Made by a program: the position numbers and the translations under genes | Source of the DNA: Carboxylicivirga linearis | GTDB taxonomy: Bacteria > Bacteroidota > Bacteroidia > Bacteroidales > Marinilabiliaceae | Assembly (NCBI RefSeq): GCF_018271995.1 | Contig: NZ_JAGUCO010000014.1 | Span: 1 to 64,000 of the forward strand | DNA: 64,000 nucleotides | Direction of reading: 5' to 3' | The notes under the pieces: model-generated | What the model was told of the DNA's origin: nothing | Database searches by the model: none | What the model saw: the letters and a program-made list of their open reading frames with translations, nothing else | Part shown: positions 1 through 64,000 of the stretch, in pieces | Layout of the letters: every line of letters starts with the position of its first letter | Position numbering within the stretch: position 1 is the stretch's first letter

Positions 1-11
1 TGCTCTCCCCA
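1..11 (+). tRNA. 3' end of a tRNA cut by the window edge
   Basis: The first 11 bases are identical to the last 11 bases of the tRNA-Tyr at 257-339 (TGCTCTCCCCA). They sit seven bases upstream of tRNA-Thr in the same orientation. This is what the acceptor strand and discriminator base of another tRNA would look like, possibly a second tRNA-Tyr copy. Identity cannot be fixed from 11 bases. Confidence 0.5.
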
Positions 12-17
12 CTTTCT

Positions 18-91
18 GCCGCTGTAGCTCAGCTGGCTAGAGCAGCTGATTTGTAATCAGCAGGTCGGGGGTTCGAGTCCCTCCAGCGGCT
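18..91 (+). tRNA. tRNA-Thr (anticodon TGT)
   Basis: A full cloverleaf can be drawn. The acceptor stem GCCGCTG (18-24) pairs with CAGCGGC (84-90), with discriminator T91. The D arm carries AGCTCAG. The anticodon stem GCTGA/TCAGC encloses loop TTTGTAA with anticodon TGT at 52-54. The T arm contains GGTTCGAGTCC. No CCA is encoded. It is the second member of a co-directional tRNA cluster. Confidence 0.95.
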
Positions 92-129
92 CTATTTTTT
101 TTAGAGCAGTAGAAAGTAAATTGCACAAT

Positions 130-202
130 GCGGAAGTAGCTCAGTTGATAGAGCATCAGCCTTCCAAGCTGAGGGTCGCGGGTTTGAGCCCCGTCTTCCG
201 CT
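130..202 (+). tRNA. tRNA-Gly (anticodon TCC)
   Basis: Acceptor stem GCGGAAG (130-136) pairs with CTTCCGC (195-201), with discriminator T202. The anticodon stem TCAGC/GCTGA closes loop CTTCCAA with TCC at 163-165. The T loop is GGTTTGAGCCC. It lies 38 bp after tRNA-Thr and 54 bp before tRNA-Tyr, so a single precursor transcript is likely. CCA is not encoded. Confidence 0.95.
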
Positions 203-256
203 CTTTATTCACTTGCAAATGGCAAGTCGAATGCTTCAAAAAATATTGAATACAAT

Positions 257-339
257 GGGGAGATACCAAAGTGGCCAACTGGGGCGGACTGTAACTCCGC
301 TGACTTATGTCTTCGTAGGTTCGAATCCTGCTCTCCCCA
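257..339 (+). tRNA. tRNA-Tyr (anticodon GTA)
   Basis: This is a class II tRNA with a long variable arm. Acceptor stem GGGGAGA (257-263) pairs with TCTCCCC (332-338), discriminator A339. The anticodon stem encloses loop CTGTAAC with GTA at 291-293. The extra arm lies around 303-318. A pyrimidine-rich stretch (340-350) follows and may end the cluster transcript. Confidence 0.95.
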
Positions 340-439
340 CTCTTTTCTTTTAGCATCCACTTTTCTAAAAAACAAAAACATTTTTTTTTACTTCTATCAG
401 TAGATAGGGACATTTCTATTCTTTTAATTATATCTATCC

Positions 440-484
440 AAAAAATAAATAAGGGCTATCTCCTTATATACAGAAACAGCCCTT
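440..484 (-). terminator. Rho-independent terminator of the 506-3841 gene
   Basis: AAGGGCT (451-457) pairs with AGCCCTT (478-484), and the stem can extend inward with weaker pairs. On the minus strand the stem is followed by a T-rich tract (complement of the A-run at 440-450). It sits about 20 bp past the stop codon of the minus-strand glycoside hydrolase. Confidence 0.7.
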
Positions 485-505
485 AGATATATTATTTATA
501 ACCTC

Positions 506-3500
506 TTATTCTTTAATTATTGTTTTATTAACAACAGATATTCCGTTAGAAATTATAACAAAATAGACTCCATCAGCTAATTCATCTAAATTAATTTGAA
601 TTAACTGGCTATTATTGTCGGATTTGCGATAAACCACTTGCCCAAGAACATTCTTTATAATAATCTCAGGATTATTAAATAAATCATCTGAAATTTTAAT
701 ATTTAATTCGCTTTTTACAGGGTTAGGATAAACTATTATACCGCTTATTATTTCCTCATCTATAGAATTGTCATTTATTGAACTCTTTAGAACACCTGAA
801 CAAGTAACATTGTTGAGAACCGAATTATAAACGAGATTGCTATGAGTAACATCATCAACGCAAAACCCAAAATCAATATTACTACCTTTTTTGGAATAAC
901 TAGTTTCCATTATAACAGATCCATCTGAACCAGTGACACCTGATAAAGTTTCATTTAAAGAGCCATTAAAAGTACCAGATACTGTTGCATTAGTAACAGC
1001 ATTGCCATTATTATCAACAATTCCAACTGTTGCTGTTCCTGTATATTTGCCTTTCCCTTGACTTATCAGACCAAGTGTGATACTCTCAACGTACATTGTA
1101 TTAGCTATACCTCCTGAAATAGAAACCAAATTCTGAACTTCACCTGTTGCACCATCATCATCTGTTACGGTTAGTGTTACAGTGTAATCTCCACTATTAG
1201 AATAGGTATAACTTGTTATTTGACCGACACCAGTATTACCATCACCAAAAACCCATTGGTAATTTATAATACTTCCATCACTATCAAAACTTGCTGAGGC
1301 ATCAAAATCAACAGTCAAATCATTTATAGAGAAGGAGAAATCAGCAGTAGGTGAGACATTCGACGAATTAACAGTTATATTATAAGTTACACTACTCTGC
1401 GCACCACATGATGAAGTATTTGTGGCAGTAGCTGAACAAGAACTTGTTGGGTAGATAACTTGTTCCCGCGAAGTTCCTGAAGTACCACATCCGGTCCAAC
1501 TCCATGTTCCCTCAAACGGCTGTGGTCCGAATCTGATTTCATCCCCTGCATTCACAACAACATCTGTGGTTGCATTCCACGATCCTCCATTGATCTGAAC
1601 CCATGGATCAATAATTGCAGGTTCACAATCGTTATAATAATCTTCAGTATATGCCATTGAAGACTCTTGATCCCGATAAACAATACCGGCAGGTTTCAAG
1701 GTACCATCATAATTTGTCATTCTCAGAGATTCATTACATCCATCCCATACAAAATATCGTTCCACAAACGGAGCATTTTCAAGCATCGTAATAAATTCCT
1801 GAATAACAACTGCATTTTCTTCCTCTGAAGGTTCATTACCGTCGTAGGTCCAATTGCAACCGTTATTAAATTCTGTAATCCAGATTGGGCGCCCGGTACG
1901 TTCATGAATTGCTAACAATTGATCATATAGCTGCTGAGCAGTATAATTGGCTCTGTAAAAATGCCACGCCACAAAATCAACCCTATAACCTAAGGCATCA
2001 CACTGATCCATAAAATCATATAACCACCACAATCCACCATCAGTTGTGGCCGGTGAACCTACTCGTAATCCTGAAGCCAGCATATTTGGATAATTAGCAA
2101 TCGCATCGGCAACAGTACTATATCCGTCATCCACTGAATTATCAGGCTCATTATAATAAAGAGCATGTGTACTTCCAAATTTATCAAGGAAATTGCTATA
2201 TGCATTCCAGTTTGGATTATGACGCATAGGTACAAATTCCAAATCCGGTGTCCCGTAACTTGTATTATTGTAATCATAGTAAGAACCACAGTTAAATCGA
2301 TCGGCATCATACGAACTACCTCTCCATCCTTTTTTCATCGTCCACCGCCATTGCCTGACTACAACCATTGAAACAGTATTAGATAGCCCTGTAGGCATTA
2401 GATCAATAACTACATCACTATCGTCAGCAATAAACACACGACTGCTTCCTGTTCCATCCTCATTACTGGCAAATGTGGCCATATATCCTCTTTTCAGTAC
2501 AAACGACTCAATATTATCAACCATAGCCCCTAATTCCACAGACTTATAATACTGATTAATATAAAGATCCATAGAAGAACCACTTTGATTAGAACCATCA
2601 AACACAGTTAATGCCGCATAAGTACTTGAATGAGCTATTACCATTGCTCCTTTTAAATAATTTATTATTCTAATATTGGTACCAACTACCGCATCTTCAC
2701 CATTTGCCTTAATTCTGTTTAAGTAATTAGAAATAACCTGAGCCGGACGCATATTTTCAAAATATACCCATGCATCTGGCGAAGCCAAATCAATGGCACT
2801 ATTAATCATTGGACTTGTAGCTGATGTTAGTGTAAGCTGGCCCGAACCTGTTAGTTTTATGTTTTCATCTACTAGAGAAGAATAAGTCGCAGTATAATTA
2901 TTGTAAGTCGTTAAGGTTGCTTCAAAGATATCTGAATGCACATTTGCAATAGCATACATTAAAATATCTTCATTTGTTAAAATTGCTTCTACTGAAGAGG
3001 CCCCATTATCTAACACCAGATGAGCATCATCCATTGCTGTTTGCAAATCTTCGTAAACAATTGATCCTTCCGGCACAGGTTCAGGATTTAGAAGCATAAC
3101 ATTTGCTGAATCCACCAAAAATTGCAGCTCTGTTTTATCAACCGGTAAACTGATCAATTTTATAAAATCAACTAATACTCTGGCATTAGATGTTGATCCT
3201 GATTGATAAGGTCTCATTCCTACCTGAATAATGCCAGTAGTTTGAGATACAATGCGGATAGGAACAGTATCTATTTGCCAGGCACCTAATACAGCTATTG
3301 TATGTAATCCTGAAAAAGAATTATTTCCATCATTGCCAATCCAGCCATTCAGGTTAGCAGCAATACCATTAGCTCCCATAAAAGCAGTAGCAAATTGTAT
3401 TTCATACAGACCAGGAGGCAATATTACTTCCTGATTGTAAACAAGATCACCACCCCAACCAGCAGTTAATCCTATAGCTCCCTGACCTGTTCCATTGGCA

Positions 3501-3841
3501 CCATCATAACCAGAAGATGGTATCGTTACTCCATTGAAATCACCACTCCAGCCAAATTCAAATGTAGCTGCAGCACTCCAGGCTGAAGCCGAAGTTAATG
3601 ACCATCCATCAATTGAATGTGTATTTGCAGGATCTGCTGTTGCTACAGTTTCAGTGCCTCCCACAAGGTAGTTACAATTAATATTAAATCCTGCATTGGT
3701 TAAATACAGGTCTGTTACATCATTCTGTGCAATGGTTTCAGGTTGCGCAAAACAAACAATAAGAAATAGAAAGCTAGCTAATAGCTTCAAATTTAATTCC
3801 CACATAGGAATTTTCCATCTTAAATTGGATTTTAATTTCAT
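506..3841 (-). CDS. T9SS-secreted glycoside hydrolase, Asl1/GH128-like catalytic domain with PKD domain
   Basis: A 1111-residue secreted multidomain enzyme. A hydrophobic signal segment ends near QNDV (about residue 40). The catalytic part lies around residues 490-740 and resembles the Asl1-like/GH128 glycosyl hydrolase clan. YNEPD (about 563) is the likely acid/base and ITEFNNG (about 655) the likely nucleophile. The roughly 450 residues before it are beta-rich and may bind carbohydrate. A PKD domain with the WVFGDGN signature covers about 833-910, then an Ig-like segment. A type A T9SS sorting domain occupies about 1035-1111 (YPNPV, then GVYFVII). The substrate is not certain. GH128 members cleave beta-1,3-glucan, but related GH39/GH30-type folds also fit. 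It stands alone with its own terminator and no SusCD partner. An alternative start twelve codons downstream would shorten the long n-region. Confidence 0.75.
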   Translation of the reverse strand: MKLKSNLRWKIPMWELNLKLLASFLFLIVCFAQPETIAQNDVTDLYLTNAGFNINCNYLVGGTETVATADPANTHSIDGWSLTSASAWSAAATFEFGWSGDFNGVTIPSSGYDGANGTGQGAIGLTAGWGGDLVYNQEVILPPGLYEIQFATAFMGANGIAANLNGWIGNDGNNSFSGLHTIAVLGAWQIDTVPIRIVSQTTGIIQVGMRPYQSGSTSNARVLVDFIKLISLPVDKTELQFLVDSANVMLLNPEPVPEGSIVYEDLQTAMDDAHLVLDNGASSVEAILTNEDILMYAIANVHSDIFEATLTTYNNYTATYSSLVDENIKLTGSGQLTLTSATSPMINSAIDLASPDAWVYFENMRPAQVISNYLNRIKANGEDAVVGTNIRIINYLKGAMVIAHSSTYAALTVFDGSNQSGSSMDLYINQYYKSVELGAMVDNIESFVLKRGYMATFASNEDGTGSSRVFIADDSDVVIDLMPTGLSNTVSMVVVRQWRWTMKKGWRGSSYDADRFNCGSYYDYNNTSYGTPDLEFVPMRHNPNWNAYSNFLDKFGSTHALYYNEPDNSVDDGYSTVADAIANYPNMLASGLRVGSPATTDGGLWWLYDFMDQCDALGYRVDFVAWHFYRANYTAQQLYDQLLAIHERTGRPIWITEFNNGCNWTYDGNEPSEEENAVVIQEFITMLENAPFVERYFVWDGCNESLRMTNYDGTLKPAGIVYRDQESSMAYTEDYYNDCEPAIIDPWVQINGGSWNATTDVVVNAGDEIRFGPQPFEGTWSWTGCGTSGTSREQVIYPTSSCSATATNTSSCGAQSSVTYNITVNSSNVSPTADFSFSINDLTVDFDASASFDSDGSIINYQWVFGDGNTGVGQITSYTYSNSGDYTVTLTVTDDDGATGEVQNLVSISGGIANTMYVESITLGLISQGKGKYTGTATVGIVDNNGNAVTNATVSGTFNGSLNETLSGVTGSDGSVIMETSYSKKGSNIDFGFCVDDVTHSNLVYNSVLNNVTCSGVLKSSINDNSIDEEIISGIIVYPNPVKSELNIKISDDLFNNPEIIIKNVLGQVVYRKSDNNSQLIQINLDELADGVYFVIISNGISVVNKTIIKE

Positions 3842-4160
3842 AAGACTTTTGATTTGTTAATTAATTTATAGAAGAGGCAGGGTAACCTCTTTATCAATAC
3901 TTAAGTTAAGAAATACTTTTTATAATAAACTCATTAACAAACGCATCAATCGATTTTAAAACATTCTATTTTAATTAATTTACAATTGAAAAAACAACAC
4001 ATAATAACTATTTAAAAATTTATATTAATTGTAGAATTCGTTTCGATAAGATATTTTTTAAATAATACTTTTGTATTTTTTTAATTTCTTTAGAAAATAA
4101 AATAAAAAAACCGCTGTACTATATTAGCACAACGGTCTTAGAAAGCTAAATCTAAAAAAA
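3842..4160. other. Intergenic region between two minus-strand genes
   Basis: This AT-rich spacer holds the 5' leader of the downstream minus-strand glycoside hydrolase, with a small AAGAGG/CCTCTT stem near 3872-3890, and the terminator of the upstream pectinase operon at 4104-4136. I see no convincing small ORF. No exact TAnnTTTG box was found on the minus strand; TATTTCTT near 3915-3925 is only a weak resemblance. Confidence 0.5.
4104..4136 (-). terminator. Terminator of the CE8-GH28 pectin operon
   Basis: On the minus strand ACCG plus eight further pairs (two G-U) form a hairpin that ends in CGGT and is followed by seven T residues (complement of A4104-A4110). It lies 25 bp past the GH28 stop codon. 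Confidence 0.85.
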
Positions 4161-5879
4161 CTATCTTAAAATTAATTGATCTTTATTTACAGTATCGTCA
4201 ACCTTTGTAACCGATTTTACTTCCATACCCACTTTTTTATTAATGCTTATCTCGCTGGTTAATGTTCCCATAATACTAATGGCTTCCACATCGCTTTTAG
4301 TAAACTCAAAACCATTAATATCAATAGATTTTCCATTATAGATGGACAAGGAGGCCCCCTGTTCAGCTACTACTTTAACATTTTCAAATAACATACCCTC
4401 AGCATCAACAATGGCAATTCCCTTATTTCCTCGTAAAACAGCATTCTTCAGATGCACATTCTTCAAATTCATTTCGGGTAATCCCATAAAAAATGCCGCA
4501 TTACCAAAGCCATTGGCCGTAATGTTTTCCATAAATACATTTTTAAATGAAGGCGTTTCTTCTGATACTGGAACAATCTCTGGTTGATCTTCTTTCTTAA
4601 CTTTTTTGTTTTCATCATCGGGTATGGGCGACATACCGCCATAAAACAAGTTGAAACGAATGGGTTCTGCCGGTATATCAATCATATCGATATTGGATAT
4701 ATACACATTTTCAACTACTCCTCCTCTCCCACGTGTACTTTTAAAACGCAAGCCTATATCGGTGCCCATAAATACACAGTCGGAGACATGAATATTTTTA
4801 ACACCTCCCGACATCTCACTACCCACAACAAAACCTCCATGCCCATGGTACACCACATTGTTTTTGATAATTACATTTTGAGTTGGTATTCCCCTGTCTC
4901 GTCCGTCTTTGTCCTTACCCGATTTGATACAAATTGCATCATCTCCTACATCAAAGCTATTATTATAAATCAAGACATTTTTGCATGACTCCAAATCCAA
5001 TCCGTCACCATTTTGCGAGTACCAAGGATTACGTACATTTAAATTTCGGATTATTACATCTTCACTCATTAAAGGATGAAGATTCCAGGCTGGTGAATTC
5101 TGAAAGGTAGGACCATCAAACAGTACTTTCTTGCAATTTACCACACTTACCAGTACTGGTCTTAAAAAATCGCGAACTGCCTCGTATTCCTCCTTCGTAT
5201 CAAATTTAGTAACATTAAAATTATCACGCGAATCACCTGCTTTTGATTTAGCTGAAGGATACCAAATACTGCCATCATCACTCAATACTCCACCCGATTT
5301 CAACAATCCATTCCACTGATTAGCCGTCATCTTGCTCCTTTTAACCGGCCTCCAGGCATCACCGTTACCATCAAAAGTTCCACCTCCTGTAAACGCAATA
5401 TTTTCAACATCTTTAGCGTAAACAGGCGACATGCACCGATACGTATTCAAACCTTCAAAACTGGTTTCTACCAAAGGATAATCATCAAAATTACGACTAA
5501 AGCGTATGACTGCTCCCTCCTCTACATGCAAATTAATATTGCTCTTCAATACAATAGGACCAGTGACAAAAATACCTCGAGGCACTATTACTTTACCTCC
5601 GCCCTTACCCGCAACTGCATAAATTGCATCAAAAAAGGCCTTTGAATTATCCGTATAACCATCCGACACTGCCCCAAAATCAAGGATACTAACTGAGTAA
5701 TCAGGAAATGTTGCTTCTTTAACTCTGGGCATTTCAAATTCCAGATTGCCATAAATGTCCAATTCCTTACAGACTTCATTATTTTCTTCGGCATTGCAAC
5801 ACCCCGTAATACTCACTGCTAATAAACCTGTTGCAAGTAACAGATATTGAATTCTCAACAGTAACTTATAAGATTTCAT
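4161..5879 (-). CDS. Polygalacturonase-type glycoside hydrolase family 28, lipoprotein
   Basis: GH28 enzymes hydrolyse alpha-1,4-galacturonosyl bonds in pectin on a right-handed parallel beta-helix. The GH28 signature runs in order: NGDGLDLES (about residue 291), VGDDAICIKSG (about 311), GHGG (about 345) and RFKSTRGRGG (about 378). These supply the three catalytic aspartates, the histidine and the substrate-binding arginine/lysine. The length of 572 residues is typical of Bacteroidota GH28. The N-terminus has a hydrophobic segment ending in ITGCC, a lipobox, so the protein is probably membrane anchored in the periplasm or at the surface. The gene starts 10 bp after the CE8 pectin methylesterase stop, so the two form an operon. 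De-esterification by the neighbour would expose galacturonate for this enzyme. Whether it acts exo or endo cannot be told. Confidence 0.92.
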   Translation of the reverse strand: MKSYKLLLRIQYLLLATGLLAVSITGCCNAEENNEVCKELDIYGNLEFEMPRVKEATFPDYSVSILDFGAVSDGYTDNSKAFFDAIYAVAGKGGGKVIVPRGIFVTGPIVLKSNINLHVEEGAVIRFSRNFDDYPLVETSFEGLNTYRCMSPVYAKDVENIAFTGGGTFDGNGDAWRPVKRSKMTANQWNGLLKSGGVLSDDGSIWYPSAKSKAGDSRDNFNVTKFDTKEEYEAVRDFLRPVLVSVVNCKKVLFDGPTFQNSPAWNLHPLMSEDVIIRNLNVRNPWYSQNGDGLDLESCKNVLIYNNSFDVGDDAICIKSGKDKDGRDRGIPTQNVIIKNNVVYHGHGGFVVGSEMSGGVKNIHVSDCVFMGTDIGLRFKSTRGRGGVVENVYISNIDMIDIPAEPIRFNLFYGGMSPIPDDENKKVKKEDQPEIVPVSEETPSFKNVFMENITANGFGNAAFFMGLPEMNLKNVHLKNAVLRGNKGIAIVDAEGMLFENVKVVAEQGASLSIYNGKSIDINGFEFTKSDVEAISIMGTLTSEISINKKVGMEVKSVTKVDDTVNKDQLILR

Positions 5880-5889
5880 ATTATTAGTT

Positions 5890-6927
5890 TTATTTTACAT
5901 CCTCTAGTTGTGAGAGATAGTTCCAATTATCAGCCCCTTTTAAAATATTATCTAAAGAATACTTTTCCATATCCATCTCTGATAATTGATGCGACCACTC
6001 AACTCTGTTATTAGTATTTGAACCCGGACCTATGGAGCTATACTCAGCATAAAATGCAGTCTTCTCTTTCTCTTCGCTTCCCCAATTATGCCATCCTTCT
6101 GGTTTTATGTGTTTATCTAAATAGCAGTTGATAAAAACGGTTTTAGCATAAGGACGCCAAGGTCTTCCTAAATAAAAGCTCTCTTCAGAACCGTCTCCCA
6201 ATATCTTACAATCCAGAAATACAAAGCCATATTCCTGTTCTTCAATAGTAGATGCAGCCGTAACATATCCCTTTTCTTTACAAAAGATCTCACAATTGTC
6301 GAAAACAGCAATCGACCAACCAAAGATAAAATCCACGGTTCCTTCTATATAACAGTTTTTATAATACTGACGACTTCCTTTTCCATGCGGATACAGAGTA
6401 TCTTGATTACCCAGAAAACGACAATTATCAAATATCACCCTGTCACCATCAATGCGAACCGCAACAGCTTGCCCTACCGGTCCGGCAGAATTCTTAAAAG
6501 TTATATTTCGGGCAGTAAAATCGTTACCAAACACAAAAAATCCTGATGAACCAGTTGTTCCCATCTCTTCACCAAACGAATTCTTTTTTGAAGCATAATC
6601 GTCGTAAGTAATGATGGTTTTTTTGTTGTCTTCACCAATAAAGGACACATTATTTTTTGAAGCAGGTAGAACTAGCTTCTCTTTATAAACACCATTTTTT
6701 ATAAAAATAGTAGTGCACTTTTTCCTAAAGTCAGGAACAGCATTAATGGCATCCTGCACCTTAATAAAATCTCCACTGCCATCAGTAGCCACAACAAAAT
6801 CGAATTGATTAGCACATCCAAAAACGGATTTAGCAGAAATGAAAAGTAAGAATACCAAAACTGCTCGAATCTGAATTGTTTTAAAAGTGAATTCTCCTTG
6901 TTGAAGGTATGTAAAGTTGTTATCCAT
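5890..6927 (-). CDS. Pectin methylesterase, carbohydrate esterase family 8
   Basis: CE8 enzymes remove methyl esters from homogalacturonan. All signature motifs are present: GQAVAVR (about residue 154), NQDTLY (about 174) carrying one catalytic Asp, VDFIFGWS (about 197) carrying the second, and YLGRPWRPY (about 254) with the substrate-binding Arg/Trp. The start at 6927 is chosen because the in-frame codon further upstream (6966) is TTG and the first ATG is here. From this start the protein has 345 residues, with a long n-region and a hydrophobic stretch ending in SVFGC, a probable lipobox. It is the first gene of the pectin operon with GH28, divergent from a TPR/AraC regulator. A one-mismatch promoter box (CATATTTG on the minus strand, 6983-6990) lies about 55 bp upstream of this ATG. 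Confidence 0.9.
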   Translation of the reverse strand: MDNNFTYLQQGEFTFKTIQIRAVLVFLLFISAKSVFGCANQFDFVVATDGSGDFIKVQDAINAVPDFRKKCTTIFIKNGVYKEKLVLPASKNNVSFIGEDNKKTIITYDDYASKKNSFGEEMGTTGSSGFFVFGNDFTARNITFKNSAGPVGQAVAVRIDGDRVIFDNCRFLGNQDTLYPHGKGSRQYYKNCYIEGTVDFIFGWSIAVFDNCEIFCKEKGYVTAASTIEEQEYGFVFLDCKILGDGSEESFYLGRPWRPYAKTVFINCYLDKHIKPEGWHNWGSEEKEKTAFYAEYSSIGPGSNTNNRVEWSHQLSEMDMEKYSLDNILKGADNWNYLSQLEDVK

Positions 6928-7118
6928 ATTTTTCAAAGTCGGGAAATCTAATTTAAATATGGGCAAAAATCATCTATACTTCCAAATATGCCTTTTTACG
7001 CTTTTACTCTGTATATCTTCACTTTAAGTATTTTTAGATAAAATTTTCCACCTCTTTTAGTTAATTTACCCCCTATAATTCTTTGCTAAATTGAACATTT
7101 ACTATTCATCCTTAAGAG

Positions 7119-7143
7119 TTATCAAACTAAAAGAAACTGATAA
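7119..7143. promoter_or_regulatory. Inverted repeat in the CE8/regulator divergent region
   Basis: TTATCA (7119-7124) and TGATAA (7138-7143) are perfect inverted arms separated by 13 bp. They lie midway in the 329-bp divergent region 6928-7256 between the pectin operon and the TPR/AraC regulator. This is a candidate operator for that regulator, but the arms are short and AT-rich, so chance is possible. Confidence 0.3.
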
Positions 7144-7212
7144 TAAGATCTGAAGTGTAATTTTTTCATTATTCAATATCACAAATCTGATGCAAAAGAA
7201 AAATTCATTCTC

Positions 7213-7252
7213 TTGACAAGTCAACCACATTATCATATAATGGTTATCTTTG
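7213..7252 (+). promoter_or_regulatory. Promoter of the TPR/AraC regulator: TTGACA-N17-TATAAT plus a TATCTTTG box
   Basis: TTGACA (7213-7218), a 17-bp spacer and TATAAT (7236-7241) match the Escherichia coli sigma-70 consensus exactly. Four bases further on, TATCTTTG (7245-7252) matches the Bacteroidota -7 box TAnnTTTG. The ATG at 7257 follows so closely that the mRNA would be leaderless or nearly so. TATAAT lies inside a near-palindrome (CATTAT-CAT-ATAATG, 7228-7242), and TTGAC-AA-GTCAA (7213-7224) is also palindromic, which would suit autoregulation. Confidence 0.55.
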
Positions 7253-7256
7253 CGAT

Positions 7257-8873
7257 ATGCGTCAACTTGTACTTTTTTCACTTCTTTTATTAGGGACTTT
7301 AATTTCTAAAGCACAACCTGATTCCTCGAACGAACATAGTATCAAACAGAAACTTATTAACAAAGCTGATTCTGCATTGAATGTTTCTGACACAGCTTTG
7401 GCAAAAGCTAGCTATTCATCTGTTTTAAACAGCTATAAAAATGGGTTAACAATAGATGAAGGCAACCTTTGTGGCTATGCTGCATTAAAATTAAGTAAGA
7501 TCTATTTTGGTGAAGGCAACTACAACTTATCATTAGATGCATCTATCAAGGGCATAAAAATTATTGAGTCCACCGATTATAATGCTGATTTGCTTTCAAA
7601 CCTATATTTAAATGCCGGCAATATATACTCTGTATTTGAAGATCATGAAAAAGGATTTATCTACTATAATGAAGGCTTAGAATATGTAAGACAGACTAAG
7701 AATGTAGAGTTGGAATCGTTCTTTTTAAATAATCTCACAGCCATGTGTTGTTATACAAAAGATATACCTCAGGCAAAGGTTTATAACAATATGGCAAAGG
7801 AGCTTCCTTTGAAAGACACCATAAAACAACTCTATTATTACTCGTTAAACAATGGTTTTATTACTCTGGCTGAAGATAAGTTACAACAAGCTATTCTTCA
7901 TTATAAAACATCTATCGAGTATGCCCTAAAACCTGGAATGAGCCCTAAATTTTTAGCTGCATCATATTCTGAGATTTACAAAATTTACGAAGAAACTAAC
8001 GAACTGGATTCGGCCATTTATTACCTTGAGAAATACAGAGTATTATCGGAAAAAGAGCAATATACTTACATGCAGGTTGACAGTTACAAAACCCTGTCGC
8101 GCCTGTATAACAAAACCAACCAGCGAGATAAAGCCCTTTCATATCAGGAAAAATATGTACTTCTGGCTGATTCAATGATGAATAATCGCGAATTCAATCG
8201 AATCAGAAGCAAACAATCAGCATATGAAAAAGACAAAAGCAATAGTTATATTAACGAACTTACAACAACTATATCTGAGCAAAAACTCATATTAACTATC
8301 ATCATTTCATTTTTAATTATACTAATTACTTTATCTGTTCTGTTATTAATACAAAAAAGAAAACTACAAGGCGCTTATCACGATATATTTGAACGCAACA
8401 AAGAATTAATCAATATTGAAGAAAAGTACCTTAAAGCCAATAAGATAATTCTGGGACTTAAAGAACATGGCAGAGATATTGAAGATCAGAACAAAACAAC
8501 CGGATTAAAAGAAGAACAAAGAAACGCATTGCTCCATAAGATTAATCACATAATGGAAACCTCTTCTTATTACTGCAATCCCGATTTTAGTTTGGCTGAA
8601 TTGGCTAATCTGGTTCAATCCAACACCAAATATGTGTCGCAAATAATTAATGAGACCTACAATGTTAATTTCCGGACATTTATCAACGAATACCGCATTA
8701 AGCTTTCGCGAAAACGATTAATCGACACCCAAAATTACGGAAATTATACTATCAAAGCCATTGCCGAAAGTGTAGGATTTAAATCGCAATCAAACTTTAT
8801 ACTATCATTCAAAAAAACAACCGGAATTACTCCTTCCCTTTATCAGAATATGGCACAAAAGGAAAAAAAGTAA
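7257..8873 (+). CDS. Membrane TPR protein with C-terminal AraC-type DNA-binding domain
   Basis: A 538-residue one-component regulator. A signal peptide (ending near SKAQ, about residue 20) is followed by tetratricopeptide-like helical repeats (about 30-330) that would lie in the periplasm. A transmembrane helix (about 343-366), a short coiled region and an AraC/XylS helix-turn-helix pair (about 445-535; SLAELANLVQSN then IKAIAESVGFKSQSNF) follow in the cytoplasm. This layout is common in Bacteroidota and couples an outside signal to transcription without a kinase. Divergence from the GH28/CE8 operon suggests that it controls pectin use, an inference from position. The ATG at 7257 is needed to keep the signal peptide, so the transcript is probably leaderless. 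Confidence 0.85.
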   Translation: MRQLVLFSLLLLGTLISKAQPDSSNEHSIKQKLINKADSALNVSDTALAKASYSSVLNSYKNGLTIDEGNLCGYAALKLSKIYFGEGNYNLSLDASIKGIKIIESTDYNADLLSNLYLNAGNIYSVFEDHEKGFIYYNEGLEYVRQTKNVELESFFLNNLTAMCCYTKDIPQAKVYNNMAKELPLKDTIKQLYYYSLNNGFITLAEDKLQQAILHYKTSIEYALKPGMSPKFLAASYSEIYKIYEETNELDSAIYYLEKYRVLSEKEQYTYMQVDSYKTLSRLYNKTNQRDKALSYQEKYVLLADSMMNNREFNRIRSKQSAYEKDKSNSYINELTTTISEQKLILTIIISFLIILITLSVLLLIQKRKLQGAYHDIFERNKELINIEEKYLKANKIILGLKEHGRDIEDQNKTTGLKEEQRNALLHKINHIMETSSYYCNPDFSLAELANLVQSNTKYVSQIINETYNVNFRTFINEYRIKLSRKRLIDTQNYGNYTIKAIAESVGFKSQSNFILSFKKTTGITPSLYQNMAQKEKK

Positions 8874-9043
8874 TAAACCATAACCCACACCCCCCTATTT
8901 TAATTGTTTTGTTTCACCGATTCAAGAATCAGAAACGATTATTTTTTTATAAAAGTCAGGCACCCTCTATTTTCGCATAAATCTATTTCTGAGTTAAATA
9001 CCGAATTAATCCACCTAATTACACAATTAAACATCAAAAAATT

Positions 9044-12000
9044 ATGCGAAAGAATCTACGTATGTTGATGATAATTTGCCTTGCCATTTTATCATTTAAA
9101 TCTTTCGGACAAAAGTTAGATAAGAGTTCACCCGCTCTAATCAAATCTGTTCGAGAAGGAAAGCAGATGGTACCAGTATCACCTGAAAAGATGAAAGGGA
9201 AACCTCTTGATTCGGAAATATACCTGAGAACCTATAAACCTCTTCCTCCATCACCATTTGAACAGGCTCAAATAGGTTTTAGAAAAATGCAAAATGATGT
9301 TTCGTTACAACTTGCCGAAGAATTGGGTGACGAAATATTGTATTCAAACATGATTTATTCCGATACATGGTCTGATTTGGCGATCTATGATATACCTTAC
9401 GGGATTTATTCGTTTTCTGCAAATGAAAATACTGATTTCACAATACATTACGAAAACATAGGATTAAACTGTAATGCAGGGGTATATGCCAACAATAAGT
9501 TTTATGGCATCCATCCTATAACGTTATTTGGTGCATTGAATGGCATTGGTTATTTCGTGGTAAATACCGAAACATGGGAAACAGAGCGAAATTACATTGT
9601 TGACGATGCCGGATATGAAGACATGGCCAGCACTATGACTTTTGACCCGACAACCAATAATATTTTTGCTCTTCGATACAACGAAGAGCTGACTGGGTTT
9701 AACTGGGCAACTTTGGACACTGCATCATTTACATTTAACAACTTAGCCGATTGGTCAGGTTCTTTTACTCCGCTTACGTTATCAACCACCCCAGATGGAA
9801 CAATTTATTGTATTGGCATTAACGGTAATCTTTACACCCTTGATAAAGCAGATGGTACACCAACTTTAGTGGGTGCCACAGGTGTTTATCCGGCCAATTA
9901 CTCTCAATCGGCGGTATACAATGGGCACACAGGTCAGCTATTATGGTGTGCCATGACCTATACAGGATCACATATGTACACGGTTGATTTAAGTACTGGT
10001 GAAGCCTCGCGCTTATTTACATTTGAGAATAATGAGCAAATGGTGGGCTTATTCACTAAATCAACATCAGCAATGGATGAAGCACCAGCTGCCATAAGTG
10101 ATTTGACAATTACGCCCGAATATGATGGTGCTTTAACCGGTACAATCAATTTTACAGTTCCATCGCTTACCTACTCTGGAATTGATTTAAATGAAAACCT
10201 GAATGTTATTACCAAAATAGATGGCATTGTGGTTGATGAACAGGAGCTAGCTCCTGCTTCGGTAGTTAACCTTCCTTACACATTAACAAACGAAAATCAC
10301 ACATTCTCTGTAATTACATCAAACAGTGTTGGAGTAAGCCCAATATCATCTATTACTAAATACATTGGATACGACACACCTGATCTTGTTAAAAATTTAA
10401 GTTATAGCATTAATGAGGGAACTAGCTCATTGAGTTGGGACACTCCAACAGAAGGAAGTCATGGAGGTTACATCGATCCATCATTACTATATTATACTGT
10501 GGTTCGTTTACCGGATAATGTAACTGTTGCCAACCATCTCACTACTTCTTCTTTTTCTGAAACCATGCCATCGCTTATGGCTCGTTATTCATATCAGATT
10601 ACAGCGTACAATGGATCTGACAAGATGGGTTTAACTGCTACCACCAATGAAATCATTTACGGTGATGGCTTTAAACCTCCTTATACGCAAACTTTTGAAG
10701 ATGCTAACTCATTAGAGTATTTCAACATTATTGATAATAATGGAGATGATAACACATGGCAACTTCTTTCTGATGTAATTGCTTACTGGCCTAATTATAA
10801 TGAGGATATTGATGGAGATGATTGGTTAATTACTCCTGCTTTTGAACTAAAAGCCAATGTAAAATATAAACTTACATTCTCAACCAAGGCATTGTGGTCG
10901 CCTTCAATCGAAAGCATGAAAGTTGCTATTGGAACATCTCCATCTGATATTGAAACATTTACCAATGAAATTTGGAATAATGCTGAAATCAACTTTTATG
11001 AATACACTGATCAAATAGTAGAATTTTCAGTTGCTACCGATGGCAAATACCACATCGGTTTTTATGCTTTTTCGGCTAAAGTAACCGGTACAGGATTGTA
11101 TATCGATGATATAAGCTTGGATAAAATTGGAGCCTTTGAAGCCCCGGCTAAAGTGAGCGATTTAACGGTTACACCTGATGCCAATCTCGACTTAAAAGCA
11201 ACCATTTCTTTTACAGCGCCATCGGTTAACCTGAATAATGAAACTCTTTCTGAAATTTCTCAGATAGATATCTACCGAAATAATGACTTTTCGAATAGTA
11301 TACATACATTCACTAATTCTACTGCCGGCGAAACCTTAAGTTGGTTAGACGAAAATGTGCCTTTTGTTGGCTACAATACTTATACAGTTGTTCCTTCAAA
11401 TGCTTCCGGCGAAGGTGAATACGAAAGTACTACTGAGTTTCTTGGTATTTTTACACCTCCTTACTCTGAGACTTTCGACACCAAGTCATCAATGGATATG
11501 TTTACTTTCCTGAGCCTGGCAACAGAAACCAGCAACTGGAGTTATAATGATTGGTCACAGTGTTTAGAAGGTGCCAACTGGAGCAATATAGCGAACGAAT
11601 GGGTATTCTTACCAAGTATAAAACTGAAGGCAAATACGGTATACGAATTTTCGATGGGTTACACAACATATGGACTGGGATCATTTGAGCTAACTCTAGG
11701 TACGGCAGCAAGAACTCGCGGCCAAAATGTGGTCGATAGTTTCTCTACTGAACCAGTTTATTCAATGACTAATGGCAAAGTTCTTTTCTCAACTGATTCG
11801 GAAGGAAACTTTGTTCCAGCTCTTCATATGACTCCTGGTGAAGACTATTGGTATTTCTTTGTTAATATTTTTAATATCAAAATAACAGAGATGGCTTCAA
11901 CCATGGCTCCAGGTACAGTACAAAATATTGTATTAAAAGCTGATGAAAAAGGTGAGAGAAGTGTATCCATTACTTTTAATGCTCCAACTGAAGCATACAA

Positions 12001-14428
12001 TGGAGGCCTGGTTGAATCTATTTCTAAAATTGATATCTTCCATGAGTCAGAGGCAATGCCTTTTAAATCATTTGAAGCACCTTCTCCGGGCGAACAATTA
12101 ACATGGACTGATTCAAATGTACCTTTAGGTTACGTTAAATATGCATTTATTACCCAAAACGAATATGGAACAGGAAAAACTGTGTTAGATTCTGTTTTTG
12201 TGGGTGCTGATTTACCAGTGGCCTTAACTGATGTCAACATTAAAGCCGATGCCAACAATGCTAATTCAACAATAAGTTGGACAGCTCCATTAGGACAAAA
12301 CAATGGTTACATCGATTACAACTCATTAACTTACAATATTTATTTATACGATGCTAACTCAGGTGCTTTCAATCTTGTAAAAGAAAATATTTCAGATACG
12401 TTCTGTAGTATGGAAGAAAACATTACTGATGAGTTGCAACTATTTTATTATGCTGTTAGCCCTGTATTAAATGGTTATGAAGCCGAAGCAGTAATAAATC
12501 ATGTAGTGCTTGGAACTCCATACGCTGTACCTTATCATGAATCTTTCAGCCAGATGAGTTCAACAACTTCACCATGGGTAATAGCTGGTACTACTTATTC
12601 AGAGTGGACATCAACCAGTCAGGTTGGAACCTTAGATGGTTTAACGGTTAATCCACAGGATAACGATGAAGGCATGCTGTTTTTCCATAATCCATATGGT
12701 AACGGAACTGGATATGCCGAATTACCTAAAGTAACTTTATACAAAAAGAATGTGGCAAGTAACAAACTACGCTTCTGGTTATATCAAAGCCCTGAATTAG
12801 CGACCGAAAATTCTGTTGTCTACCTCGAAATTTCTGCGAATGACAATGAATTTGAAATGCTTACAGAAGAAATTCCATTAAATGATGGCGACGGTTGGAC
12901 ACCACATACCTATGATCTCGATGCTTATAAATCGGCTGAATACATTAAGATTCGCATTTATGCATACATTTATACCAACGCCGAGGCACTATTGATGGAT
13001 AACATTAATATCTATTGCGTATTTCCTGAAGACATATCAGCCACAAGTGTTTCTGGACCAGAAACTTTAGTTGCTGGTGAAGAAGCTGAATATTCAATAG
13101 GTATTCAAAATGTTGGCTCAAATGCTATTGTTGGAACCAACTACACTGTTTCACTATACAATGGAAGTAAGTTAATAGAAACCAAAGAAGGTGTTGATCT
13201 GGCATCAGAAGAAGCTGCAAACATCGCATTCAAACTAACTCCATCGGTAACCGAAGCTGGTAACACATGGGACTTAACAGCTACTGTCAACTACAGCAAC
13301 GATCAGATTACGTCGAACAATACCAGCAATCATTTAAGCGTAAATATTGACGTTACAGATCTTCCTTCTGTTAACAATTTAAGTGCAATGACATCTGGTG
13401 ATGTTGTACTTAACTGGAGCGCACCTAACCTCGATTACCTGGTTCCTGAAGTAGAAAGTTTCGAAAACTACACCTCGCTATCCATCAATAATTTTGGTGA
13501 TTGGAAAAGCGTTGATCTCGATGGTCAGTATACCGCTGTTTTAACAGGATTAGAATACGAAAATGCAGGTTCTCCTATGGCTTTCCAGATTTGGAATTAT
13601 GTTGATGCAGGTGCTGAAGAATACAGCCAATTTTTATCGGCTCATTCGGGTGATCAGTGTATGATCAGCTGGTCGTCGGCAGGTGTTTTAGCTTCGGATG
13701 AATCTCCTGTTGATCCGGAAAATAACGATTGGCTAATTTCGAAAGAAATTACTCAAGGTTCGCGTTTAGGCTTCTGGGTAAAACAACCAAGCACCAATTA
13801 TGGCAACGAAACATTTGAGGTTTGGGCATCATCCACATCTGATGCTGTTGAAGACTTTATTTTAGTTGATAGTCAAGAACTAATCACCATAAACTGGACC
13901 TACTATTCCGTTCAATTACCAGCAGATGCTAAGTATTTTGCTATTCGCCATACTTCGGCTTGCTTTGCATTGATGATTGATGATATTGAATTAATTCCGT
14001 TAAATGCTGAAGTACGTCAATACAACTTATTAGGCTACAACGTTTATCGTAACAGCGAAAAAGTAAATAGCCAGTTAGTAACTGAAACAACATACAATGA
14101 CACTCCAGCTACTAATGGTTCTTATTCTTATGCTGTAAATGCAAGTTACGATAAAGGAGAATCAGCCATATCAAACATTGTTGTTGTTGATTATATTTCA
14201 ACCGGAATCAATCCTGAGGCGACTCAAAAAGGATTAATTATCGGCGGAAAAGGTCAAATAACAGTAAAAGATCTGCAAGGTAAAAACATTCGAATTTACA
14301 CGGTCGATGGAGTACAGGTTGATGCTTTTGTTTGCAACAACAATCATGAAATACGATACTTATCAAAAGGTATCTATTTAGTTACTGTTGAAAACATGGA
14401 ACTTTCTTCAAAAATAGCTGTGTACTAA
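9044..14428 (+). CDS. Giant secreted multidomain protein with fibronectin III and choice-of-anchor J modules, T9SS substrate
   Basis: A 1794-residue exported protein with no recognised catalytic centre. A signal peptide (ending SFGQ, about residue 22) is followed by a propeller-like region (about 100-345). After that fibronectin type III-like units alternate with four jelly-roll modules of the choice-of-anchor J/cleaved-adhesin type (about 545-695, 803-950, 1162-1325 and 1465-1652). A CARDB-like unit sits at about 1328-1440. The last 70 residues resemble a T9SS sorting domain (GKNIRIYTVDG then GIYLVTVEN). Similar modules occur in Porphyromonas gingipain/hemagglutinin regions, where they bind host or matrix proteins. 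Here the role may be adhesion or display, an inference. It is co-directional with the secreted protease 85 bp downstream, but a hairpin separates them. Confidence 0.75.
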   Translation: MRKNLRMLMIICLAILSFKSFGQKLDKSSPALIKSVREGKQMVPVSPEKMKGKPLDSEIYLRTYKPLPPSPFEQAQIGFRKMQNDVSLQLAEELGDEILYSNMIYSDTWSDLAIYDIPYGIYSFSANENTDFTIHYENIGLNCNAGVYANNKFYGIHPITLFGALNGIGYFVVNTETWETERNYIVDDAGYEDMASTMTFDPTTNNIFALRYNEELTGFNWATLDTASFTFNNLADWSGSFTPLTLSTTPDGTIYCIGINGNLYTLDKADGTPTLVGATGVYPANYSQSAVYNGHTGQLLWCAMTYTGSHMYTVDLSTGEASRLFTFENNEQMVGLFTKSTSAMDEAPAAISDLTITPEYDGALTGTINFTVPSLTYSGIDLNENLNVITKIDGIVVDEQELAPASVVNLPYTLTNENHTFSVITSNSVGVSPISSITKYIGYDTPDLVKNLSYSINEGTSSLSWDTPTEGSHGGYIDPSLLYYTVVRLPDNVTVANHLTTSSFSETMPSLMARYSYQITAYNGSDKMGLTATTNEIIYGDGFKPPYTQTFEDANSLEYFNIIDNNGDDNTWQLLSDVIAYWPNYNEDIDGDDWLITPAFELKANVKYKLTFSTKALWSPSIESMKVAIGTSPSDIETFTNEIWNNAEINFYEYTDQIVEFSVATDGKYHIGFYAFSAKVTGTGLYIDDISLDKIGAFEAPAKVSDLTVTPDANLDLKATISFTAPSVNLNNETLSEISQIDIYRNNDFSNSIHTFTNSTAGETLSWLDENVPFVGYNTYTVVPSNASGEGEYESTTEFLGIFTPPYSETFDTKSSMDMFTFLSLATETSNWSYNDWSQCLEGANWSNIANEWVFLPSIKLKANTVYEFSMGYTTYGLGSFELTLGTAARTRGQNVVDSFSTEPVYSMTNGKVLFSTDSEGNFVPALHMTPGEDYWYFFVNIFNIKITEMASTMAPGTVQNIVLKADEKGERSVSITFNAPTEAYNGGLVESISKIDIFHESEAMPFKSFEAPSPGEQLTWTDSNVPLGYVKYAFITQNEYGTGKTVLDSVFVGADLPVALTDVNIKADANNANSTISWTAPLGQNNGYIDYNSLTYNIYLYDANSGAFNLVKENISDTFCSMEENITDELQLFYYAVSPVLNGYEAEAVINHVVLGTPYAVPYHESFSQMSSTTSPWVIAGTTYSEWTSTSQVGTLDGLTVNPQDNDEGMLFFHNPYGNGTGYAELPKVTLYKKNVASNKLRFWLYQSPELATENSVVYLEISANDNEFEMLTEEIPLNDGDGWTPHTYDLDAYKSAEYIKIRIYAYIYTNAEALLMDNINIYCVFPEDISATSVSGPETLVAGEEAEYSIGIQNVGSNAIVGTNYTVSLYNGSKLIETKEGVDLASEEAANIAFKLTPSVTEAGNTWDLTATVNYSNDQITSNNTSNHLSVNIDVTDLPSVNNLSAMTSGDVVLNWSAPNLDYLVPEVESFENYTSLSINNFGDWKSVDLDGQYTAVLTGLEYENAGSPMAFQIWNYVDAGAEEYSQFLSAHSGDQCMISWSSAGVLASDESPVDPENNDWLISKEITQGSRLGFWVKQPSTNYGNETFEVWASSTSDAVEDFILVDSQELITINWTYYSVQLPADAKYFAIRHTSACFALMIDDIELIPLNAEVRQYNLLGYNVYRNSEKVNSQLVTETTYNDTPATNGSYSYAVNASYDKGESAISNIVVVDYISTGINPEATQKGLIIGGKGQITVKDLQGKNIRIYTVDGVQVDAFVCNNNHEIRYLSKGIYLVTVENMELSSKIAVY

Positions 14429-14436
14429 TAATATCG

Positions 14437-14462
14437 AAGAGGCTGACTGAGAGCAGCCTCTT
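14437..14462 (+). terminator. Hairpin after the 1794-residue gene
   Basis: AAGAGGCTG (14437-14445) pairs perfectly with CAGCCTCTT (14454-14462) around an 8-base loop. Only a broken T-tract (TCTCTTCC) follows, so termination may be partial, allowing some read-through into the protease gene. Confidence 0.6.
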
Positions 14463-14512
14463 CTCTTCCCTAACTACCTTACTTTTAAATAGAAAAAAAA
14501 AATAAAAGATAG

Positions 14513-17500
14513 ATGAATACATTACGAAATATGCTGGTTTTTGCCTTTCTGATTCAGTTCTCTTTTCTGAGTCAAACTAACGCACAAATTAGCTTTGGTG
14601 GGACACCCATTAGTTTCAGTCAATCAAAACCATTGCCTGAGATTACCAATGTAAGCGTTAACCTGAATGTTGAGAAATTAAAAGCTGAAAATCGAATCAG
14701 CCGCAAAGAGTCTAATACCCCTCCTTGCATAGCAAAAGCAATTCCTGTATCATACGACATGGATAATTCAGGTACCTGGACATCATTAGACAACGGTGGC
14801 GAAATGTGGCAGCTTCGTTTAAAAGCCGAAGGTGCCTTAGCCATCTTATTATCCTACGATAACTTTTACATTCCACAAGAGGCCGAATTATTTATTTACA
14901 ATGCAGATAAATCGCATGTGATTGGTGCCTATACTTTAGATACGCATCCTACTTCAGGGGCTTTTTCGACCGAAATGGTAGCAGGAGACGATATTATTCT
15001 AGAGTATATATCGCCATACAAACACAATCAACTTATCGAAAATGACGATTTTGATAACATACCAGTAATTTCTATCAACAATATCGGGTATGTTTTTGAT
15101 AATGTAGTTATCAAACGATTTCCTGCTTCAGCTGGAATGCAAACCGAAGTGGGTGAATCATCTTCTTGTATGATAAATATTAATTGTAGCGAAGGTGATG
15201 ATTGGCAAACTGAGAAAAAAGGAATTTGTCAGATGTTGATGTATAATTCAAATGCAGCTTCGGGTCCCGGATGGTATGTTTGTTCGGGTAATGTGGTGAA
15301 TAACACTGCTCAGGATTTAACTCCTTATGTATTATCTGCCTTTCACTGTTACGAAGGATCAACAGAGCAGGATTTATCAACCTGGCAGTTTACTTTTAAT
15401 TATGAAGCATCGGGCTGCGAAGATGAAGAGCCTGTTAACACCCATACTATTACCGGTTGTTATTTACGAGTAGCCAGTCCTTTAGAAGGTGGTTCAGATG
15501 GAATTTTATTAGAGTTATCAGAAGATATCCCTTTAGACTGGGATGTTTATTACAATGGATGGGATCGACGTAATATAGTAACTGAAGGTGGAGGTGTTGG
15601 TATTCACCATCCAGCCGGCGACATCAAAAAAATATCAACTTTCGAAACATATTACGAAGGAACTTGGCCCGGAGATGTTTACGGTGCGACCAATGCTCAC
15701 TGGAACCTACAGTTTATTGAAACCGAACACGGACATTCTGTTACTGAAGGAGGATCATCTGGTTCATCATTATTCAATAGTGATCATCTTGTAGTTGGAA
15801 CTCTTACAGGAGGTAATTCAACTTGTTCTTATACATCGGGAAGCAACTACTATGGTAAATTATGGTATCACTGGGATCAATATGGAACTGATGAAACCAC
15901 ACAAATGAAAACCTGGCTCGATCCTTTGGATTTAGGTGTTGAAACTCTGGCTGGTACAGCTCTTAATCCATCATCACCACGCATTAGCAGTGCCTTTCAA
16001 AAAATCGAGCTGACTGGATCGGATGTTATTGGTGTAGCAGGAAGTGCTACCAAAGTAATTATCGAAGGACATAACCTGAATGATATTATTAGCATAACTG
16101 CCGACAATGAGTTTGAAGTTTCAACCAACAATGAAACTTGGGCACAAACAGCTACGCTGCCTCAAGACGGAGGAGCTTTGTACGTGCGTTTTTTGCCATC
16201 TACAATAGGTCATCAAACAGGATTAATTTCGTTAACTAATCCATTAGCTCCAAACTTTTACCTAAGTGTTATCGCATCTAGTTGCCCAGAATTTATTTTT
16301 GATAATTCGGAATTACCCATTGCCACTTACAATGAGCCTTATTCTGTTTGGGCAACCATTAGCAATTCAACAACAGATGCTGCTCACTACGAAACAACAG
16401 AAGGGCAATTTCCATTAGGAGTTGACTTGAATAGTGAAACAGGAGAAATAGCAGGTACCCCATTGGAAGCTGGCACATTCAATATTACTTTATTAGTAAC
16501 TGATGAAAATGGATGTTTTGCTTCCATTGATTACCAGTTATATGTACAATGTGTTACCGTTACAAGTTTTCCATTTATTGAAAGCTTTGAATACGGCTTC
16601 CCTTCATGTTGGTCTGAAGAAGTAGAATCTGGTAAGTTTAAATGGACAAATCAAACCGGAGGGAACAATGGTAGCGAGCACCCTGACACTTCTTTTGACG
16701 GTGAATTCAATATGATATTCCGTACAGAAGATTACAACCCCAATGTATCATATCTGGTAACTCCAACAATGGATATTACATCACTTTCAAATCCTGTTTT
16801 ATCCTTTGCTCATGTTCAGGAAAACTGGTTAGGTGATCAGGATATGCTAAGCGTTTACTATAAAACTTCAAACAATGAAGAATGGAAAGAATTGGCATCT
16901 TACACTGAAGATATTACAGAATGGCAAATGGAAAGTATAGTGTTACCTGAATCAAGCGCAGAGTTGGTAATTGGTTTTAAAGCTACTGGAGGATACGCCT
17001 ATGGTGTTGTTTTAGATAATGTAATGGTCGGAAGTCCGCTTATTACTCCTTCTGAAACAACTCTTGCACTTAGCAAATTTGCCCAGGTTAATAATCAACC
17101 GGTAGCCGAAGTTAATATTACAACATCATCATTAGCTGAAGATATTACCGTTACTTGCTCCGAACCATATTTAGTATCATCTGATGGTATAAACTGGGGA
17201 GCTACTTGCCAGATTGTTAAAGAAGGCGGCATACTTTATATCACTTACACTTCTGCTCCTTCTATGGGTGCCGAAAGCGTAATTAACTTACAAAGTACAA
17301 CTACTGAAACAAACATCACTATTACTGATACATCTACAGGTATTGATGATATTTCTGATGAAAATTCTAATTTCTCAGTTGTAAATCCATTTACCGATGA
17401 ATTAAAAATCACTTGGACTGCTAAATACAACTTTTTAGAAATTATAGATTTGTCAGGACGAAAAGTGTATGATTCTTCTACCATTAGTGAAGTACAAAAT

Positions 17501-17596
17501 ATAAATATTCCTGCATCGTCATGGGCACCTGGTCTATACTGCGTGTATCTCCGGGGCGATAGCCAAACAGATATTATAAAAGTGATTAAGAAATAA
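14513..17596 (+). CDS. Secreted lysyl-endopeptidase-like serine protease with T9SS sorting domain
   Basis: A 1027-residue exported protease. A signal peptide ends near TNAQ (about residue 25). The trypsin-fold domain (about 190-480) has a cysteine-rich start and the catalytic triad of the lysyl endopeptidase/Achromobacter protease I type: His in LSAFHC (about 278), Asp in GGSDGILLEL (about 330) and Ser in GGSSGSSLF (about 415). After it come a putative Ig/cadherin-like domain (about 595-680), a choice-of-anchor J jelly roll (about 684-840), a beta-sandwich and a type A T9SS domain (about 945-1027; IDLSGRKVYD then PGLYCVYL). Cleavage after lysine is the family norm. The specificity pocket was not checked. 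Extracellular or surface action on proteins is likely, perhaps on the neighbouring 1794-residue protein. Confidence 0.85.
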   Translation: MNTLRNMLVFAFLIQFSFLSQTNAQISFGGTPISFSQSKPLPEITNVSVNLNVEKLKAENRISRKESNTPPCIAKAIPVSYDMDNSGTWTSLDNGGEMWQLRLKAEGALAILLSYDNFYIPQEAELFIYNADKSHVIGAYTLDTHPTSGAFSTEMVAGDDIILEYISPYKHNQLIENDDFDNIPVISINNIGYVFDNVVIKRFPASAGMQTEVGESSSCMININCSEGDDWQTEKKGICQMLMYNSNAASGPGWYVCSGNVVNNTAQDLTPYVLSAFHCYEGSTEQDLSTWQFTFNYEASGCEDEEPVNTHTITGCYLRVASPLEGGSDGILLELSEDIPLDWDVYYNGWDRRNIVTEGGGVGIHHPAGDIKKISTFETYYEGTWPGDVYGATNAHWNLQFIETEHGHSVTEGGSSGSSLFNSDHLVVGTLTGGNSTCSYTSGSNYYGKLWYHWDQYGTDETTQMKTWLDPLDLGVETLAGTALNPSSPRISSAFQKIELTGSDVIGVAGSATKVIIEGHNLNDIISITADNEFEVSTNNETWAQTATLPQDGGALYVRFLPSTIGHQTGLISLTNPLAPNFYLSVIASSCPEFIFDNSELPIATYNEPYSVWATISNSTTDAAHYETTEGQFPLGVDLNSETGEIAGTPLEAGTFNITLLVTDENGCFASIDYQLYVQCVTVTSFPFIESFEYGFPSCWSEEVESGKFKWTNQTGGNNGSEHPDTSFDGEFNMIFRTEDYNPNVSYLVTPTMDITSLSNPVLSFAHVQENWLGDQDMLSVYYKTSNNEEWKELASYTEDITEWQMESIVLPESSAELVIGFKATGGYAYGVVLDNVMVGSPLITPSETTLALSKFAQVNNQPVAEVNITTSSLAEDITVTCSEPYLVSSDGINWGATCQIVKEGGILYITYTSAPSMGAESVINLQSTTTETNITITDTSTGIDDISDENSNFSVVNPFTDELKITWTAKYNFLEIIDLSGRKVYDSSTISEVQNINIPASSWAPGLYCVYLRGDSQTDIIKVIKK

Positions 17597-17602
17597 TTCT
17601 TC

Positions 17603-17798
17603 AAGAGGTTGTCCAAAAAGTAATTCTGCAAATGTGGAACCTTTCAAATTGTAATTTTATTTTCAATTAACCCCACCAAACCTCCCCTAAAAGGGAGGCT
17701 TAAGTCCCCTTCAGGGGATTTAGGGGTGACATAAAGTGATATTTTATTACAGATTGAAACTAACGTGGTTTTTATATTTAGTTTTTGGACAACCTCTT
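17603..17798. mobile_element. 196-bp MITE-like fold-back element
   Basis: The ends AAGAGGTTGTCCAAAAA (17603-17619) and its exact complement (17782-17798) form 17-bp perfect terminal inverted repeats. Weaker inverted similarity continues inward for about 40 more bases. The centre holds two G/C-rich hairpins, CCTCCC/GGGAGG and TCCCC/GGGGA (about 17682-17727), in a family of palindromic spacer repeats I recall as common in Bacteroidota. There is no ORF, so it could move only with a transposase from elsewhere. The end sequence resembles IS1182-type termini, from memory. No clear target duplication is seen. It lies between the protease and the metallo-beta-lactamase gene. Confidence 0.6.
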
Positions 17799-17884
17799 TT
17801 TTATTCAATATCAAACCCAAACTATTTATGTTATCTTTTGTTTTGAATTATATACATTTATGGTATTCATTTAAGATAACTGCT

Positions 17885-18607
17885 ATGAAAAATGTTTTAA
17901 CAATACTAACCGTACTTCTTTCTTTTAATATACTATCGGCCCAAGATCAGATTCAAACTCAAAATGGTTCATTCACCATTCATCTTATTGGGCACGGAAC
18001 CCTTTATCTTGAATACAAAGGAACCATTATTCATATCGATCCATGGTCGAAGCTAACTGATTACTCACAACTACCAGATGCCGATTATATATTTATTACG
18101 CACCAACACGGTGATCATTTAGATAACAAAGCCATTTCGAAAATAATTAAAGAAGACACCAAAATATTCGCACCTAAAGTTTGTGATGCTGTTTTATCTG
18201 ACTTTAAAAATGTTAGCTACCTAAAAAATGGAGACTCTTTCAAAACTACTTTCGGAAGTATAGATGCTGTACCTGCCTACAATATTCAGCACATGCGCGA
18301 CGATCAAACTCCATTTCATCCTAAGGGACAAGGAAACGGGTATGTTTTTACAATTGATGGTTCAACTGTATACATTGCCGGAGACACTGAGAACATTCCA
18401 GAAATGAGGGATCTAAAAGGTGTTTATATTGCATTTCTTCCTATGAATCTACCTTATACTATGACACCAGAAATGGTAGCCAATGCATCTGATATGCTTC
18501 AACCAAAAATACTCTATCCTTATCATTTTGGTAATACTGATACAAATGTACTGTTAGACCTGCTAAAAGACTCAGATATTGATATTAGAATAAGAGATAT
18601 GCAATAG
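17885..18607 (+). CDS. Exported metallo-beta-lactamase-fold hydrolase, UlaG/UPF0173-like
   Basis: A 240-residue protein with a signal peptide (ending ILSAQ, about residue 20). The metal-binding motif THQHGDHLD (about residue 71) is HxHxDH, and further ligands are probable in the AGDTE motif and in the C-terminal YPYHFGNT. The short fold with GHGTLYLEYKG near the start resembles the UlaG/UPF0173 group rather than true beta-lactamases. The substrate is unknown, and periplasmic location is inferred from the signal peptide. The ATG at 17885 is chosen over an upstream in-frame GTG (17765), because the upstream 40 codons lie partly in the fold-back element and would bury the signal peptide. Confidence 0.8.
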   Translation: MKNVLTILTVLLSFNILSAQDQIQTQNGSFTIHLIGHGTLYLEYKGTIIHIDPWSKLTDYSQLPDADYIFITHQHGDHLDNKAISKIIKEDTKIFAPKVCDAVLSDFKNVSYLKNGDSFKTTFGSIDAVPAYNIQHMRDDQTPFHPKGQGNGYVFTIDGSTVYIAGDTENIPEMRDLKGVYIAFLPMNLPYTMTPEMVANASDMLQPKILYPYHFGNTDTNVLLDLLKDSDIDIRIRDMQ

Positions 18608-18927
18608 AGTCTTAGTTTTTTAATATTTAACTTTTAATAGTTAATATCGTATTTTTTGAATTATTTAAGAAAGATTTTAAAATCCATTCCACAATCCTTA
18701 AACAAAGTAAATAGATTCTACTTTTACCAAACAATCCATTTCTTATAAGCCTAACCATATGCTTATTATCATTTTTTCGATAGGATAAACAATAGATAAC
18801 ATTTGAAGTAAAATCATCTGAAACCAAGAGAAATATCAGACTAGTAGCCTAAGTATTAAAACATTTCTGAATTTTAATACTATTTTTGTAGAAATATTTT
18901 TTTTTGCAAACCTTCATCACCTCTCGA
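18608..18927. other. Intergenic region upstream of the efflux operon
   Basis: 320 bp, strongly AT-rich. The only structured part is the palindrome and promoter box at 18852-18888. A 66-codon minus-strand frame at 18627-18827 has no recognisable motif and is not called. Confidence 0.5.
18852..18888 (+). promoter_or_regulatory. Palindromic operator abutting the efflux promoter box
   Basis: AGTATTAAAA (18852-18861) and TTTTAATACT (18872-18881) are perfect 10-bp inverted arms separated by 10 bp. The last base of the right arm is the first of TATTTTTG (18881-18888), an exact Bacteroidota -7 box, placed 40 bp before the ATG at 18928. A dimeric repressor bound here would cover the region between -33 and -7. 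No TTTG -33 box is seen. Confidence 0.55.
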
Positions 18928-20097
18928 ATGATAGTGAAACTTAACAACAATACTTTACCAAAAGTATTCATCACTCTGATATGTATTATTGGCTTATACA
19001 GCTGTAGTCAAAAAGAAGAAACACACCCAATTGTTATTGTAGAAAAACCTGTTAAGCAAGACATTGAAGTATTCGGCGAATATGTAGGTCAGCTAACTGC
19101 CCGACAAAAAGTTGAAGTTAGAGCCAGAGTTGATGGATTTCTTGAAAGCATGCATTTTCAGGAAGGAAAGTTGGTTAAAGAAGGTGATGTTTTATTTACC
19201 ATAGAACCATCTCCTTATGAAGCAAGGGTAAACCGTGTTAAAGCCCAATTAGCTCAAGCAAAAGCTGCTGCTGCAAAAGCAAAAAGAGATGTTGATCGAT
19301 TAAAGCCATTATATGAGCAAAATGCAGCCAGTCAGTTGGATTTGGACAATGCAATTACTTCATTGGAAAATGAGCGTGCCAACATAATGATGTATGAGGC
19401 TGAACTTTCGCAAGCAGAATTAGAATTAAGCTTTACCAAAGTAAAGTCACCTCTAACTGGTTATATCGGAGAACGTCAGGTTGATATTGGAACCCTTGTG
19501 GGATCTAAAGGAGCTTCACTACTAACATCCGTTTTTCAAACTGATACCGTTTTTGTTCATTTCCACATGACGGCCTTAGATTATTTGAACAGTCAGCAAA
19601 GTAATGTAAACCTAACCAAAATGGATACGACCAGAAGGTCGTTTCAGCCAACTGTAATGGTTACCAAAGCCGACAGGTCGGAATACCCATTGAAAGGAAT
19701 TGTTGATTTTGCAAACCCTCAGGTAGATTCCAAAACCGGAACGTTTACTTTGAGAGCTGAAATACCAAATCCAAACCGGGAATTATTACCCGGACAGTTC
19801 ACTCGGGTTAAGGTACTTTTGAACGTAATTGAAAATGCAGTACTCATACCAAAGAAATCAATTATTATCGAAAAAGGTGGTGAATTTGTTTTTGTAATGA
19901 GATCTGATAGTATTGTTGAAAAAAGGTTTATTCAAACAGGTGATGAATTAAAATCGTCTGTTGTAGTAAACAGAGGCCTGCTTTCATGGGAAAAAGTTGT
20001 AACAGAAGGACTTCAAAAACTACAACACGGAATAAAAATAATACCTACCACCCCAACGGATTCAATTTGGATAAACAAACCTAAACTGGAGGATTAA
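18928..20097 (+). CDS. RND efflux pump periplasmic adaptor (membrane fusion protein), lipoprotein
   Basis: This 389-residue protein would link the inner-membrane RND pump to the outer-membrane channel. The signal segment ends in IGLYSC, a lipobox. Next come a barrel-sandwich (lipoyl-like) half near RARVDGFLESMHFQEGKLVKEGDVLF (given in outline only: residues about 65-90), an alpha-hairpin rich in Ala/Lys (about 100-165), the second lipoyl half (SPLTGYIGERQVDIGTLV) and beta-barrel and membrane-proximal domains (LLPGQFTRVKV). The ATG at 18928 is preferred over a TTG eight codons upstream because it directly precedes the signal peptide. It is the first gene of a three-gene efflux operon. Confidence 0.92.
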   Translation: MIVKLNNNTLPKVFITLICIIGLYSCSQKEETHPIVIVEKPVKQDIEVFGEYVGQLTARQKVEVRARVDGFLESMHFQEGKLVKEGDVLFTIEPSPYEARVNRVKAQLAQAKAAAAKAKRDVDRLKPLYEQNAASQLDLDNAITSLENERANIMMYEAELSQAELELSFTKVKSPLTGYIGERQVDIGTLVGSKGASLLTSVFQTDTVFVHFHMTALDYLNSQQSNVNLTKMDTTRRSFQPTVMVTKADRSEYPLKGIVDFANPQVDSKTGTFTLRAEIPNPNRELLPGQFTRVKVLLNVIENAVLIPKKSIIIEKGGEFVFVMRSDSIVEKRFIQTGDELKSSVVVNRGLLSWEKVVTEGLQKLQHGIKIIPTTPTDSIWINKPKLED

Positions 20098-20099
20098 GA

Positions 20100-23000
20100 A
20101 TGAAATTAGGATTGTTTATTGATAGACCTGTCCTTTCGATGGTAATTTCTATACTAATTGTCATTTTAGGATCGATAGCTATATTTATACTTCCCATTGA
20201 TCAGTATCCGCAGATAACACCACCATTGGTTAAAATCAGTGCCAGTTATCCGGGTGCCGGAGCAACCACCGTTGCGCAAGCCATAGCCACACCTATTGAG
20301 CAACAATTGAACGGAACTCCCGGAATGATTTATATGGAATCAACCAGCTCAAATTCCGGTTCATTAAACATCAATGTTACCTTTGAAGTAGGTACCGATC
20401 CTGATATTGCTGCCGTTGACATTCAAAATAGAGTTAAACTGGCAGAATCACGATTACCGGCTGAAGTTGTTCAGAACGGTATAAATGTTGAAAGACAAGC
20501 TGCTTCTCAGCTCCTAACCATCTCATTAACATCCGAGGACCCAAAATTTGATGAAATATATTTGAGTAATTATGCTACCATCAACATTCTGGATGTAATC
20601 CGAAGGGTGAATGGTGTTGGTAGAGTATCTAATATAGGTAGTCGTTATTATTCAATGCGTATTTGGGTATACCCCGATGCGATGGCCGGATTTGGATTAA
20701 CGGTAACCGACCTGCAAAGTGCCATTCGTGATCAGAACCGTGAATCGGCCGCCGGCGAATTAGGTCTGCAACCTATCTCAGATGCTGATATCACCATTCC
20801 GCTTCAAACTTCGGGACGATTAGAAAAAGCTGAAGATTTTGAAAAAATTGTTATTCGTGCTAATCCCGATGGATCAATCATACGCTTAAGAGACGTAGCC
20901 CGGGTTGAACTGGAAGCTTCGAGCTACAGTCAAGAGTCGGGTATGGATAATAAAAATGCTGCTATTTTAGGTATTTATCTCTTGCCTGGCGCCAATGCTT
21001 TGGAGGTTGCTCAGAATGTAAGAGAAGCCATGGAAGAAATCAGCCTCAACTTTCCTGAAGGCATTACATATGATATTCCTTTTGACATGACGGAATATAT
21101 TTCGGCATCCATCAAGGAAGTTTATACAACCTTATTCGAAGCTCTTTTCTTAGTTGTGTTGGTTGTGTTTCTATCGTTACAAAATTGGCGTGCTACATTG
21201 GTTCCAATCATTGCCGTACCCATTTCACTTATCGGAACATTTGCCTTTATGCTGGCCATGGGATTCTCAATCAACTTACTAACCTTACTGGGATTGATAT
21301 TGGCTATTGGTATTGTGGTAGATGATGCCATTGTTGTGGTTGAAAATGTAGAACGCTTAATGGCTGAACGGAATATTTCAGCCCGTGAAGCAACCCACAT
21401 TGCAATGAAAGAACTGGCCGGAGCATTAATTGCTACATCACTGGTTTTGGCTGCTGTATTCGTACCTGTGAGTTTCCTTTCTGGTATTTCAGGTCAGTTA
21501 TACAGACAGTTTTCAGTTACCATTGTTGTATCAGTATTGCTGTCAACAGTTGTAGCCATGACTTTAAGTCCGGCATTATGCGCCTTACTTTTAAAGCCCG
21601 AAACCAAGAAGAAAAACAAAGTATTTCAAGCTATCAATAATTGGTTAACAACCGGTGTTAATCAATATTTGAAATACATCAATTTATCTATAAAGAACCC
21701 CAAAAGAGTGTTAGGTGGATTTGGGATGGTTTTGATTCTGATATTTGTGCTTTTCCGCGTTGTACCTACCTCATTCATTCCGGAAGAAGATCAGGGTAAA
21801 TTTACGATTGAAATAGAATTACCCGAAGGAGCAACATTACATAGAACAGCTGATATTACTCAACGAGCTGTTGATTATATTCTGCAAAACCCATATGTAA
21901 AGAATGTACAAAATGTAACAGGTAAAAGTCCACGTTTGGGAACTTCTCAAAGTAGATCTGAGTTAACTGTTTTATTAAAAGATTGGGATGACAGGGATGA
22001 TGCAGAAGGTAAAATCAATACGATTATTCAGTCATTAAAAGATGAATTTTACTATTATCCCGAAGCACAATTCTATCTTTCAAAACCTCCTGTAATTCCA
22101 GGATTAGGTAGCTCCGGAGGATTCGAGATGCAACTACAGGCAAAAGGTGATGCTAGTTTTGATGATTTGGCAGCTGCCGTAGACACCTTGATTTATTATG
22201 CCAATCAGCAAAAAGAACTGCAAGGAGTTTCATCCTCATTACAGGCTGAAGTACCACAACTCTATTTCGATGTAAATCGTGATAATGCTAAATTTTTAGG
22301 TATTCCTTTAGGTGATATTTATACCTCAATGAAATCGTTTTTGGGAGCCATGTATGTGAACGACTTTAACATGTTTAACCGTGTATATAGAGTTAACATT
22401 CAAGCCGATGAACAATTCCGTCATCAAAAAGAAAACCTAAATTTGTTTTTTGTACGTGCTCAAAATGGTTCAATGGTTCCGGTTACTGCGTTGGGAACAT
22501 TCGAATACACAACAGGACCTGGTAGCATTAAACGTTTTAACATGTTTACAGCAGCAGTTATTCGAGGCGAACCGGCTTCAGGTTACAGTTCTGGTCAGGC
22601 TATGCAACTAATGGAAAATTTAGTCAGAGATAAGCTGCCTGAAAATATTGGCTTGGAATGGAGTGGTTTATCATACCAGGAGAAACAAGCTGGCGGACAA
22701 ACCGGATACATTATGCTATTAGTTATTGTTTTTGTATTTCTGTTTTTAGCGGCTCAATACGAAAGCTGGAGTATACCAATTGCCGTAATGCTATCTTTAC
22801 CTATTGCTGCATTAGGTGCTCTATTAGGTATTTGGGTAACAGGACTAGAAAATGATATTTATTTCCAGATTGGATTGGTTACTTTAATAGGATTAGCTAC
22901 TAAAAATGCTATTTTAATTGTTGAAGTTGCTAAACAACAAATAGAAAATGGCGCAACAGTGCTTGAAGCAACCCTCAAAGCTGCTGAGATGCGTTTCAGA

Positions 23001-23213
23001 CCCATTGTAATGACTTCTCTGGCCTTTGTATTAGGAATGATTCCATTAGTATTTGCATCAGGGCCTGGTTCTGCCAGTCGTCATTCCATTGGTACAGGAG
23101 TATTCTTTGGTATGCTTGTAGCCATTACAATAGGTATTGTATTTGTACCTTTCTTCTTTCACCTTATCTATTCGTTTAGAGAAAAACGTAATAAAGAAAT
23201 TGTAAGCAAATGA
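20100..23213 (+). CDS. RND multidrug efflux transporter, AcrB/MexB-like (HAE1 family)
   Basis: A 1037-residue inner-membrane proton-driven exporter, the usual length for the family. It starts with the typical cytoplasmic/first-helix segment (FIDRPVLSMVISILIVILG). Two large periplasmic loops follow TM1 and TM7. The TM4 segment GIVVDDAIVVVENVERL (about residue 400) carries the paired aspartates of the proton relay. YESWSIPIAVMLSLPIAALG and LATKNAILIVE mark the second half. Sequence type points to hydrophobic/amphiphilic drugs rather than metals, though the substrate is unknown. GGAGG lies 8-12 bp before the ATG, an unusually clear Shine-Dalgarno for this genome. The start is 2 bp after the adaptor stop, and the 3' end overlaps the channel gene by 4 bp. 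Confidence 0.95.
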   Translation: MKLGLFIDRPVLSMVISILIVILGSIAIFILPIDQYPQITPPLVKISASYPGAGATTVAQAIATPIEQQLNGTPGMIYMESTSSNSGSLNINVTFEVGTDPDIAAVDIQNRVKLAESRLPAEVVQNGINVERQAASQLLTISLTSEDPKFDEIYLSNYATINILDVIRRVNGVGRVSNIGSRYYSMRIWVYPDAMAGFGLTVTDLQSAIRDQNRESAAGELGLQPISDADITIPLQTSGRLEKAEDFEKIVIRANPDGSIIRLRDVARVELEASSYSQESGMDNKNAAILGIYLLPGANALEVAQNVREAMEEISLNFPEGITYDIPFDMTEYISASIKEVYTTLFEALFLVVLVVFLSLQNWRATLVPIIAVPISLIGTFAFMLAMGFSINLLTLLGLILAIGIVVDDAIVVVENVERLMAERNISAREATHIAMKELAGALIATSLVLAAVFVPVSFLSGISGQLYRQFSVTIVVSVLLSTVVAMTLSPALCALLLKPETKKKNKVFQAINNWLTTGVNQYLKYINLSIKNPKRVLGGFGMVLILIFVLFRVVPTSFIPEEDQGKFTIEIELPEGATLHRTADITQRAVDYILQNPYVKNVQNVTGKSPRLGTSQSRSELTVLLKDWDDRDDAEGKINTIIQSLKDEFYYYPEAQFYLSKPPVIPGLGSSGGFEMQLQAKGDASFDDLAAAVDTLIYYANQQKELQGVSSSLQAEVPQLYFDVNRDNAKFLGIPLGDIYTSMKSFLGAMYVNDFNMFNRVYRVNIQADEQFRHQKENLNLFFVRAQNGSMVPVTALGTFEYTTGPGSIKRFNMFTAAVIRGEPASGYSSGQAMQLMENLVRDKLPENIGLEWSGLSYQEKQAGGQTGYIMLLVIVFVFLFLAAQYESWSIPIAVMLSLPIAALGALLGIWVTGLENDIYFQIGLVTLIGLATKNAILIVEVAKQQIENGATVLEATLKAAEMRFRPIVMTSLAFVLGMIPLVFASGPGSASRHSIGTGVFFGMLVAITIGIVFVPFFFHLIYSFREKRNKEIVSK

Positions 23214-24562
23214 AATTAAATCATATCATATTTATCTTTCTGATTTTCATGTTTATTGGCTGTAAAATTGGCAAACAATATGAATCTCCAGAGATAAACA
23301 TGCCTGACACCTATCAATCCAATTTATCGGATACCAGTACGGTTGCCGATATTGACTGGTGGGAAGTGTACAACGATTCATTATTAGTCAAATACATTAA
23401 TCTGGCTATTGAAAACAATCAGGATCTAAAGATTGCTATTTCAAGAGTTGAAGAATATCGTTCACTGAAACGAATATCTGAAAGTGACTTACTTCCATCT
23501 ATCAGCATTTCAGGAGAGCGCGAACATGAAGTCAGTTCCGGAAGCATTAATGAAACAGATAATGAATTGGTTGCAGAGCTATCGTGGGAACTTGATTTAT
23601 GGGGGCGGCTGAGATGGCAACGCGATGCAGGTATAGCCGATTATATGGCAACCGCTGAAGATAAAAATGCTGTCTATCAATCGTTAATTGCCAATGTTGC
23701 TACAACTTATTTTGAGTTAATGGCAGCCAAACGCGAACTGGATATTATACAACAAACAGCTGTATCGCGCGAAGAAGGTGTCAAAATCGCGGAGCTTCGT
23801 TACAAGGGTGGATTAACATCAGAAACCCCTTTACAACAAGCTGAGGTTGAGCTAGCGAAAACACTTACCCTTGTTCCGGAAGTTAAGTACACAATTCGCA
23901 AAAAGAATAACCTATTATCAACATTAATGGGGCAATTTCCAGAAAACACCTTAATATCAACCTACCTACTAGAACACAAATTACCTGACAGTGTCCTCGT
24001 TGGAATACCTTCTGATTTATTATCACGCAGACCTGATGTTCGTAAAGCAGAACAAGAAGTTATTTCGGCTAATGCTAAAGTGGGAATGGCATTTACCAAT
24101 ATGTTTCCCCGAATTTCGTTATCGGCAGAATATGGTTACGAAAGCGAGGCTTTATCTGACTTATTCAGCTCACCTTATAATTATTTATACGGACAACTTT
24201 TAAGTCCCATTTTTAATGCCGGGGCAAATCGTGCACGTCATAAGGCAGCCAAAGCTGTGTTGGAGCAAAAGGCTCTTACCTACGATAAAGTGGTTTTAAA
24301 AAGCTTCGAAGAAACCAGTAACGCATTGGGGAATGTTCATCGAGCTAAGTCTGTCCGTAATTCTTTAATCAAACTTGAAGAATCATCCCGCACTTACCTA
24401 AAACTAGCTAACCTTCAGCACATAAACGGAGTTGTAAGTTATATTGACGTACTAGATGCGCAACGCCTTTTGTTTGATGCCGAAATAAGACTAAACAATG
24501 CAATCCGAGATGAAAAAATATCCTACGTTAATCTTTACAAATCACTGGGTGGTGGCTGGTAA
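23210..24562 (+). CDS. Outer-membrane efflux channel, TolC/OprM (NodT) family lipoprotein
   Basis: This 450-residue protein would form the exit duct of the pump. The N-terminus ends in MFIGCKIG, a lipobox, as in OprM. The OprM family signatures DWWEVYNDSLLVKYINLAIENN, used by residues about 45-66, SRRPDVRKAEQEV (about 270) and the repeated alpha-helical outer-membrane efflux units are present. The ATG overlaps the RND transporter stop (ATGA, 23210-23213), showing translational coupling. No terminator was seen in the 69 bp before the next gene, but that gene has its own promoter. Confidence 0.93.
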   Translation: MKLNHIIFIFLIFMFIGCKIGKQYESPEINMPDTYQSNLSDTSTVADIDWWEVYNDSLLVKYINLAIENNQDLKIAISRVEEYRSLKRISESDLLPSISISGEREHEVSSGSINETDNELVAELSWELDLWGRLRWQRDAGIADYMATAEDKNAVYQSLIANVATTYFELMAAKRELDIIQQTAVSREEGVKIAELRYKGGLTSETPLQQAEVELAKTLTLVPEVKYTIRKKNNLLSTLMGQFPENTLISTYLLEHKLPDSVLVGIPSDLLSRRPDVRKAEQEVISANAKVGMAFTNMFPRISLSAEYGYESEALSDLFSSPYNYLYGQLLSPIFNAGANRARHKAAKAVLEQKALTYDKVVLKSFEETSNALGNVHRAKSVRNSLIKLEESSRTYLKLANLQHINGVVSYIDVLDAQRLLFDAEIRLNNAIRDEKISYVNLYKSLGGGW

Positions 24563-24580
24563 TGAGTCATAAACTAGTTA

Positions 24581-24617
24581 TTTGGAAGATACAAACATTA
24601 AACGTACATTTGACGTT
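24581..24617 (+). promoter_or_regulatory. Promoter and embedded operator of the Nudix-type regulator
   Basis: TTTG (24581-24584), 20 bp, then TACATTTG (24605-24612) make a full Bacteroidota -33/-7 promoter. The -7 box lies inside AACGTACATTTGACGTT (24601-24617), an inverted repeat AACGT-N7-ACGTT. The ATG follows 14 bp later. The same 17-bp pattern recurs at 25293-25309 before the SDR gene, so both are likely sites of the encoded regulator, which would block its own promoter. Confidence 0.75.
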
Positions 24618-24631
24618 ATTATATTATTCAA

Positions 24632-25270
24632 ATGAGCGAAAAAATCATCAATTTATCGGTAGACTGCGCTATATTTGGCTATGAAAATGGCAAATTAAAG
24701 TCACTATTGATCAAAAGAGATAAAGAACCATGCTCCAATCAGTGGTCATTGCCTGGTTCTTATGCTTATTTTGATGAAACAATTGATAATGCAGCCCGCC
24801 GGGTACTTTTTGAACTAACAGGTATCGAAAATATCTACTTAACCCAGGTAAAGGTATTTGGTGAAGTTAACAGATACCCTTCTCATCGCGTTGTATCCAT
24901 ACTATACTGCGCACTAATTAAATCTGACCTTTTTGAATTAATCGCCGGTTCGCACGCAAAAGAGGTTAATTGGTATGATGTCAATGAGGTTTCAGAACTC
25001 CCTTTTGATCACAACCAAATGATTAATACTGCACTACAATGGTTAAAGGAAGAAATTTGGCGTAAACCAATTTCAATAAACCTATTACCTGATAAGTTTC
25101 CTCTAAACCAATTGCAGGATCTGTTTGAAGCTATTTTACAAGAGGAGATTGATAATCGGAACTTCAGAAAGAAAGTCATTAATATGGGCTTGGTTGAAAA
25201 ATTGAATGAGAAGACCAAAGGAGGTCAGCAACGTCCGGCATTTTTATATCGACTCAAAAAATCAATCTAA
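24632..25270 (+). CDS. NrtR-like transcriptional regulator with degenerate Nudix domain
   Basis: A 212-residue protein with an N-terminal Nudix fold (about 1-140) and a C-terminal winged helix (about 150-210; LQDLFEAILQEEIDNRNFRKKVINMGLVEKL), the layout of the NrtR family. The Nudix box at about residues 46-70 reads AARRVLFELTGI where active enzymes have AARRELEEETGL. Two of the three catalytic glutamates are replaced (by V and L), so it should sense a ligand rather than hydrolyse one. Characterised relatives include NrtR (NAD metabolism) and the Bacteroides arabinose regulator AraR. Its neighbours here, SDR and UxuA, point to a hexuronate or aldonate ligand, an inference. Matching palindromes precede this gene and the SDR gene, suggesting autorepression plus control of the module. 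Confidence 0.85.
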   Translation: MSEKIINLSVDCAIFGYENGKLKSLLIKRDKEPCSNQWSLPGSYAYFDETIDNAARRVLFELTGIENIYLTQVKVFGEVNRYPSHRVVSILYCALIKSDLFELIAGSHAKEVNWYDVNEVSELPFDHNQMINTALQWLKEEIWRKPISINLLPDKFPLNQLQDLFEAILQEEIDNRNFRKKVINMGLVEKLNEKTKGGQQRPAFLYRLKKSI

Positions 25271-25292
25271 AAAAAATTTACACAAAATAGTT

Positions 25293-25309
25293 AACGTACA
25301 TCTAACGTT
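25293..25309 (+). promoter_or_regulatory. Second operator of the Nudix-type regulator
   Basis: AACGTACATCTAACGTT has the same AACGT-N7-ACGTT inverted repeat as 24601-24617 and differs at two spacer bases. It ends one base before the SDR start codon, so bound protein would block initiation or a weak local promoter (TACATCTA matches the -7 box at six of eight consensus positions, including the free ones). Confidence 0.7.
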
Positions 25310-25310
25310 T

Positions 25311-26129
25311 ATGAATAATCCAATGTTTGATTTATCAGGAAAAGTTGCCGTTGTTACTGGCGGCGGCGGTGTTTTAGGCGGAAGTATCGCCCGCAGTTTA
25401 ATTGAAGTGGGTGTTAAAGTTGCCATCCTTGATATCCGCGAAGAAAACCTCAACATACGGGTTGAAGAATTAAAACAATTAGGCGGCGAAGTAAAAGGTT
25501 TTGTATCCAATGTGCTTGATATGGATATCCTGAAGAATACGCGCAAAGAAATTCTGGATGAATGGGGACGCATTGATATACTTATCAACACTGCCGGAGG
25601 TAATCTACCGGGTGGAACTTTGGAAGAAAGCCAAACCGTATTTGATATGAAGATTGAAGAATTCCAACGTGTAACCGATCTAAACCTAAACGGAACCGTT
25701 TACCCTAGTTTGGTATTTGGTAAAGCAATGGCCGATCAGGGCGAAGGAAGCATTATTACCATCTCATCTATGGCAACTTATTCAGCCATCACAAGGGTTC
25801 CGGGATATTCTGTTGCCAAAACAGGTATCAATATTTTCACTCAATGGATGGCCATGGAAATGGCCTTGAAATTCGATGAAAAGATTCGTGTTAATGCTAT
25901 TGCTCCAGGATTCTTTATTGGAGATCAAAACAGAAAAGTATTGATTAACCCGGATGGAAGTTATACCGAGCGCAGTCAGAAAGTAATTGCACGTACACCT
26001 ATGAAACGTTTTGGTGACATCAAGGAACTAAACGGCGCCGTTCAGTTTTTATGTTCCGATGCGGCCTCATTTATTACAGGTGTAATTCTTCCTGTTGATG
26101 GAGGTTTTAGCTCATTTAGTGGAGTCTAA
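25311..26129 (+). CDS. Short-chain dehydrogenase, probable D-mannonate oxidoreductase (fructuronate reductase)
   Basis: A 272-residue classical SDR. It has the nucleotide-binding TGGGGVLGGSIA (about residues 17-28), NTAGG, the catalytic Ser in TISSMA and YSVAKTG with the Tyr/Lys pair. The C-terminal DGGFSSFSGV is typical. The next gene is UxuA, and in Bacteroidota an SDR of this kind commonly replaces UxuB for interconverting fructuronate and mannonate. That assignment rests on context, since SDR substrates cannot be read from motifs. The ATG at 25311 is chosen because it follows the operator and gives a normal SDR N-terminus; an in-frame upstream extension overlaps the regulator gene and the operator. 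Confidence 0.8.
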   Translation: MNNPMFDLSGKVAVVTGGGGVLGGSIARSLIEVGVKVAILDIREENLNIRVEELKQLGGEVKGFVSNVLDMDILKNTRKEILDEWGRIDILINTAGGNLPGGTLEESQTVFDMKIEEFQRVTDLNLNGTVYPSLVFGKAMADQGEGSIITISSMATYSAITRVPGYSVAKTGINIFTQWMAMEMALKFDEKIRVNAIAPGFFIGDQNRKVLINPDGSYTERSQKVIARTPMKRFGDIKELNGAVQFLCSDAASFITGVILPVDGGFSSFSGV

Positions 26130-26140
26130 TACTAGTACAT

Positions 26141-26183
26141 AGTATCAAGATTATTTTCAGAGTTTAATAGATGTCTTGATACT
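26141..26183. repeat. Inverted repeat between the SDR and uxuA genes
   Basis: AGTATCAAGA (26141-26150) and TCTTGATACT (26174-26183) are perfect 10-bp inverted arms with a 23-bp loop. No T-run follows, so it is a poor intrinsic terminator. It may be a regulatory site or an mRNA-stabilising stem in the 119-bp gap. Confidence 0.4.
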
Positions 26184-26248
26184 TATGTCTTGCATCATAA
26201 TACTCATTTTAACTTTCTTCTATTAACAATGAATAACAATCTAATAAT

Positions 26249-27451
26249 ATGGCTTTAGAAAAAACCTGGAGATGGTTCGGCGAAAAAGATCCGATAACTC
26301 TTGATATGTTGGTGCAAATGGGTGTTGAAGGTGTAATTACGGCTCTACATCACATTCCAAATGGAGAAATCTGGACGATTGAGGAGATTATGAACGTTAA
26401 GACTCAGATTGAAAGTCGTGGGCTGCGATGGAGTGTTGTTGAAAGTCTGCCGGTGAGTGAAGGAATTAAAATCTGTAACGACGATCGTGCGCGTTTAATT
26501 GAAAATTACCAGCAGAGCGTTCGTAATTTGGGAGCGTGTGGCATCGATACCATCTGCTATAACTTTATGCCTGTGCTGGACTGGGCTCGTACCGATTTAC
26601 ATTATAAACTTGCAAATGGAGGCGAATCGATGTATTTCGACTTCCCTACTTTTGTGGCTTTCGATGCCTATATATTAAAACGTCCCGGTGCTGAAAACGA
26701 TTATCCTACTGAAATAATAAAGAAAGCCAAAGAAGTATTTTCTTCGATGAGTTCCGAGGAAGCAGAGGAACTGGCTTATAATATTATTGTGGTTACTCAG
26801 GGCTTTATTGATGGAGTGATAGACGGAAGTGTGCCTGATCCGAAAAAGTTGTTTCTCGAATTTATCGATCGTTATAAAGGCTACGATAAAAACAAAATGC
26901 GCGAGAACCTAAAGGCATTTTTGGATGATGTTATTCCGGTAGCTGAAGAAGCAGGTGTAAAACTGGCCATTCACCCCGATGATCCTCCTTTCCCGGTACT
27001 GGGCTTACCTCGTATTATTGGTCAGCTTGATGATTACGAGTGGTTATTTAACGCCAATCCCTCTCCTAACAACGGCATTACTTTTTGTGCCGGATCGCTT
27101 TCTGCCCGAAAGGAAAATAACCTGGTGGAGATAATTGAGAAATGCGGTGACAAGATTCACTTTGTGCATTTACGTAACACACAACTTTTGCCCGATGGCA
27201 GCTTTTTTGAATCGGGGCATTTGGCAGGTAGCCAAAATATGGTTCAAATTATGACAGCCCTACTAAAAGAGCAGAAGAAGCGCATTGCCACAGGACGAAA
27301 AGATACTCGATTGCCTGTACGCCCCGATCATGGTATTAAAATATTGGATGATTATAAAAACAAATACAATCCGGGATATCCGCTTATTGGACGATTAAAA
27401 GGTTTAGCCGAGTTAGATGGATTAATGGCCGGAATCAGTAGCTTTATTTAA
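26249..27451 (+). CDS. uxuA: Mannonate dehydratase
   Basis: UxuA converts D-mannonate to 2-keto-3-deoxygluconate in glucuronate breakdown. The 400-residue protein matches family length. It starts with KTWRWFGEKDPITLDMLVQM, residues about 4-23, and carries GVEGVITALHHIPNGEIW and metal-site segments around LAIHPDDPP (about 235), TFCAGSL (about 276), FVHLRN (about 309) and PVRPDHG (about 352). No signal peptide, so cytosolic. It lies 119 bp after the SDR gene and 10 bp before the esterase gene. Glucuronate released by the GH67 enzyme of the xylan locus is the obvious supply. The isomerase UxaC and the KDG kinase/aldolase are not in this window. Confidence 0.95.
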   Translation: MALEKTWRWFGEKDPITLDMLVQMGVEGVITALHHIPNGEIWTIEEIMNVKTQIESRGLRWSVVESLPVSEGIKICNDDRARLIENYQQSVRNLGACGIDTICYNFMPVLDWARTDLHYKLANGGESMYFDFPTFVAFDAYILKRPGAENDYPTEIIKKAKEVFSSMSSEEAEELAYNIIVVTQGFIDGVIDGSVPDPKKLFLEFIDRYKGYDKNKMRENLKAFLDDVIPVAEEAGVKLAIHPDDPPFPVLGLPRIIGQLDDYEWLFNANPSPNNGITFCAGSLSARKENNLVEIIEKCGDKIHFVHLRNTQLLPDGSFFESGHLAGSQNMVQIMTALLKEQKKRIATGRKDTRLPVRPDHGIKILDDYKNKYNPGYPLIGRLKGLAELDGLMAGISSFI

Positions 27452-27461
27452 ACTTTGCGAC

Positions 27462-29399
27462 ATGAGAAGCATCAGATTCATCTTGTTATTACTTATTTGG
27501 TCTTCACTTTCAATTACCGCTCAAGTACGATTACCCAAACTAATAAGTGATGGAATGGTATTGCAGCGCGATAAGGAACTGACTCTTTGGGGTTGGGCCT
27601 CACCTAATGAAAAAGTGGAAATTGATTTCAAAAATCATCAATACAAAACCATTACTGATTCGGATGGCAAGTGGCAGATTCAACTCCCCTCCCAATCTCC
27701 CGGAGGGCCTTTTAAAATGAAGATCTCAGCTTCGAATCAAATTCTGATTAATGATATATTAATTGGAGATGTTTGGCTTTGTTCGGGGCAATCCAACATG
27801 GAACTTCCCATCAGCCGTGTGGAACCCAAATATCGTAAGGAGATTAAAAGAATTAATAATACAGGTATTCGTCAGTTTAGAGTGCCTTATAACTGGGACT
27901 TTAACCAAAAGCAGGCTGATTTAAAGGGTGGGAAATGGTTAGCTGCAACGCCCGAAAACATCATGAGCTTTTCAGCAGTAGCCTATTTCTTTGCCCAAAA
28001 AGTGCAGCAAACACAACAGGTTCCCATCGGCATTATTAATGCAAGTATGGGAGGATCGCCGGTTGAAGCCTGGCTGAGTGAAGATGATTTAAAACCATTT
28101 AAAGATGCATATAAGGAGCTTCAAAAGTTTAAAGATTCCACTGTTATTAACGCCATTGAAGCCAGCGACAAACAAAGATCGGATACATGGTTTAGCCAAT
28201 TAGCTCAAAATGATAAAGGCCGGAAAAACGCAGATTGGACTACTACTGATTTAAATGATAACGACTGGCAAACAGCCATCGTTCCGGGATATTGGAAACA
28301 AGATGATCTTGAAAACCTGAATGGAATTGTTTGGTATCGAAGAAGCTTTAGTTTATCCGAAAAATCAGCTAATCAACCTGCCGAACTGGATATGGGACGC
28401 ATTGTTGATGCCGATTCTGTTTTTATCAACGGATCTTTTATCGGAAATACAACTTATCAATATCCTCCTCGCAGATATAAGGTACCTGAAAACACATTGA
28501 AATCAGGCAAAAACACCATTGCTGTTAAAGTAATTTCGCAGATTGGAACCGGAGGTTTTGTACCTGACAAACCGTATGAGTTACGCACTGGTTCCGAATC
28601 AATCAACTTAAGCGGTACGTGGAAATATAAAATAGGAGCATCGATGGCACCACTCGAAGGTCCCACCTTTATCAGATGGAAACCCGCAGGATTATACAAC
28701 GGGATGATTGCCCCATTAACCAACTTATCAATTAAAGGCGCTGTTTGGTACCAGGGAGAATCAAACGTTGATAATGCCAGCCAATACAAAGAGCGATTAT
28801 CTGCTATGATACAAAACTGGCGCCGCGAATTCAACGAGGGAGAGCTTCCTTTTGTAATTATTCAGCTGGCAAACTATTTAGAACCTGATAGCTTGCCCAA
28901 AGAAAGTGATTGGGCTGTATTAAGAGATGCACAATTTAAGGTTGCGCAAAAAACAGAGCACTGCCAGAGTGTTAACATCATCGATTTAGGAGAATGGAAT
29001 GATATTCATCCTCTTAATAAAAAAGAGGTGGGTAGACGCACTGCTTTGGCTGCTGAAAAAGTAGCTTATGGTAAAAAGGTTGTTTGTAGCGGCCCTGTAT
29101 TTGACAGTTATTCAATCAATAATTCAAAAGTTGAACTCAGCTTTAAATATGTTTATAACGGGCTTCGAATAAAAGAAGGAAACAGTCTTAATGGTTTTGC
29201 CATTGCCGGAAAAGATGGGCAGTTTATTTGGGCGCATGCCGAAATAAAAGGTAATAAAGTAATGGTTTGGCACGAAAGTGTTGATAAACCAACCGCAATA
29301 AGATACGCCTGGGCTAATAATCCGGATCAAGCCAATCTCTATAATACAGAAGGATTACCTGCCGTTCCGTTTAGGTTAGAGATACGAAAGGCAAAGTAA
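27462..29399 (+). CDS. Secreted sialate O-acetylesterase-type (SASA) esterase with beta-sandwich insert
   Basis: A 645-residue exported SGNH-fold esterase. A signal peptide ends near SITAQ (about residue 20). The catalytic domain is split: LCSGQSNMEL (about 106) carries the serine, WYQGESNV (about 428) another conserved block, and EWNDIHPLNK (about 514) the Asp-x-x-His pair. Between them, about residues 230-400 resemble a GH2-type sugar-binding jelly roll (DNDWQTAIVPGYW, GIVWYRRSF). Members are annotated as sialate O-acetylesterases, but related ones remove acetyl groups from xylan (CE20). Neighbouring uronate genes and the xylan locus favour acetyl-xylan or acetylated glucuronoxylan fragments, an inference. 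It is 10 bp after uxuA, so co-transcribed. Confidence 0.85.
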   Translation: MRSIRFILLLLIWSSLSITAQVRLPKLISDGMVLQRDKELTLWGWASPNEKVEIDFKNHQYKTITDSDGKWQIQLPSQSPGGPFKMKISASNQILINDILIGDVWLCSGQSNMELPISRVEPKYRKEIKRINNTGIRQFRVPYNWDFNQKQADLKGGKWLAATPENIMSFSAVAYFFAQKVQQTQQVPIGIINASMGGSPVEAWLSEDDLKPFKDAYKELQKFKDSTVINAIEASDKQRSDTWFSQLAQNDKGRKNADWTTTDLNDNDWQTAIVPGYWKQDDLENLNGIVWYRRSFSLSEKSANQPAELDMGRIVDADSVFINGSFIGNTTYQYPPRRYKVPENTLKSGKNTIAVKVISQIGTGGFVPDKPYELRTGSESINLSGTWKYKIGASMAPLEGPTFIRWKPAGLYNGMIAPLTNLSIKGAVWYQGESNVDNASQYKERLSAMIQNWRREFNEGELPFVIIQLANYLEPDSLPKESDWAVLRDAQFKVAQKTEHCQSVNIIDLGEWNDIHPLNKKEVGRRTALAAEKVAYGKKVVCSGPVFDSYSINNSKVELSFKYVYNGLRIKEGNSLNGFAIAGKDGQFIWAHAEIKGNKVMVWHESVDKPTAIRYAWANNPDQANLYNTEGLPAVPFRLEIRKAK

Positions 29400-29471
29400 T
29401 CCCTTTAAGAGATTTTGCAAAAAAATTGCTAATCATCATAAAAAAGTAAGTACCCAAGCTAAAAGAATTGA

Positions 29472-29702
29472 CTGCGCGATCATTAGGATAGTATGAGAGC
29501 TTATCAGGATGGATTGTCATTGCTTCAGGATAGACTGAGAGCTTATCAGGATAAATTGTCTTGGCATCAGGTTAGATTGGGAGGTTATCAGGATAGATTG
29601 TCACTGCTTCAGGATAAACTGAGAGCTTATCAGGATAAATTGTTATTACATCAGGATAGACTGAGAGGTTATCAGGATGGATTGTCATTGCATCAGGAAA
29701 CC
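29472..29702. repeat. Tandem array of 21-bp repeats with 42-bp higher-order period
   Basis: Ten 21-bp units run from 29493 to 29702, preceded by one decayed unit (29472-29492). Two types alternate: one like CTGAGAGCTTATCAGGATAAA minus its last base, the other like TTGTCATTGCTTCAGGATAG. All share the core TCAGGAT. In one plus frame this reads as heptads with the pattern QDxLxxx, giving a 99-codon ORF (29493-29792). That ORF runs through the minus-strand terminator at 29711-29738 and loses the repeat afterwards. It lies between convergent genes, so I treat it as a minisatellite. Confidence 0.75.
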
Positions 29703-29710
29703 TTTAATAC

Positions 29711-29738
29711 AAAAGAAGCTGGTCCATCGACCAGCTTC
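29711..29738 (-). terminator. Terminator of the SusC-to-symporter operon
   Basis: GAAGCTGGTC (29715-29724) pairs perfectly with GACCAGCTTC (29729-29738) around a 4-base loop. On the minus strand it is followed by TTTTGTATT. It lies 55 bp beyond the symporter stop codon. Confidence 0.9.
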
Positions 29739-29793
29739 AAACACTACTGTTTCCAACACAATAACCCTCTCGGTTATATTATTATATTTTAAT

Positions 29794-31248
29794 TTATGAC
29801 TTCCTGCGTTTTATCAGATCCTGTTCAATCTGCACTTCCATCGACTTATTAATTTTGTAAAAGAAAAGCAACACAACCCCTAAAAAGAACGGAATAGCAG
29901 CAAAAACACTGATTAGCATTTTTGCGCCATGCCTTACTGTATCAGGCTGAATTAATTCGCTTCCACCACTAGCAGCAATATTCACATAACCGTATAATCC
30001 CAAAATCCAGGCTACCAAAGCTCCGCCTATGGATAATCCGGCTTTAAGGCCCATCATCATAGCAGAGAAAATAATGGCAGTGGCTCGTCGGTTGTTTTTC
30101 CATTCCGAGTAATCGGCCACATCAGCAATCATAGCCCAAAGAAGTGGAGTGGTAATTCCATAAAAGAAACCATGAAAAACCTGAGACAAAAACATCAGAC
30201 CTACACTTTGAGGTGGGAAAAACACAAAGGCCAGTATAAATAAGGTTGATATAAACAAAGCCACACCAAATACATCGCGCTTACCAAACCTGTCGGCTAG
30301 TTTTTTAGAAAAACCAATACCTATAAGCATAAATATGATACCACCGGCATTAAATAAGCCAAAGCCAGCCGAGGTAGGATCTGATCCAAAGAAGTTCATA
30401 CCCACACTATTGAAAAACCGTAAAATAGGATCGATAAAAGAAGCCAAGGCCGCTTCATCAACATAGTAATTGAAGTAATAAACATACGACCCACCTTTCA
30501 TGGCAAGGGTAACAAAAACCAGAATGGTAAGTGTTAACATGATGATCCATGGTTTGTTGCGAATCAAATCCGACAAATCATCTTTTAACGAAGATTTCTG
30601 CTCGGGCGATGGAATCACCCTTTCTTTAGTAGTGAAAAAAGTTGTTAACAACAGGATGGTTCCAATAATGGCCATCCAGGTAAGAACCTTTTCGATACCC
30701 ACGGCTTTATCGCCTCCACCTGCATACTCGATGATAGGCAGCATAAAAACCTGCACAAAAAACTGGGCAAACAAAACCGCCACAAAACGAATGGATGAAA
30801 TACTGTTTCGCTCGGCCATATCACCCGTAATCACACCACTTAAGGCCGAATATGGTAGATTATTACCCGCATACATCATTAATAGCAATGAGTAGGTAGC
30901 AACCGCATAAATTAATTTGCCTTTGTACGAAAAATCGGGAGTACTAAAAGCCAGCAAAGCCATTAAACTCAATGGTAAAGAAGTATATAAAATCCACGGA
31001 CGAAACTTACCCCATTTCGATCGGGTTCGATCGGCCAAAATTCCAATAATCGGGTTAAAAGAAAAAGCGGCTACCAATCCAACCGAAAGCATAATGATTG
31101 AAGCATCATTAGGATCCAGTCCGTATATATCGGTATAAAAAAAAGCGAGATAAGTTATAAGGGTTTGGAAAACAAGGTTGGCAGCCAAATCGCCCAAACT
31201 ATAACCAATTTTCTCTCCCAATGAGATTTTTTGTGATTCTATATTCAT
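29794..31248 (-). CDS. Sugar:cation symporter of the GPH (glycoside-pentoside-hexuronide) family
   Basis: A 484-residue inner-membrane protein with about 12 hydrophobic segments. It opens with SLGEKIGYSLGDLAANLVFQ (residues about 9-28), the GPH N-terminal signature. The loop DRTRSKWGKFRPWILY and the second-half equivalent KKLADRFGKRDVF also fit. Members such as XynP move xylosides or glucuronides with sodium or protons. As the last gene of the xylan SusCD operon it most likely carries xylo-oligosaccharides from periplasm to cytosol, where the GH43 enzyme lacks a signal peptide and waits. It is 20 bp downstream of the GH35 gene and followed by a strong terminator. Confidence 0.9.
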   Translation of the reverse strand: MNIESQKISLGEKIGYSLGDLAANLVFQTLITYLAFFYTDIYGLDPNDASIIMLSVGLVAAFSFNPIIGILADRTRSKWGKFRPWILYTSLPLSLMALLAFSTPDFSYKGKLIYAVATYSLLLMMYAGNNLPYSALSGVITGDMAERNSISSIRFVAVLFAQFFVQVFMLPIIEYAGGGDKAVGIEKVLTWMAIIGTILLLTTFFTTKERVIPSPEQKSSLKDDLSDLIRNKPWIIMLTLTILVFVTLAMKGGSYVYYFNYYVDEAALASFIDPILRFFNSVGMNFFGSDPTSAGFGLFNAGGIIFMLIGIGFSKKLADRFGKRDVFGVALFISTLFILAFVFFPPQSVGLMFLSQVFHGFFYGITTPLLWAMIADVADYSEWKNNRRATAIIFSAMMMGLKAGLSIGGALVAWILGLYGYVNIAASGGSELIQPDTVRHGAKMLISVFAAIPFFLGVVLLFFYKINKSMEVQIEQDLIKRRKS

Positions 31249-31268
31249 TATTTTTAAAATTTAGCTCT

Positions 31269-32894
31269 TCAATAGTTATATAACTTTAGTTTTTGGATGG
31301 AATACTCATACATGGGTATTCTCAAATGTCGTCCCTGATGACTTTGATCTCCATTCATCCTGCGTTGCGGCACCCACTTACCATCTATGTAGCTTCCTTC
31401 ATCAATGGATTCAATTCCAGCTTTTGCATTTTTTTGTTCACTCAAAAAATTAAAAACCAAACCCGATCCGGCCACAATGTATTCGCCAGGCCCCGTACAA
31501 ATGATCAATCCACCGGCATAGGCCCACTCCTCGTTTTTAGCTTCGGCGCTCCAGCCCAAAGTATAATCATGCCTGGCAATTAAGGTATAACCACCCAACG
31601 AAATGGTATCTGCCAAAACTTCTTTATTCAAAAGAAATCCAGCCATCTGGTCTTTTCCCTGATGCTTTAAAATTTCGTACTGCAATTGTTGAATCAAAGC
31701 ATAACCTTTAACAACCGGTTCATTTTGCGGATCGTTAGTTGATTCAATGGAGAAAGGACAAAACCCCATGCAATCGTGCTCTCCAAAAGCATACAACATT
31801 TTAGCTCCTACATCTTTCTCGAAGCGTGCTTCGGGAATAAACACAGCATTGCCACCCCTATTATACAGCTTTATCCATTTGGAAAAATCAGGAAAATAAA
31901 TATCGGGTGCTAAAAAATCGACAGACGGTGCTCCCGCTCTCCAGATATCCATTAAGTGAGGAAGCGGACCAGCACTTGGATATTCGCCTGGCGCATATCC
32001 AATACGATTAAGCGCAGCATTAATATACATGGGCAAGTTGTATTGCGCCTTGCCTCGTGCCGTAATTTCATTGGTGTACTTTGCAAAGTACCAGGCTTGA
32101 AAAACCTCTTCGGTTTGTTTGGATGAACCAAAAACCTGCTCCCAGGTTCCTTTGGTTTTTCCTCCCTGAGTTTGCCAATAATCCAGAAACTCAGGCATTA
32201 ATTCTTTTTTATTTTTTTTGAGATAGGATAGTAACTCTTCGGGTACATCTGTCTGGTATAATTTTTCGGCGTCCTTTCCGTAATCACGGGCATCGGGCAA
32301 CATTCCAATTTCGTTCTCAACCTGAATCATTACCACCGTATTATCCTTCTCATCAAATGCTTTAACATGTGCCATTAAGGCTTCGAAAGCCCTGGCATCG
32401 GATTCGAGATTATTCTTACTGAAAGGACTTAATATTTCAACCCTTTGGCCAGCTGTATTTATTGCTCTGGGAAATCTGTCAACATCCTTTTTCACCCAAG
32501 AAGGAACATAGCACGACATGCTGTTTTTCCAGCTCCCAAACCATAGCAATACTAATTTTATCTTACGTTGACGGGCGCTTACAATTAAGGAATCGACCAG
32601 TTCGAAATCAAACTGACCTTCCTTGGGTTCAATCAATTCCCAGTAAACAGGAACCAAAAGAGTATTCAAATTCATTTGCTCCAATGTTGGCCATATCTGA
32701 TTCATATAAGCCATGCTTGATGAACTTGAATTACCTAGTTCACCTCCCATCATTAAATAAGGCTCATCATGCACATACAGCTGAGTTGCTTTCCCTTGTT
32801 TTTTAAGATAGGGAATTGAATTCTGAGCAATAGATTTAACAGGACTAAAAAGTAGTAGTATTAGCCCTATATATATTATATGATATCTTTTCAT
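31269..32894 (-). CDS. GH35-type glycoside hydrolase with DUF5597 domain
   Basis: A 541-residue exported enzyme, with a signal peptide ending KSIAQ (about residue 24). It has a TIM-barrel GH35/GH42-clan catalytic domain. VENEIG (about residue 194) should hold the acid/base and IPEARF (about 353) the nucleophile. The C-terminal third (GFLLNKEV to KLKLYNY) matches the DUF5597 beta-sandwich. Family activity is beta-galactosidase. In a xylan locus it might remove beta-galactosyl caps from side chains, which is inference. The ATG at 32894 is chosen over one at 32933, because the latter lies in the loop of a hairpin (32922-32947) and adds 13 residues before the signal peptide. Confidence 0.8.
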   Translation of the reverse strand: MKRYHIIYIGLILLLFSPVKSIAQNSIPYLKKQGKATQLYVHDEPYLMMGGELGNSSSSSMAYMNQIWPTLEQMNLNTLLVPVYWELIEPKEGQFDFELVDSLIVSARQRKIKLVLLWFGSWKNSMSCYVPSWVKKDVDRFPRAINTAGQRVEILSPFSKNNLESDARAFEALMAHVKAFDEKDNTVVMIQVENEIGMLPDARDYGKDAEKLYQTDVPEELLSYLKKNKKELMPEFLDYWQTQGGKTKGTWEQVFGSSKQTEEVFQAWYFAKYTNEITARGKAQYNLPMYINAALNRIGYAPGEYPSAGPLPHLMDIWRAGAPSVDFLAPDIYFPDFSKWIKLYNRGGNAVFIPEARFEKDVGAKMLYAFGEHDCMGFCPFSIESTNDPQNEPVVKGYALIQQLQYEILKHQGKDQMAGFLLNKEVLADTISLGGYTLIARHDYTLGWSAEAKNEEWAYAGGLIICTGPGEYIVAGSGLVFNFLSEQKNAKAGIESIDEGSYIDGKWVPQRRMNGDQSHQGRHLRIPMYEYSIQKLKLYNY

Positions 32895-32915
32895 TGAAGA
32901 TTGTTGTGTGAGGAA

Positions 32916-32947
32916 AAAGTAAGCTGCCGGCATTAGAACCGGCAGCT
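32916..32947 (-). terminator. Attenuator-like hairpin between the split GH10 and GH35 genes
   Basis: AGCTGCCGG (32922-32930) pairs with CCGGCAGCT (32939-32947) around an 8-base loop. On the minus strand TACTTTTTCC follows. It is inside the operon, so it may cut expression of the last two genes or protect the 3' end of the upstream message. Confidence 0.65.
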
Positions 32948-32955
32948 GAAACAGA

Positions 32956-35112
32956 CTAATATTCTAAACCACCTTTAAAATCCTCACTAACATCTTTACC
33001 AGCCAAACCATCGGCTGCTCCTTTATAAGCATGCTTACGCTCATAATTTGCATTCCATAAATTGGGTGATTCATCCGGAAGCCAATATTCATGCTCCTGA
33101 GGATGATCGGCTATTCCCCAAATAGTAATTCCGTATTGCTGAGCTGCCGGAATATATTGCTTATACATATCAATTACATAACGATACATATCTGCCTGTG
33201 CAGCCATTTGCTCATTGGTTGGATTAGCAGTTCCTAAACGAACATCTAACTCCGATACCTTAATAAGTTTACCTGTTGCTGCAAGTTTTTCAAACATCTG
33301 GGCAATTAAATCTTTATCGGTATCGGCCGAAATATGCATTTGTGTACCTATACCATCCACTTGTGCTCCATTCTGCTCAATGTATTCAACATAGCTGATT
33401 AATCCATCCAGCTTAGTCATGTTTATTTCCAGATTATAATCGTTGATAAACAAAACATCAGTTGCATTACCATACTGACGAGCCAGATTAAAGGCTGTAA
33501 CTGCATAATCTTTGCCCAAATACTTTTGCCAGTAAAACTCATCATCAGCTAAATCAGAAACATTACCATCACGAACTTCGCCATTCTCGCGCATTGGTTC
33601 GTTTACTACATCCCAGGCAAAAATTTCTGTCTTATAATGGCCTACCATTTGCGAAATCCAGTCTTCCATGGCATCACCAATTATTTGAGTCTTTTCTTCA
33701 TCTGTCTTTTCAATGATGGTTGGACCGGATCCACCACCAGAAGAGCCATCTGTTAATACAATATCATCGAAATAATAAGTAGCTGCAGTACCTCCAAAAT
33801 CGATAACAAACTTAGTGCGATCAGCTGTTGTTGGTGTCATGGTTAATGATACCTGAGACCAGGCCGCTCCAACTTCAATACCCCCAAAATAATTGGCACT
33901 GTAATCGTCGCTTTGTAATTGTATTTGAATAGATGCTGCCGAAGTAGCTTTTACCATAAAGGTACAAGTGTATTCTTTATCTTGCTCCAATGGTTCATCA
34001 AAAGTATAAACTTGTTGTGCACTCCATAAGTCTGCATCTGATGGATTAGTTAATACCATGCTGTAACCGGTATCGCCAAATCCTTCACCTTCTGATGAAA
34101 CTTCACGGGTTGAACCATTACCCCATCCACCCCAAGGGTCGAGTGTGGCATTTTCGAAATCTCCATTTGAAATGAAGTTAACAACCTCTGAAGGGGCATC
34201 TTTATCAATAACTTCTATCTTATCAATAGTATAAGTTCCCGGAACAGCTCCAATATCAATACTTAAGCCCGACTCATAACCGGCTCCTACAAAATCAAAT
34301 GTATAATTCTGCCATGCTGCTCCCGTTGCTTGATCTGCAAAGTAATGAACATCGCTATAGTTACCTTCTTCAAGGTTGGTTGTTGAAAGCCGGAATGAAC
34401 CAACTCCTTCCGAACGCACATAAATCGAAATCTGATAATTGGTACCTTCTGTTAATACATACGGAAATTCTGTTTGAGCTTGAGTCCTCCATTGTTCAGA
34501 AGCATTATCGTTGGTATTTATAATCTGAAAAGCACCATCTCCTTCTAGTGCAGCATCTGCTCCTACCTGAGCAAACTCACCGCTTCCCCAGTAAGACCAA
34601 CCATCCAGACTTTCATTAAAATCACCATTGGTTAATATGTTAGAACCTCCAGAACCCGGTATAACAGTTGGAGCAATCAATCCATTTAAATAACTGGCAT
34701 TTTGATTAGTGTGCCACACCAAGGTATGGCCATACACGCTTTTACCGGCTTCCTGCGACTTTGCCATAAAAGCATCGGCTGCCGTAAAATTAACTTCACC
34801 CGTTGAGGTTACCATTGGCCCATGCTTCATGGCATAACCAACCGTTAACTCATCAAAATTCTCGTCAGCAATCGCTCGGTAGGTATCGTCAGTCATATAT
34901 AAATTCATACCTACTCCTACTCCAAGGGTAAAATCGGTATAGGAATTTAATTCCTCATAACGACTAATTTTTTCAGCGAGCTCCAACGGAAGCTCATCAA
35001 CCGTTACATCGCCGTGCGAGGGATCTTTAGACCACTCCATAATTTGGTCATCACATGCTCCTAAAAGCAATGACGATAAGGCGATAAGTGTAAATATCTT
35101 ATTGTATTTCAT
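32956..35112 (-). CDS. GH10 endo-1,4-beta-xylanase with inserted tandem CBMs, lipoprotein
   Basis: An endoxylanase whose catalytic barrel is interrupted. The first GH10 part ends around YGHTLVWHTNQ (about residue 140). Then two beta-sandwich modules of the CBM4/9 type (about 157-464; NGDFNESLDGWSYWG and NGDFENATLDPWGGWG mark their starts) are inserted. The barrel then resumes with FAWDVVNEPM (about 500, acid/base Glu) and KVSELDVRLG (about 620, nucleophile Glu). The signal segment ends in LLGACD, a lipobox, suggesting surface display. This split design is known from Bacteroides xylan loci, where the enzyme makes the first cut at the cell surface. The ATG at 35112 directly precedes the signal peptide; one seven codons upstream is less likely. 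Confidence 0.92.
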   Translation of the reverse strand: MKYNKIFTLIALSSLLLGACDDQIMEWSKDPSHGDVTVDELPLELAEKISRYEELNSYTDFTLGVGVGMNLYMTDDTYRAIADENFDELTVGYAMKHGPMVTSTGEVNFTAADAFMAKSQEAGKSVYGHTLVWHTNQNASYLNGLIAPTVIPGSGGSNILTNGDFNESLDGWSYWGSGEFAQVGADAALEGDGAFQIINTNDNASEQWRTQAQTEFPYVLTEGTNYQISIYVRSEGVGSFRLSTTNLEEGNYSDVHYFADQATGAAWQNYTFDFVGAGYESGLSIDIGAVPGTYTIDKIEVIDKDAPSEVVNFISNGDFENATLDPWGGWGNGSTREVSSEGEGFGDTGYSMVLTNPSDADLWSAQQVYTFDEPLEQDKEYTCTFMVKATSAASIQIQLQSDDYSANYFGGIEVGAAWSQVSLTMTPTTADRTKFVIDFGGTAATYYFDDIVLTDGSSGGGSGPTIIEKTDEEKTQIIGDAMEDWISQMVGHYKTEIFAWDVVNEPMRENGEVRDGNVSDLADDEFYWQKYLGKDYAVTAFNLARQYGNATDVLFINDYNLEINMTKLDGLISYVEYIEQNGAQVDGIGTQMHISADTDKDLIAQMFEKLAATGKLIKVSELDVRLGTANPTNEQMAAQADMYRYVIDMYKQYIPAAQQYGITIWGIADHPQEHEYWLPDESPNLWNANYERKHAYKGAADGLAGKDVSEDFKGGLEY

Positions 35113-35164
35113 TATTCTAAGTTTAGGAACCATACTTCTAATTCTTCAATGTTGTATTGTTCTT

Positions 35165-36553
35165 TTATTCCTCATCAGGAAAATCGCTGTATGTTGGAGT
35201 ATCAAGAGATACAATTCTCCAGTTATCGGTATATACATTTACTGAAGTTTCAAATGAGGTAAATTCGGTTTCACTATCAGACTCACTACCGGTAACCTGC
35301 CCCAGGTTAAAATCCGAGTTCTCGAAATAGAAACCAAAGTTTTTCCAATCGGCACCTTCTCGGGCTGCCAATACATCTTCAAAAGTGAATTCACCATCAG
35401 AAAAAGCATATAATTGATTTAAAGGAACTGTAACTGTAGTCCATCCGGTAGTTTGGAATGAAACCACTTCTCCACCTTCAATCCAAGGTACATAGTTGTA
35501 ACAGTTACCAGCCCACTCTCCACCATTGAATCCATTGACCAAACAAATTTTTAAATAACCTGATTCTTCCCAAGCTTCAGGCACATAAATATCGAATTGA
35601 AAGGCAACCTGATCAACTGTAGTTTCTGCTGGAATATACGGAGTTAACTGTCCACGCCAGTCATCCACATCATTCCCTGCCGTCCACACTTCAGAACAAC
35701 GAGTTGAAGCAGCAGCAAAACTTGCCAAACGTGCAGGACGGTGAGGAACATAAATACCTTGCGAAATATTTTCAGTACCAATGGTTGATGATTCTAAATC
35801 TTCATCATTAATCATACTACCATCTTCACTCCAGCTCCAAAATCCTTGAGAACCATTCCCATCGAAATCAAGAATAACACATGGCTTACAATTAAAATAA
35901 GCAGGTGAATAGGCACCTCCGTTGGCACAATCGATAAATATTGAACCTCCTTCGGTAGAAACACCTTCGGGCATTGCTACCGTAAAAAACTCACCTTCTT
36001 CATCTGATGTTATACCGGTTGTTACTTCCACATCGCCCGGAAATACGACTCTATCAACTTCCAATAATCCGGTTCCATAAACAGTAATCATCTCACCAAC
36101 TAAAGGAAGAGTATGCGATATATTAGTAATGGTTGGAGCGGCTGCTCGTATCTCAAAATCAATTTTTGCCTCACTTCCATCGTTTGCTAAACGAATTGTA
36201 TTTCTAACTTCAGGATCAGCTTCAATAATGGGTGTCTCTCGCGAAACAGCCACCAACATTGAATTATCCGAAACCATTACCGGATTAAAATACATGGATG
36301 CACCATTGATATACACTCTTTTTAAATCGGTAAAACCCGATCCTTCAATACGAATTAACTGACCCAAGCGAGCAAATTCTACTTCACGGTCGGGTACCGA
36401 CGACGTAGCATCCTGCAAGTACACTTTACTAATGGTTATTGGACCACTATAGGTTGAATCGTCTTCGCAAGAAGTGAATAACAGCATAAGCGTCATCACA
36501 CCTATAAAAGCTAAAGACATCCAACGATTTATATATTTTCTTTTATTCTTCAT
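35165..36553 (-). CDS. Surface glycan-binding protein, IPT/TIG domains plus C-terminal binding domain
   Basis: A 462-residue lipoprotein (signal ends LFTSCEDD). It is directly downstream of SusD, the usual place for the second surface glycan-binding protein of a polysaccharide locus. Two IPT/TIG-like beta-sandwiches (about 45-130, [11 protein letters not shown]; and about 135-225, [12 protein letters not shown]) form the rod. A larger C-terminal domain (about 230-450, [14 protein letters not shown], then WRIVSLDTP) has the aromatic-rich look of SGBP-B type ligand-binding domains. No catalytic motif is seen. It should hold xylan near the SusC pore. Spacing to the SusD gene is 29 bp. Confidence 0.82.
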
Positions 36554-36582
36554 GTCAAATGATATTTTACAATTCTAACAGC

Positions 36583-38214
36583 TTAGAATAAGTCTGTAAT
36601 TCTATCTTCGGTAAACTCATATGGAACGGGATCGGCCTTTAATAAAGGATTTTGAACCACTTCCGACTCAGGATAAGGAAGTAAAAAGATGCTTTCATCG
36701 ATATTTCCTATAGATCGTGAACTTCTGTCACGTTCGGTATCTTCAGTTGCAGTATTGGTTTCAGTATCGTACGTAATAGGAATGATGGTTCCCCTATCCT
36801 GCCCGATGATGTAATTGATCACTTCTTGTTGCTGATAATAGGCACGACGAACCAAATCGTACCAATACTGACCTTCCATACACAATTCAACCCTACGTTC
36901 GTGAATAATATCCTGATATGTAATGGAACTTTTAGTTTCAACACCTGCCCGAGTACGAAGCTCATTGAAATACATTAAAGCGGTTGCATCATCGGTACTA
37001 CTATTATTACCCAAAACTGCTTCTGCATAATTCAAATAAACCTCAGCCAAGCGCATCATATAAGTGTTCAGAGCCGAGTTCATACGTGAGACATTCGAAT
37101 TGTCTTTGTTAGAACCAACCACACCTTTTTTTACGTTACAAGCCTGATCGGTTTTATCGTAGGTATAACCACCATTGGCCACATTAATTTCGGGATAGAA
37201 ATCATCGTAGCCCATCCAGGTTGCTTTACGGCGAATATCAGTGGTTTCGTATTCCATCAATATATCGTACGAAGCTCTGGTCCAATAGCCCCAGGCTGCA
37301 TCATCACCGGTTATTTCCGATCCTGCAGCAAAATAGGCCTGTTGAGTATTATTATATCCATAATCGCCATTAGGAACCCATTGCAATGCAAACATCGATT
37401 CTGAATTATTGTTATTCTCAATGGTAAAGAGATCGGCATAATCTTCCATTAACTCGTAAGGACCTTCTTCAATTACCTTCATGGCGGCCTTTTTAGCCAA
37501 TTCTAAATAATCGACATCGCGTGTTCCACTGTTTGGATTATCGCTATAACCGGCATACGAAAGATAAATGCGTGATAACATTCCATAGGCACTGTAAGAA
37601 GTCAATCGCCCTGCCTGGCCTGATGATGATGGTAAATATTTAGCTGCATATTCCATATCGCGCATTACAAATTCATACACATCATCTAAAGAATTTGTAT
37701 TAACAACCGGGTTTGAAACCAATTCATCAGGATTTTCGCAAATAATTACGTTACCCCATAATGAAGCCAGATACCAATACGCTGTACCACGCATAAAACG
37801 GGCTTCGGCAATATATTGTGCTTTTAACTCTTCATCAACACTGCTTCCGGTAATACCAATAATTACCTTGTTTGATTGTTGAATTACATTATAAAACGAC
37901 TGCCAGGCAGACACCAACGGACCTGTTAAGCCGGTTTCTGTCAAATCCGAAAATGGATAAATATAATCGGAATAAGGAGCATATAAATTATACGAACGAC
38001 CATCGCCTAATCCGTAGTAAAACTTATCATTAAAGTCGAACCAGACAACATTATACAAAGCTGCTGTTGCGGCCTTAAAATCATCTTCAGTCTGATAAAA
38101 ATTCTCCTGTGTAATTAAATCATTGGGTTGAACTTCCAGGAAATCCTCACAACTTGTTGCTCCCAACGAAAACACTACCAGCAGAAGTATATATATAATA
38201 TTATTTCTTTTCAT
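36583..38214 (-). CDS. SusD-family nutrient-binding lipoprotein
   Basis: A 543-residue RagB/SusD protein that would cap the SusC pore and bind the incoming glycan. The signal segment ends in GATSCEDFL, the classic SusD lipobox with CEDFL. The family landmarks follow: LITQENFYQTEDDFKAAT (about 37-54), AEARFMRGTAYWYLASLWG (about 141-159), LTSYSAYGMLSRIYLSYA and the C-terminal RRVELCMEGQYWYDLVRR. It is 19 bp downstream of SusC, so translation units are tightly linked. The glycan is inferred to be xylan from the surrounding GH10, GH67, GH43 and GH3 genes. Confidence 0.95.
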   Translation of the reverse strand: MKRNNIIYILLLVVFSLGATSCEDFLEVQPNDLITQENFYQTEDDFKAATAALYNVVWFDFNDKFYYGLGDGRSYNLYAPYSDYIYPFSDLTETGLTGPLVSAWQSFYNVIQQSNKVIIGITGSSVDEELKAQYIAEARFMRGTAYWYLASLWGNVIICENPDELVSNPVVNTNSLDDVYEFVMRDMEYAAKYLPSSSGQAGRLTSYSAYGMLSRIYLSYAGYSDNPNSGTRDVDYLELAKKAAMKVIEEGPYELMEDYADLFTIENNNNSESMFALQWVPNGDYGYNNTQQAYFAAGSEITGDDAAWGYWTRASYDILMEYETTDIRRKATWMGYDDFYPEINVANGGYTYDKTDQACNVKKGVVGSNKDNSNVSRMNSALNTYMMRLAEVYLNYAEAVLGNNSSTDDATALMYFNELRTRAGVETKSSITYQDIIHERRVELCMEGQYWYDLVRRAYYQQQEVINYIIGQDRGTIIPITYDTETNTATEDTERDRSSRSIGNIDESIFLLPYPESEVVQNPLLKADPVPYEFTEDRITDLF

Positions 38215-38233
38215 AATCTTATCTTATTTTCCG

Positions 38234-41200
38234 TTAGAATGTTACATTAACTCCAAAAGTGTAAATACGAGGAGAAGGATAACGTGCATTATCAATACCT
38301 GTTAACAACGCATTTTGATCCATAGAACCTATTTCAGGATCGTATCCTGAGTATTTCGAGAAAGTATAAAGGTTTTGAAGATTCGTGTAAACTTTTAGGT
38401 TCTCAACACCAAATTTAGAAATCCAACGGCGGGGAAGATTATAAGCGAATGATATGTTCTGAATTCGCAGATAAGAACCGTCTTCTACAAACTTATCGCT
38501 ATACCTGTAATTGGAAGTTGATGATGCCGATGATGCTCCGATACGAGGCATATAAGGATCGCCACCAACAATATGAACGTTTCTATAGTCGTTAGGTCCA
38601 TTTGGATCAATCAATTCTAATTGAGCATATCCCAACGCATCTTTCAACAGATTGGTATTTTCTCTAGGATTTTCTAACCAACGACGCTGATAATTGACCA
38701 CCTCATTTCCATATGATCCGGTTAAGAAAACATTCAAATCAAAACCTTTATAGCTAAAGGTATTACCTATACCAAAAATAAATTTAGGCTCTGGATTACC
38801 AATATAAGTACGATCTTCTTCGTTGATAACTCCGTCTTTATTAATATCTTCAAACATATAATCGCCGATCCAGACACTGTTTTCGCCAATCTCCATATCT
38901 TCAGGTAATGCCGTTGGAATAATGTTACCACTTGCATCCTTATAATAGAAATCGGTAGCAGATTCGAAACGACCAGTCACTTTATAACCATAAAACTGAC
39001 CAATAGGCTGATCAACAGCTGTACGGGTAACAATAGTCGTTTCCGAACCTTGACTTAAGGTTTGATCAATAATACTACTTTCTGTGTTTAGCGATAATAC
39101 TTTATTACGGTTCATCGAATACACAAAATTCGAACGCCACATAAAACCGCCTTTATCAATATTAACGGTATTCAATGTTAATTCAATCCCTTTGTTTTCT
39201 AAAGAACCAATATTCACCCATGGCGCAGAGGTTGATCCCTGACCTGACGTTCCCACATAAGCAGGTAAAGGAAGCACTAGCAACAGATAGTCTGTTTTCT
39301 TATAATAAACATCTGCAATAAACTCAATCCTATTCTGAAATAAGTTAATATCAACACCAGCATTGCTCGAGTAGGTTGTTTCCCATTCTAAGTCGGGGTT
39401 AGCTGTATTTAAAGCTCGTAATGATGTTCCCCAGTTGGCGGTAGCTCCCGATGTATATGTTGATGTATAAGCATAAGCTGTACCCGGTATATTTTCGTTA
39501 CCCACTGTTCCCCAACCTAATCGAAGTTTCAGATTATTAATTACAGCATGATCTTTTAGGAAGCTTTCGTTTGAAACTTTCCATGCAAAGGCTGCAGACG
39601 GGAAAAAGCCCCATCGGTTGTCTTTATGGAATTTGGAAGATCCATCGTAACGAAGAGTGGATGTAAGCAAGTATTTATCGTTAAACGAATAGAACAAACG
39701 GCCGAAATAAGAACTAAGCGATGATGTATTACTACTGTTATTATTACGTGCAGTTGTTGCATCACCCATATTTAAATCGGTTGAACTGTTAGTTAGATAA
39801 CCAGAACGGTATCCATAGAGGTATTCCCAATGTGATTCCTGCATTTCCTGCCCCAGCATCACATTTAAGTTATGAAAACCAAATTCCTTATTATAAGTCA
39901 ATATATTCCTCCATGTCCAGAATTTACTATATGACTTTGAACGTGATCCTTCACGAACTTCGTTAGAAATAGCACCAAAATTATACGACGGATTAAAGGT
40001 GTAAGTATTGCCTACTCCATAATCTAAAGCATATTCTGTCTTAAATTTCAGGCCGGAAATAATTTCTGCCTCAGCATATGTATTGGCACGGATATTCATA
40101 TTCTCGTTATCATTATCCTTAATCATAGCCAAACCAACAGGATTATTCTGGACATACTCATCAGTATCAGGTCCATCAAATGTTCCATCAGCATTGCGCA
40201 CCGCCACGTTAGGTGTTTGCTTTAATGCTGTTATTATCAGGTTATCATCAGATACTGTAGTGTTTTGTTTTGAATTACTAAAAGCAAAGTTAATTCCCAT
40301 CTTAAGGAAACTCTTTACCTGAGAATCAAATGTACCTCTAAGGTTTAAACGTTCGAAACCTGAACCGATGGCAATACCATCCTGATCGAGATATCCGATA
40401 CCCATTGCATAAGTACTTTTTTCTGAACCTCCAGATACGGATAAGTTATGACTTTGCATCATAGCCTGTGTAAACATTTCATCTTGCCAGTCTGTTCCAC
40501 TGCCTAATAAATCAGGACGAACAAAATTATTATCCCATTGAACAATACCCATTTCGGCACGGGTATTCTTATGAATTGCATATTCCTGCAAATTCAATAA
40601 TTCTAATTTCTTTGGCATTTCCTGCCAGCCCATATAACCATCGTAGTTAATACGGGCATCTCCTTTTTCTCCTTTTCGTGTAGTAATAATGATTACTCCG
40701 TTGGCTGCACGCGAACCATAAATGGCAGTAGCCGAAGCATCTTTTAAAATATCCATCGATACAATATCAGCCGGATTAATAGATGACAAAGCATTAGAAC
40801 CACTCGACCCTGTATTACCATCAATAATAACCCCATCAATTACAAATATTGGTTCATTAGAACCATTTAACGAACTGATACCACGAATACGAATAGAAGA
40901 TCCTCCACCGGGCTCACCACTGTTTTGCTGAACCTGAACACCGGCAGCTCGTCCTTGCAGCACCTGTTCGGCAGAGGTTGTTACTGACTTCTCAATTGCA
41001 TCACTGGCAACAGAAACAACTGAACCGGTTAGGTCTGTCCGTTTCATCTGGCCATAGCCTACTACTACTACTTCATCGAGCTTGGCCATATCATCTTTTA
41101 GCGTGATATTAACCTCCTTTTGATCTGTAATAGTAACTGTTTGTGTTACAAAACCAATAAAATTAAATGTAAGCCGACTCCCTTGTGGAACTGTCAAACT

Positions 41201-41398
41201 ATAGATACCATTAATATCTGTTATTGTTCCCTGAGCTGTGCCCTCTATTACAATATTAACACCAGGTAAAGGTTCTCCACCAGAATCTGTTACCTTACCT
41301 TTTATTGTAATGTTTTGTGCCCATGTTGCCAGAGGCACTGAAATTACCAGGAAAAGCATCAAAAGAAACCTTTTCCTTCGTCCATAGATTATTTTCAT
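38234..41398 (-). CDS. SusC-family TonB-dependent outer-membrane glycan importer
   Basis: A 1054-residue outer-membrane transporter. A signal peptide (ending TWAQ, about residue 28) leads to a carboxypeptidase-regulatory-like domain (ITIKGKVTDSGGEPLPGVNI, about 30-115). DEVVVVGYGQMKRTDLTGSV and the plug domain with RIRGISSLNGSNEPIFVIDG follow (about 115-240). A 22-strand barrel is expected up to the terminal aromatic residue in GVNVTF. There is no STN domain, so an anti-sigma partner is not expected, in line with control by the hybrid two-component regulator. It heads the SusC-SusD-SGBP-GH10-GH35-symporter unit. A hairpin upstream (41505-41542) separates it from the preceding T9SS gene. Confidence 0.95.
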   Translation of the reverse strand: MKIIYGRRKRFLLMLFLVISVPLATWAQNITIKGKVTDSGGEPLPGVNIVIEGTAQGTITDINGIYSLTVPQGSRLTFNFIGFVTQTVTITDQKEVNITLKDDMAKLDEVVVVGYGQMKRTDLTGSVVSVASDAIEKSVTTSAEQVLQGRAAGVQVQQNSGEPGGGSSIRIRGISSLNGSNEPIFVIDGVIIDGNTGSSGSNALSSINPADIVSMDILKDASATAIYGSRAANGVIIITTRKGEKGDARINYDGYMGWQEMPKKLELLNLQEYAIHKNTRAEMGIVQWDNNFVRPDLLGSGTDWQDEMFTQAMMQSHNLSVSGGSEKSTYAMGIGYLDQDGIAIGSGFERLNLRGTFDSQVKSFLKMGINFAFSNSKQNTTVSDDNLIITALKQTPNVAVRNADGTFDGPDTDEYVQNNPVGLAMIKDNDNENMNIRANTYAEAEIISGLKFKTEYALDYGVGNTYTFNPSYNFGAISNEVREGSRSKSYSKFWTWRNILTYNKEFGFHNLNVMLGQEMQESHWEYLYGYRSGYLTNSSTDLNMGDATTARNNNSSNTSSLSSYFGRLFYSFNDKYLLTSTLRYDGSSKFHKDNRWGFFPSAAFAWKVSNESFLKDHAVINNLKLRLGWGTVGNENIPGTAYAYTSTYTSGATANWGTSLRALNTANPDLEWETTYSSNAGVDINLFQNRIEFIADVYYKKTDYLLLVLPLPAYVGTSGQGSTSAPWVNIGSLENKGIELTLNTVNIDKGGFMWRSNFVYSMNRNKVLSLNTESSIIDQTLSQGSETTIVTRTAVDQPIGQFYGYKVTGRFESATDFYYKDASGNIIPTALPEDMEIGENSVWIGDYMFEDINKDGVINEEDRTYIGNPEPKFIFGIGNTFSYKGFDLNVFLTGSYGNEVVNYQRRWLENPRENTNLLKDALGYAQLELIDPNGPNDYRNVHIVGGDPYMPRIGASSASSTSNYRYSDKFVEDGSYLRIQNISFAYNLPRRWISKFGVENLKVYTNLQNLYTFSKYSGYDPEIGSMDQNALLTGIDNARYPSPRIYTFGVNVTF

Positions 41399-41504
41399 AA
41401 ATATTTAGATTTAAAACAGATTTGTCTTATAATTTTTGGCACAACAACTCATTTACAAACTACTGTCTGCATTAATTTTAGCTGATAATAAAGAACCAAC
41501 AGAT

Positions 41505-41542
41505 CAAAAGGCTACCAACCACTATTGGCTGGCAACCTTTTG
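41505..41542 (-). terminator. Hairpin between the 342-residue T9SS gene and SusC
   Basis: On the minus strand a 17-pair stem (CAAAAGG at the base, a further nine pairs with two G-U above one mismatch) closes a 4-base loop. The run of T is short (CCTTTTG), so it may attenuate rather than fully stop transcripts that enter SusC. Confidence 0.6.
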
Positions 41543-41562
41543 GTACTATGAAACTTCAAAGA

Positions 41563-42591
41563 TTAGTTTTTAATAAACTTAACGGTACTATTTGAGGTTT
41601 GAATAAAATACATTCCTTTAGCTAATTCTGATACATCAACCTGTATTGATGTATTTGTAATTACCTCCGTTTTGATCAATGCTCCTGTCGAACTATAAAT
41701 CTTAATTTTTTCACCCAATTCTGCTCCTTCAACTGTTAACATATCTTTTACAGGATTTGGATAAAGCTTTAATTCTTTATCTTGATTAGAATCAATACCT
41801 GTAGAAGTCGAAACAGTTACATCAATCAGAGTATTGATGCTAAGCCAGTTCCATCCTGCTTCAAACAAAGTAGCTTCAAAAACATATCTTTGGCCTTCAG
41901 CTAATTCTGATGACAACTCTAAATCGCCAGGAATAGTAAAAGTAAAACTGTCATTTGTTTCATCTAAAATACCCTGAACCTCAGGATAAGTTGAACAAGC
42001 TTCAATATCTTTTATTTGAGTATAACCTTCATAAACAGCTAAAGCAATCTTGGCTATATAACCTTTTTCTTCAGCTAAAGAGTATTGATAATTTAAAGTA
42101 ACTTCTTGCCCCTGTTCTACCATACTTGGAGGAGTTGAAGTAAATTCTAATTTATTGACGATGCTTGAGCTTTCTGTTATTGTTAATAAATTTCCTGTAT
42201 TAGACCATGCAAAATCGCCAGAAGCAGAAGTATTTAAAGCCAGACATAATATATAACTTAGCCCATCACCTAAGTTATCTGAGTTAAAATTTCCTGGAAT
42301 TGCCACTGTAATATCTGCCGTTCCGTCAGTTGCTGCTGAAACAGCTGTATTATCATAACCTTTTTGCCATGTGTTCCAATCAGGCTCATTAGTACCACTA
42401 GATGTTAAAAATATTGCACAGGTTATTTCACAATCAACATCAGAGGTATAGGTAACTGTAAAAGATAAATCAGTACCTGCCTCAATAGTATAAGGATAAT
42501 CTAAATTTGTTGTTAACGATCCTGTTTGAGCCATCAAATTTGAAATTGATAAAATGGCTAGACTTACAATAATTAGTAAATGTTTTTTCAT
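41563..42591 (-). CDS. Secreted T9SS protein of unknown function with two tandem beta-sandwich repeats
   Basis: I do not recognise the family. The 342-residue protein has a signal peptide (ending LMAQ, about residue 22), then two similar units of roughly 115 residues (about 23-140 and 142-255). Each has an early YTIEAGTDLSFTV- or SMVEQGQEVTLNY-like strand and a late VAIPGNF... or FTIPGDL... strand followed by an aromatic-rich end. A type A T9SS sorting domain (about 265-342; YPNPVKDMLTVEG, then GMYFIQTS) follows. No catalytic motif is seen. It lies in the xylan locus, just upstream of SusC in the direction of transcription. A surface xylan-binding role is inferred from position and from the exposed aromatic residues. 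It has its own candidate regulator site at 42694-42722. Confidence 0.7.
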   Translation of the reverse strand: MKKHLLIIVSLAILSISNLMAQTGSLTTNLDYPYTIEAGTDLSFTVTYTSDVDCEITCAIFLTSSGTNEPDWNTWQKGYDNTAVSAATDGTADITVAIPGNFNSDNLGDGLSYILCLALNTSASGDFAWSNTGNLLTITESSSIVNKLEFTSTPPSMVEQGQEVTLNYQYSLAEEKGYIAKIALAVYEGYTQIKDIEACSTYPEVQGILDETNDSFTFTIPGDLELSSELAEGQRYVFEATLFEAGWNWLSINTLIDVTVSTSTGIDSNQDKELKLYPNPVKDMLTVEGAELGEKIKIYSSTGALIKTEVITNTSIQVDVSELAKGMYFIQTSNSTVKFIKN

Positions 42592-42693
42592 AAAAAATAG
42601 ATTTTAGGATTTAAGAATATTGTCGATTTGATTTATGCGATCTCACCAACACCCCTAAATTACTATCCCAATGATATTTACATTTTACTCTAT

Positions 42694-42722
42694 GTTACAA
42701 TAATTTTAACACAGGTAACAAT
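42694..42722 (-). promoter_or_regulatory. 21-bp-spaced direct repeat upstream of the T9SS gene
   Basis: On the minus strand ATTGTTAC and ATTGTAAC are direct repeats 21 bp apart (plus-strand GTAACAAT 42715-42722 and GTTACAAT 42694-42701). About 31 bp downstream lies TAATTTAG (42655-42662), one mismatch from the -7 box. Two-turn spacing suits an AraC-type domain. A similar pair lies at 51390-51419. Confidence 0.45.
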
Positions 42723-42808
42723 TAACAAAAGGCACATATTCTATTATCATTTTGATACAAGGAGGAAAAAACATGTAACAGAGAGTAAAAACATAGAATT
42801 ATAACATT

Positions 42809-42838
42809 AAAAAAGCCGATAGAAAACTTCTACCGGCT
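42809..42838 (-). terminator. Terminator after the iron alcohol dehydrogenase gene
   Basis: On the minus strand AGCCGGTAGAA pairs with TTCTATCGGCT (one G-U) and is followed by six T residues (complement of 42809-42814). It lies about 27 bp after the stop codon and closes the GH3-to-dehydrogenase run. Confidence 0.9.
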
Positions 42839-42864
42839 CAATATTTTATAGATTTCTATTATTT

Positions 42865-44028
42865 CTATAACTGGGTCTCTAAAATCTCTTTAACTTTTTC
42901 AACAGTAAGATCTCCCTTTTCTCCCAAAGCATTTACTCCTCTTTGTTCAAATCGCTGACAAACTTCGCTTACTGTATCTTCTTTTAATTCGTAGTCAGCT
43001 CCTCTGGTTTGAATACCCACCGATTCGAAGAAATCAACAGTCTTTTGAATCGTAGCTTCTACTTTTTCATCTTCGGTACCTTTGGTAACATCCCATACTT
43101 TAGCACCATACTGAAGAATCTTTTCTTTTTTGTTGGCTAACATCACTTTCATTACTCCCGGAAGAACGACGGCTAAGGTTCGTGCATGATCAATACCATG
43201 CAAGGCTGTTAATTCATGTCCAATCATATGCGTACTCCAATCCTGAGGTACACCCGTTGCAATTAATCCATTTAATGCCATGGTAGCAGCCCACATAAAA
43301 TTAGCAGCAGAATCATAATCAGTAGGATCTTTCAACACTTTAGGTCCTTCCTCGATTAAAGTACTCAAAATACCTTCGGCAAAACGATCCTGAATAGGGG
43401 CATTTACCGGATAAGTCAAATATTGTTCCATCACATGCACAAAAGCATCAACAATACCATTGGCTATTTGTCTTTCGGGTAAAGAAGCAATTACAGTTGG
43501 ATCTAAAACTGAAAACTGGGGCATCACTAAAGGCGTTCCGAAAGCCAATTTTTCTTTGGTTTCAATTTTCGAAACAACTGAGTTACCATTCATTTCGCTT
43601 CCTGTTGCAGGAAGAGTTAACACAGCTCCTATTGGAAGTGGATTTACAATACCAGCTACATCTCCTTTTGCAAGAATATTCCATGGATCACCATTGGGAT
43701 AATGAGCTGCAGCTGATACAAATTTAGTTCCGTCAACAACAGAACCTCCACCCACAGCAAGTAAGAAATCAATATTCTTCTCACGAACAACCTCAACAGC
43801 TTTCATTAATGTTTCGTACTTTGGATTAGCTTCAATTCCTCCAAATTCAGTAACATCAAATCCGCTTAATTGCTCGGTAACTTTATCGTAAACACCATTC
43901 TTCTTAATACTTCCTCCGCCGTAAAGCATCATTACTTTCGAACCGGCTGGAATCTCATCTTTAAAATTAGAGAGTTCACCTTTTCCGAAAAGTATTTTTA
44001 CAGGATTATGGAAATGAAAATTATTCAT
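42865..44028 (-). CDS. Iron-containing alcohol dehydrogenase, YqhD/butanol dehydrogenase type
   Basis: A 387-residue cytosolic oxidoreductase. It begins FHFHNPVKILFGKGEL and has YGGGSIKKNGVYDKV, LLAVGGGSVVDGTKFVSAAA (nucleotide binding, about residues 91-110), LPATGSEMNG and the metal-binding histidines in VDAFVHVMEQYLT (about 189-201) and IGHELTALHGIDHA (about 265-278). Members such as YqhD reduce short aldehydes with NADPH. Its place in a xylan locus is unusual. It might remove aldehydes or ferment sugar products, or be an unrelated passenger. It follows GH43 after a 177-bp gap and ends in a strong terminator. Confidence 0.92.
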   Translation of the reverse strand: MNNFHFHNPVKILFGKGELSNFKDEIPAGSKVMMLYGGGSIKKNGVYDKVTEQLSGFDVTEFGGIEANPKYETLMKAVEVVREKNIDFLLAVGGGSVVDGTKFVSAAAHYPNGDPWNILAKGDVAGIVNPLPIGAVLTLPATGSEMNGNSVVSKIETKEKLAFGTPLVMPQFSVLDPTVIASLPERQIANGIVDAFVHVMEQYLTYPVNAPIQDRFAEGILSTLIEEGPKVLKDPTDYDSAANFMWAATMALNGLIATGVPQDWSTHMIGHELTALHGIDHARTLAVVLPGVMKVMLANKKEKILQYGAKVWDVTKGTEDEKVEATIQKTVDFFESVGIQTRGADYELKEDTVSEVCQRFEQRGVNALGEKGDLTVEKVKEILETQL

Positions 44029-44104
44029 GATTGATCATTTTTTAGTTTACTCTCAAAGATACATTAAATTGATGAACGATGTGTCGATGAATCGATTACT
44101 AATT

Positions 44105-44142
44105 ATTCAATTGGTCAATTATCAATTCATTGAAAATTGAAT
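44105..44142. repeat. AT-rich inverted repeat between GH43 and dehydrogenase genes
   Basis: ATTCAATT (44105-44112) and AATTGAAT (44135-44142) are inverted, with TCAAT-type arms nested inside. There is no T-run and little G/C, so neither terminator nor operator function is clear. Confidence 0.3.
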
Positions 44143-44205
44143 TATCCAACTGTTATTTTGACAATTAAGACATTTAAATACTGACCACTGACAACACACC
44201 ATTAA

Positions 44206-45177
44206 CTAATCCTGCATTCCCTCAATGGTTTTGATTGTACCATCTTCGTTGTATTCCAGTTCAACTACTTTCAGGCTTCGTAACCAGGTTTTACCTCCGG
44301 ATGGAACGCAATCGTGATGAAACAGATACCATTTGCCTTTGAATTCAACAATTGAATGATGCGTTGTCCAACCTACTACTGGTGTAAGAATTACTCCCTG
44401 ATAGGTAAACGGACCGTATGGATTATCACCTATAGCATAACACAAAAGATGAGTATCGCCGGTTGAATACGAGAAGTAATATTTGCCTTCGTATTTATGC
44501 ATCCATGAGGCTTCAAAAAACCTACGACCATGGTCTCCAGCTTTTAAAGGTTCTCCGTTTTTATCCAAAATAACCAAGTCTTTAGGTTCTTCGGCAAACT
44601 CCAACATATCGTCACTCAGCTTCACTACTTTTGCACACAAAGCAGGTTCTGCATCTGCAGGTTCTGCACCACACTCCTGTGCTTTGTTGTTACGGTAACG
44701 TTGTAATTGACCGCCCCATAATCCACCAAAATACATGTAATGATCTCCATCTTCATTGTCAAACACACAAGGATCGATGCTGTAACTTCCTATCATTGGA
44801 TGAGTTTCAGGAACAAAAGGTCCTTCAGGCTTGTCGCTAACGGCTACTCCTATATGGAAGATATCGTTTTTATCTTTTACGGGAAAGTACAAATAGTATT
44901 TTCCATTTTTATACGCTGCATCGGTATCCCACATTTGCCGACCTGCCCATGGCACATCTTTAACATCTAATACCACACCATGATCTGTTACCGGCCCTTC
45001 AATATCATCCATCGAAAACACATGGTAATCGCGCATATCAAAATGATCGCCATTATCATTTTCTGGTATTCCTGATTCAATATCGTGCGATGGATAAATG
45101 TATAGTTTATCGTTAAAAACATGCACTGCCGGATCAGCCGTGTACATATTATCAACTAAATATCTTGGCTTTTTCAT
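44206..45177 (-). CDS. Cytoplasmic GH43 beta-xylosidase/arabinofuranosidase
   Basis: A 323-residue five-bladed propeller enzyme. The three GH43 acidic residues can be assigned: Asp15 in TADPAV (base), Asp in SIDPCVF (about residue 134, pKa modulator) and Glu in RRFFEASWMHK (about 223, acid). Sequence style matches the short GH43 group of intracellular beta-xylosidases (subfamily 1-like). No signal peptide, so it should act in the cytosol on xylo-oligosaccharides brought in by the GPH symporter. It lies 42 bp after the GH10 gene in the same run. Arabinofuranosidase activity cannot be excluded. Confidence 0.88.
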   Translation of the reverse strand: MKKPRYLVDNMYTADPAVHVFNDKLYIYPSHDIESGIPENDNGDHFDMRDYHVFSMDDIEGPVTDHGVVLDVKDVPWAGRQMWDTDAAYKNGKYYLYFPVKDKNDIFHIGVAVSDKPEGPFVPETHPMIGSYSIDPCVFDNEDGDHYMYFGGLWGGQLQRYRNNKAQECGAEPADAEPALCAKVVKLSDDMLEFAEEPKDLVILDKNGEPLKAGDHGRRFFEASWMHKYEGKYYFSYSTGDTHLLCYAIGDNPYGPFTYQGVILTPVVGWTTHHSIVEFKGKWYLFHHDCVPSGGKTWLRSLKVVELEYNEDGTIKTIEGMQD

Positions 45178-45219
45178 AGACTTGATTTTACTATTTTATT
45201 TAATTCAATGTATATCTTT

Positions 45220-46368
45220 CTAATTATTCAAACCATCAGGCTTTTGATTCACTTTTTCAATAATCTCTTTAACAATAGGTTTTGCCTGATAATTTCGATC
45301 GAACAACAAAGGATAATCTGTACGACCTTTGATAGGCCAATCATTCTTCCACGAATCGGCATCGGTTACTCCCCAAAGTGTTACTCTTGAAATATCTTTA
45401 TGATGCTTCAAAAACAACTGAAAGAAATCCATATATCGCTGATTGAAAACCTGAGAGATTGAATCGGTTAATCCATTTTTATACGGATCCATACTTTCGC
45501 GATAGGCAAAACGATCGGCCACATTGGCACCCATGGTTTCGTAGGGTGATGGTAAAATGGATAAATCCAGTTCGGTAATCATCACTTTAACACCCAACCC
45601 GGAGAAAAACGAAATGGCTTCATCCATTTGCGATAACGACGGATAATTCAATCCATAGTGAGCCTGCATTCCAGTGGCATCAATGCGAAGACTATCTTCT
45701 CTAAGCATCTTTATCAATCGTTCCACTCCTTGCTGACGTCCTTTGTGAAACATTGAATAATCGTTATAATATAATTCAGCATCCGGATCAGCTTCATGTG
45801 CAAACTGAAATGCCAGTTTGATATAGTCTTCACCAATAATTGTGTAAAATTTACTTTTTCGCCATTCGCCATTATCTTCAATGGCCTCATTAACTACATC
45901 CCATCCTTTTACTCTTCCTTTGTATCTCCCCACAACCGTATGAATATGCTTTTTCATTCGTTCAATCAACACATCACGACTTACATCATTTCCTTCATCA
46001 TCAACAAAAAACCATGCTGGTGCTTGTGAATGCCAAATCAATGTATGCCCAATGATAAACATGTTGTTTTGCTCACCAAACTCTATAAATCGATCGGCTT
46101 TTGTAAAATTGTATTCATCTTCTTTAGGATGAATGACCTCGCTCTTCATGCAATTTTCGGCAACAATGGAATTAAAGTGTTTTTTAATAATGGCCACTCC
46201 TGCTGAGTCTTTACCAAAAATATGATTAGTATTTAAAGCCGTTCCAATAAGAAACTGACTATTTAAAGCATCTTTTAAACTCACTTCCTTAACTTCTTCT
46301 GTTTGGCAAGAAAATAGCCAAAGACTCAGAATAGATAATAATATGGTTTTAGCTGAATGTATTTTCAT
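45220..46368 (-). CDS. GH10 endo-1,4-beta-xylanase, lipoprotein
   Basis: A compact 382-residue xylanase without binding modules. The signal ends in LWLFSCQT, a lipobox. GH10 landmarks: [19 protein letters not shown] (about 107-117), [11 protein letters not shown] (about 158, acid/base Glu) and VMITELDLS (about 262, nucleophile Glu), then [10 protein letters not shown] near the end. In Bacteroides xylan loci such an enzyme is periplasmic and shortens imported oligosaccharides, complementing the surface GH10 at 32956-35112. It is between the GH67 and GH43 genes. Confidence 0.93.
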
Positions 46369-46474
46369 GGTTTTTATCGTTTTCTGATGTATAATATTCC
46401 TAACAAATTGGGAAACTTAAACTTCAACAGGATGCAAATCAGTCTAGTTGCTATAAGTCTAATAATCTAGTTTC

Positions 46475-48622
46475 TTAATTATGATGTTTAAGGTCAAACT
46501 TTAATTTCTTCAATTCTTCTAATTTATGAACAGGCTCTTCAACGCCCTCTGGAAATGGCTGCTTCGAAAAGGTTTGAAAGTATAGAATACAAGCATCTTT
46601 CCACCAAATAGCTTCTTTAAGCTGAATAGCTATTTTTTCCTGAACCTCTTTAAATTGCTGTTCATCAATGTAGGTTTTCATCTTACTCCAAACTTCCTGT
46701 GATTTTTTCACCTCATCAACCCCTTCCTGGTATTTAAGGCATAGTTGATTCCACAAAGTCTGCCCATTTTCCATTTTATGATTCCATGGCACATGATGAA
46801 ACCACAATAAATATTCTTCCGGACAAGTAGCAATATTATCGAATTCACTTCTTAAAGGCTCAAAATACTGTTTAACAGCATTACTTCCTGTTGATGAACG
46901 ATCAAAACCAATTCCAATCGAATCAGCTTTATGATAGTAGGTAGGTAGCCAATCAGGTCGAGCTCCTTCCACAACACACCAAGGTTCAGGTCCGTAATGA
47001 TGATCCCATCCCATGAGATGATGCAAACCCAATGGCGTCATATAATTAACCGTTGCTTCACGCGAATTCATCATCACCTCAACAATTGAACTGACTACTT
47101 TATCTTTTTGAGTCAAAGTTTGACGAACCCATTCTTCCGCAATTGTTTTAACATCAGCATCGGGATTCCAGGCCAATCGACCAAAAACATACCAATTAGC
47201 CTGTGCAAAATGATGACCGCACCAGTTGTTGTCCTCTCCTATATTGGCCACACCTGCAATTCCACTCACAGGATGATTATAAATCGATCCATCCGTTACT
47301 TTTGCTACCGTCGATCCTTTGCCTTTGGCATAAGTATCCGATTGCAGAAACTCTTGATACAATGTTCCGAGGTAAACCAAATGATCGGAAAAGCCCAAAT
47401 ATTCTTGTGTAATTTGCAATTCGGGCATTACTTGTGTTTCCTTCATGGCTCCAAACATTGGGCTTAAAGGCTCGCGCGGCTGAAAATCAACAGGTCCGTT
47501 CTTTACCTGAATCATCACATTATCTCTGAATTGCTCATCCAACGGCAAAAACTCCTCGTAAGCTTGTTTTGCTCTATCCCAGCCTTTGGGATTATAAACA
47601 AAAGCCCGCCACATTACAATGCCTCCATATGGCTTTAAAGCATCGGCCAACATATTAGCACCATCAGCATGCGTGCAACCGTAATCCATGGGTCCCGGCT
47701 GACCTTCGGAATTAGCTTTTACCAGAAACCCTCCAAAGTCAGGTATCAGTTCGTAAATCTCTTTCACCTTGTTTTTCCACCAATCTTTCACCTCTTCTTT
47801 CTTAGGATTAGCATCATCCAAACCTCCTAAAACAGCCGGTGAAGCAAAATTAACCGATAGATAAACCTGTATTCCATAAGGACGTAACTCTGACGCAATC
47901 ACCATTACTTTTTTCAAATATTCGGTGGTTAAGATATGAGGATTGGCATTTACATTGTTTAAAACCGTTCCGTTGATTCCAATGGATGCATTAGCACGCG
48001 CATATTTCTTATATCGGGGACTTACCTTTGTGGGTAATTCATCCCATTTCCAAATGGATCGGCCGGCATAACCCCGCTCAACTGATCCATCCAGATTATC
48101 CCAATGATTGAGAATTCTAACTTTGTATTTTGGAATCTCAGTAATATTCAACGAATCCTTATCTATAGCAACTGTTTGCAGCAGTCGTAAATAATGAAAC
48201 ACTCCATACAGAACCGCTTTTTGATTATTCCCGGTTATCAAAACTGATTTCTTTTCATCTATATATTTAATGATGAAACCATCTTCACCCAAAGCTTTTA
48301 ATTCTTGTGGGTCTATAAATTGAATAACCTCTGAATTATTAGTCAACGATAGCCATACACTGCCTTTTGACACCCTCGATTTTTGCTTTATTGAAGTCTG
48401 AAAAAGCTGATTCAAACCATTTAATAACTCATTTGAAGCTAAAGTTAACTTGCCATCCATATCTGTCACAACTAGTGATTTTGGTTGCAAGGAATGATTA
48501 TGAGAATGAAGCTGAGATTGCGCAAACCATAAATTACTTCCATCAATTTGAGCCTGCAAAGACATTGAAATCAATAAAAAATAAAATACGGTATTAATAA
48601 TACGTGATTGATTTTTCTTCAT
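46475..48622 (-). CDS. GH67 alpha-glucuronidase
   Basis: It would remove glucuronic or 4-O-methylglucuronic acid from the non-reducing-end xylose of xylo-oligosaccharides. The 715-residue protein has a signal peptide ending SLQAQ (about residue 25). The family's N-terminal domain (GNNQKAVLYGVFHYLRLLQ), the barrel segments with FLVKANSEGQPGP (about 297-309) and MDYGCTHADGANMLADALKPYGG (catalytic acid and nearby residues), WRAFVYNP and MGWDHHYGPEPW are all as expected. The ATG at 48622 is preferred: the longer frame begins with TTG inside the GH3 gene. The gap to the GH3 stop is then 4 bp, so they are coupled. The released uronic acid would feed SDR and UxuA at 25311-27451. Confidence 0.94.
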   Translation of the reverse strand: MKKNQSRIINTVFYFLLISMSLQAQIDGSNLWFAQSQLHSHNHSLQPKSLVVTDMDGKLTLASNELLNGLNQLFQTSIKQKSRVSKGSVWLSLTNNSEVIQFIDPQELKALGEDGFIIKYIDEKKSVLITGNNQKAVLYGVFHYLRLLQTVAIDKDSLNITEIPKYKVRILNHWDNLDGSVERGYAGRSIWKWDELPTKVSPRYKKYARANASIGINGTVLNNVNANPHILTTEYLKKVMVIASELRPYGIQVYLSVNFASPAVLGGLDDANPKKEEVKDWWKNKVKEIYELIPDFGGFLVKANSEGQPGPMDYGCTHADGANMLADALKPYGGIVMWRAFVYNPKGWDRAKQAYEEFLPLDEQFRDNVMIQVKNGPVDFQPREPLSPMFGAMKETQVMPELQITQEYLGFSDHLVYLGTLYQEFLQSDTYAKGKGSTVAKVTDGSIYNHPVSGIAGVANIGEDNNWCGHHFAQANWYVFGRLAWNPDADVKTIAEEWVRQTLTQKDKVVSSIVEVMMNSREATVNYMTPLGLHHLMGWDHHYGPEPWCVVEGARPDWLPTYYHKADSIGIGFDRSSTGSNAVKQYFEPLRSEFDNIATCPEEYLLWFHHVPWNHKMENGQTLWNQLCLKYQEGVDEVKKSQEVWSKMKTYIDEQQFKEVQEKIAIQLKEAIWWKDACILYFQTFSKQPFPEGVEEPVHKLEELKKLKFDLKHHN

Positions 48623-48626
48623 GCTG

Positions 48627-51272
48627 TTATTTAAGTACAAGAACTTCGTTATCTATTAATTGGATATTAACATTACTTTCGATGGTTTTTTGTTGGATAA
48701 TTGCTTCTTCGCAAGGCTGGCAGCCTCCAACACTAACTTTCAATGGCGCACCATCAATGATGTATTGATAATCATCATTCAAAACAGCCATATCTTCAGG
48801 CTGAAGTGTTAATGTTACCGTTTGATGTTCTCCTGCCTTCAAATGAATTCGTTTAAAAGCTTTAAGGCTTCGGATCGCTACTTTATAATCCGAATCGGGA
48901 TGTGAAACATACAATTGAACCACCTCATCACCATCGTATTTACCGGTATTAGCAACATCTACAGAAACGGTTAATGCTTCTCCGGCAAAAACCTCAGAAG
49001 GTACAATCAAATCGGAATATTCAAAAGTGGTATAGCTTAACCCGTGACCGAATTGATACAAAGGCTCGCCTTTGAAATAACGATATGTACGACCTTCCAT
49101 ATTGTAATTTTCAAAATCGGGCAGCTGATCCAATGATTTATAAAACGTCAATGGTAAGCGTCCGGCCGGGTTATAATCGCCAAATAACACATCAGCAATA
49201 GCTTGTCCACCAGCCTGGCCCGGATACCATGCTTCCAAAATAGAAGAGATATTCTTATCTTCCCAATTAACAGCCAAAGCACTTCCGTTCATCAGCACAA
49301 GTACAGTAGGGCGATTCAAAGCTACTATCTTCTTAATTAATTCTTCCTGAACTTTGGGTAAACCAATTGCAACCCTGTCGCCTCCGGAAAATCCTTCCAC
49401 TTCTACCTTCATTTCTTCACCTTCCAGTAAAGGACTCAAGCCCATGCACAAAACAATGGCATCGGCATTGCTGGCAACATCAATGGCATCTTTCTGCAAA
49501 TCATCATTTGGAACTTCCCACAATAATCTGGCAAGAGCATACTCCGAATTCTTATGTTTAAAACTACATCTTACCTTATATTTCTTTCCTGCTTCAAGAT
49601 ACACTTGCTTATATTTTCGGATTGGATCGTGTACTCCTCCTCTTTCGCAAACTACTTCATCATCGATTTGCACACTAAAAAAGTTAAATCCCTGTCCTCC
49701 AACAGTGTATTCTCCAGTTTTGTCAGGAACCAAATAACCGGTCCAAACAGCACTAAAATCATCACCATTTACCGGTTCTCCCGGGCCTTTATCCCACCAT
49801 TTAAAGTTTAGTTCTTCATCAATTCGGCTTAATACAGCATCTCCTACGAAAGTCGAATCTCTATAATATTCAGCCTTTAAACCATGTTTTGATAATGTTT
49901 CATCAGTATATAAAAACTCACCCGGAATCACTTCAAGATAAGGCAACTCTTTTGCATGTTTGCATCCTAAAGCATAAGTTATTTTCGCATTAGGTAGCTT
50001 TTCTTTTATTCCTTCTAAAGGAGTGATGGGATGAGAAGGATATCCGTTATAATTACCCAACAAGGCTTCAATATGTTTTGCATTGGGCCCGATTACAGCT
50101 ACTTTTTTCAAACTCTTTGGGAAAGGCAGCAAATGATCATCGTTCTTTAGCAATACCATTGATTTACGAGCAGCTTGCAAAGCCAATAAGCGATGCTGTT
50201 CCGAGTCAATCACATCCGATGAGATAGATGCATATGGCACTTTTGCATCAGCATCAAACATTCCCAACTTCATACGAGCCAGTAAAAGTCTTTTTACCGA
50301 AACATCTATTTCCGATTCGCTCACATAACCTTTTTCAACAGCTTCAACCAATGCAGGATACGAATCTCCACAATTTAAATCAGTACCTGCTTTTACCGAC
50401 ATTGCAGCCGCTTCGGCCTTTGTGTTTACAACCTCGTGGGCATTTTGCTCATAAAAGTCTCTTACTGCCCAACAATCTGAAACGATGTAACCATCAAAAC
50501 CCCAATCATCGCGCAACAAACTACTTAACTGACTATTGCCACAACACGGTAGATCATCCAAACGGTTGTAGGCACACATCACCGAATAAACATCTGCTTC
50601 CAAAACGGCCATTTTAAATTGTGACGAATACGTTTCAAGAAAATCATATTGAGAAGGTTTTACATTAAAACTATGACGGTTTGATTCCGGACCACTATGA
50701 ACAGCAAAATGCTTGGCTGTTGCTACCAATTTAAAATAAGTGGAATCATCGCCTTGCAGTCCTTTTATATAAGCAACTCCCAATTCGCCCGACAAATAAG
50801 GATCTTCCCCATAGGTCTCCATACCTCTTCCCCATCTCGGATCACGAAAGATATTGATATTTGGTGTCCAGAAAGTTAAACCGTGATAAATACCTCTTTT
50901 GCCTTCTTTATGAAATTTGTTGTATTTGCCCCGGGCTTCATCCGATACCGCATCAGCAATAGAAAACATCATTTGATCGTCCCACATAGCAGCCATTCCA
51001 ATTGCTTGTGGAAAAACGGTTGCTAAACCAGATCGGCCCACACCGTGAAGACATTCATTCCACCAATTATATTCAGGTATATTCAAATGAGAAATAGCGG
51101 GAGAGTCATATCTTAATTGACTTACTTTTTCATCTAAGGTCATTTTGGCAACTAAATCATCAACTCGCTTTTCAAAAGATAACAAATTGTTTTCTGATGA
51201 TTTTGATGTATTGCATCCCCAATACAATAATGACATCAAAGAAATAATAAACAGCACAATTTTTAAACGCAT
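48627..51272 (-). CDS. GH3 beta-xylosidase with PA14 insert, lipoprotein
   Basis: An 881-residue enzyme. The signal ends in LLYWGCNT, a lipobox. The GH3 N-terminal barrel has NWWNECLHGVGR (about 70-81), AKHFAVHSGPE and GFDGYIVSDCW (about 263), with the nucleophile Asp. The C-terminal alpha/beta sandwich (RKSMVLLKND, AVIGPNA) is interrupted by a PA14 domain (about 464-577; GLKAEYYRDSTFVGD), and ends with a fibronectin III-like domain (about 757-857). The ECLHGVGR motif is usual in xylan 1,4-beta-xylosidases, and the location in a xylan locus agrees. It is the first gene of the minus-strand run, reading away from the hybrid regulator, with a -7 box 37 bp upstream. Confidence 0.92.
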   Translation of the reverse strand: MRLKIVLFIISLMSLLYWGCNTSKSSENNLLSFEKRVDDLVAKMTLDEKVSQLRYDSPAISHLNIPEYNWWNECLHGVGRSGLATVFPQAIGMAAMWDDQMMFSIADAVSDEARGKYNKFHKEGKRGIYHGLTFWTPNINIFRDPRWGRGMETYGEDPYLSGELGVAYIKGLQGDDSTYFKLVATAKHFAVHSGPESNRHSFNVKPSQYDFLETYSSQFKMAVLEADVYSVMCAYNRLDDLPCCGNSQLSSLLRDDWGFDGYIVSDCWAVRDFYEQNAHEVVNTKAEAAAMSVKAGTDLNCGDSYPALVEAVEKGYVSESEIDVSVKRLLLARMKLGMFDADAKVPYASISSDVIDSEQHRLLALQAARKSMVLLKNDDHLLPFPKSLKKVAVIGPNAKHIEALLGNYNGYPSHPITPLEGIKEKLPNAKITYALGCKHAKELPYLEVIPGEFLYTDETLSKHGLKAEYYRDSTFVGDAVLSRIDEELNFKWWDKGPGEPVNGDDFSAVWTGYLVPDKTGEYTVGGQGFNFFSVQIDDEVVCERGGVHDPIRKYKQVYLEAGKKYKVRCSFKHKNSEYALARLLWEVPNDDLQKDAIDVASNADAIVLCMGLSPLLEGEEMKVEVEGFSGGDRVAIGLPKVQEELIKKIVALNRPTVLVLMNGSALAVNWEDKNISSILEAWYPGQAGGQAIADVLFGDYNPAGRLPLTFYKSLDQLPDFENYNMEGRTYRYFKGEPLYQFGHGLSYTTFEYSDLIVPSEVFAGEALTVSVDVANTGKYDGDEVVQLYVSHPDSDYKVAIRSLKAFKRIHLKAGEHQTVTLTLQPEDMAVLNDDYQYIIDGAPLKVSVGGCQPCEEAIIQQKTIESNVNIQLIDNEVLVLK

Positions 51273-51308
51273 AACACAAACATTAAATATTTGTTAAAAT
51301 CAATAATA

Positions 51309-51316
51309 CAAATGTA
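51309..51316 (-). promoter_or_regulatory. -7 box of the GH3 operon
   Basis: On the minus strand TACATTTG matches TAnnTTTG exactly and would give a leader of about 30 nucleotides before the GH3 ATG. It is embedded in GTTACATTTG, the same GTTACATTT word that is repeated on the other strand at 51390-51419. No -33 TTTG at standard spacing was found. Confidence 0.5.
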
Positions 51317-51389
51317 ACATGTTTAACCTTCTCTAATATTTCAAAATCGTTACAACATGTTTACAATTAGTTAAGACACTTAAATGTCA

Positions 51390-51419
51390 GTTACATTTTC
51401 TTTTCTGCACGTTACATTT
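51390..51419 (+). promoter_or_regulatory. GTTACATTT direct repeat, 21 bp apart, in the GH3/HTCS divergent region
   Basis: GTTACATTT occurs at 51390-51398 and again at 51411-51419, exactly two helical turns apart, and inverted at 51310-51318. ACATGTTTA is also repeated (51317-51325 and 51355-51363). The 234-bp region separates the GH3 operon from the hybrid regulator gene, so these are candidate binding sites for its AraC-type output domain. Confidence 0.5.
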
Positions 51420-51506
51420 CATCTGTATAGCTTCTAAATTATTGTGTTTACTTTATTGGATGTTAATTTTTGTTACCTTAGTTGCTCAGTTTTCCAAAAT
51501 GGGATT

Positions 51507-54500
51507 ATGCGATCAGCTCAAATCTGTCTATTACTATTTTTATCTACAATTTCATTATCTACATTGGGTCAGAAAAAAAGACTTTTCGACTATAATGAAG
51601 GTTTATCCAATAGTTTGATTAATGAAGTCTATCAGGATCATCTTGGCTTTATATGGGTGGCTACAGAAGATGGCTTAAACCGTTTCGACGGAATCAAATT
51701 CAAATCATTTGAAGGAGTTAACAACGAACATTCCAGTCTGAAAGCGAATTTTGTTACTTCTATTTATGAAGATAACCAAGGACATCTTTGGGTAGGACAA
51801 ATAAATGGCCTACAGGTTTATAATCCTAAAAAAGAATCATTTGAAGAAATAAAGATCTATATCAATGATAAACAAATACATCCTTATATAAGTGGTATTG
51901 CTGAAGCAAAAAATGGTGATATATGGGTAACCACCTCACGTTATGGCCTGATTAAAATTGATCATGAGACTAAAAGACCTAGATATTCAACCCGATTAAA
52001 TAAGCAGTTAAGTAGTTTCTACCTCGAATGTATTCACATTGACCACGAGGGACTTATTTGGATAGGATCTGATAACAATGGATTAAACACTTTCAATGCA
52101 GAAACTAATGAAATACACACCTTTGCTGAGTATCAGAAAATTCCCTACTTCATACCTGGAAATGACATAACTGATGTATGTGACGACAACAAAGGAAATA
52201 TTTACATTGCTAGTTTAAAGGCCGGATTAGTGCGTTATAATAAATACACCAAAGCTATAACTAAGATCCATGCTGTTACCAAAGAAAAAGATATACCTGT
52301 TAAATCTCTTTTATTCGACTCAAAAAAAAGACTTTGGGTGGGAACTGATGGCAAAGGATTACTAAGGCTGAATAATAAAACAGATCTGCTCGAACCAATG
52401 AATCCGGGAAGTTCATCCTTTGATTTTTCCAGAAGTAAAATACATAGTATAATCGAAGATAATGTTGGTAATATTTGGTTGGGCATTTTTCAGAAGGGCT
52501 TATATCTCTTTCCTGAATCACCTGAAATGTTTAACCATTATGGATATCGGGCTTTTGGTGAGAACAGTATAGGGTCGAGCTGTATAACTGCTTTACATGG
52601 ATCTAATAATATTTTATGGATTGGAACAGATGGAGATGGTATTTATAAGATGAATCGATCTGATCAATCTGTTCGGCAAATTAAATTAACTAATACTAAA
52701 GGAAACAGTGAAGGTAACAACGTCTTAAGCCTGTACGATTCAAAAGATAAATATTTATGGATTGGTACTTTCTTTAACGGTTTACTTCGATATAACTATG
52801 TAACCGGCCAATATAAAACCTATAAGAACAATCCAAATGATTCTCTTTCGTTAACAAACGACAAAATAACATCAATAAAACCTCTAAATAACAAAGAGTT
52901 GTGGCTGGCCACTTTAGGCGGTGGAATCTGCCGATACGACATTAAAAATGAACTCTTTAAATCAGGACTCAACTGGTCCGATTCCCTAAATCAACTCATT
53001 CCTAAATGGATTAATGATATTCATATTTCTGACCCTAATAATATTTGGATAGGAACCTATGATGGTTTGGTTTATGCTCAAACAGGCACCAACCAGTTAA
53101 CTTTATTTACCACCGATGACGGGTTTCTTCCTCACAATATTGTTTACAGCCTTATATCTGATTCCAATGGATATATCTGGGCCGGCACTTATGGCGGTTT
53201 GGTTCGCATTGACTCAAAATTACATTCCGAAACATTTACCACCCAAGACGGATTAGGAAGCAATGTTATTTGTGGCATCACCGAAGATGACAGAGGTCAA
53301 ATATGGGTGAGTACTCACAATGGATTAAGCAAATTTGATCCAATCGACACAACATTTACAACTTACTATGCTTCAGATGGATTACAGGCCAATGAATTTT
53401 CTCGCAATGCTGTTTATAAATCTCAAAACAATGAATTGTATTTTGGTGGCATTAATGGTGTTACAGAGATAAAAAAGGACTATTTTAATTATAACCGAAG
53501 CATTAGAGATGTGATGTTAACCGAGTTTCAACGTTTTAACAAACCGGTTGAAATTGGTGAAAAATCGGGTAAGCACACAATTCTTAACCGCTCTATTGTA
53601 TTGGCCGACACTGTAAAACTCATGGAAAGCGACAATGTGTTTTCAATAGGTTTTACATCTGTTGAATTAGCCAACCAAAGCCGTATTTCGTATGAATATA
53701 AGATGGAAGGTTTTGATGAAAACTGGAATACCAGTAACTCATTAAGTCGTTATGCGACCTATACCAACCTCAATCATGGCACTTATCACTTCTATGTTCG
53801 GGGAGTTGATAAAGAGCAATATTCAACTCCAAGGAAGCTTACCATTATTATATATCCTCCATGGTATAAAACTGTTTGGGCAAAAATCCTTTGGATAGCA
53901 TTGGCTTTTATATTTCTATATGGCATTATTATTTTTAATAAAGAAAAGGTATTACGCCTGGAAGCTGAGCGCACCAATGAAAACAAAATGCAGTTTTTCA
54001 TTAATATTTCTCACGAGATTAAAACTCCACTTACCTTAATTATTGATCCGCTGGAAAAACTTTTAAGTAAGAAATCTAACGATGAAACCTCTCGCTTATA
54101 TCAAACTATGCACCTTAATGCCAATCGTATTTTTCGTTTGGTGAATCAACTTCTCGACGTACGTAAGATTGATAAAGGACAGCTACTTATTAAATTTCAA
54201 AAAACCAATCTTTACGATTTCATCACCGAAGTGGCACGATCATACGAATTACTGGCAGAAAGCAAAAACATTGATTTTAAAGTGGATTGTAATCATCCGA
54301 AACTGGAGGTTTGGATCGATCCTCTAAACTTCGAGAAAGTAATTCTCAATTTGCTATCCAACGCATTTAAATATACAACCAGTGGAGGATCTGTTGAAAT
54401 TTCTATTCAACCAAAGCATGGAAAAAATTCAAGAAACGGCGATTTTAAATCTGTTGAAATCAAGGTTTCCGACACCGGTATTGGACTAAAAAAATCAGAT

Positions 54501-55577
54501 TTAGAAAAGATATTCAATCGTTTTTACCAGGTTTCATCCAAAGAAAATCTTCATAATACAGGCACCGGTATTGGATTACATTTATCAAGGTCGCTGGTTG
54601 AATTGCATAAAGGGAAACTATTTGCTGAAAACAAAACTACCGGAACTGGAACTCAATTTGTTGTTGTTTTACCACTTGGGAATAGCCATCTGCCCAAAAA
54701 AGATCTTATTCTGGAAGAAAACTTCATTCCGGCGCCGGTAAATATATTCCCTTTTGAAGAAAAGAATTTAAAAGAAAAGGCAAACAAAATAAACCCACAA
54801 TCTAACTATAGCGTTTTGATTGTGGAAGATGAAGACGAAATTCGTAATTACCTGCTGCACGAACTTAGCCTGACCTATTCTGTATCGGCTTGCGAAAACG
54901 GCTTGCAAGCGCTGGAATCCATTAAAGAAAATAAGCCTGATTTGATTATCAGTGATATTATGATGCCTGTAATGGATGGAATTACCTTATGCAAGAAGAT
55001 TAAAGGCAAAATAGAAACCAGCCACATACCGGTGATTTTACTTACAGCCCTATCGAAAGATGAAGACAGAGCCGAAGGAATAGAAACCGGAGCCGATATG
55101 TACCTTGTAAAACCATTTAACAGTGGTTTTTTAAAGAAAACAATTGCTAACCTACTCGAAAACAGAAGAAAAATTTACCTGCAACTTTCTCAGAGGAATG
55201 ATAACAAGCCCATTGAAGCGATTCAAATGAAGTCGCATGATGAAATTCTTATGCAAAAGATAATGACTCTGGTGAAAGAAAATATTGCTGACGGCAATCT
55301 AAATGTTGAGATGCTAGCTGATGCTGTTGGTATAAGCCGGGTACATATGCATCGAAAACTGAAGGAACTAACCAATCAGTCGGCTCGTGATTTTATCAAG
55401 AATATTCGAATGAAACAAGCAGCCTATATTCTCACCAACAAAAAGCTTAATGTAAGCGAAGTTGCCTATGCTGTAGGCTATTCAAACCTATCGCATTTCT
55501 CCAGTTCTTTTAAATCATTTTATGGTGTTTCTCCCAAAGAGTATGTGAAAAACAATGCAACAGAAAATTATTCATAG
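51507..55577 (+). CDS. Hybrid two-component system regulator (sensor kinase-receiver-AraC) of the xylan locus
   Basis: A 1356-residue single-chain sensor and regulator. A signal peptide (STLGQ, about 24) leads to a periplasmic two-blade propeller of short repeats (about 25-690; LWVGT/IWIGT units), a Y_Y_Y domain (about 690-785) and one transmembrane helix (about 791-811). Then come HisKA with ISHEIKTPLTL (His near 835), HATPase with NLLSNAFKYT, DTGIGL and GTGIGLHLS, a receiver (about 1103-1215) with ISDIMMPVMDG (phosphorylated Asp near 1150) and an AraC helix-turn-helix (about 1261-1350). Relatives bind oligosaccharides in the propeller and switch on the adjacent locus. The start at 51507 is the first ATG before the signal peptide; the frame extends to a GTG upstream. 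A near -7 box, TACCTTAG, lies at 51474-51481. Confidence 0.95.
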   Translation: MRSAQICLLLFLSTISLSTLGQKKRLFDYNEGLSNSLINEVYQDHLGFIWVATEDGLNRFDGIKFKSFEGVNNEHSSLKANFVTSIYEDNQGHLWVGQINGLQVYNPKKESFEEIKIYINDKQIHPYISGIAEAKNGDIWVTTSRYGLIKIDHETKRPRYSTRLNKQLSSFYLECIHIDHEGLIWIGSDNNGLNTFNAETNEIHTFAEYQKIPYFIPGNDITDVCDDNKGNIYIASLKAGLVRYNKYTKAITKIHAVTKEKDIPVKSLLFDSKKRLWVGTDGKGLLRLNNKTDLLEPMNPGSSSFDFSRSKIHSIIEDNVGNIWLGIFQKGLYLFPESPEMFNHYGYRAFGENSIGSSCITALHGSNNILWIGTDGDGIYKMNRSDQSVRQIKLTNTKGNSEGNNVLSLYDSKDKYLWIGTFFNGLLRYNYVTGQYKTYKNNPNDSLSLTNDKITSIKPLNNKELWLATLGGGICRYDIKNELFKSGLNWSDSLNQLIPKWINDIHISDPNNIWIGTYDGLVYAQTGTNQLTLFTTDDGFLPHNIVYSLISDSNGYIWAGTYGGLVRIDSKLHSETFTTQDGLGSNVICGITEDDRGQIWVSTHNGLSKFDPIDTTFTTYYASDGLQANEFSRNAVYKSQNNELYFGGINGVTEIKKDYFNYNRSIRDVMLTEFQRFNKPVEIGEKSGKHTILNRSIVLADTVKLMESDNVFSIGFTSVELANQSRISYEYKMEGFDENWNTSNSLSRYATYTNLNHGTYHFYVRGVDKEQYSTPRKLTIIIYPPWYKTVWAKILWIALAFIFLYGIIIFNKEKVLRLEAERTNENKMQFFINISHEIKTPLTLIIDPLEKLLSKKSNDETSRLYQTMHLNANRIFRLVNQLLDVRKIDKGQLLIKFQKTNLYDFITEVARSYELLAESKNIDFKVDCNHPKLEVWIDPLNFEKVILNLLSNAFKYTTSGGSVEISIQPKHGKNSRNGDFKSVEIKVSDTGIGLKKSDLEKIFNRFYQVSSKENLHNTGTGIGLHLSRSLVELHKGKLFAENKTTGTGTQFVVVLPLGNSHLPKKDLILEENFIPAPVNIFPFEEKNLKEKANKINPQSNYSVLIVEDEDEIRNYLLHELSLTYSVSACENGLQALESIKENKPDLIISDIMMPVMDGITLCKKIKGKIETSHIPVILLTALSKDEDRAEGIETGADMYLVKPFNSGFLKKTIANLLENRRKIYLQLSQRNDNKPIEAIQMKSHDEILMQKIMTLVKENIADGNLNVEMLADAVGISRVHMHRKLKELTNQSARDFIKNIRMKQAAYILTNKKLNVSEVAYAVGYSNLSHFSSSFKSFYGVSPKEYVKNNATENYS

Positions 55578-55803
55578 TTCATATTCGAAAGATTATAGTA
55601 CTCTTTCCTCCCTTTAACACTGTTAAAAGCACAATTACTTTAAACAACTTTATCACAAACAACTCTTTATAAAAACATTACACCATCAACACATTCATCT
55701 GATCATACTCCTGATTAGTGTGTTCAAGTAGTGGTATATTATTAGTTCTACCGAAGAATACTTAACTTTAGTACTTGTAATACACACAATTAATCCAAAT
55801 TAA

Positions 55804-57762
55804 ATGAAAAAACCTCTACTAATACTACTCTTTTTTATATCCCATTTAATAAGTCACTCACAAGATCAGCTAACAAATATTCCTACTCTTTATATTGAAA
55901 CTGAAAATCAAGCACCTATTGTTAGTAAAGAGGAGTATATCTCAGGATTTGCAACGTTGGTTAGTTCGGATTCGAGTGAAGAATTCATAGATAAAGAAAT
56001 TGAAATACGAGGCAGAGGGAATTCAACCTGGGGGTTTGAAAAAAAACCATATCGTTTAAAATTTACAAATAAATACAATTTCTTAAATCTTCCCGCTCAT
56101 GCAAAAAGCTGGGTTTTATTGGCTAATTATTGTGATAAATCATTAATCCGAAACGGAATTGCTTTTGAAATTAGTCGTTTTATAGAAATGCCATTTACTT
56201 CGGCAGCACGTTACATTGATGTGGTTATTAATGGTGAATATCTTGGTAATTACATGGTAGCTGATCAGATGGAAGTACGCACCAATAGAATTGATGTTGA
56301 AAAACTGGAACCGGAAGACATTGAACTACCGGAAATAGCCGGTGGTTACTTATTAGAAATGGACGGATTTGCCTATACCGAAGAAAATTGGTTTAATACT
56401 ACCAGAAATAATCCTGTAACCATTAAGTACCCTAAAAGTGAAGATATTAATCAACAACAAAATGATTACATCACCCATTTTACGAATACATTTGAAAACA
56501 GGCTATTTGAATCATCGTTTGATGATGAAGAAAACAGCTACCGATTAATGGTTGATACATCATCACTTGTAAACTGGTACATAGCCTGTGAATTAACCGG
56601 AAACTCAGACTCGTTTTGGAGTACATACATCTCAAAGAAAAGAAATGAAGATAAATTCTATTTCGGACCTCTCTGGGATTTTGATATTGCCTTTAATAAC
56701 GACGACCGATTGGGAGATGCAACTGAGAAATTAATGCGAGAACATGCTCATTCTCTCGTTTATGGGCAAACACTGTGGATCCAGCAAATGTATAAAGATT
56801 CGTGGTTTGTAAAAGAAGTGATAGACCGCTGGCACACCTTGATTGATGAGGGATTAGAAGAATACATACTGGATTACATAAATAATACCGAAGAATTGCT
56901 GGAAGCATCCCAACAACAAAACTTTATTAAATGGGACATTCTCGATCAAAAAGTATATCGAAATCAGTTCTGGTTCCCAAGCTATGCTGAAGAAATAGGA
57001 TTTCTAAGAAACTATGTAATGGATCGAATTGAGTTCTTAAATTCTGAATTCTCATATAACAATATGCCATCTCAGCCTTTTGAAGTGGAAGATTATTATT
57101 ATCATATTTTGAATAAACGAACTAGTAATTCTATTGATGTGCAAAACGAGGGGTTATATAGTGAGTTAGAGTCTTGGGAAGAAGATGATAATAAACTAAC
57201 CCAAAACTGGCAGATAAAACAAGTTGATGAACTATATTACCAAATAATAAATAAAGTAACAGGGTATGCTATTAGTGGAAATGGACGAGTAAATGCTATT
57301 ATACAAGCAGAACCTAATACTAACGATGACAATCAATTGTGGAATTTTGTTCCGGTATCAACTGGTAATATGTATGGAATAATAAATAAACAAAGTGGTT
57401 TTGCTATCGATAATAGTGGAGGATCATATTCTAATGGTAATCCTGTTATTGAATACGATAATGAAATTAACAACAATCTGAATCAACAGTGGTATTTTGC
57501 AAAAACTACATCTCTGGACGGAATTGGAACATCAGTTGATATAGATAAACAAATCACCATTAACGCATGGTATGATAGAGCAACAGCCATGGTTAATTAT
57601 ACAACTCATGATGAACAAGTTAACTTACAAATATTTGATATTACAGGTAAAATGGTATTATCTATTAAAGTATCAGGAAACGGAATGATTCCGGTTAATA
57701 GTCTTGTCAATGGCGCATATTTAATCAAGATTGGAGATCAAACATTTAAGTTCATCAAATAA
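55804..57762 (+). CDS. CotH-like kinase-fold secreted protein with ricin-type lectin domain and T9SS sorting domain
   Basis: A 652-residue exported protein. A signal peptide ends near SHSQ (about residue 20). The CotH domain carries RGRGNSTWGFEKKPYRLKF (about 68-86), WVLLANYCDKSLIRN and PLWDFDIAFNND (about 290), the residues that in spore-coat CotH form the ATP/metal site. A ricin B-type trefoil (about 430-570) with repeated LWNF/QQWYF-like QxW motifs follows. A type A T9SS sorting domain (about 576-652; LQIFDITGKMV, then GAYLIKI) ends it. CotH proteins phosphorylate surface proteins in Bacillus; activity outside the cell here is uncertain because ATP would be scarce. It is co-directional with the hybrid regulator, 226 bp downstream, and may be part of the same regulon. 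Confidence 0.85.
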   Translation: MKKPLLILLFFISHLISHSQDQLTNIPTLYIETENQAPIVSKEEYISGFATLVSSDSSEEFIDKEIEIRGRGNSTWGFEKKPYRLKFTNKYNFLNLPAHAKSWVLLANYCDKSLIRNGIAFEISRFIEMPFTSAARYIDVVINGEYLGNYMVADQMEVRTNRIDVEKLEPEDIELPEIAGGYLLEMDGFAYTEENWFNTTRNNPVTIKYPKSEDINQQQNDYITHFTNTFENRLFESSFDDEENSYRLMVDTSSLVNWYIACELTGNSDSFWSTYISKKRNEDKFYFGPLWDFDIAFNNDDRLGDATEKLMREHAHSLVYGQTLWIQQMYKDSWFVKEVIDRWHTLIDEGLEEYILDYINNTEELLEASQQQNFIKWDILDQKVYRNQFWFPSYAEEIGFLRNYVMDRIEFLNSEFSYNNMPSQPFEVEDYYYHILNKRTSNSIDVQNEGLYSELESWEEDDNKLTQNWQIKQVDELYYQIINKVTGYAISGNGRVNAIIQAEPNTNDDNQLWNFVPVSTGNMYGIINKQSGFAIDNSGGSYSNGNPVIEYDNEINNNLNQQWYFAKTTSLDGIGTSVDIDKQITINAWYDRATAMVNYTTHDEQVNLQIFDITGKMVLSIKVSGNGMIPVNSLVNGAYLIKIGDQTFKFIK

Positions 57763-57783
57763 CTTAAAATTCAGATAAATAAA

Positions 57784-57813
57784 AAATGGGATCTAAATAC
57801 ATAGGTCCCATTT
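57784..57813. terminator. Bidirectional terminator between the CotH and malic enzyme genes
   Basis: AAATGGGA plus three further pairs form an 11-pair stem with the complementary TCCCATTT end and an 8-base loop. On the minus strand TTTTTTATTT follows; on the plus strand CTGTTTAATAAAC follows. It serves the two convergent genes. Confidence 0.8.
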
Positions 57814-57833
57814 CTGTTTAATAAACTTAGTTT

Positions 57834-60119
57834 CTATAACTCAATTATATCATCATCTTTGGTTTGAGCATCCACAACTGTAATGGAAGCCATATCAACA
57901 ATCTCGCGAACCGACGCCTGCATCTGAAGCACATGTATTGGCTTGCGAATCCCAAGAAGAACTGGTCCGATTATTTCCACCTGACCAAGCTGTTGCATCA
58001 TTTTATAAGCAATATTTCCGGAGCTTAAACTAGGAAAGATAACGGTATTCACTTCTCGGCTACCCAATTTGGTAAAAGGAAATTTCTTCATGCGTAACTC
58101 AGCATTAAAGGCATAATTCGCTTGCATCTCTCCATCCACAATCAGATTCGGATAATTTTCATGCAGGTATTGAACCGCTTTTCGTACTCTCAATGGACTT
58201 CCCTGACGAGTGGAACCAAAATTAGAGTATGACACCAAAGCCACCACTGGTTCAATATTAAATTTCTTGACTTCATTAACCGTTAACAAAGTTGTATCTG
58301 CCAAGGTACGTGATGAAGGTTGATAATTAACAGTTGTATCAGCAAAGAAATAAGGCCCTTTCTTAGTCATTACAATGTACATACCAGCTATGTGATTCAA
58401 AGTATTATTAGAACCCACAATCTGTAATGCCGGACGAATAGTATCGGCATATTTACTGGCAAATCCGCCTAAGAAACCATCTGCTTCACCTGCCTCTACC
58501 ATCATAACTCCAAAGTAATTACGATCGTTCATCAAGCGGCAAGCATCTTCTTTATTCAAACCTTTACGCATACGCTTCTCAAAAAGCATTTGCGCATAGT
58601 TTTCTTTTCTGTCTTTTTGGTCTTCTTCTTTAGGATCGATGATTGGCAATCCTTCTACATCTATTTTATTTTCTTCGGCAAGCTTCAATATAGCTGTTCT
58701 GTCACCAAGTAAAACCGGATGTGCAATGCCTTCGTTGCGCACTATATCCACCGCTTTTAAAACTTTAAAATGATCGGCATCGGCAAAGACAATCTTCTTA
58801 GGATCGGATTTAGCTTTCACACTAACATCGCGAACCAATTTATTATACAAGCCCATACGTTTCATTAATTCAATACGATAGGCTTCCCAATTATCAATGC
58901 TTTTACGGGCAACTCCTGTTTCGATGGCTGTCTTTGCTACAGCCGGAGCCACCACCGTTATCAATCGGGGATCAACGGGTTTAGGTATCAGATAATCTCT
59001 GCCAAATATTAAATTCTGACTTTTATAGGCCGCGTTAACCTTTTCGGGCACATCTTCTTTAGCCAGTTCAGCTAAAGCATAAACCGCCGCTTTTTTCATC
59101 TCTTCATTAATCGCCTTAGCCCTTACATCCAAAGCACCTCTGAAGATAAAAGGAAAACCCAACACGTTATTAATCTGATTGGGATAATCAGAACGACCTG
59201 TGGCTATTATCACATCCTCACGGGCCGCCTTGGCATCTTCGTAGCTAATTTCGGGTACGGGATTAGCCAATGCAAAAACAATGGGATTATCGTTCATTGA
59301 ACGCACCATTTCTTTTGTAAGAATATTACCTTTTGATAATCCCAGAAAAACATCTGCCTTTTTAATCACATCTTCCAGATGCACTAATTCACTATTCTGA
59401 GCGAATTCAATCTTGTATTTATTTAAATCGGTTCTCTTTTTTGTTATCAAACCTTTACTATCAAGCATAAATACATTCTCGGGCTTCACGCCCAACGACA
59501 TATACAGCTTGGTGCACATAATAGCCGATGCTCCGGCTCCATTCACCACTACCTTAATTTGAGTAATGTCTTTATCAACAAGTTCAATGGCATTGATTAA
59601 TCCGGCTGCAGAGATAATGGCTGTACCATGCTGATCGTCGTGAAAAACAGGAATATCTAATTCTTTCTGCAGTCGTGTTTCTATCTCGAAACATTCCGGT
59701 GCCTTAATATCTTCGAGGTTAATACCTCCAAATGTGGGGGAAATAGCCTTAACCACTTTCACAAAGTCATCAACATTGGTTTCGTCAACTTCAATATCAA
59801 ACACATCAACATCGGCAAACACTTTAAATAAGAGCCCCTTTCCTTCCATTACCGGTTTTCCGGCACTTGCTCCTATATTTCCTAATCCCAGAACTGCCGT
59901 ACCGTTTGAAACAACAGCCACCAGATTACCTTTGGCAGTATAACGATAAACATCATCGGGTGTTTTTTCAATTTCGAGACAAGGATCAGCTACTCCGGGA
60001 GAATAAGCAAGTGACAGATCGTGCTGAGTACTGTAAGGTTTTGTTGGTACTACTTCGATTTTTCCAGGTTTACCACTCTCATGATAGTCAAGAGCGTCCT
60101 GCTTTGTAAATGAAGCCAT
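57834..60119 (-). CDS. maeB: NADP-dependent malic enzyme with phosphotransacetylase-like domain
   Basis: A 761-residue MaeB-type enzyme that decarboxylates malate to pyruvate. The N-terminal malic enzyme part (about 1-425) begins with [20 protein letters not shown] and has the catalytic region [61 protein letters not shown] and the NADP fold VVNGAGASA. The C-terminal part (about 430-761) is a phosphate acetyltransferase-like domain, usually regulatory (acetyl-CoA sensing), with [19 protein letters not shown]. No signal peptide, so cytosolic. It is a housekeeping gene, not part of the neighbouring glycan loci, and is transcribed alone. Confidence 0.95.
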
Positions 60120-60244
60120 AACAGGTGTAATTTTCAGATTATTATTGGGTAAATTATTAATACAAGTTAGGTATTAATACTACAGTAACCAATAACATAT
60201 ATCAATTGCGATTGTTCTTTTATAAGACGTTTTACTTCTGAAAT

Positions 60245-60282
60245 AAAAAAAACGGACAGCAAGATAAAACTTACTGTCCGTT
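60245..60282 (-). terminator. Terminator of the GH26 gene
   Basis: On the minus strand AACGGACAGTAAG pairs with CTTGCTGTCCGTT (13 pairs, one G-U), and eight T residues follow (complement of A60245-A60252). It is 23 bp past the GH26 stop. Confidence 0.92.
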
Positions 60283-60304
60283 GCATTCACTTATAGTTTA
60301 TCTC

Positions 60305-61423
60305 CTAGTAAATCTCTGGTAAATCCGAAGCAAATACGGTTTCATCTTTCTCGTAAAACTCATTGAAGTTATCAGCACTGGCTTCACCCGGATAGGTAAA
60401 ATAGAACTGAGTTTCTTCGAGGTTTATCCAAACCAACGCCCATCTGATGCCCGTATCTTTAGTATACTCCAAAAGTGAATCGGTCCACCAACGCTCAGGC
60501 TTTTCATTTAAATAACCTGTTTCTGTTAAGGCATAAGGCTTGTTCTTTTCTATTGCTATTGATTTCAGAATGTCGAGATTTTTAGGTAATACTTCGTCAT
60601 ATTTAATTCCGTAGTGCGGAAAATCATATACATCAACACCTAATATATCAACCCATTCATCCCCCGGATACTTGGCCAGGTATTCTTCTGCTGATCCTAC
60701 AATATTAGGTGAATAGGCATACAGCACATTATGCACATTCATGGTATCGCGCAAATAACTAACTGTATATTTCCAAAGCTGTGTATATTCTTCAACCGAA
60801 CACAAATCATCGCCCCACCAAAACCAACTACCATTATGTTCATGAAACGGACGAAAGATAACTGGCACATTATTGCCTTTTGAATCTTTCAGATCGGAAA
60901 AGAAATGACCGATGTAAGTAATCCATCCGTTAAATTTATCATTCAATGCTCCGCCGGGCAACAATTGATTAACCACTACTGTAGTGTCCCAGGTAGTTCC
61001 TCCTGTGGAAGGATGTACCGGGTGCCAGCTTAAGGTATTAATAGCCCCCATCTCGTGAGCCTTTACAATAAACTTCTTCATATGTTCGAAGTTGACTGTA
61101 TCGATATTAACAGGCGAACCTGTTTCGATATGCCCTAAATCCCAACCAAAGACTGCCGGGAAATCACCACTTATTTTATGAACATCCGAAGTATATTCCT
61201 CTCCATCAAACTTCCAGCCATGGCCATAAGCAAAGGAGTCTTCATGACCAAACATGATTCCTAAAGTATCGCTCGTTGCCAAAAAATCGTAAAGCTTCTT
61301 TACATTTTCGTCGGCTTTTTTATCAACTACTTTAATTACTTCTTCAGGAGGTGTGCTACATCCGGTATAAACAGCCGCAAAAACAACTAAAAACCAAAGA
61401 TTTGTATAATATCTGAATTTCAT
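60305..61423 (-). CDS. GH26 beta-mannanase, lipoprotein
   Basis: A 372-residue endo-1,4-beta-mannanase-type enzyme. The signal ends in AAVYTGCST, a lipobox. The GH26 fold shows GIMFGHEDSFAYG (about 54-66), INTLSWHPVHP, IFRPFHEHNGSWFWWG (about 190-205, with the acid/base Glu) and YALTETGY (about 298, the nucleophile Glu). Membrane anchoring fits periplasmic or surface action on mannan or galactomannan oligosaccharides. GH26 members can also act on beta-1,3/1,4-glucan or -xylan, so the substrate is not certain. It has no SusCD partner here and is a single-gene unit with its own terminator. Confidence 0.93.
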   Translation of the reverse strand: MKFRYYTNLWFLVVFAAVYTGCSTPPEEVIKVVDKKADENVKKLYDFLATSDTLGIMFGHEDSFAYGHGWKFDGEEYTSDVHKISGDFPAVFGWDLGHIETGSPVNIDTVNFEHMKKFIVKAHEMGAINTLSWHPVHPSTGGTTWDTTVVVNQLLPGGALNDKFNGWITYIGHFFSDLKDSKGNNVPVIFRPFHEHNGSWFWWGDDLCSVEEYTQLWKYTVSYLRDTMNVHNVLYAYSPNIVGSAEEYLAKYPGDEWVDILGVDVYDFPHYGIKYDEVLPKNLDILKSIAIEKNKPYALTETGYLNEKPERWWTDSLLEYTKDTGIRWALVWINLEETQFYFTYPGEASADNFNEFYEKDETVFASDLPEIY

Positions 61424-61664
61424 AAAAATTAAATAATACTAATTTATAACTCCTAATATACATCATTGAACCTTGTGGTAGTATAAATGAGTTAGAATAG
61501 TATTATACTTTTATCAGATTGTATCAATTCTTATTCATATTCGTTCAGAATAGCATATAATTTAATTTCAAGTATATCTTGTATCGTATTATAATGATAT
61601 ATTCGCGCACCAAAAATCACACATACTTAATAGAATTCATCACGGGGATGAGTGTTGAAGATTA

Positions 61665-63614
61665 ATGAAAATGAATTCAATTATAGCCCAACCTAAGAGT
61701 AACACTAAGGTACATAAAGTCAATTGGAATGGATTAATTGTATTCCTTATTCCATTCTTTGTAAGCATCTTCTCGCTATTGATTTATAATCTTTACCAAT
61801 CAACAGATGATTTGTCGGTTTCTTTCATCAACGAAAACAGTAACGAAATAAGGGAGATGGTACAAAATTACGTTGATGATATGAACAGGCTGGTTTTAAA
61901 CAATCCTACAACAGGATACGAAAGTTCAAAAGACATATTGCAAGCCGAAGAAAATAACAAATACTTTATGCCTTCGATGGTATATTCCAATAATGTTACC
62001 TCTGTGGTTGTAGCTTCATCCAATGGTAATTCATATATGCTGCATCGAAAAGAAGGCCAATGGATGAACAGAATTACTTATAAGGAAAGCAGTAAGAAAA
62101 AAGAGATTCAGACATTTTGGAAAGATCAATTTTCAAAAAACAATCAGATTACAAAAGTAATAGATGACTCCACTGTTTATAATCCTTGCACAAGACCCTG
62201 GTATACTCTATCCATAAAGCAACAATCCAAAGTGGTTACATGGACAAAACCTTATCAGCTTCAAACCGATCATAAAAATGGCATCACCGCTTCAACCTAT
62301 TGCCTTGCAGCGAATGGTGACACCATTGTTACCGCTTATGACATTCTTTTGCGAAACTTTAACCGCATCATCCAATCTGTTTCGCTTACTGCTAACAGCT
62401 ACGGGTTTATTGTTATGGCTAACAATATGGAATTAATTGGCATTAACGACAATCAAACTAAAAAGAATACTGACTTTTCATCTAATTTTCTTCTTCAAAA
62501 TATTAATACTATTGATTTAATACCGCTAAAAAAAGGTATCAACTATTGGAAAAAATCTAAAAGCAACGCCCCCTTTGAAATGAGGATTAACAATAAACAC
62601 TGGTGGATTAGCTTTCAGCCCATCTATTCAAATAAGGATAACATCTTGTTTTATTCAATAATTATTGTTCCGGAAAAAGATTTTAGAGCAACGATGAACC
62701 AGACTTTGAATATTACTACCGGAAGTTTTATAATAATTCTGTTGTTGCTCATTTTTATTCTATCCAACTTCCATAAAATTAACTCACAAAACAAATTATT
62801 GCAAAAGAAAAGAATACGAATTGCCCGTCAGAAGAAATTTATACAAGAACGTAACAAAGAAATATTAGACAGTATACATTATACAAAAGCAATACAGTCA
62901 TCGATGCTACCCAAAGATGAGCAGTTAACTAATGCTTTCTCTGATCATTTTATTTTGTATATGCCCAAGGATATTGTTAGTGGCGATTTATATTGGCATC
63001 AGCCTTTTGATGACTGTCAGATGATAGCAGCCATAGATTGCACCGGACATGGTGTACCGGGTGCTGTCTTATCGATGATTGGGTATGGAGGCCTGAAGAG
63101 TGCAACTATCAGTCAAAGGCTAAAACAACCTAATAAAATTCTTGAACATCTTGCAGATGTGGTTACTTCCTATTTTTTAAATACCTCTAAACATCAAATC
63201 AACGATGGAATGGATATTGCTTTTACTACTTATTACCCAAAAGACTCACTCATTAAATATGCTGGAGCAAAAAACCCAATTTTGATAATTCGCAATAATA
63301 ATACTCCTCTTATTGTAGATAATACTATTCAGAAACCTCTTTTACACAATCAGAACAGATACCTGTACTTAATAAAGGCTGATAGAAAGGGCATTGAAGC
63401 CTCGTCCTCTTCTTACAATTATAAATGCCAATCTATTCAAGCAGAAAAAAACGATATGATCTACTTATTTACCGATGGTTTTGCTGATCAATTTGGAGGT
63501 GAGAAAGGCAAAAAGTTAAATATGAAACGCTTTAAAGAGTTGATTTTGGAGACATCAAGCTATCCATCAATGGCGCAACAAAAAGAGCATTTACAAAACT
63601 TCTTTTTAAGATGA
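61665..63614 (+). CDS. Membrane sensor with SpoIIE-type (PP2C) phosphatase domain, C-terminus cut by an in-frame UGA
   Basis: A 649-residue signalling protein. A transmembrane helix (about 25-46), a periplasmic Cache-like sensor region (about 47-340), a second helix (about 346-368), a short coiled linker and a SpoIIE/PP2C serine phosphatase domain (about 400-649) follow in order. The phosphatase has VSGDLYWHQ, AAIDCTGHGVPGAVLSMIG (metal-binding Asp) and YLFTDGFADQFGG. The stop at 63612-63614 is TGA where the family usually has a tryptophan, and the next 17 codons in the same frame complete the conserved end (separate entry). As it stands, the last metal-binding Asp region would be lost. Likely a recent nonsense change, a sequencing error, or recoding. 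Targets are unknown; such proteins often act on anti-anti-sigma-like proteins. Confidence 0.85.
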   Translation: MKMNSIIAQPKSNTKVHKVNWNGLIVFLIPFFVSIFSLLIYNLYQSTDDLSVSFINENSNEIREMVQNYVDDMNRLVLNNPTTGYESSKDILQAEENNKYFMPSMVYSNNVTSVVVASSNGNSYMLHRKEGQWMNRITYKESSKKKEIQTFWKDQFSKNNQITKVIDDSTVYNPCTRPWYTLSIKQQSKVVTWTKPYQLQTDHKNGITASTYCLAANGDTIVTAYDILLRNFNRIIQSVSLTANSYGFIVMANNMELIGINDNQTKKNTDFSSNFLLQNINTIDLIPLKKGINYWKKSKSNAPFEMRINNKHWWISFQPIYSNKDNILFYSIIIVPEKDFRATMNQTLNITTGSFIIILLLLIFILSNFHKINSQNKLLQKKRIRIARQKKFIQERNKEILDSIHYTKAIQSSMLPKDEQLTNAFSDHFILYMPKDIVSGDLYWHQPFDDCQMIAAIDCTGHGVPGAVLSMIGYGGLKSATISQRLKQPNKILEHLADVVTSYFLNTSKHQINDGMDIAFTTYYPKDSLIKYAGAKNPILIIRNNNTPLIVDNTIQKPLLHNQNRYLYLIKADRKGIEASSSSYNYKCQSIQAEKNDMIYLFTDGFADQFGGEKGKKLNMKRFKELILETSSYPSMAQQKEHLQNFFLR

Positions 63615-63668
63615 AAAGGCCCAGAGGAACAGGTTGATGACGTTCTTGTTATTGGATACAGAGTTTAA
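63612..63668 (+). other. In-frame continuation of the SpoIIE phosphatase after UGA
   Basis: After TGA (63612-63614) the same frame reads KGPEEQVDDVLVIGYRV and stops at TAA (63666-63668). This is the expected last strand of a Bacteroidota SpoIIE-type domain, where W-K-G-x-x-E-Q-x-D-D-V-L-V-I-G is the typical pattern. Changing TGA to TGG would restore it. Confidence 0.85.
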
Positions 63669-63693
63669 CTCACAGTTTATCCGATTTCTGAGC

Positions 63694-64000
63694 TTAAAAA
63701 ACCGCATAAGATAAAGTTATCGACCACGCACTATAGTCAGTTGGACCACTATTCAACTCTGACATTGATAAGATGTTTCTTTTAGGTTCAAATAAACAAC
63801 CTATTTTAAGCTTATTATAAGAGGCACCAAAACCAATAAATGCCAGTGCTGTTGGTTTTATTTTTGATTTTTCGGAATATAAAACATCATTATAATCAGT
63901 ATACTTTGCCACATATGAATTAATAGCCAGATCTAAACTATAATTAACATCAACATACAATCCGAATTGATCTGTAATTCGTTGCTTATAGCGTATACCG
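63694..64000 (-). CDS. C-terminal part of an outer-membrane beta-barrel protein (runs off the window)
   Basis: The open frame continues to the window end with no start; the visible 101 residues begin GIRYKQRITDQFGLYVDVNYSL. Alternating hydrophobic/polar strands (LYVDVNYSLDLAINSYV, ALAFIGFGASYNKLKIGCLF) and the terminal phenylalanine in SITLSYAVF are typical of outer-membrane barrels. The family is not identifiable from this piece. The TAA (63694-63696) is 26 bp from the end of the convergent SpoIIE reading frame. Confidence 0.65.
   Translation of the reverse strand, partial: GIRYKQRITDQFGLYVDVNYSLDLAINSYVAKYTDYNDVLYSEKSKIKPTALAFIGFGASYNKLKIGCLFEPKRNILSMSELNSGPTDYSAWSITLSYAVF

Follow-up and report, generated by a model that had tools for sequence, protein, structure and literature searches.

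A regulator gene and a hexuronate operon

The window (the whole stretch of DNA analysed here, 64,000 nucleotides from Carboxylicivirga linearis) encodes an NrtR-family regulator followed on the same strand by uxuB, uxuA and an esterase gene. One palindrome lies before the regulator gene and a second of the same pattern lies before uxuB. The features are as follows.

24581–24584, + strand: putative −33 element (TTTG) of the regulator promoter
24601–24617, no strand: predicted operator 1, AACGTACATTTGACGTT (AACGT-N7-ACGTT), upstream of the regulator gene
24605–24612, + strand: putative −7 box, TACATTTG, within operator 1
24632–25270, + strand: NrtR-family regulator, 212 amino acids, with a Nudix-like sensor domain and an NrtR winged helix (Pfam, PDB and fold)
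25293–25309, no strand: predicted operator 2, AACGTACATCTAACGTT (AACGT-N7-ACGTT), upstream of uxuB
25326–26129, + strand: uxuB-like SDR of the D-mannonate oxidoreductase subfamily (NCBIfam PRK08277.1, 366 bits; cut-off, 281)
26249–27451, + strand: uxuA, mannonate dehydratase (TIGR00695, 476 bits; cut-off, 199.55)
27462–29399, + strand: SASA-type acetylesterase with an inserted GH2-N-like domain (Pfam PF03629 and PF02837)

The hexuronate module proposed in a first-pass annotation of this DNA is borne out by the SDR, which falls in the D-mannonate oxidoreductase subfamily (score computed on 25314–26126), and by the mannonate dehydratase, which is the sole UxuA match of the genome (one PF03786 match). 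Comparison with relatives places the start of uxuB at 25326; a start at 25311 is possible, and the 25206 of the mechanical open reading frame (ORF) list was set aside. The order regulator–uxuB–uxuA is kept in all six genomes that carry the regulator, despite differing flanking genes, and the esterase gene lies 3′ of uxuA in four of them. The window also codes for GH67, GH10, GH43 and GH3 proteins, for SusC/SusD-type proteins and for a two-component regulator of the hybrid kind. The GH67 protein is an alpha-glucuronidase, and we read this whole set of genes as a glucuronoxylan locus.

The gap between uxuB and uxuA ranges from 17 to 598 bp across the six genomes; it holds an inverted repeat in the window (26130–26248) and an extra 126-amino-acid ORF in genome G436 (L092:10470–10850). 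Between a metallo-hydrolase-like gene and the regulator gene lies an RND-type efflux operon, recognized by eye (18904–24562), which is present at the same place in G410 (L088) and absent there in G398. Relatives of uxuBA in L015 and L166 (probably one genome), L167 and L182 have a divergent regulator that appears by eye to be AraC-like, and regulator exchange at uxuBA therefore seems to have occurred.

An NrtR-family protein with a degenerate Nudix box

Profile and fold comparisons agree with the initial description of the regulator as NrtR-like. NrtR_WHD (4.8e-25, 87.9 bits) and NUDIX (2.8e-10, 40.7 bits) are both matched above the Pfam cut-off, AraR_C is matched at 1.8e-10, and the fold corresponds to 5bs6 and 3gz6. 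The best PDB sequence match is AraR (5bs6, 5.9e-53; 42–46% identity), to which the AF2 model (mean pLDDT 85.0, pTM 0.84) aligns with a Foldseek TM of 0.81. The Nudix box, S43-x5-E49-x7-R57-V58-L-x-E61-L62-x-G-I, is degenerate, as had been noted: two of its four glutamates are replaced (Val58 and Leu62), and its first glycine is Ser43.

AraR (BT0354) of Bacteroides thetaiotaomicron is an NrtR-family L-arabinose repressor (PDB 5BS6, 5DDG and 5DEQ; PMC4666351). The regulator shares with it the fold, the same two Nudix glutamate losses, the Arg/Arg/His sugar residues, an N7-spaced operator (a predicted one for the regulator) and the position of the regulator gene within its own catabolic operon; it differs in its uxuBA operon and in the clade and residues described below.

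A further comparison is SoNrtR of Shewanella oneidensis, which responds to ADP-ribose (PDB 3GZ5 and 3GZ6) and has the domain plan and winged helix in common with the regulator. An NAD-type NrtR responding to ADP-ribose could explain the shared fold, the 29% identity to SoNrtR and the 139-bit match to the NAD-type model (NtrR equivalog, NF050029, NCBIfam), but we give this explanation almost no weight. The 139 bits fall below the curated cut-off of 400, the ADP-ribose contacts Lys76, Arg98 and Asn43 of SoNrtR are replaced by Leu62, Ser84 and Lys31, and there are no NAD genes in the operon or among the neighbours.

Two palindromes before adjacent genes

Both palindromes lie where they were first reported, and they are the sole AACGT-N7-ACGTT matches with no mismatch in the 64 kb. 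They stand immediately upstream of the regulator and SDR genes: 14 bp separate the end of operator 1 from the regulator gene and 16 bp separate the end of operator 2 from uxuB. When up to two mismatches are allowed, the pattern is not enriched in the window (30 found versus 23.1 expected). The 6.05-Mb genome holds four exact copies, two of which are the window pair. The third is inside the ribosomal protein L22 ORF, and the fourth (L004:1501–1517, G000:C126) is intergenic, 42 bp upstream of a methyl-accepting chemotaxis receptor gene. These two extra copies amount to ~0.02 expected per window, and their matrix scores (9.4 and 10.6) lie below that of the lowest training site (16.3). The site before the chemotaxis gene, at 10.6, is probably a chance occurrence; as an exact site without a uronate link, it counts against the hexuronate reading.

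Exact 5-7-5 palindromes number 88 in the window when any half-site is allowed, so a lone palindrome means little. At the level of sequence, the noteworthy part is that a single half-site is repeated before two adjacent genes and retained in relatives. A held-out matrix, trained on the five other genomes with that of the window left out, ranks the window pair first (21.3 and 20.0; next, 11.8), and a matrix from the three more distant genomes gives the pair 16.7 and 16.4 (next, 14.3).

Orthologues and conservation of the sites

The regulator is present in 6 of 71 genomes of the family, including that of the window, at 68–100% identity, and the next match is below 50%. Among the matches listed from 393 order-level and 395 phylum-level genomes, which are overlapping and partial samples, none besides the window's own exceeds 50% identity. 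A TAG in the G436 regulator gene is its own stop codon.

In two trees (79 and 42 rows), the regulator and the four other orthologues included form one clade with 100/100 support and a long stem (0.92 and 0.96 in length). This clade falls outside the clade with AraR in both trees and, in one, is separate from the Bacteroides-type XylR candidates L215 and L216. XylR (BT0791) of Bacteroides is described as an NrtR-family protein and a predicted regulator of xylose use (PMC4666351 and PMC3878776), and has family and catabolic role in common with the regulator. In the trees, L215 and L216 stand in for BT0791, which is not among the rows; we took them as XylR because the adjoining gene is, by eye, a xylulokinase. 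The regulator differs from these candidates in its clade and is 39% identical to L215.

The palindrome described in the first-pass annotation is kept before the orthologues in all six genomes, where an ACGT-N7-ACG(T/C) site occurs upstream of the regulator and of uxuB alike. The regulator-side site begins 29–37 bp 5′ of the regulator start, and in the alignment of the six genomes it contains the sole run of invariant columns 5′ of the regulator that lies outside coding sequence. In an order-wide search, none of 29 UxuA loci, scored with 1.5-kb flanks that in some cases miss the stretch upstream of uxuB, had a site at the lowest training score (best, 12.5 versus 16.3).

A putative promoter under operator 1

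The proposal that operator 1 swallows the putative −7 box of the regulator is supported. TTTG-N20-TACATTTG is present at 24581–24612, but the promoter pattern lacks significance by itself because TTTG-N19..21-TAnnTTTG, which has this one match in the window, would be expected 2.24 times by chance. The −33 and −7 labels follow a known promoter consensus. The TTTG of the putative −7 box falls within site 1 in all six genomes; the box has the form TAnnTTTG in three and TAnTTTG in the other three, and a TTTG lies 20 bp upstream of it in four (absent in G410 and G435). No clear promoter was found at operator 2.

An activator or dual regulator, for which site 2 would recruit polymerase or loop with site 1 over about 692 bp, would account for the lack of a clear promoter overlapping site 2 and for the presence of both sites in six of six genomes at a spacing of 690–694 bp, near 66 helical turns. 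We regard this as improbable, given that site 1 covers the putative −7 element of the regulator's own promoter and that sugar releases AraR from DNA in the published account, which is the behaviour of a repressor (PMC4666351). Moreover, a nearly fixed gene length suffices for the constant spacing, and looping as a deduction from that spacing was rejected for this reason.

Recognition residues and half-sites

In the crystal structure of AraR with DNA, Lys179 contacts G7, Arg180 intercalates and Asn181 contacts A18 of the operator GTGT-N7-ACAC (PMC4666351). The sites of the regulator have the same N7 geometry. The AraR DNA-contact residues Lys179, Arg180, Asn181, Lys184, Lys204 and Arg205 correspond to Asn175, Arg176, Asn177, Lys180, Gln200 and Arg201, and hence two of the six differ. 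Unlike AraR, the regulator has Asn175 for Lys179 and ACGT for GTGT half-sites, the operator base that corresponds to G7 being A.

This pairing of residue and base extends to homologs. Among 79 upstream regions, 30 contain one of three half-site palindromes (GTGT, ACGT or AAGT), and all 30 match the residue class at AraR position 179 with none off class, where the classes were defined after inspection and the 79 rows are related rather than independent. GTGT was found for 14 of 44 homologs with Lys179 and 2 of 6 with Arg179 (16 of 50 together), ACGT for 5 of 8 with Asn179, and AAGT for 9 of 21 with Pro, Thr or Ala; in shuffled controls, the mean count in a cell ranged from 0.00 to 0.45. The stretch searched upstream of the remaining 49 homologs holds none of the three exact palindromes, and the same is true upstream of the XylR candidates L215 and L216. 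By comparison, the predicted binding of the regulator to ACGT-N7-ACGT is well supported, and a general rule by which residue class sets the NrtR half-site is plausible.

Asn179 occurs at three separate places in the tree: the regulator clade, L122 and L020. AACGT sites accompany it in the first two, and none was found upstream of L020 (G004). In L122 (2821–5196, genome G435), where Asn179 arose separately according to the tree, the NrtR paralog is divergent to a mannitol dehydrogenase gene with AACGT-N7-ACGTT before it, and it is possibly a polyol regulator. A second mannitol dehydrogenase operon in G435 has similar sites (L134:1546–5197). Because this second Asn179 paralog has the same half-site as the regulator, cross-talk in G435 is possible.

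The ligand pocket

The AraR sugar triad Arg34/Arg86/His131 is kept in the regulator as Arg29, Arg81 and His127. In contrast to AraR, in which Phe36 and Phe49 form part of the hydrophobic surround of arabinose C4 and C5 (PMC4666351), all six orthologues have Lys (Lys31) and Tyr (Tyr44) at these positions. Lys31 could meet the C6 carboxylate of a ligand.

The same sites might instead be bound by a protein that senses a pentose of xylan, xylose or arabinose, with uxuBA induced by a proxy sugar. The retained triad would suit such a sensor, the operon abuts the xylan locus, and in G788 and G890 XylR-type relatives that lie beside a xylulokinase-like gene (by eye) have uxuBA downstream. We nevertheless consider it unlikely: neither AraR nor the Bacteroides-type XylR candidates fall in the regulator clade, Phe36 and Phe49 are replaced in every orthologue, and the operon is without a pentose gene. 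Another NrtR gene in this genome adjoins an araA-like gene (by eye).

The XylR-type arrangement, with uxuB–uxuA directly downstream of the NrtR gene and its xylulokinase-like neighbour, was seen in L096, L194 (G788) and L200 (G890); G788 and G890 belong to another family of the phylum. We also considered whether a basic residue at AraR position 36 marks uronate sensing in general and dropped the idea, as it fails outside the regulator clade. XylR-type L081, L083 and L196 have Arg there, and L081 alone among the three has a uxu link within the DNA examined; the uxu-linked L200 has Val.

Sites beyond the operon

Additional sites had been envisaged before uxaC, kdgK and GH67 genes, and these did not materialize. 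Five of the six uxaC loci were scored (L106 was not scorable) and the best score was 3.7; the GH67 gene of the window has no site before it; and a 16-bp pattern had no match in 14 kb of the uxaC locus of the window's genome, where kdgK lies. The kdgK, kdgA and LacI labels at uxaC loci are assignments that we made by eye. Nor was a site found before the GPH or SusC gene in the window, or before GH115 at 21 of 22 matches (one of the 22 is below the family cut-off). The sole exception is G436, in which twin sites lie ~50 bp upstream of the GH115 alpha-glucuronidase gene, a case that favours the link to hexuronates.

WACGTA-N6-ACGY has 62 placements across the six genomes, and in every one of these genomes the reversed control has more; a large regulon was rejected on this basis. 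Thirteen placements are core sites, and 24 of the other 49 were inspected. All seven non-core placements in the window's genome are inside mechanical ORFs. The informative ones are those at GH115 in G436 and at the mannitol genes in G435; three further intergenic placements are in L133, L135 and L136. The exact copy upstream of the chemotaxis-receptor gene is not matched by this pattern.

The single uxaC of the window's genome lies away from the window. The uxaC loci inspected (G000, which is the window's genome, G410, G435 and G436, with G398 left out) each have their own SDR and, in all except G000, a second uxuA; in G438, a second uxuA with an SDR lies away from uxaC.

UxuR, UxaR and KdgR of Bacteroides resemble the regulator in their predicted glucuronate-pathway target, but they are LacI-family proteins (PMC3878776, Table 2), an unrelated family of which the regulator is not a member. 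The palindromes could serve such a LacI-type uronate factor and the NrtR gene could be a bystander, given that a LacI-like gene (by eye) adjoins uxaC in the window's genome. This is very improbable: the sites co-occur with the regulator and are absent at the 29 order-wide UxuA loci, the ~1.3 kb upstream of the uxuB–uxuA–esterase operon of G329 has no site, the scored uxaC loci lack one, and both the N7 spacing and the match at Asn175 suit an NrtR protein.

A model for hexuronate-responsive control

We judge it probable that the protein is an autoregulated NrtR-family repressor of the hexuronate operon that responds to a hexuronate-pathway ligand, encoded beside a glucuronoxylan locus. A dimer would bind ACGT-N7-ACGT; at site 1 it would cover the −7 element of the regulator's own promoter, giving autoregulation by occlusion, and at site 2, directly before uxuB, it may act on an internal promoter or as a roadblock. 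With both sites bound, the regulator–uxuB–uxuA(–esterase) operon would be held off. A hexuronate-pathway compound, for which mannonate, fructuronate, glucuronate and KDG are candidates, would then enter the dead Nudix pocket (Arg29, Arg81, His127 and Lys31) and turn the winged helices away from the DNA by rotation, the effect that L-arabinose has on AraR. The operon would process glucuronate that the neighbouring locus releases from glucuronoxylan.

The regulator is well supported as a branch of new specificity within a known family, its ligand being a prediction. If true, uronate-pathway specificity would join the NAD, arabinose and (predicted) xylose specificities described for the NrtR family in the open-access literature found. 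In that literature, where absence is not proof, AraR and XylR are the only sugar-type NrtR regulators named. The model also suggests that uxuBA can be controlled by a protein family other than the LacI regulators predicted in Bacteroides.

A broader reading, which we offer tentatively and hold at somewhat less than even chances, combines a third sugar branch that senses uronic or aldonic acids, with Lys31 gripping the carboxylate, and a DNA code at positions 179/180 on the N7 frame. Under this code, Lys/Arg would read GTGT, Asn would read ACGT and Pro-Gly would read AAGT. The variability of NrtR operators would then reduce to a testable rule in which residues 179/180 set the half-site and the spacing is fixed. 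If true, the code would help the five NrtR-family paralogs of the C. linearis genome to stay apart, although two of the five fall in one class, and the rule could aid regulon prediction for the many uncharacterized NrtR paralogs in Bacteroidota. Elsewhere in this genome (L104, G000:C88) and in L013, an NrtR-family gene adjoins galT/galK-like galactose genes (by eye), which suggests a galactose branch of the family.
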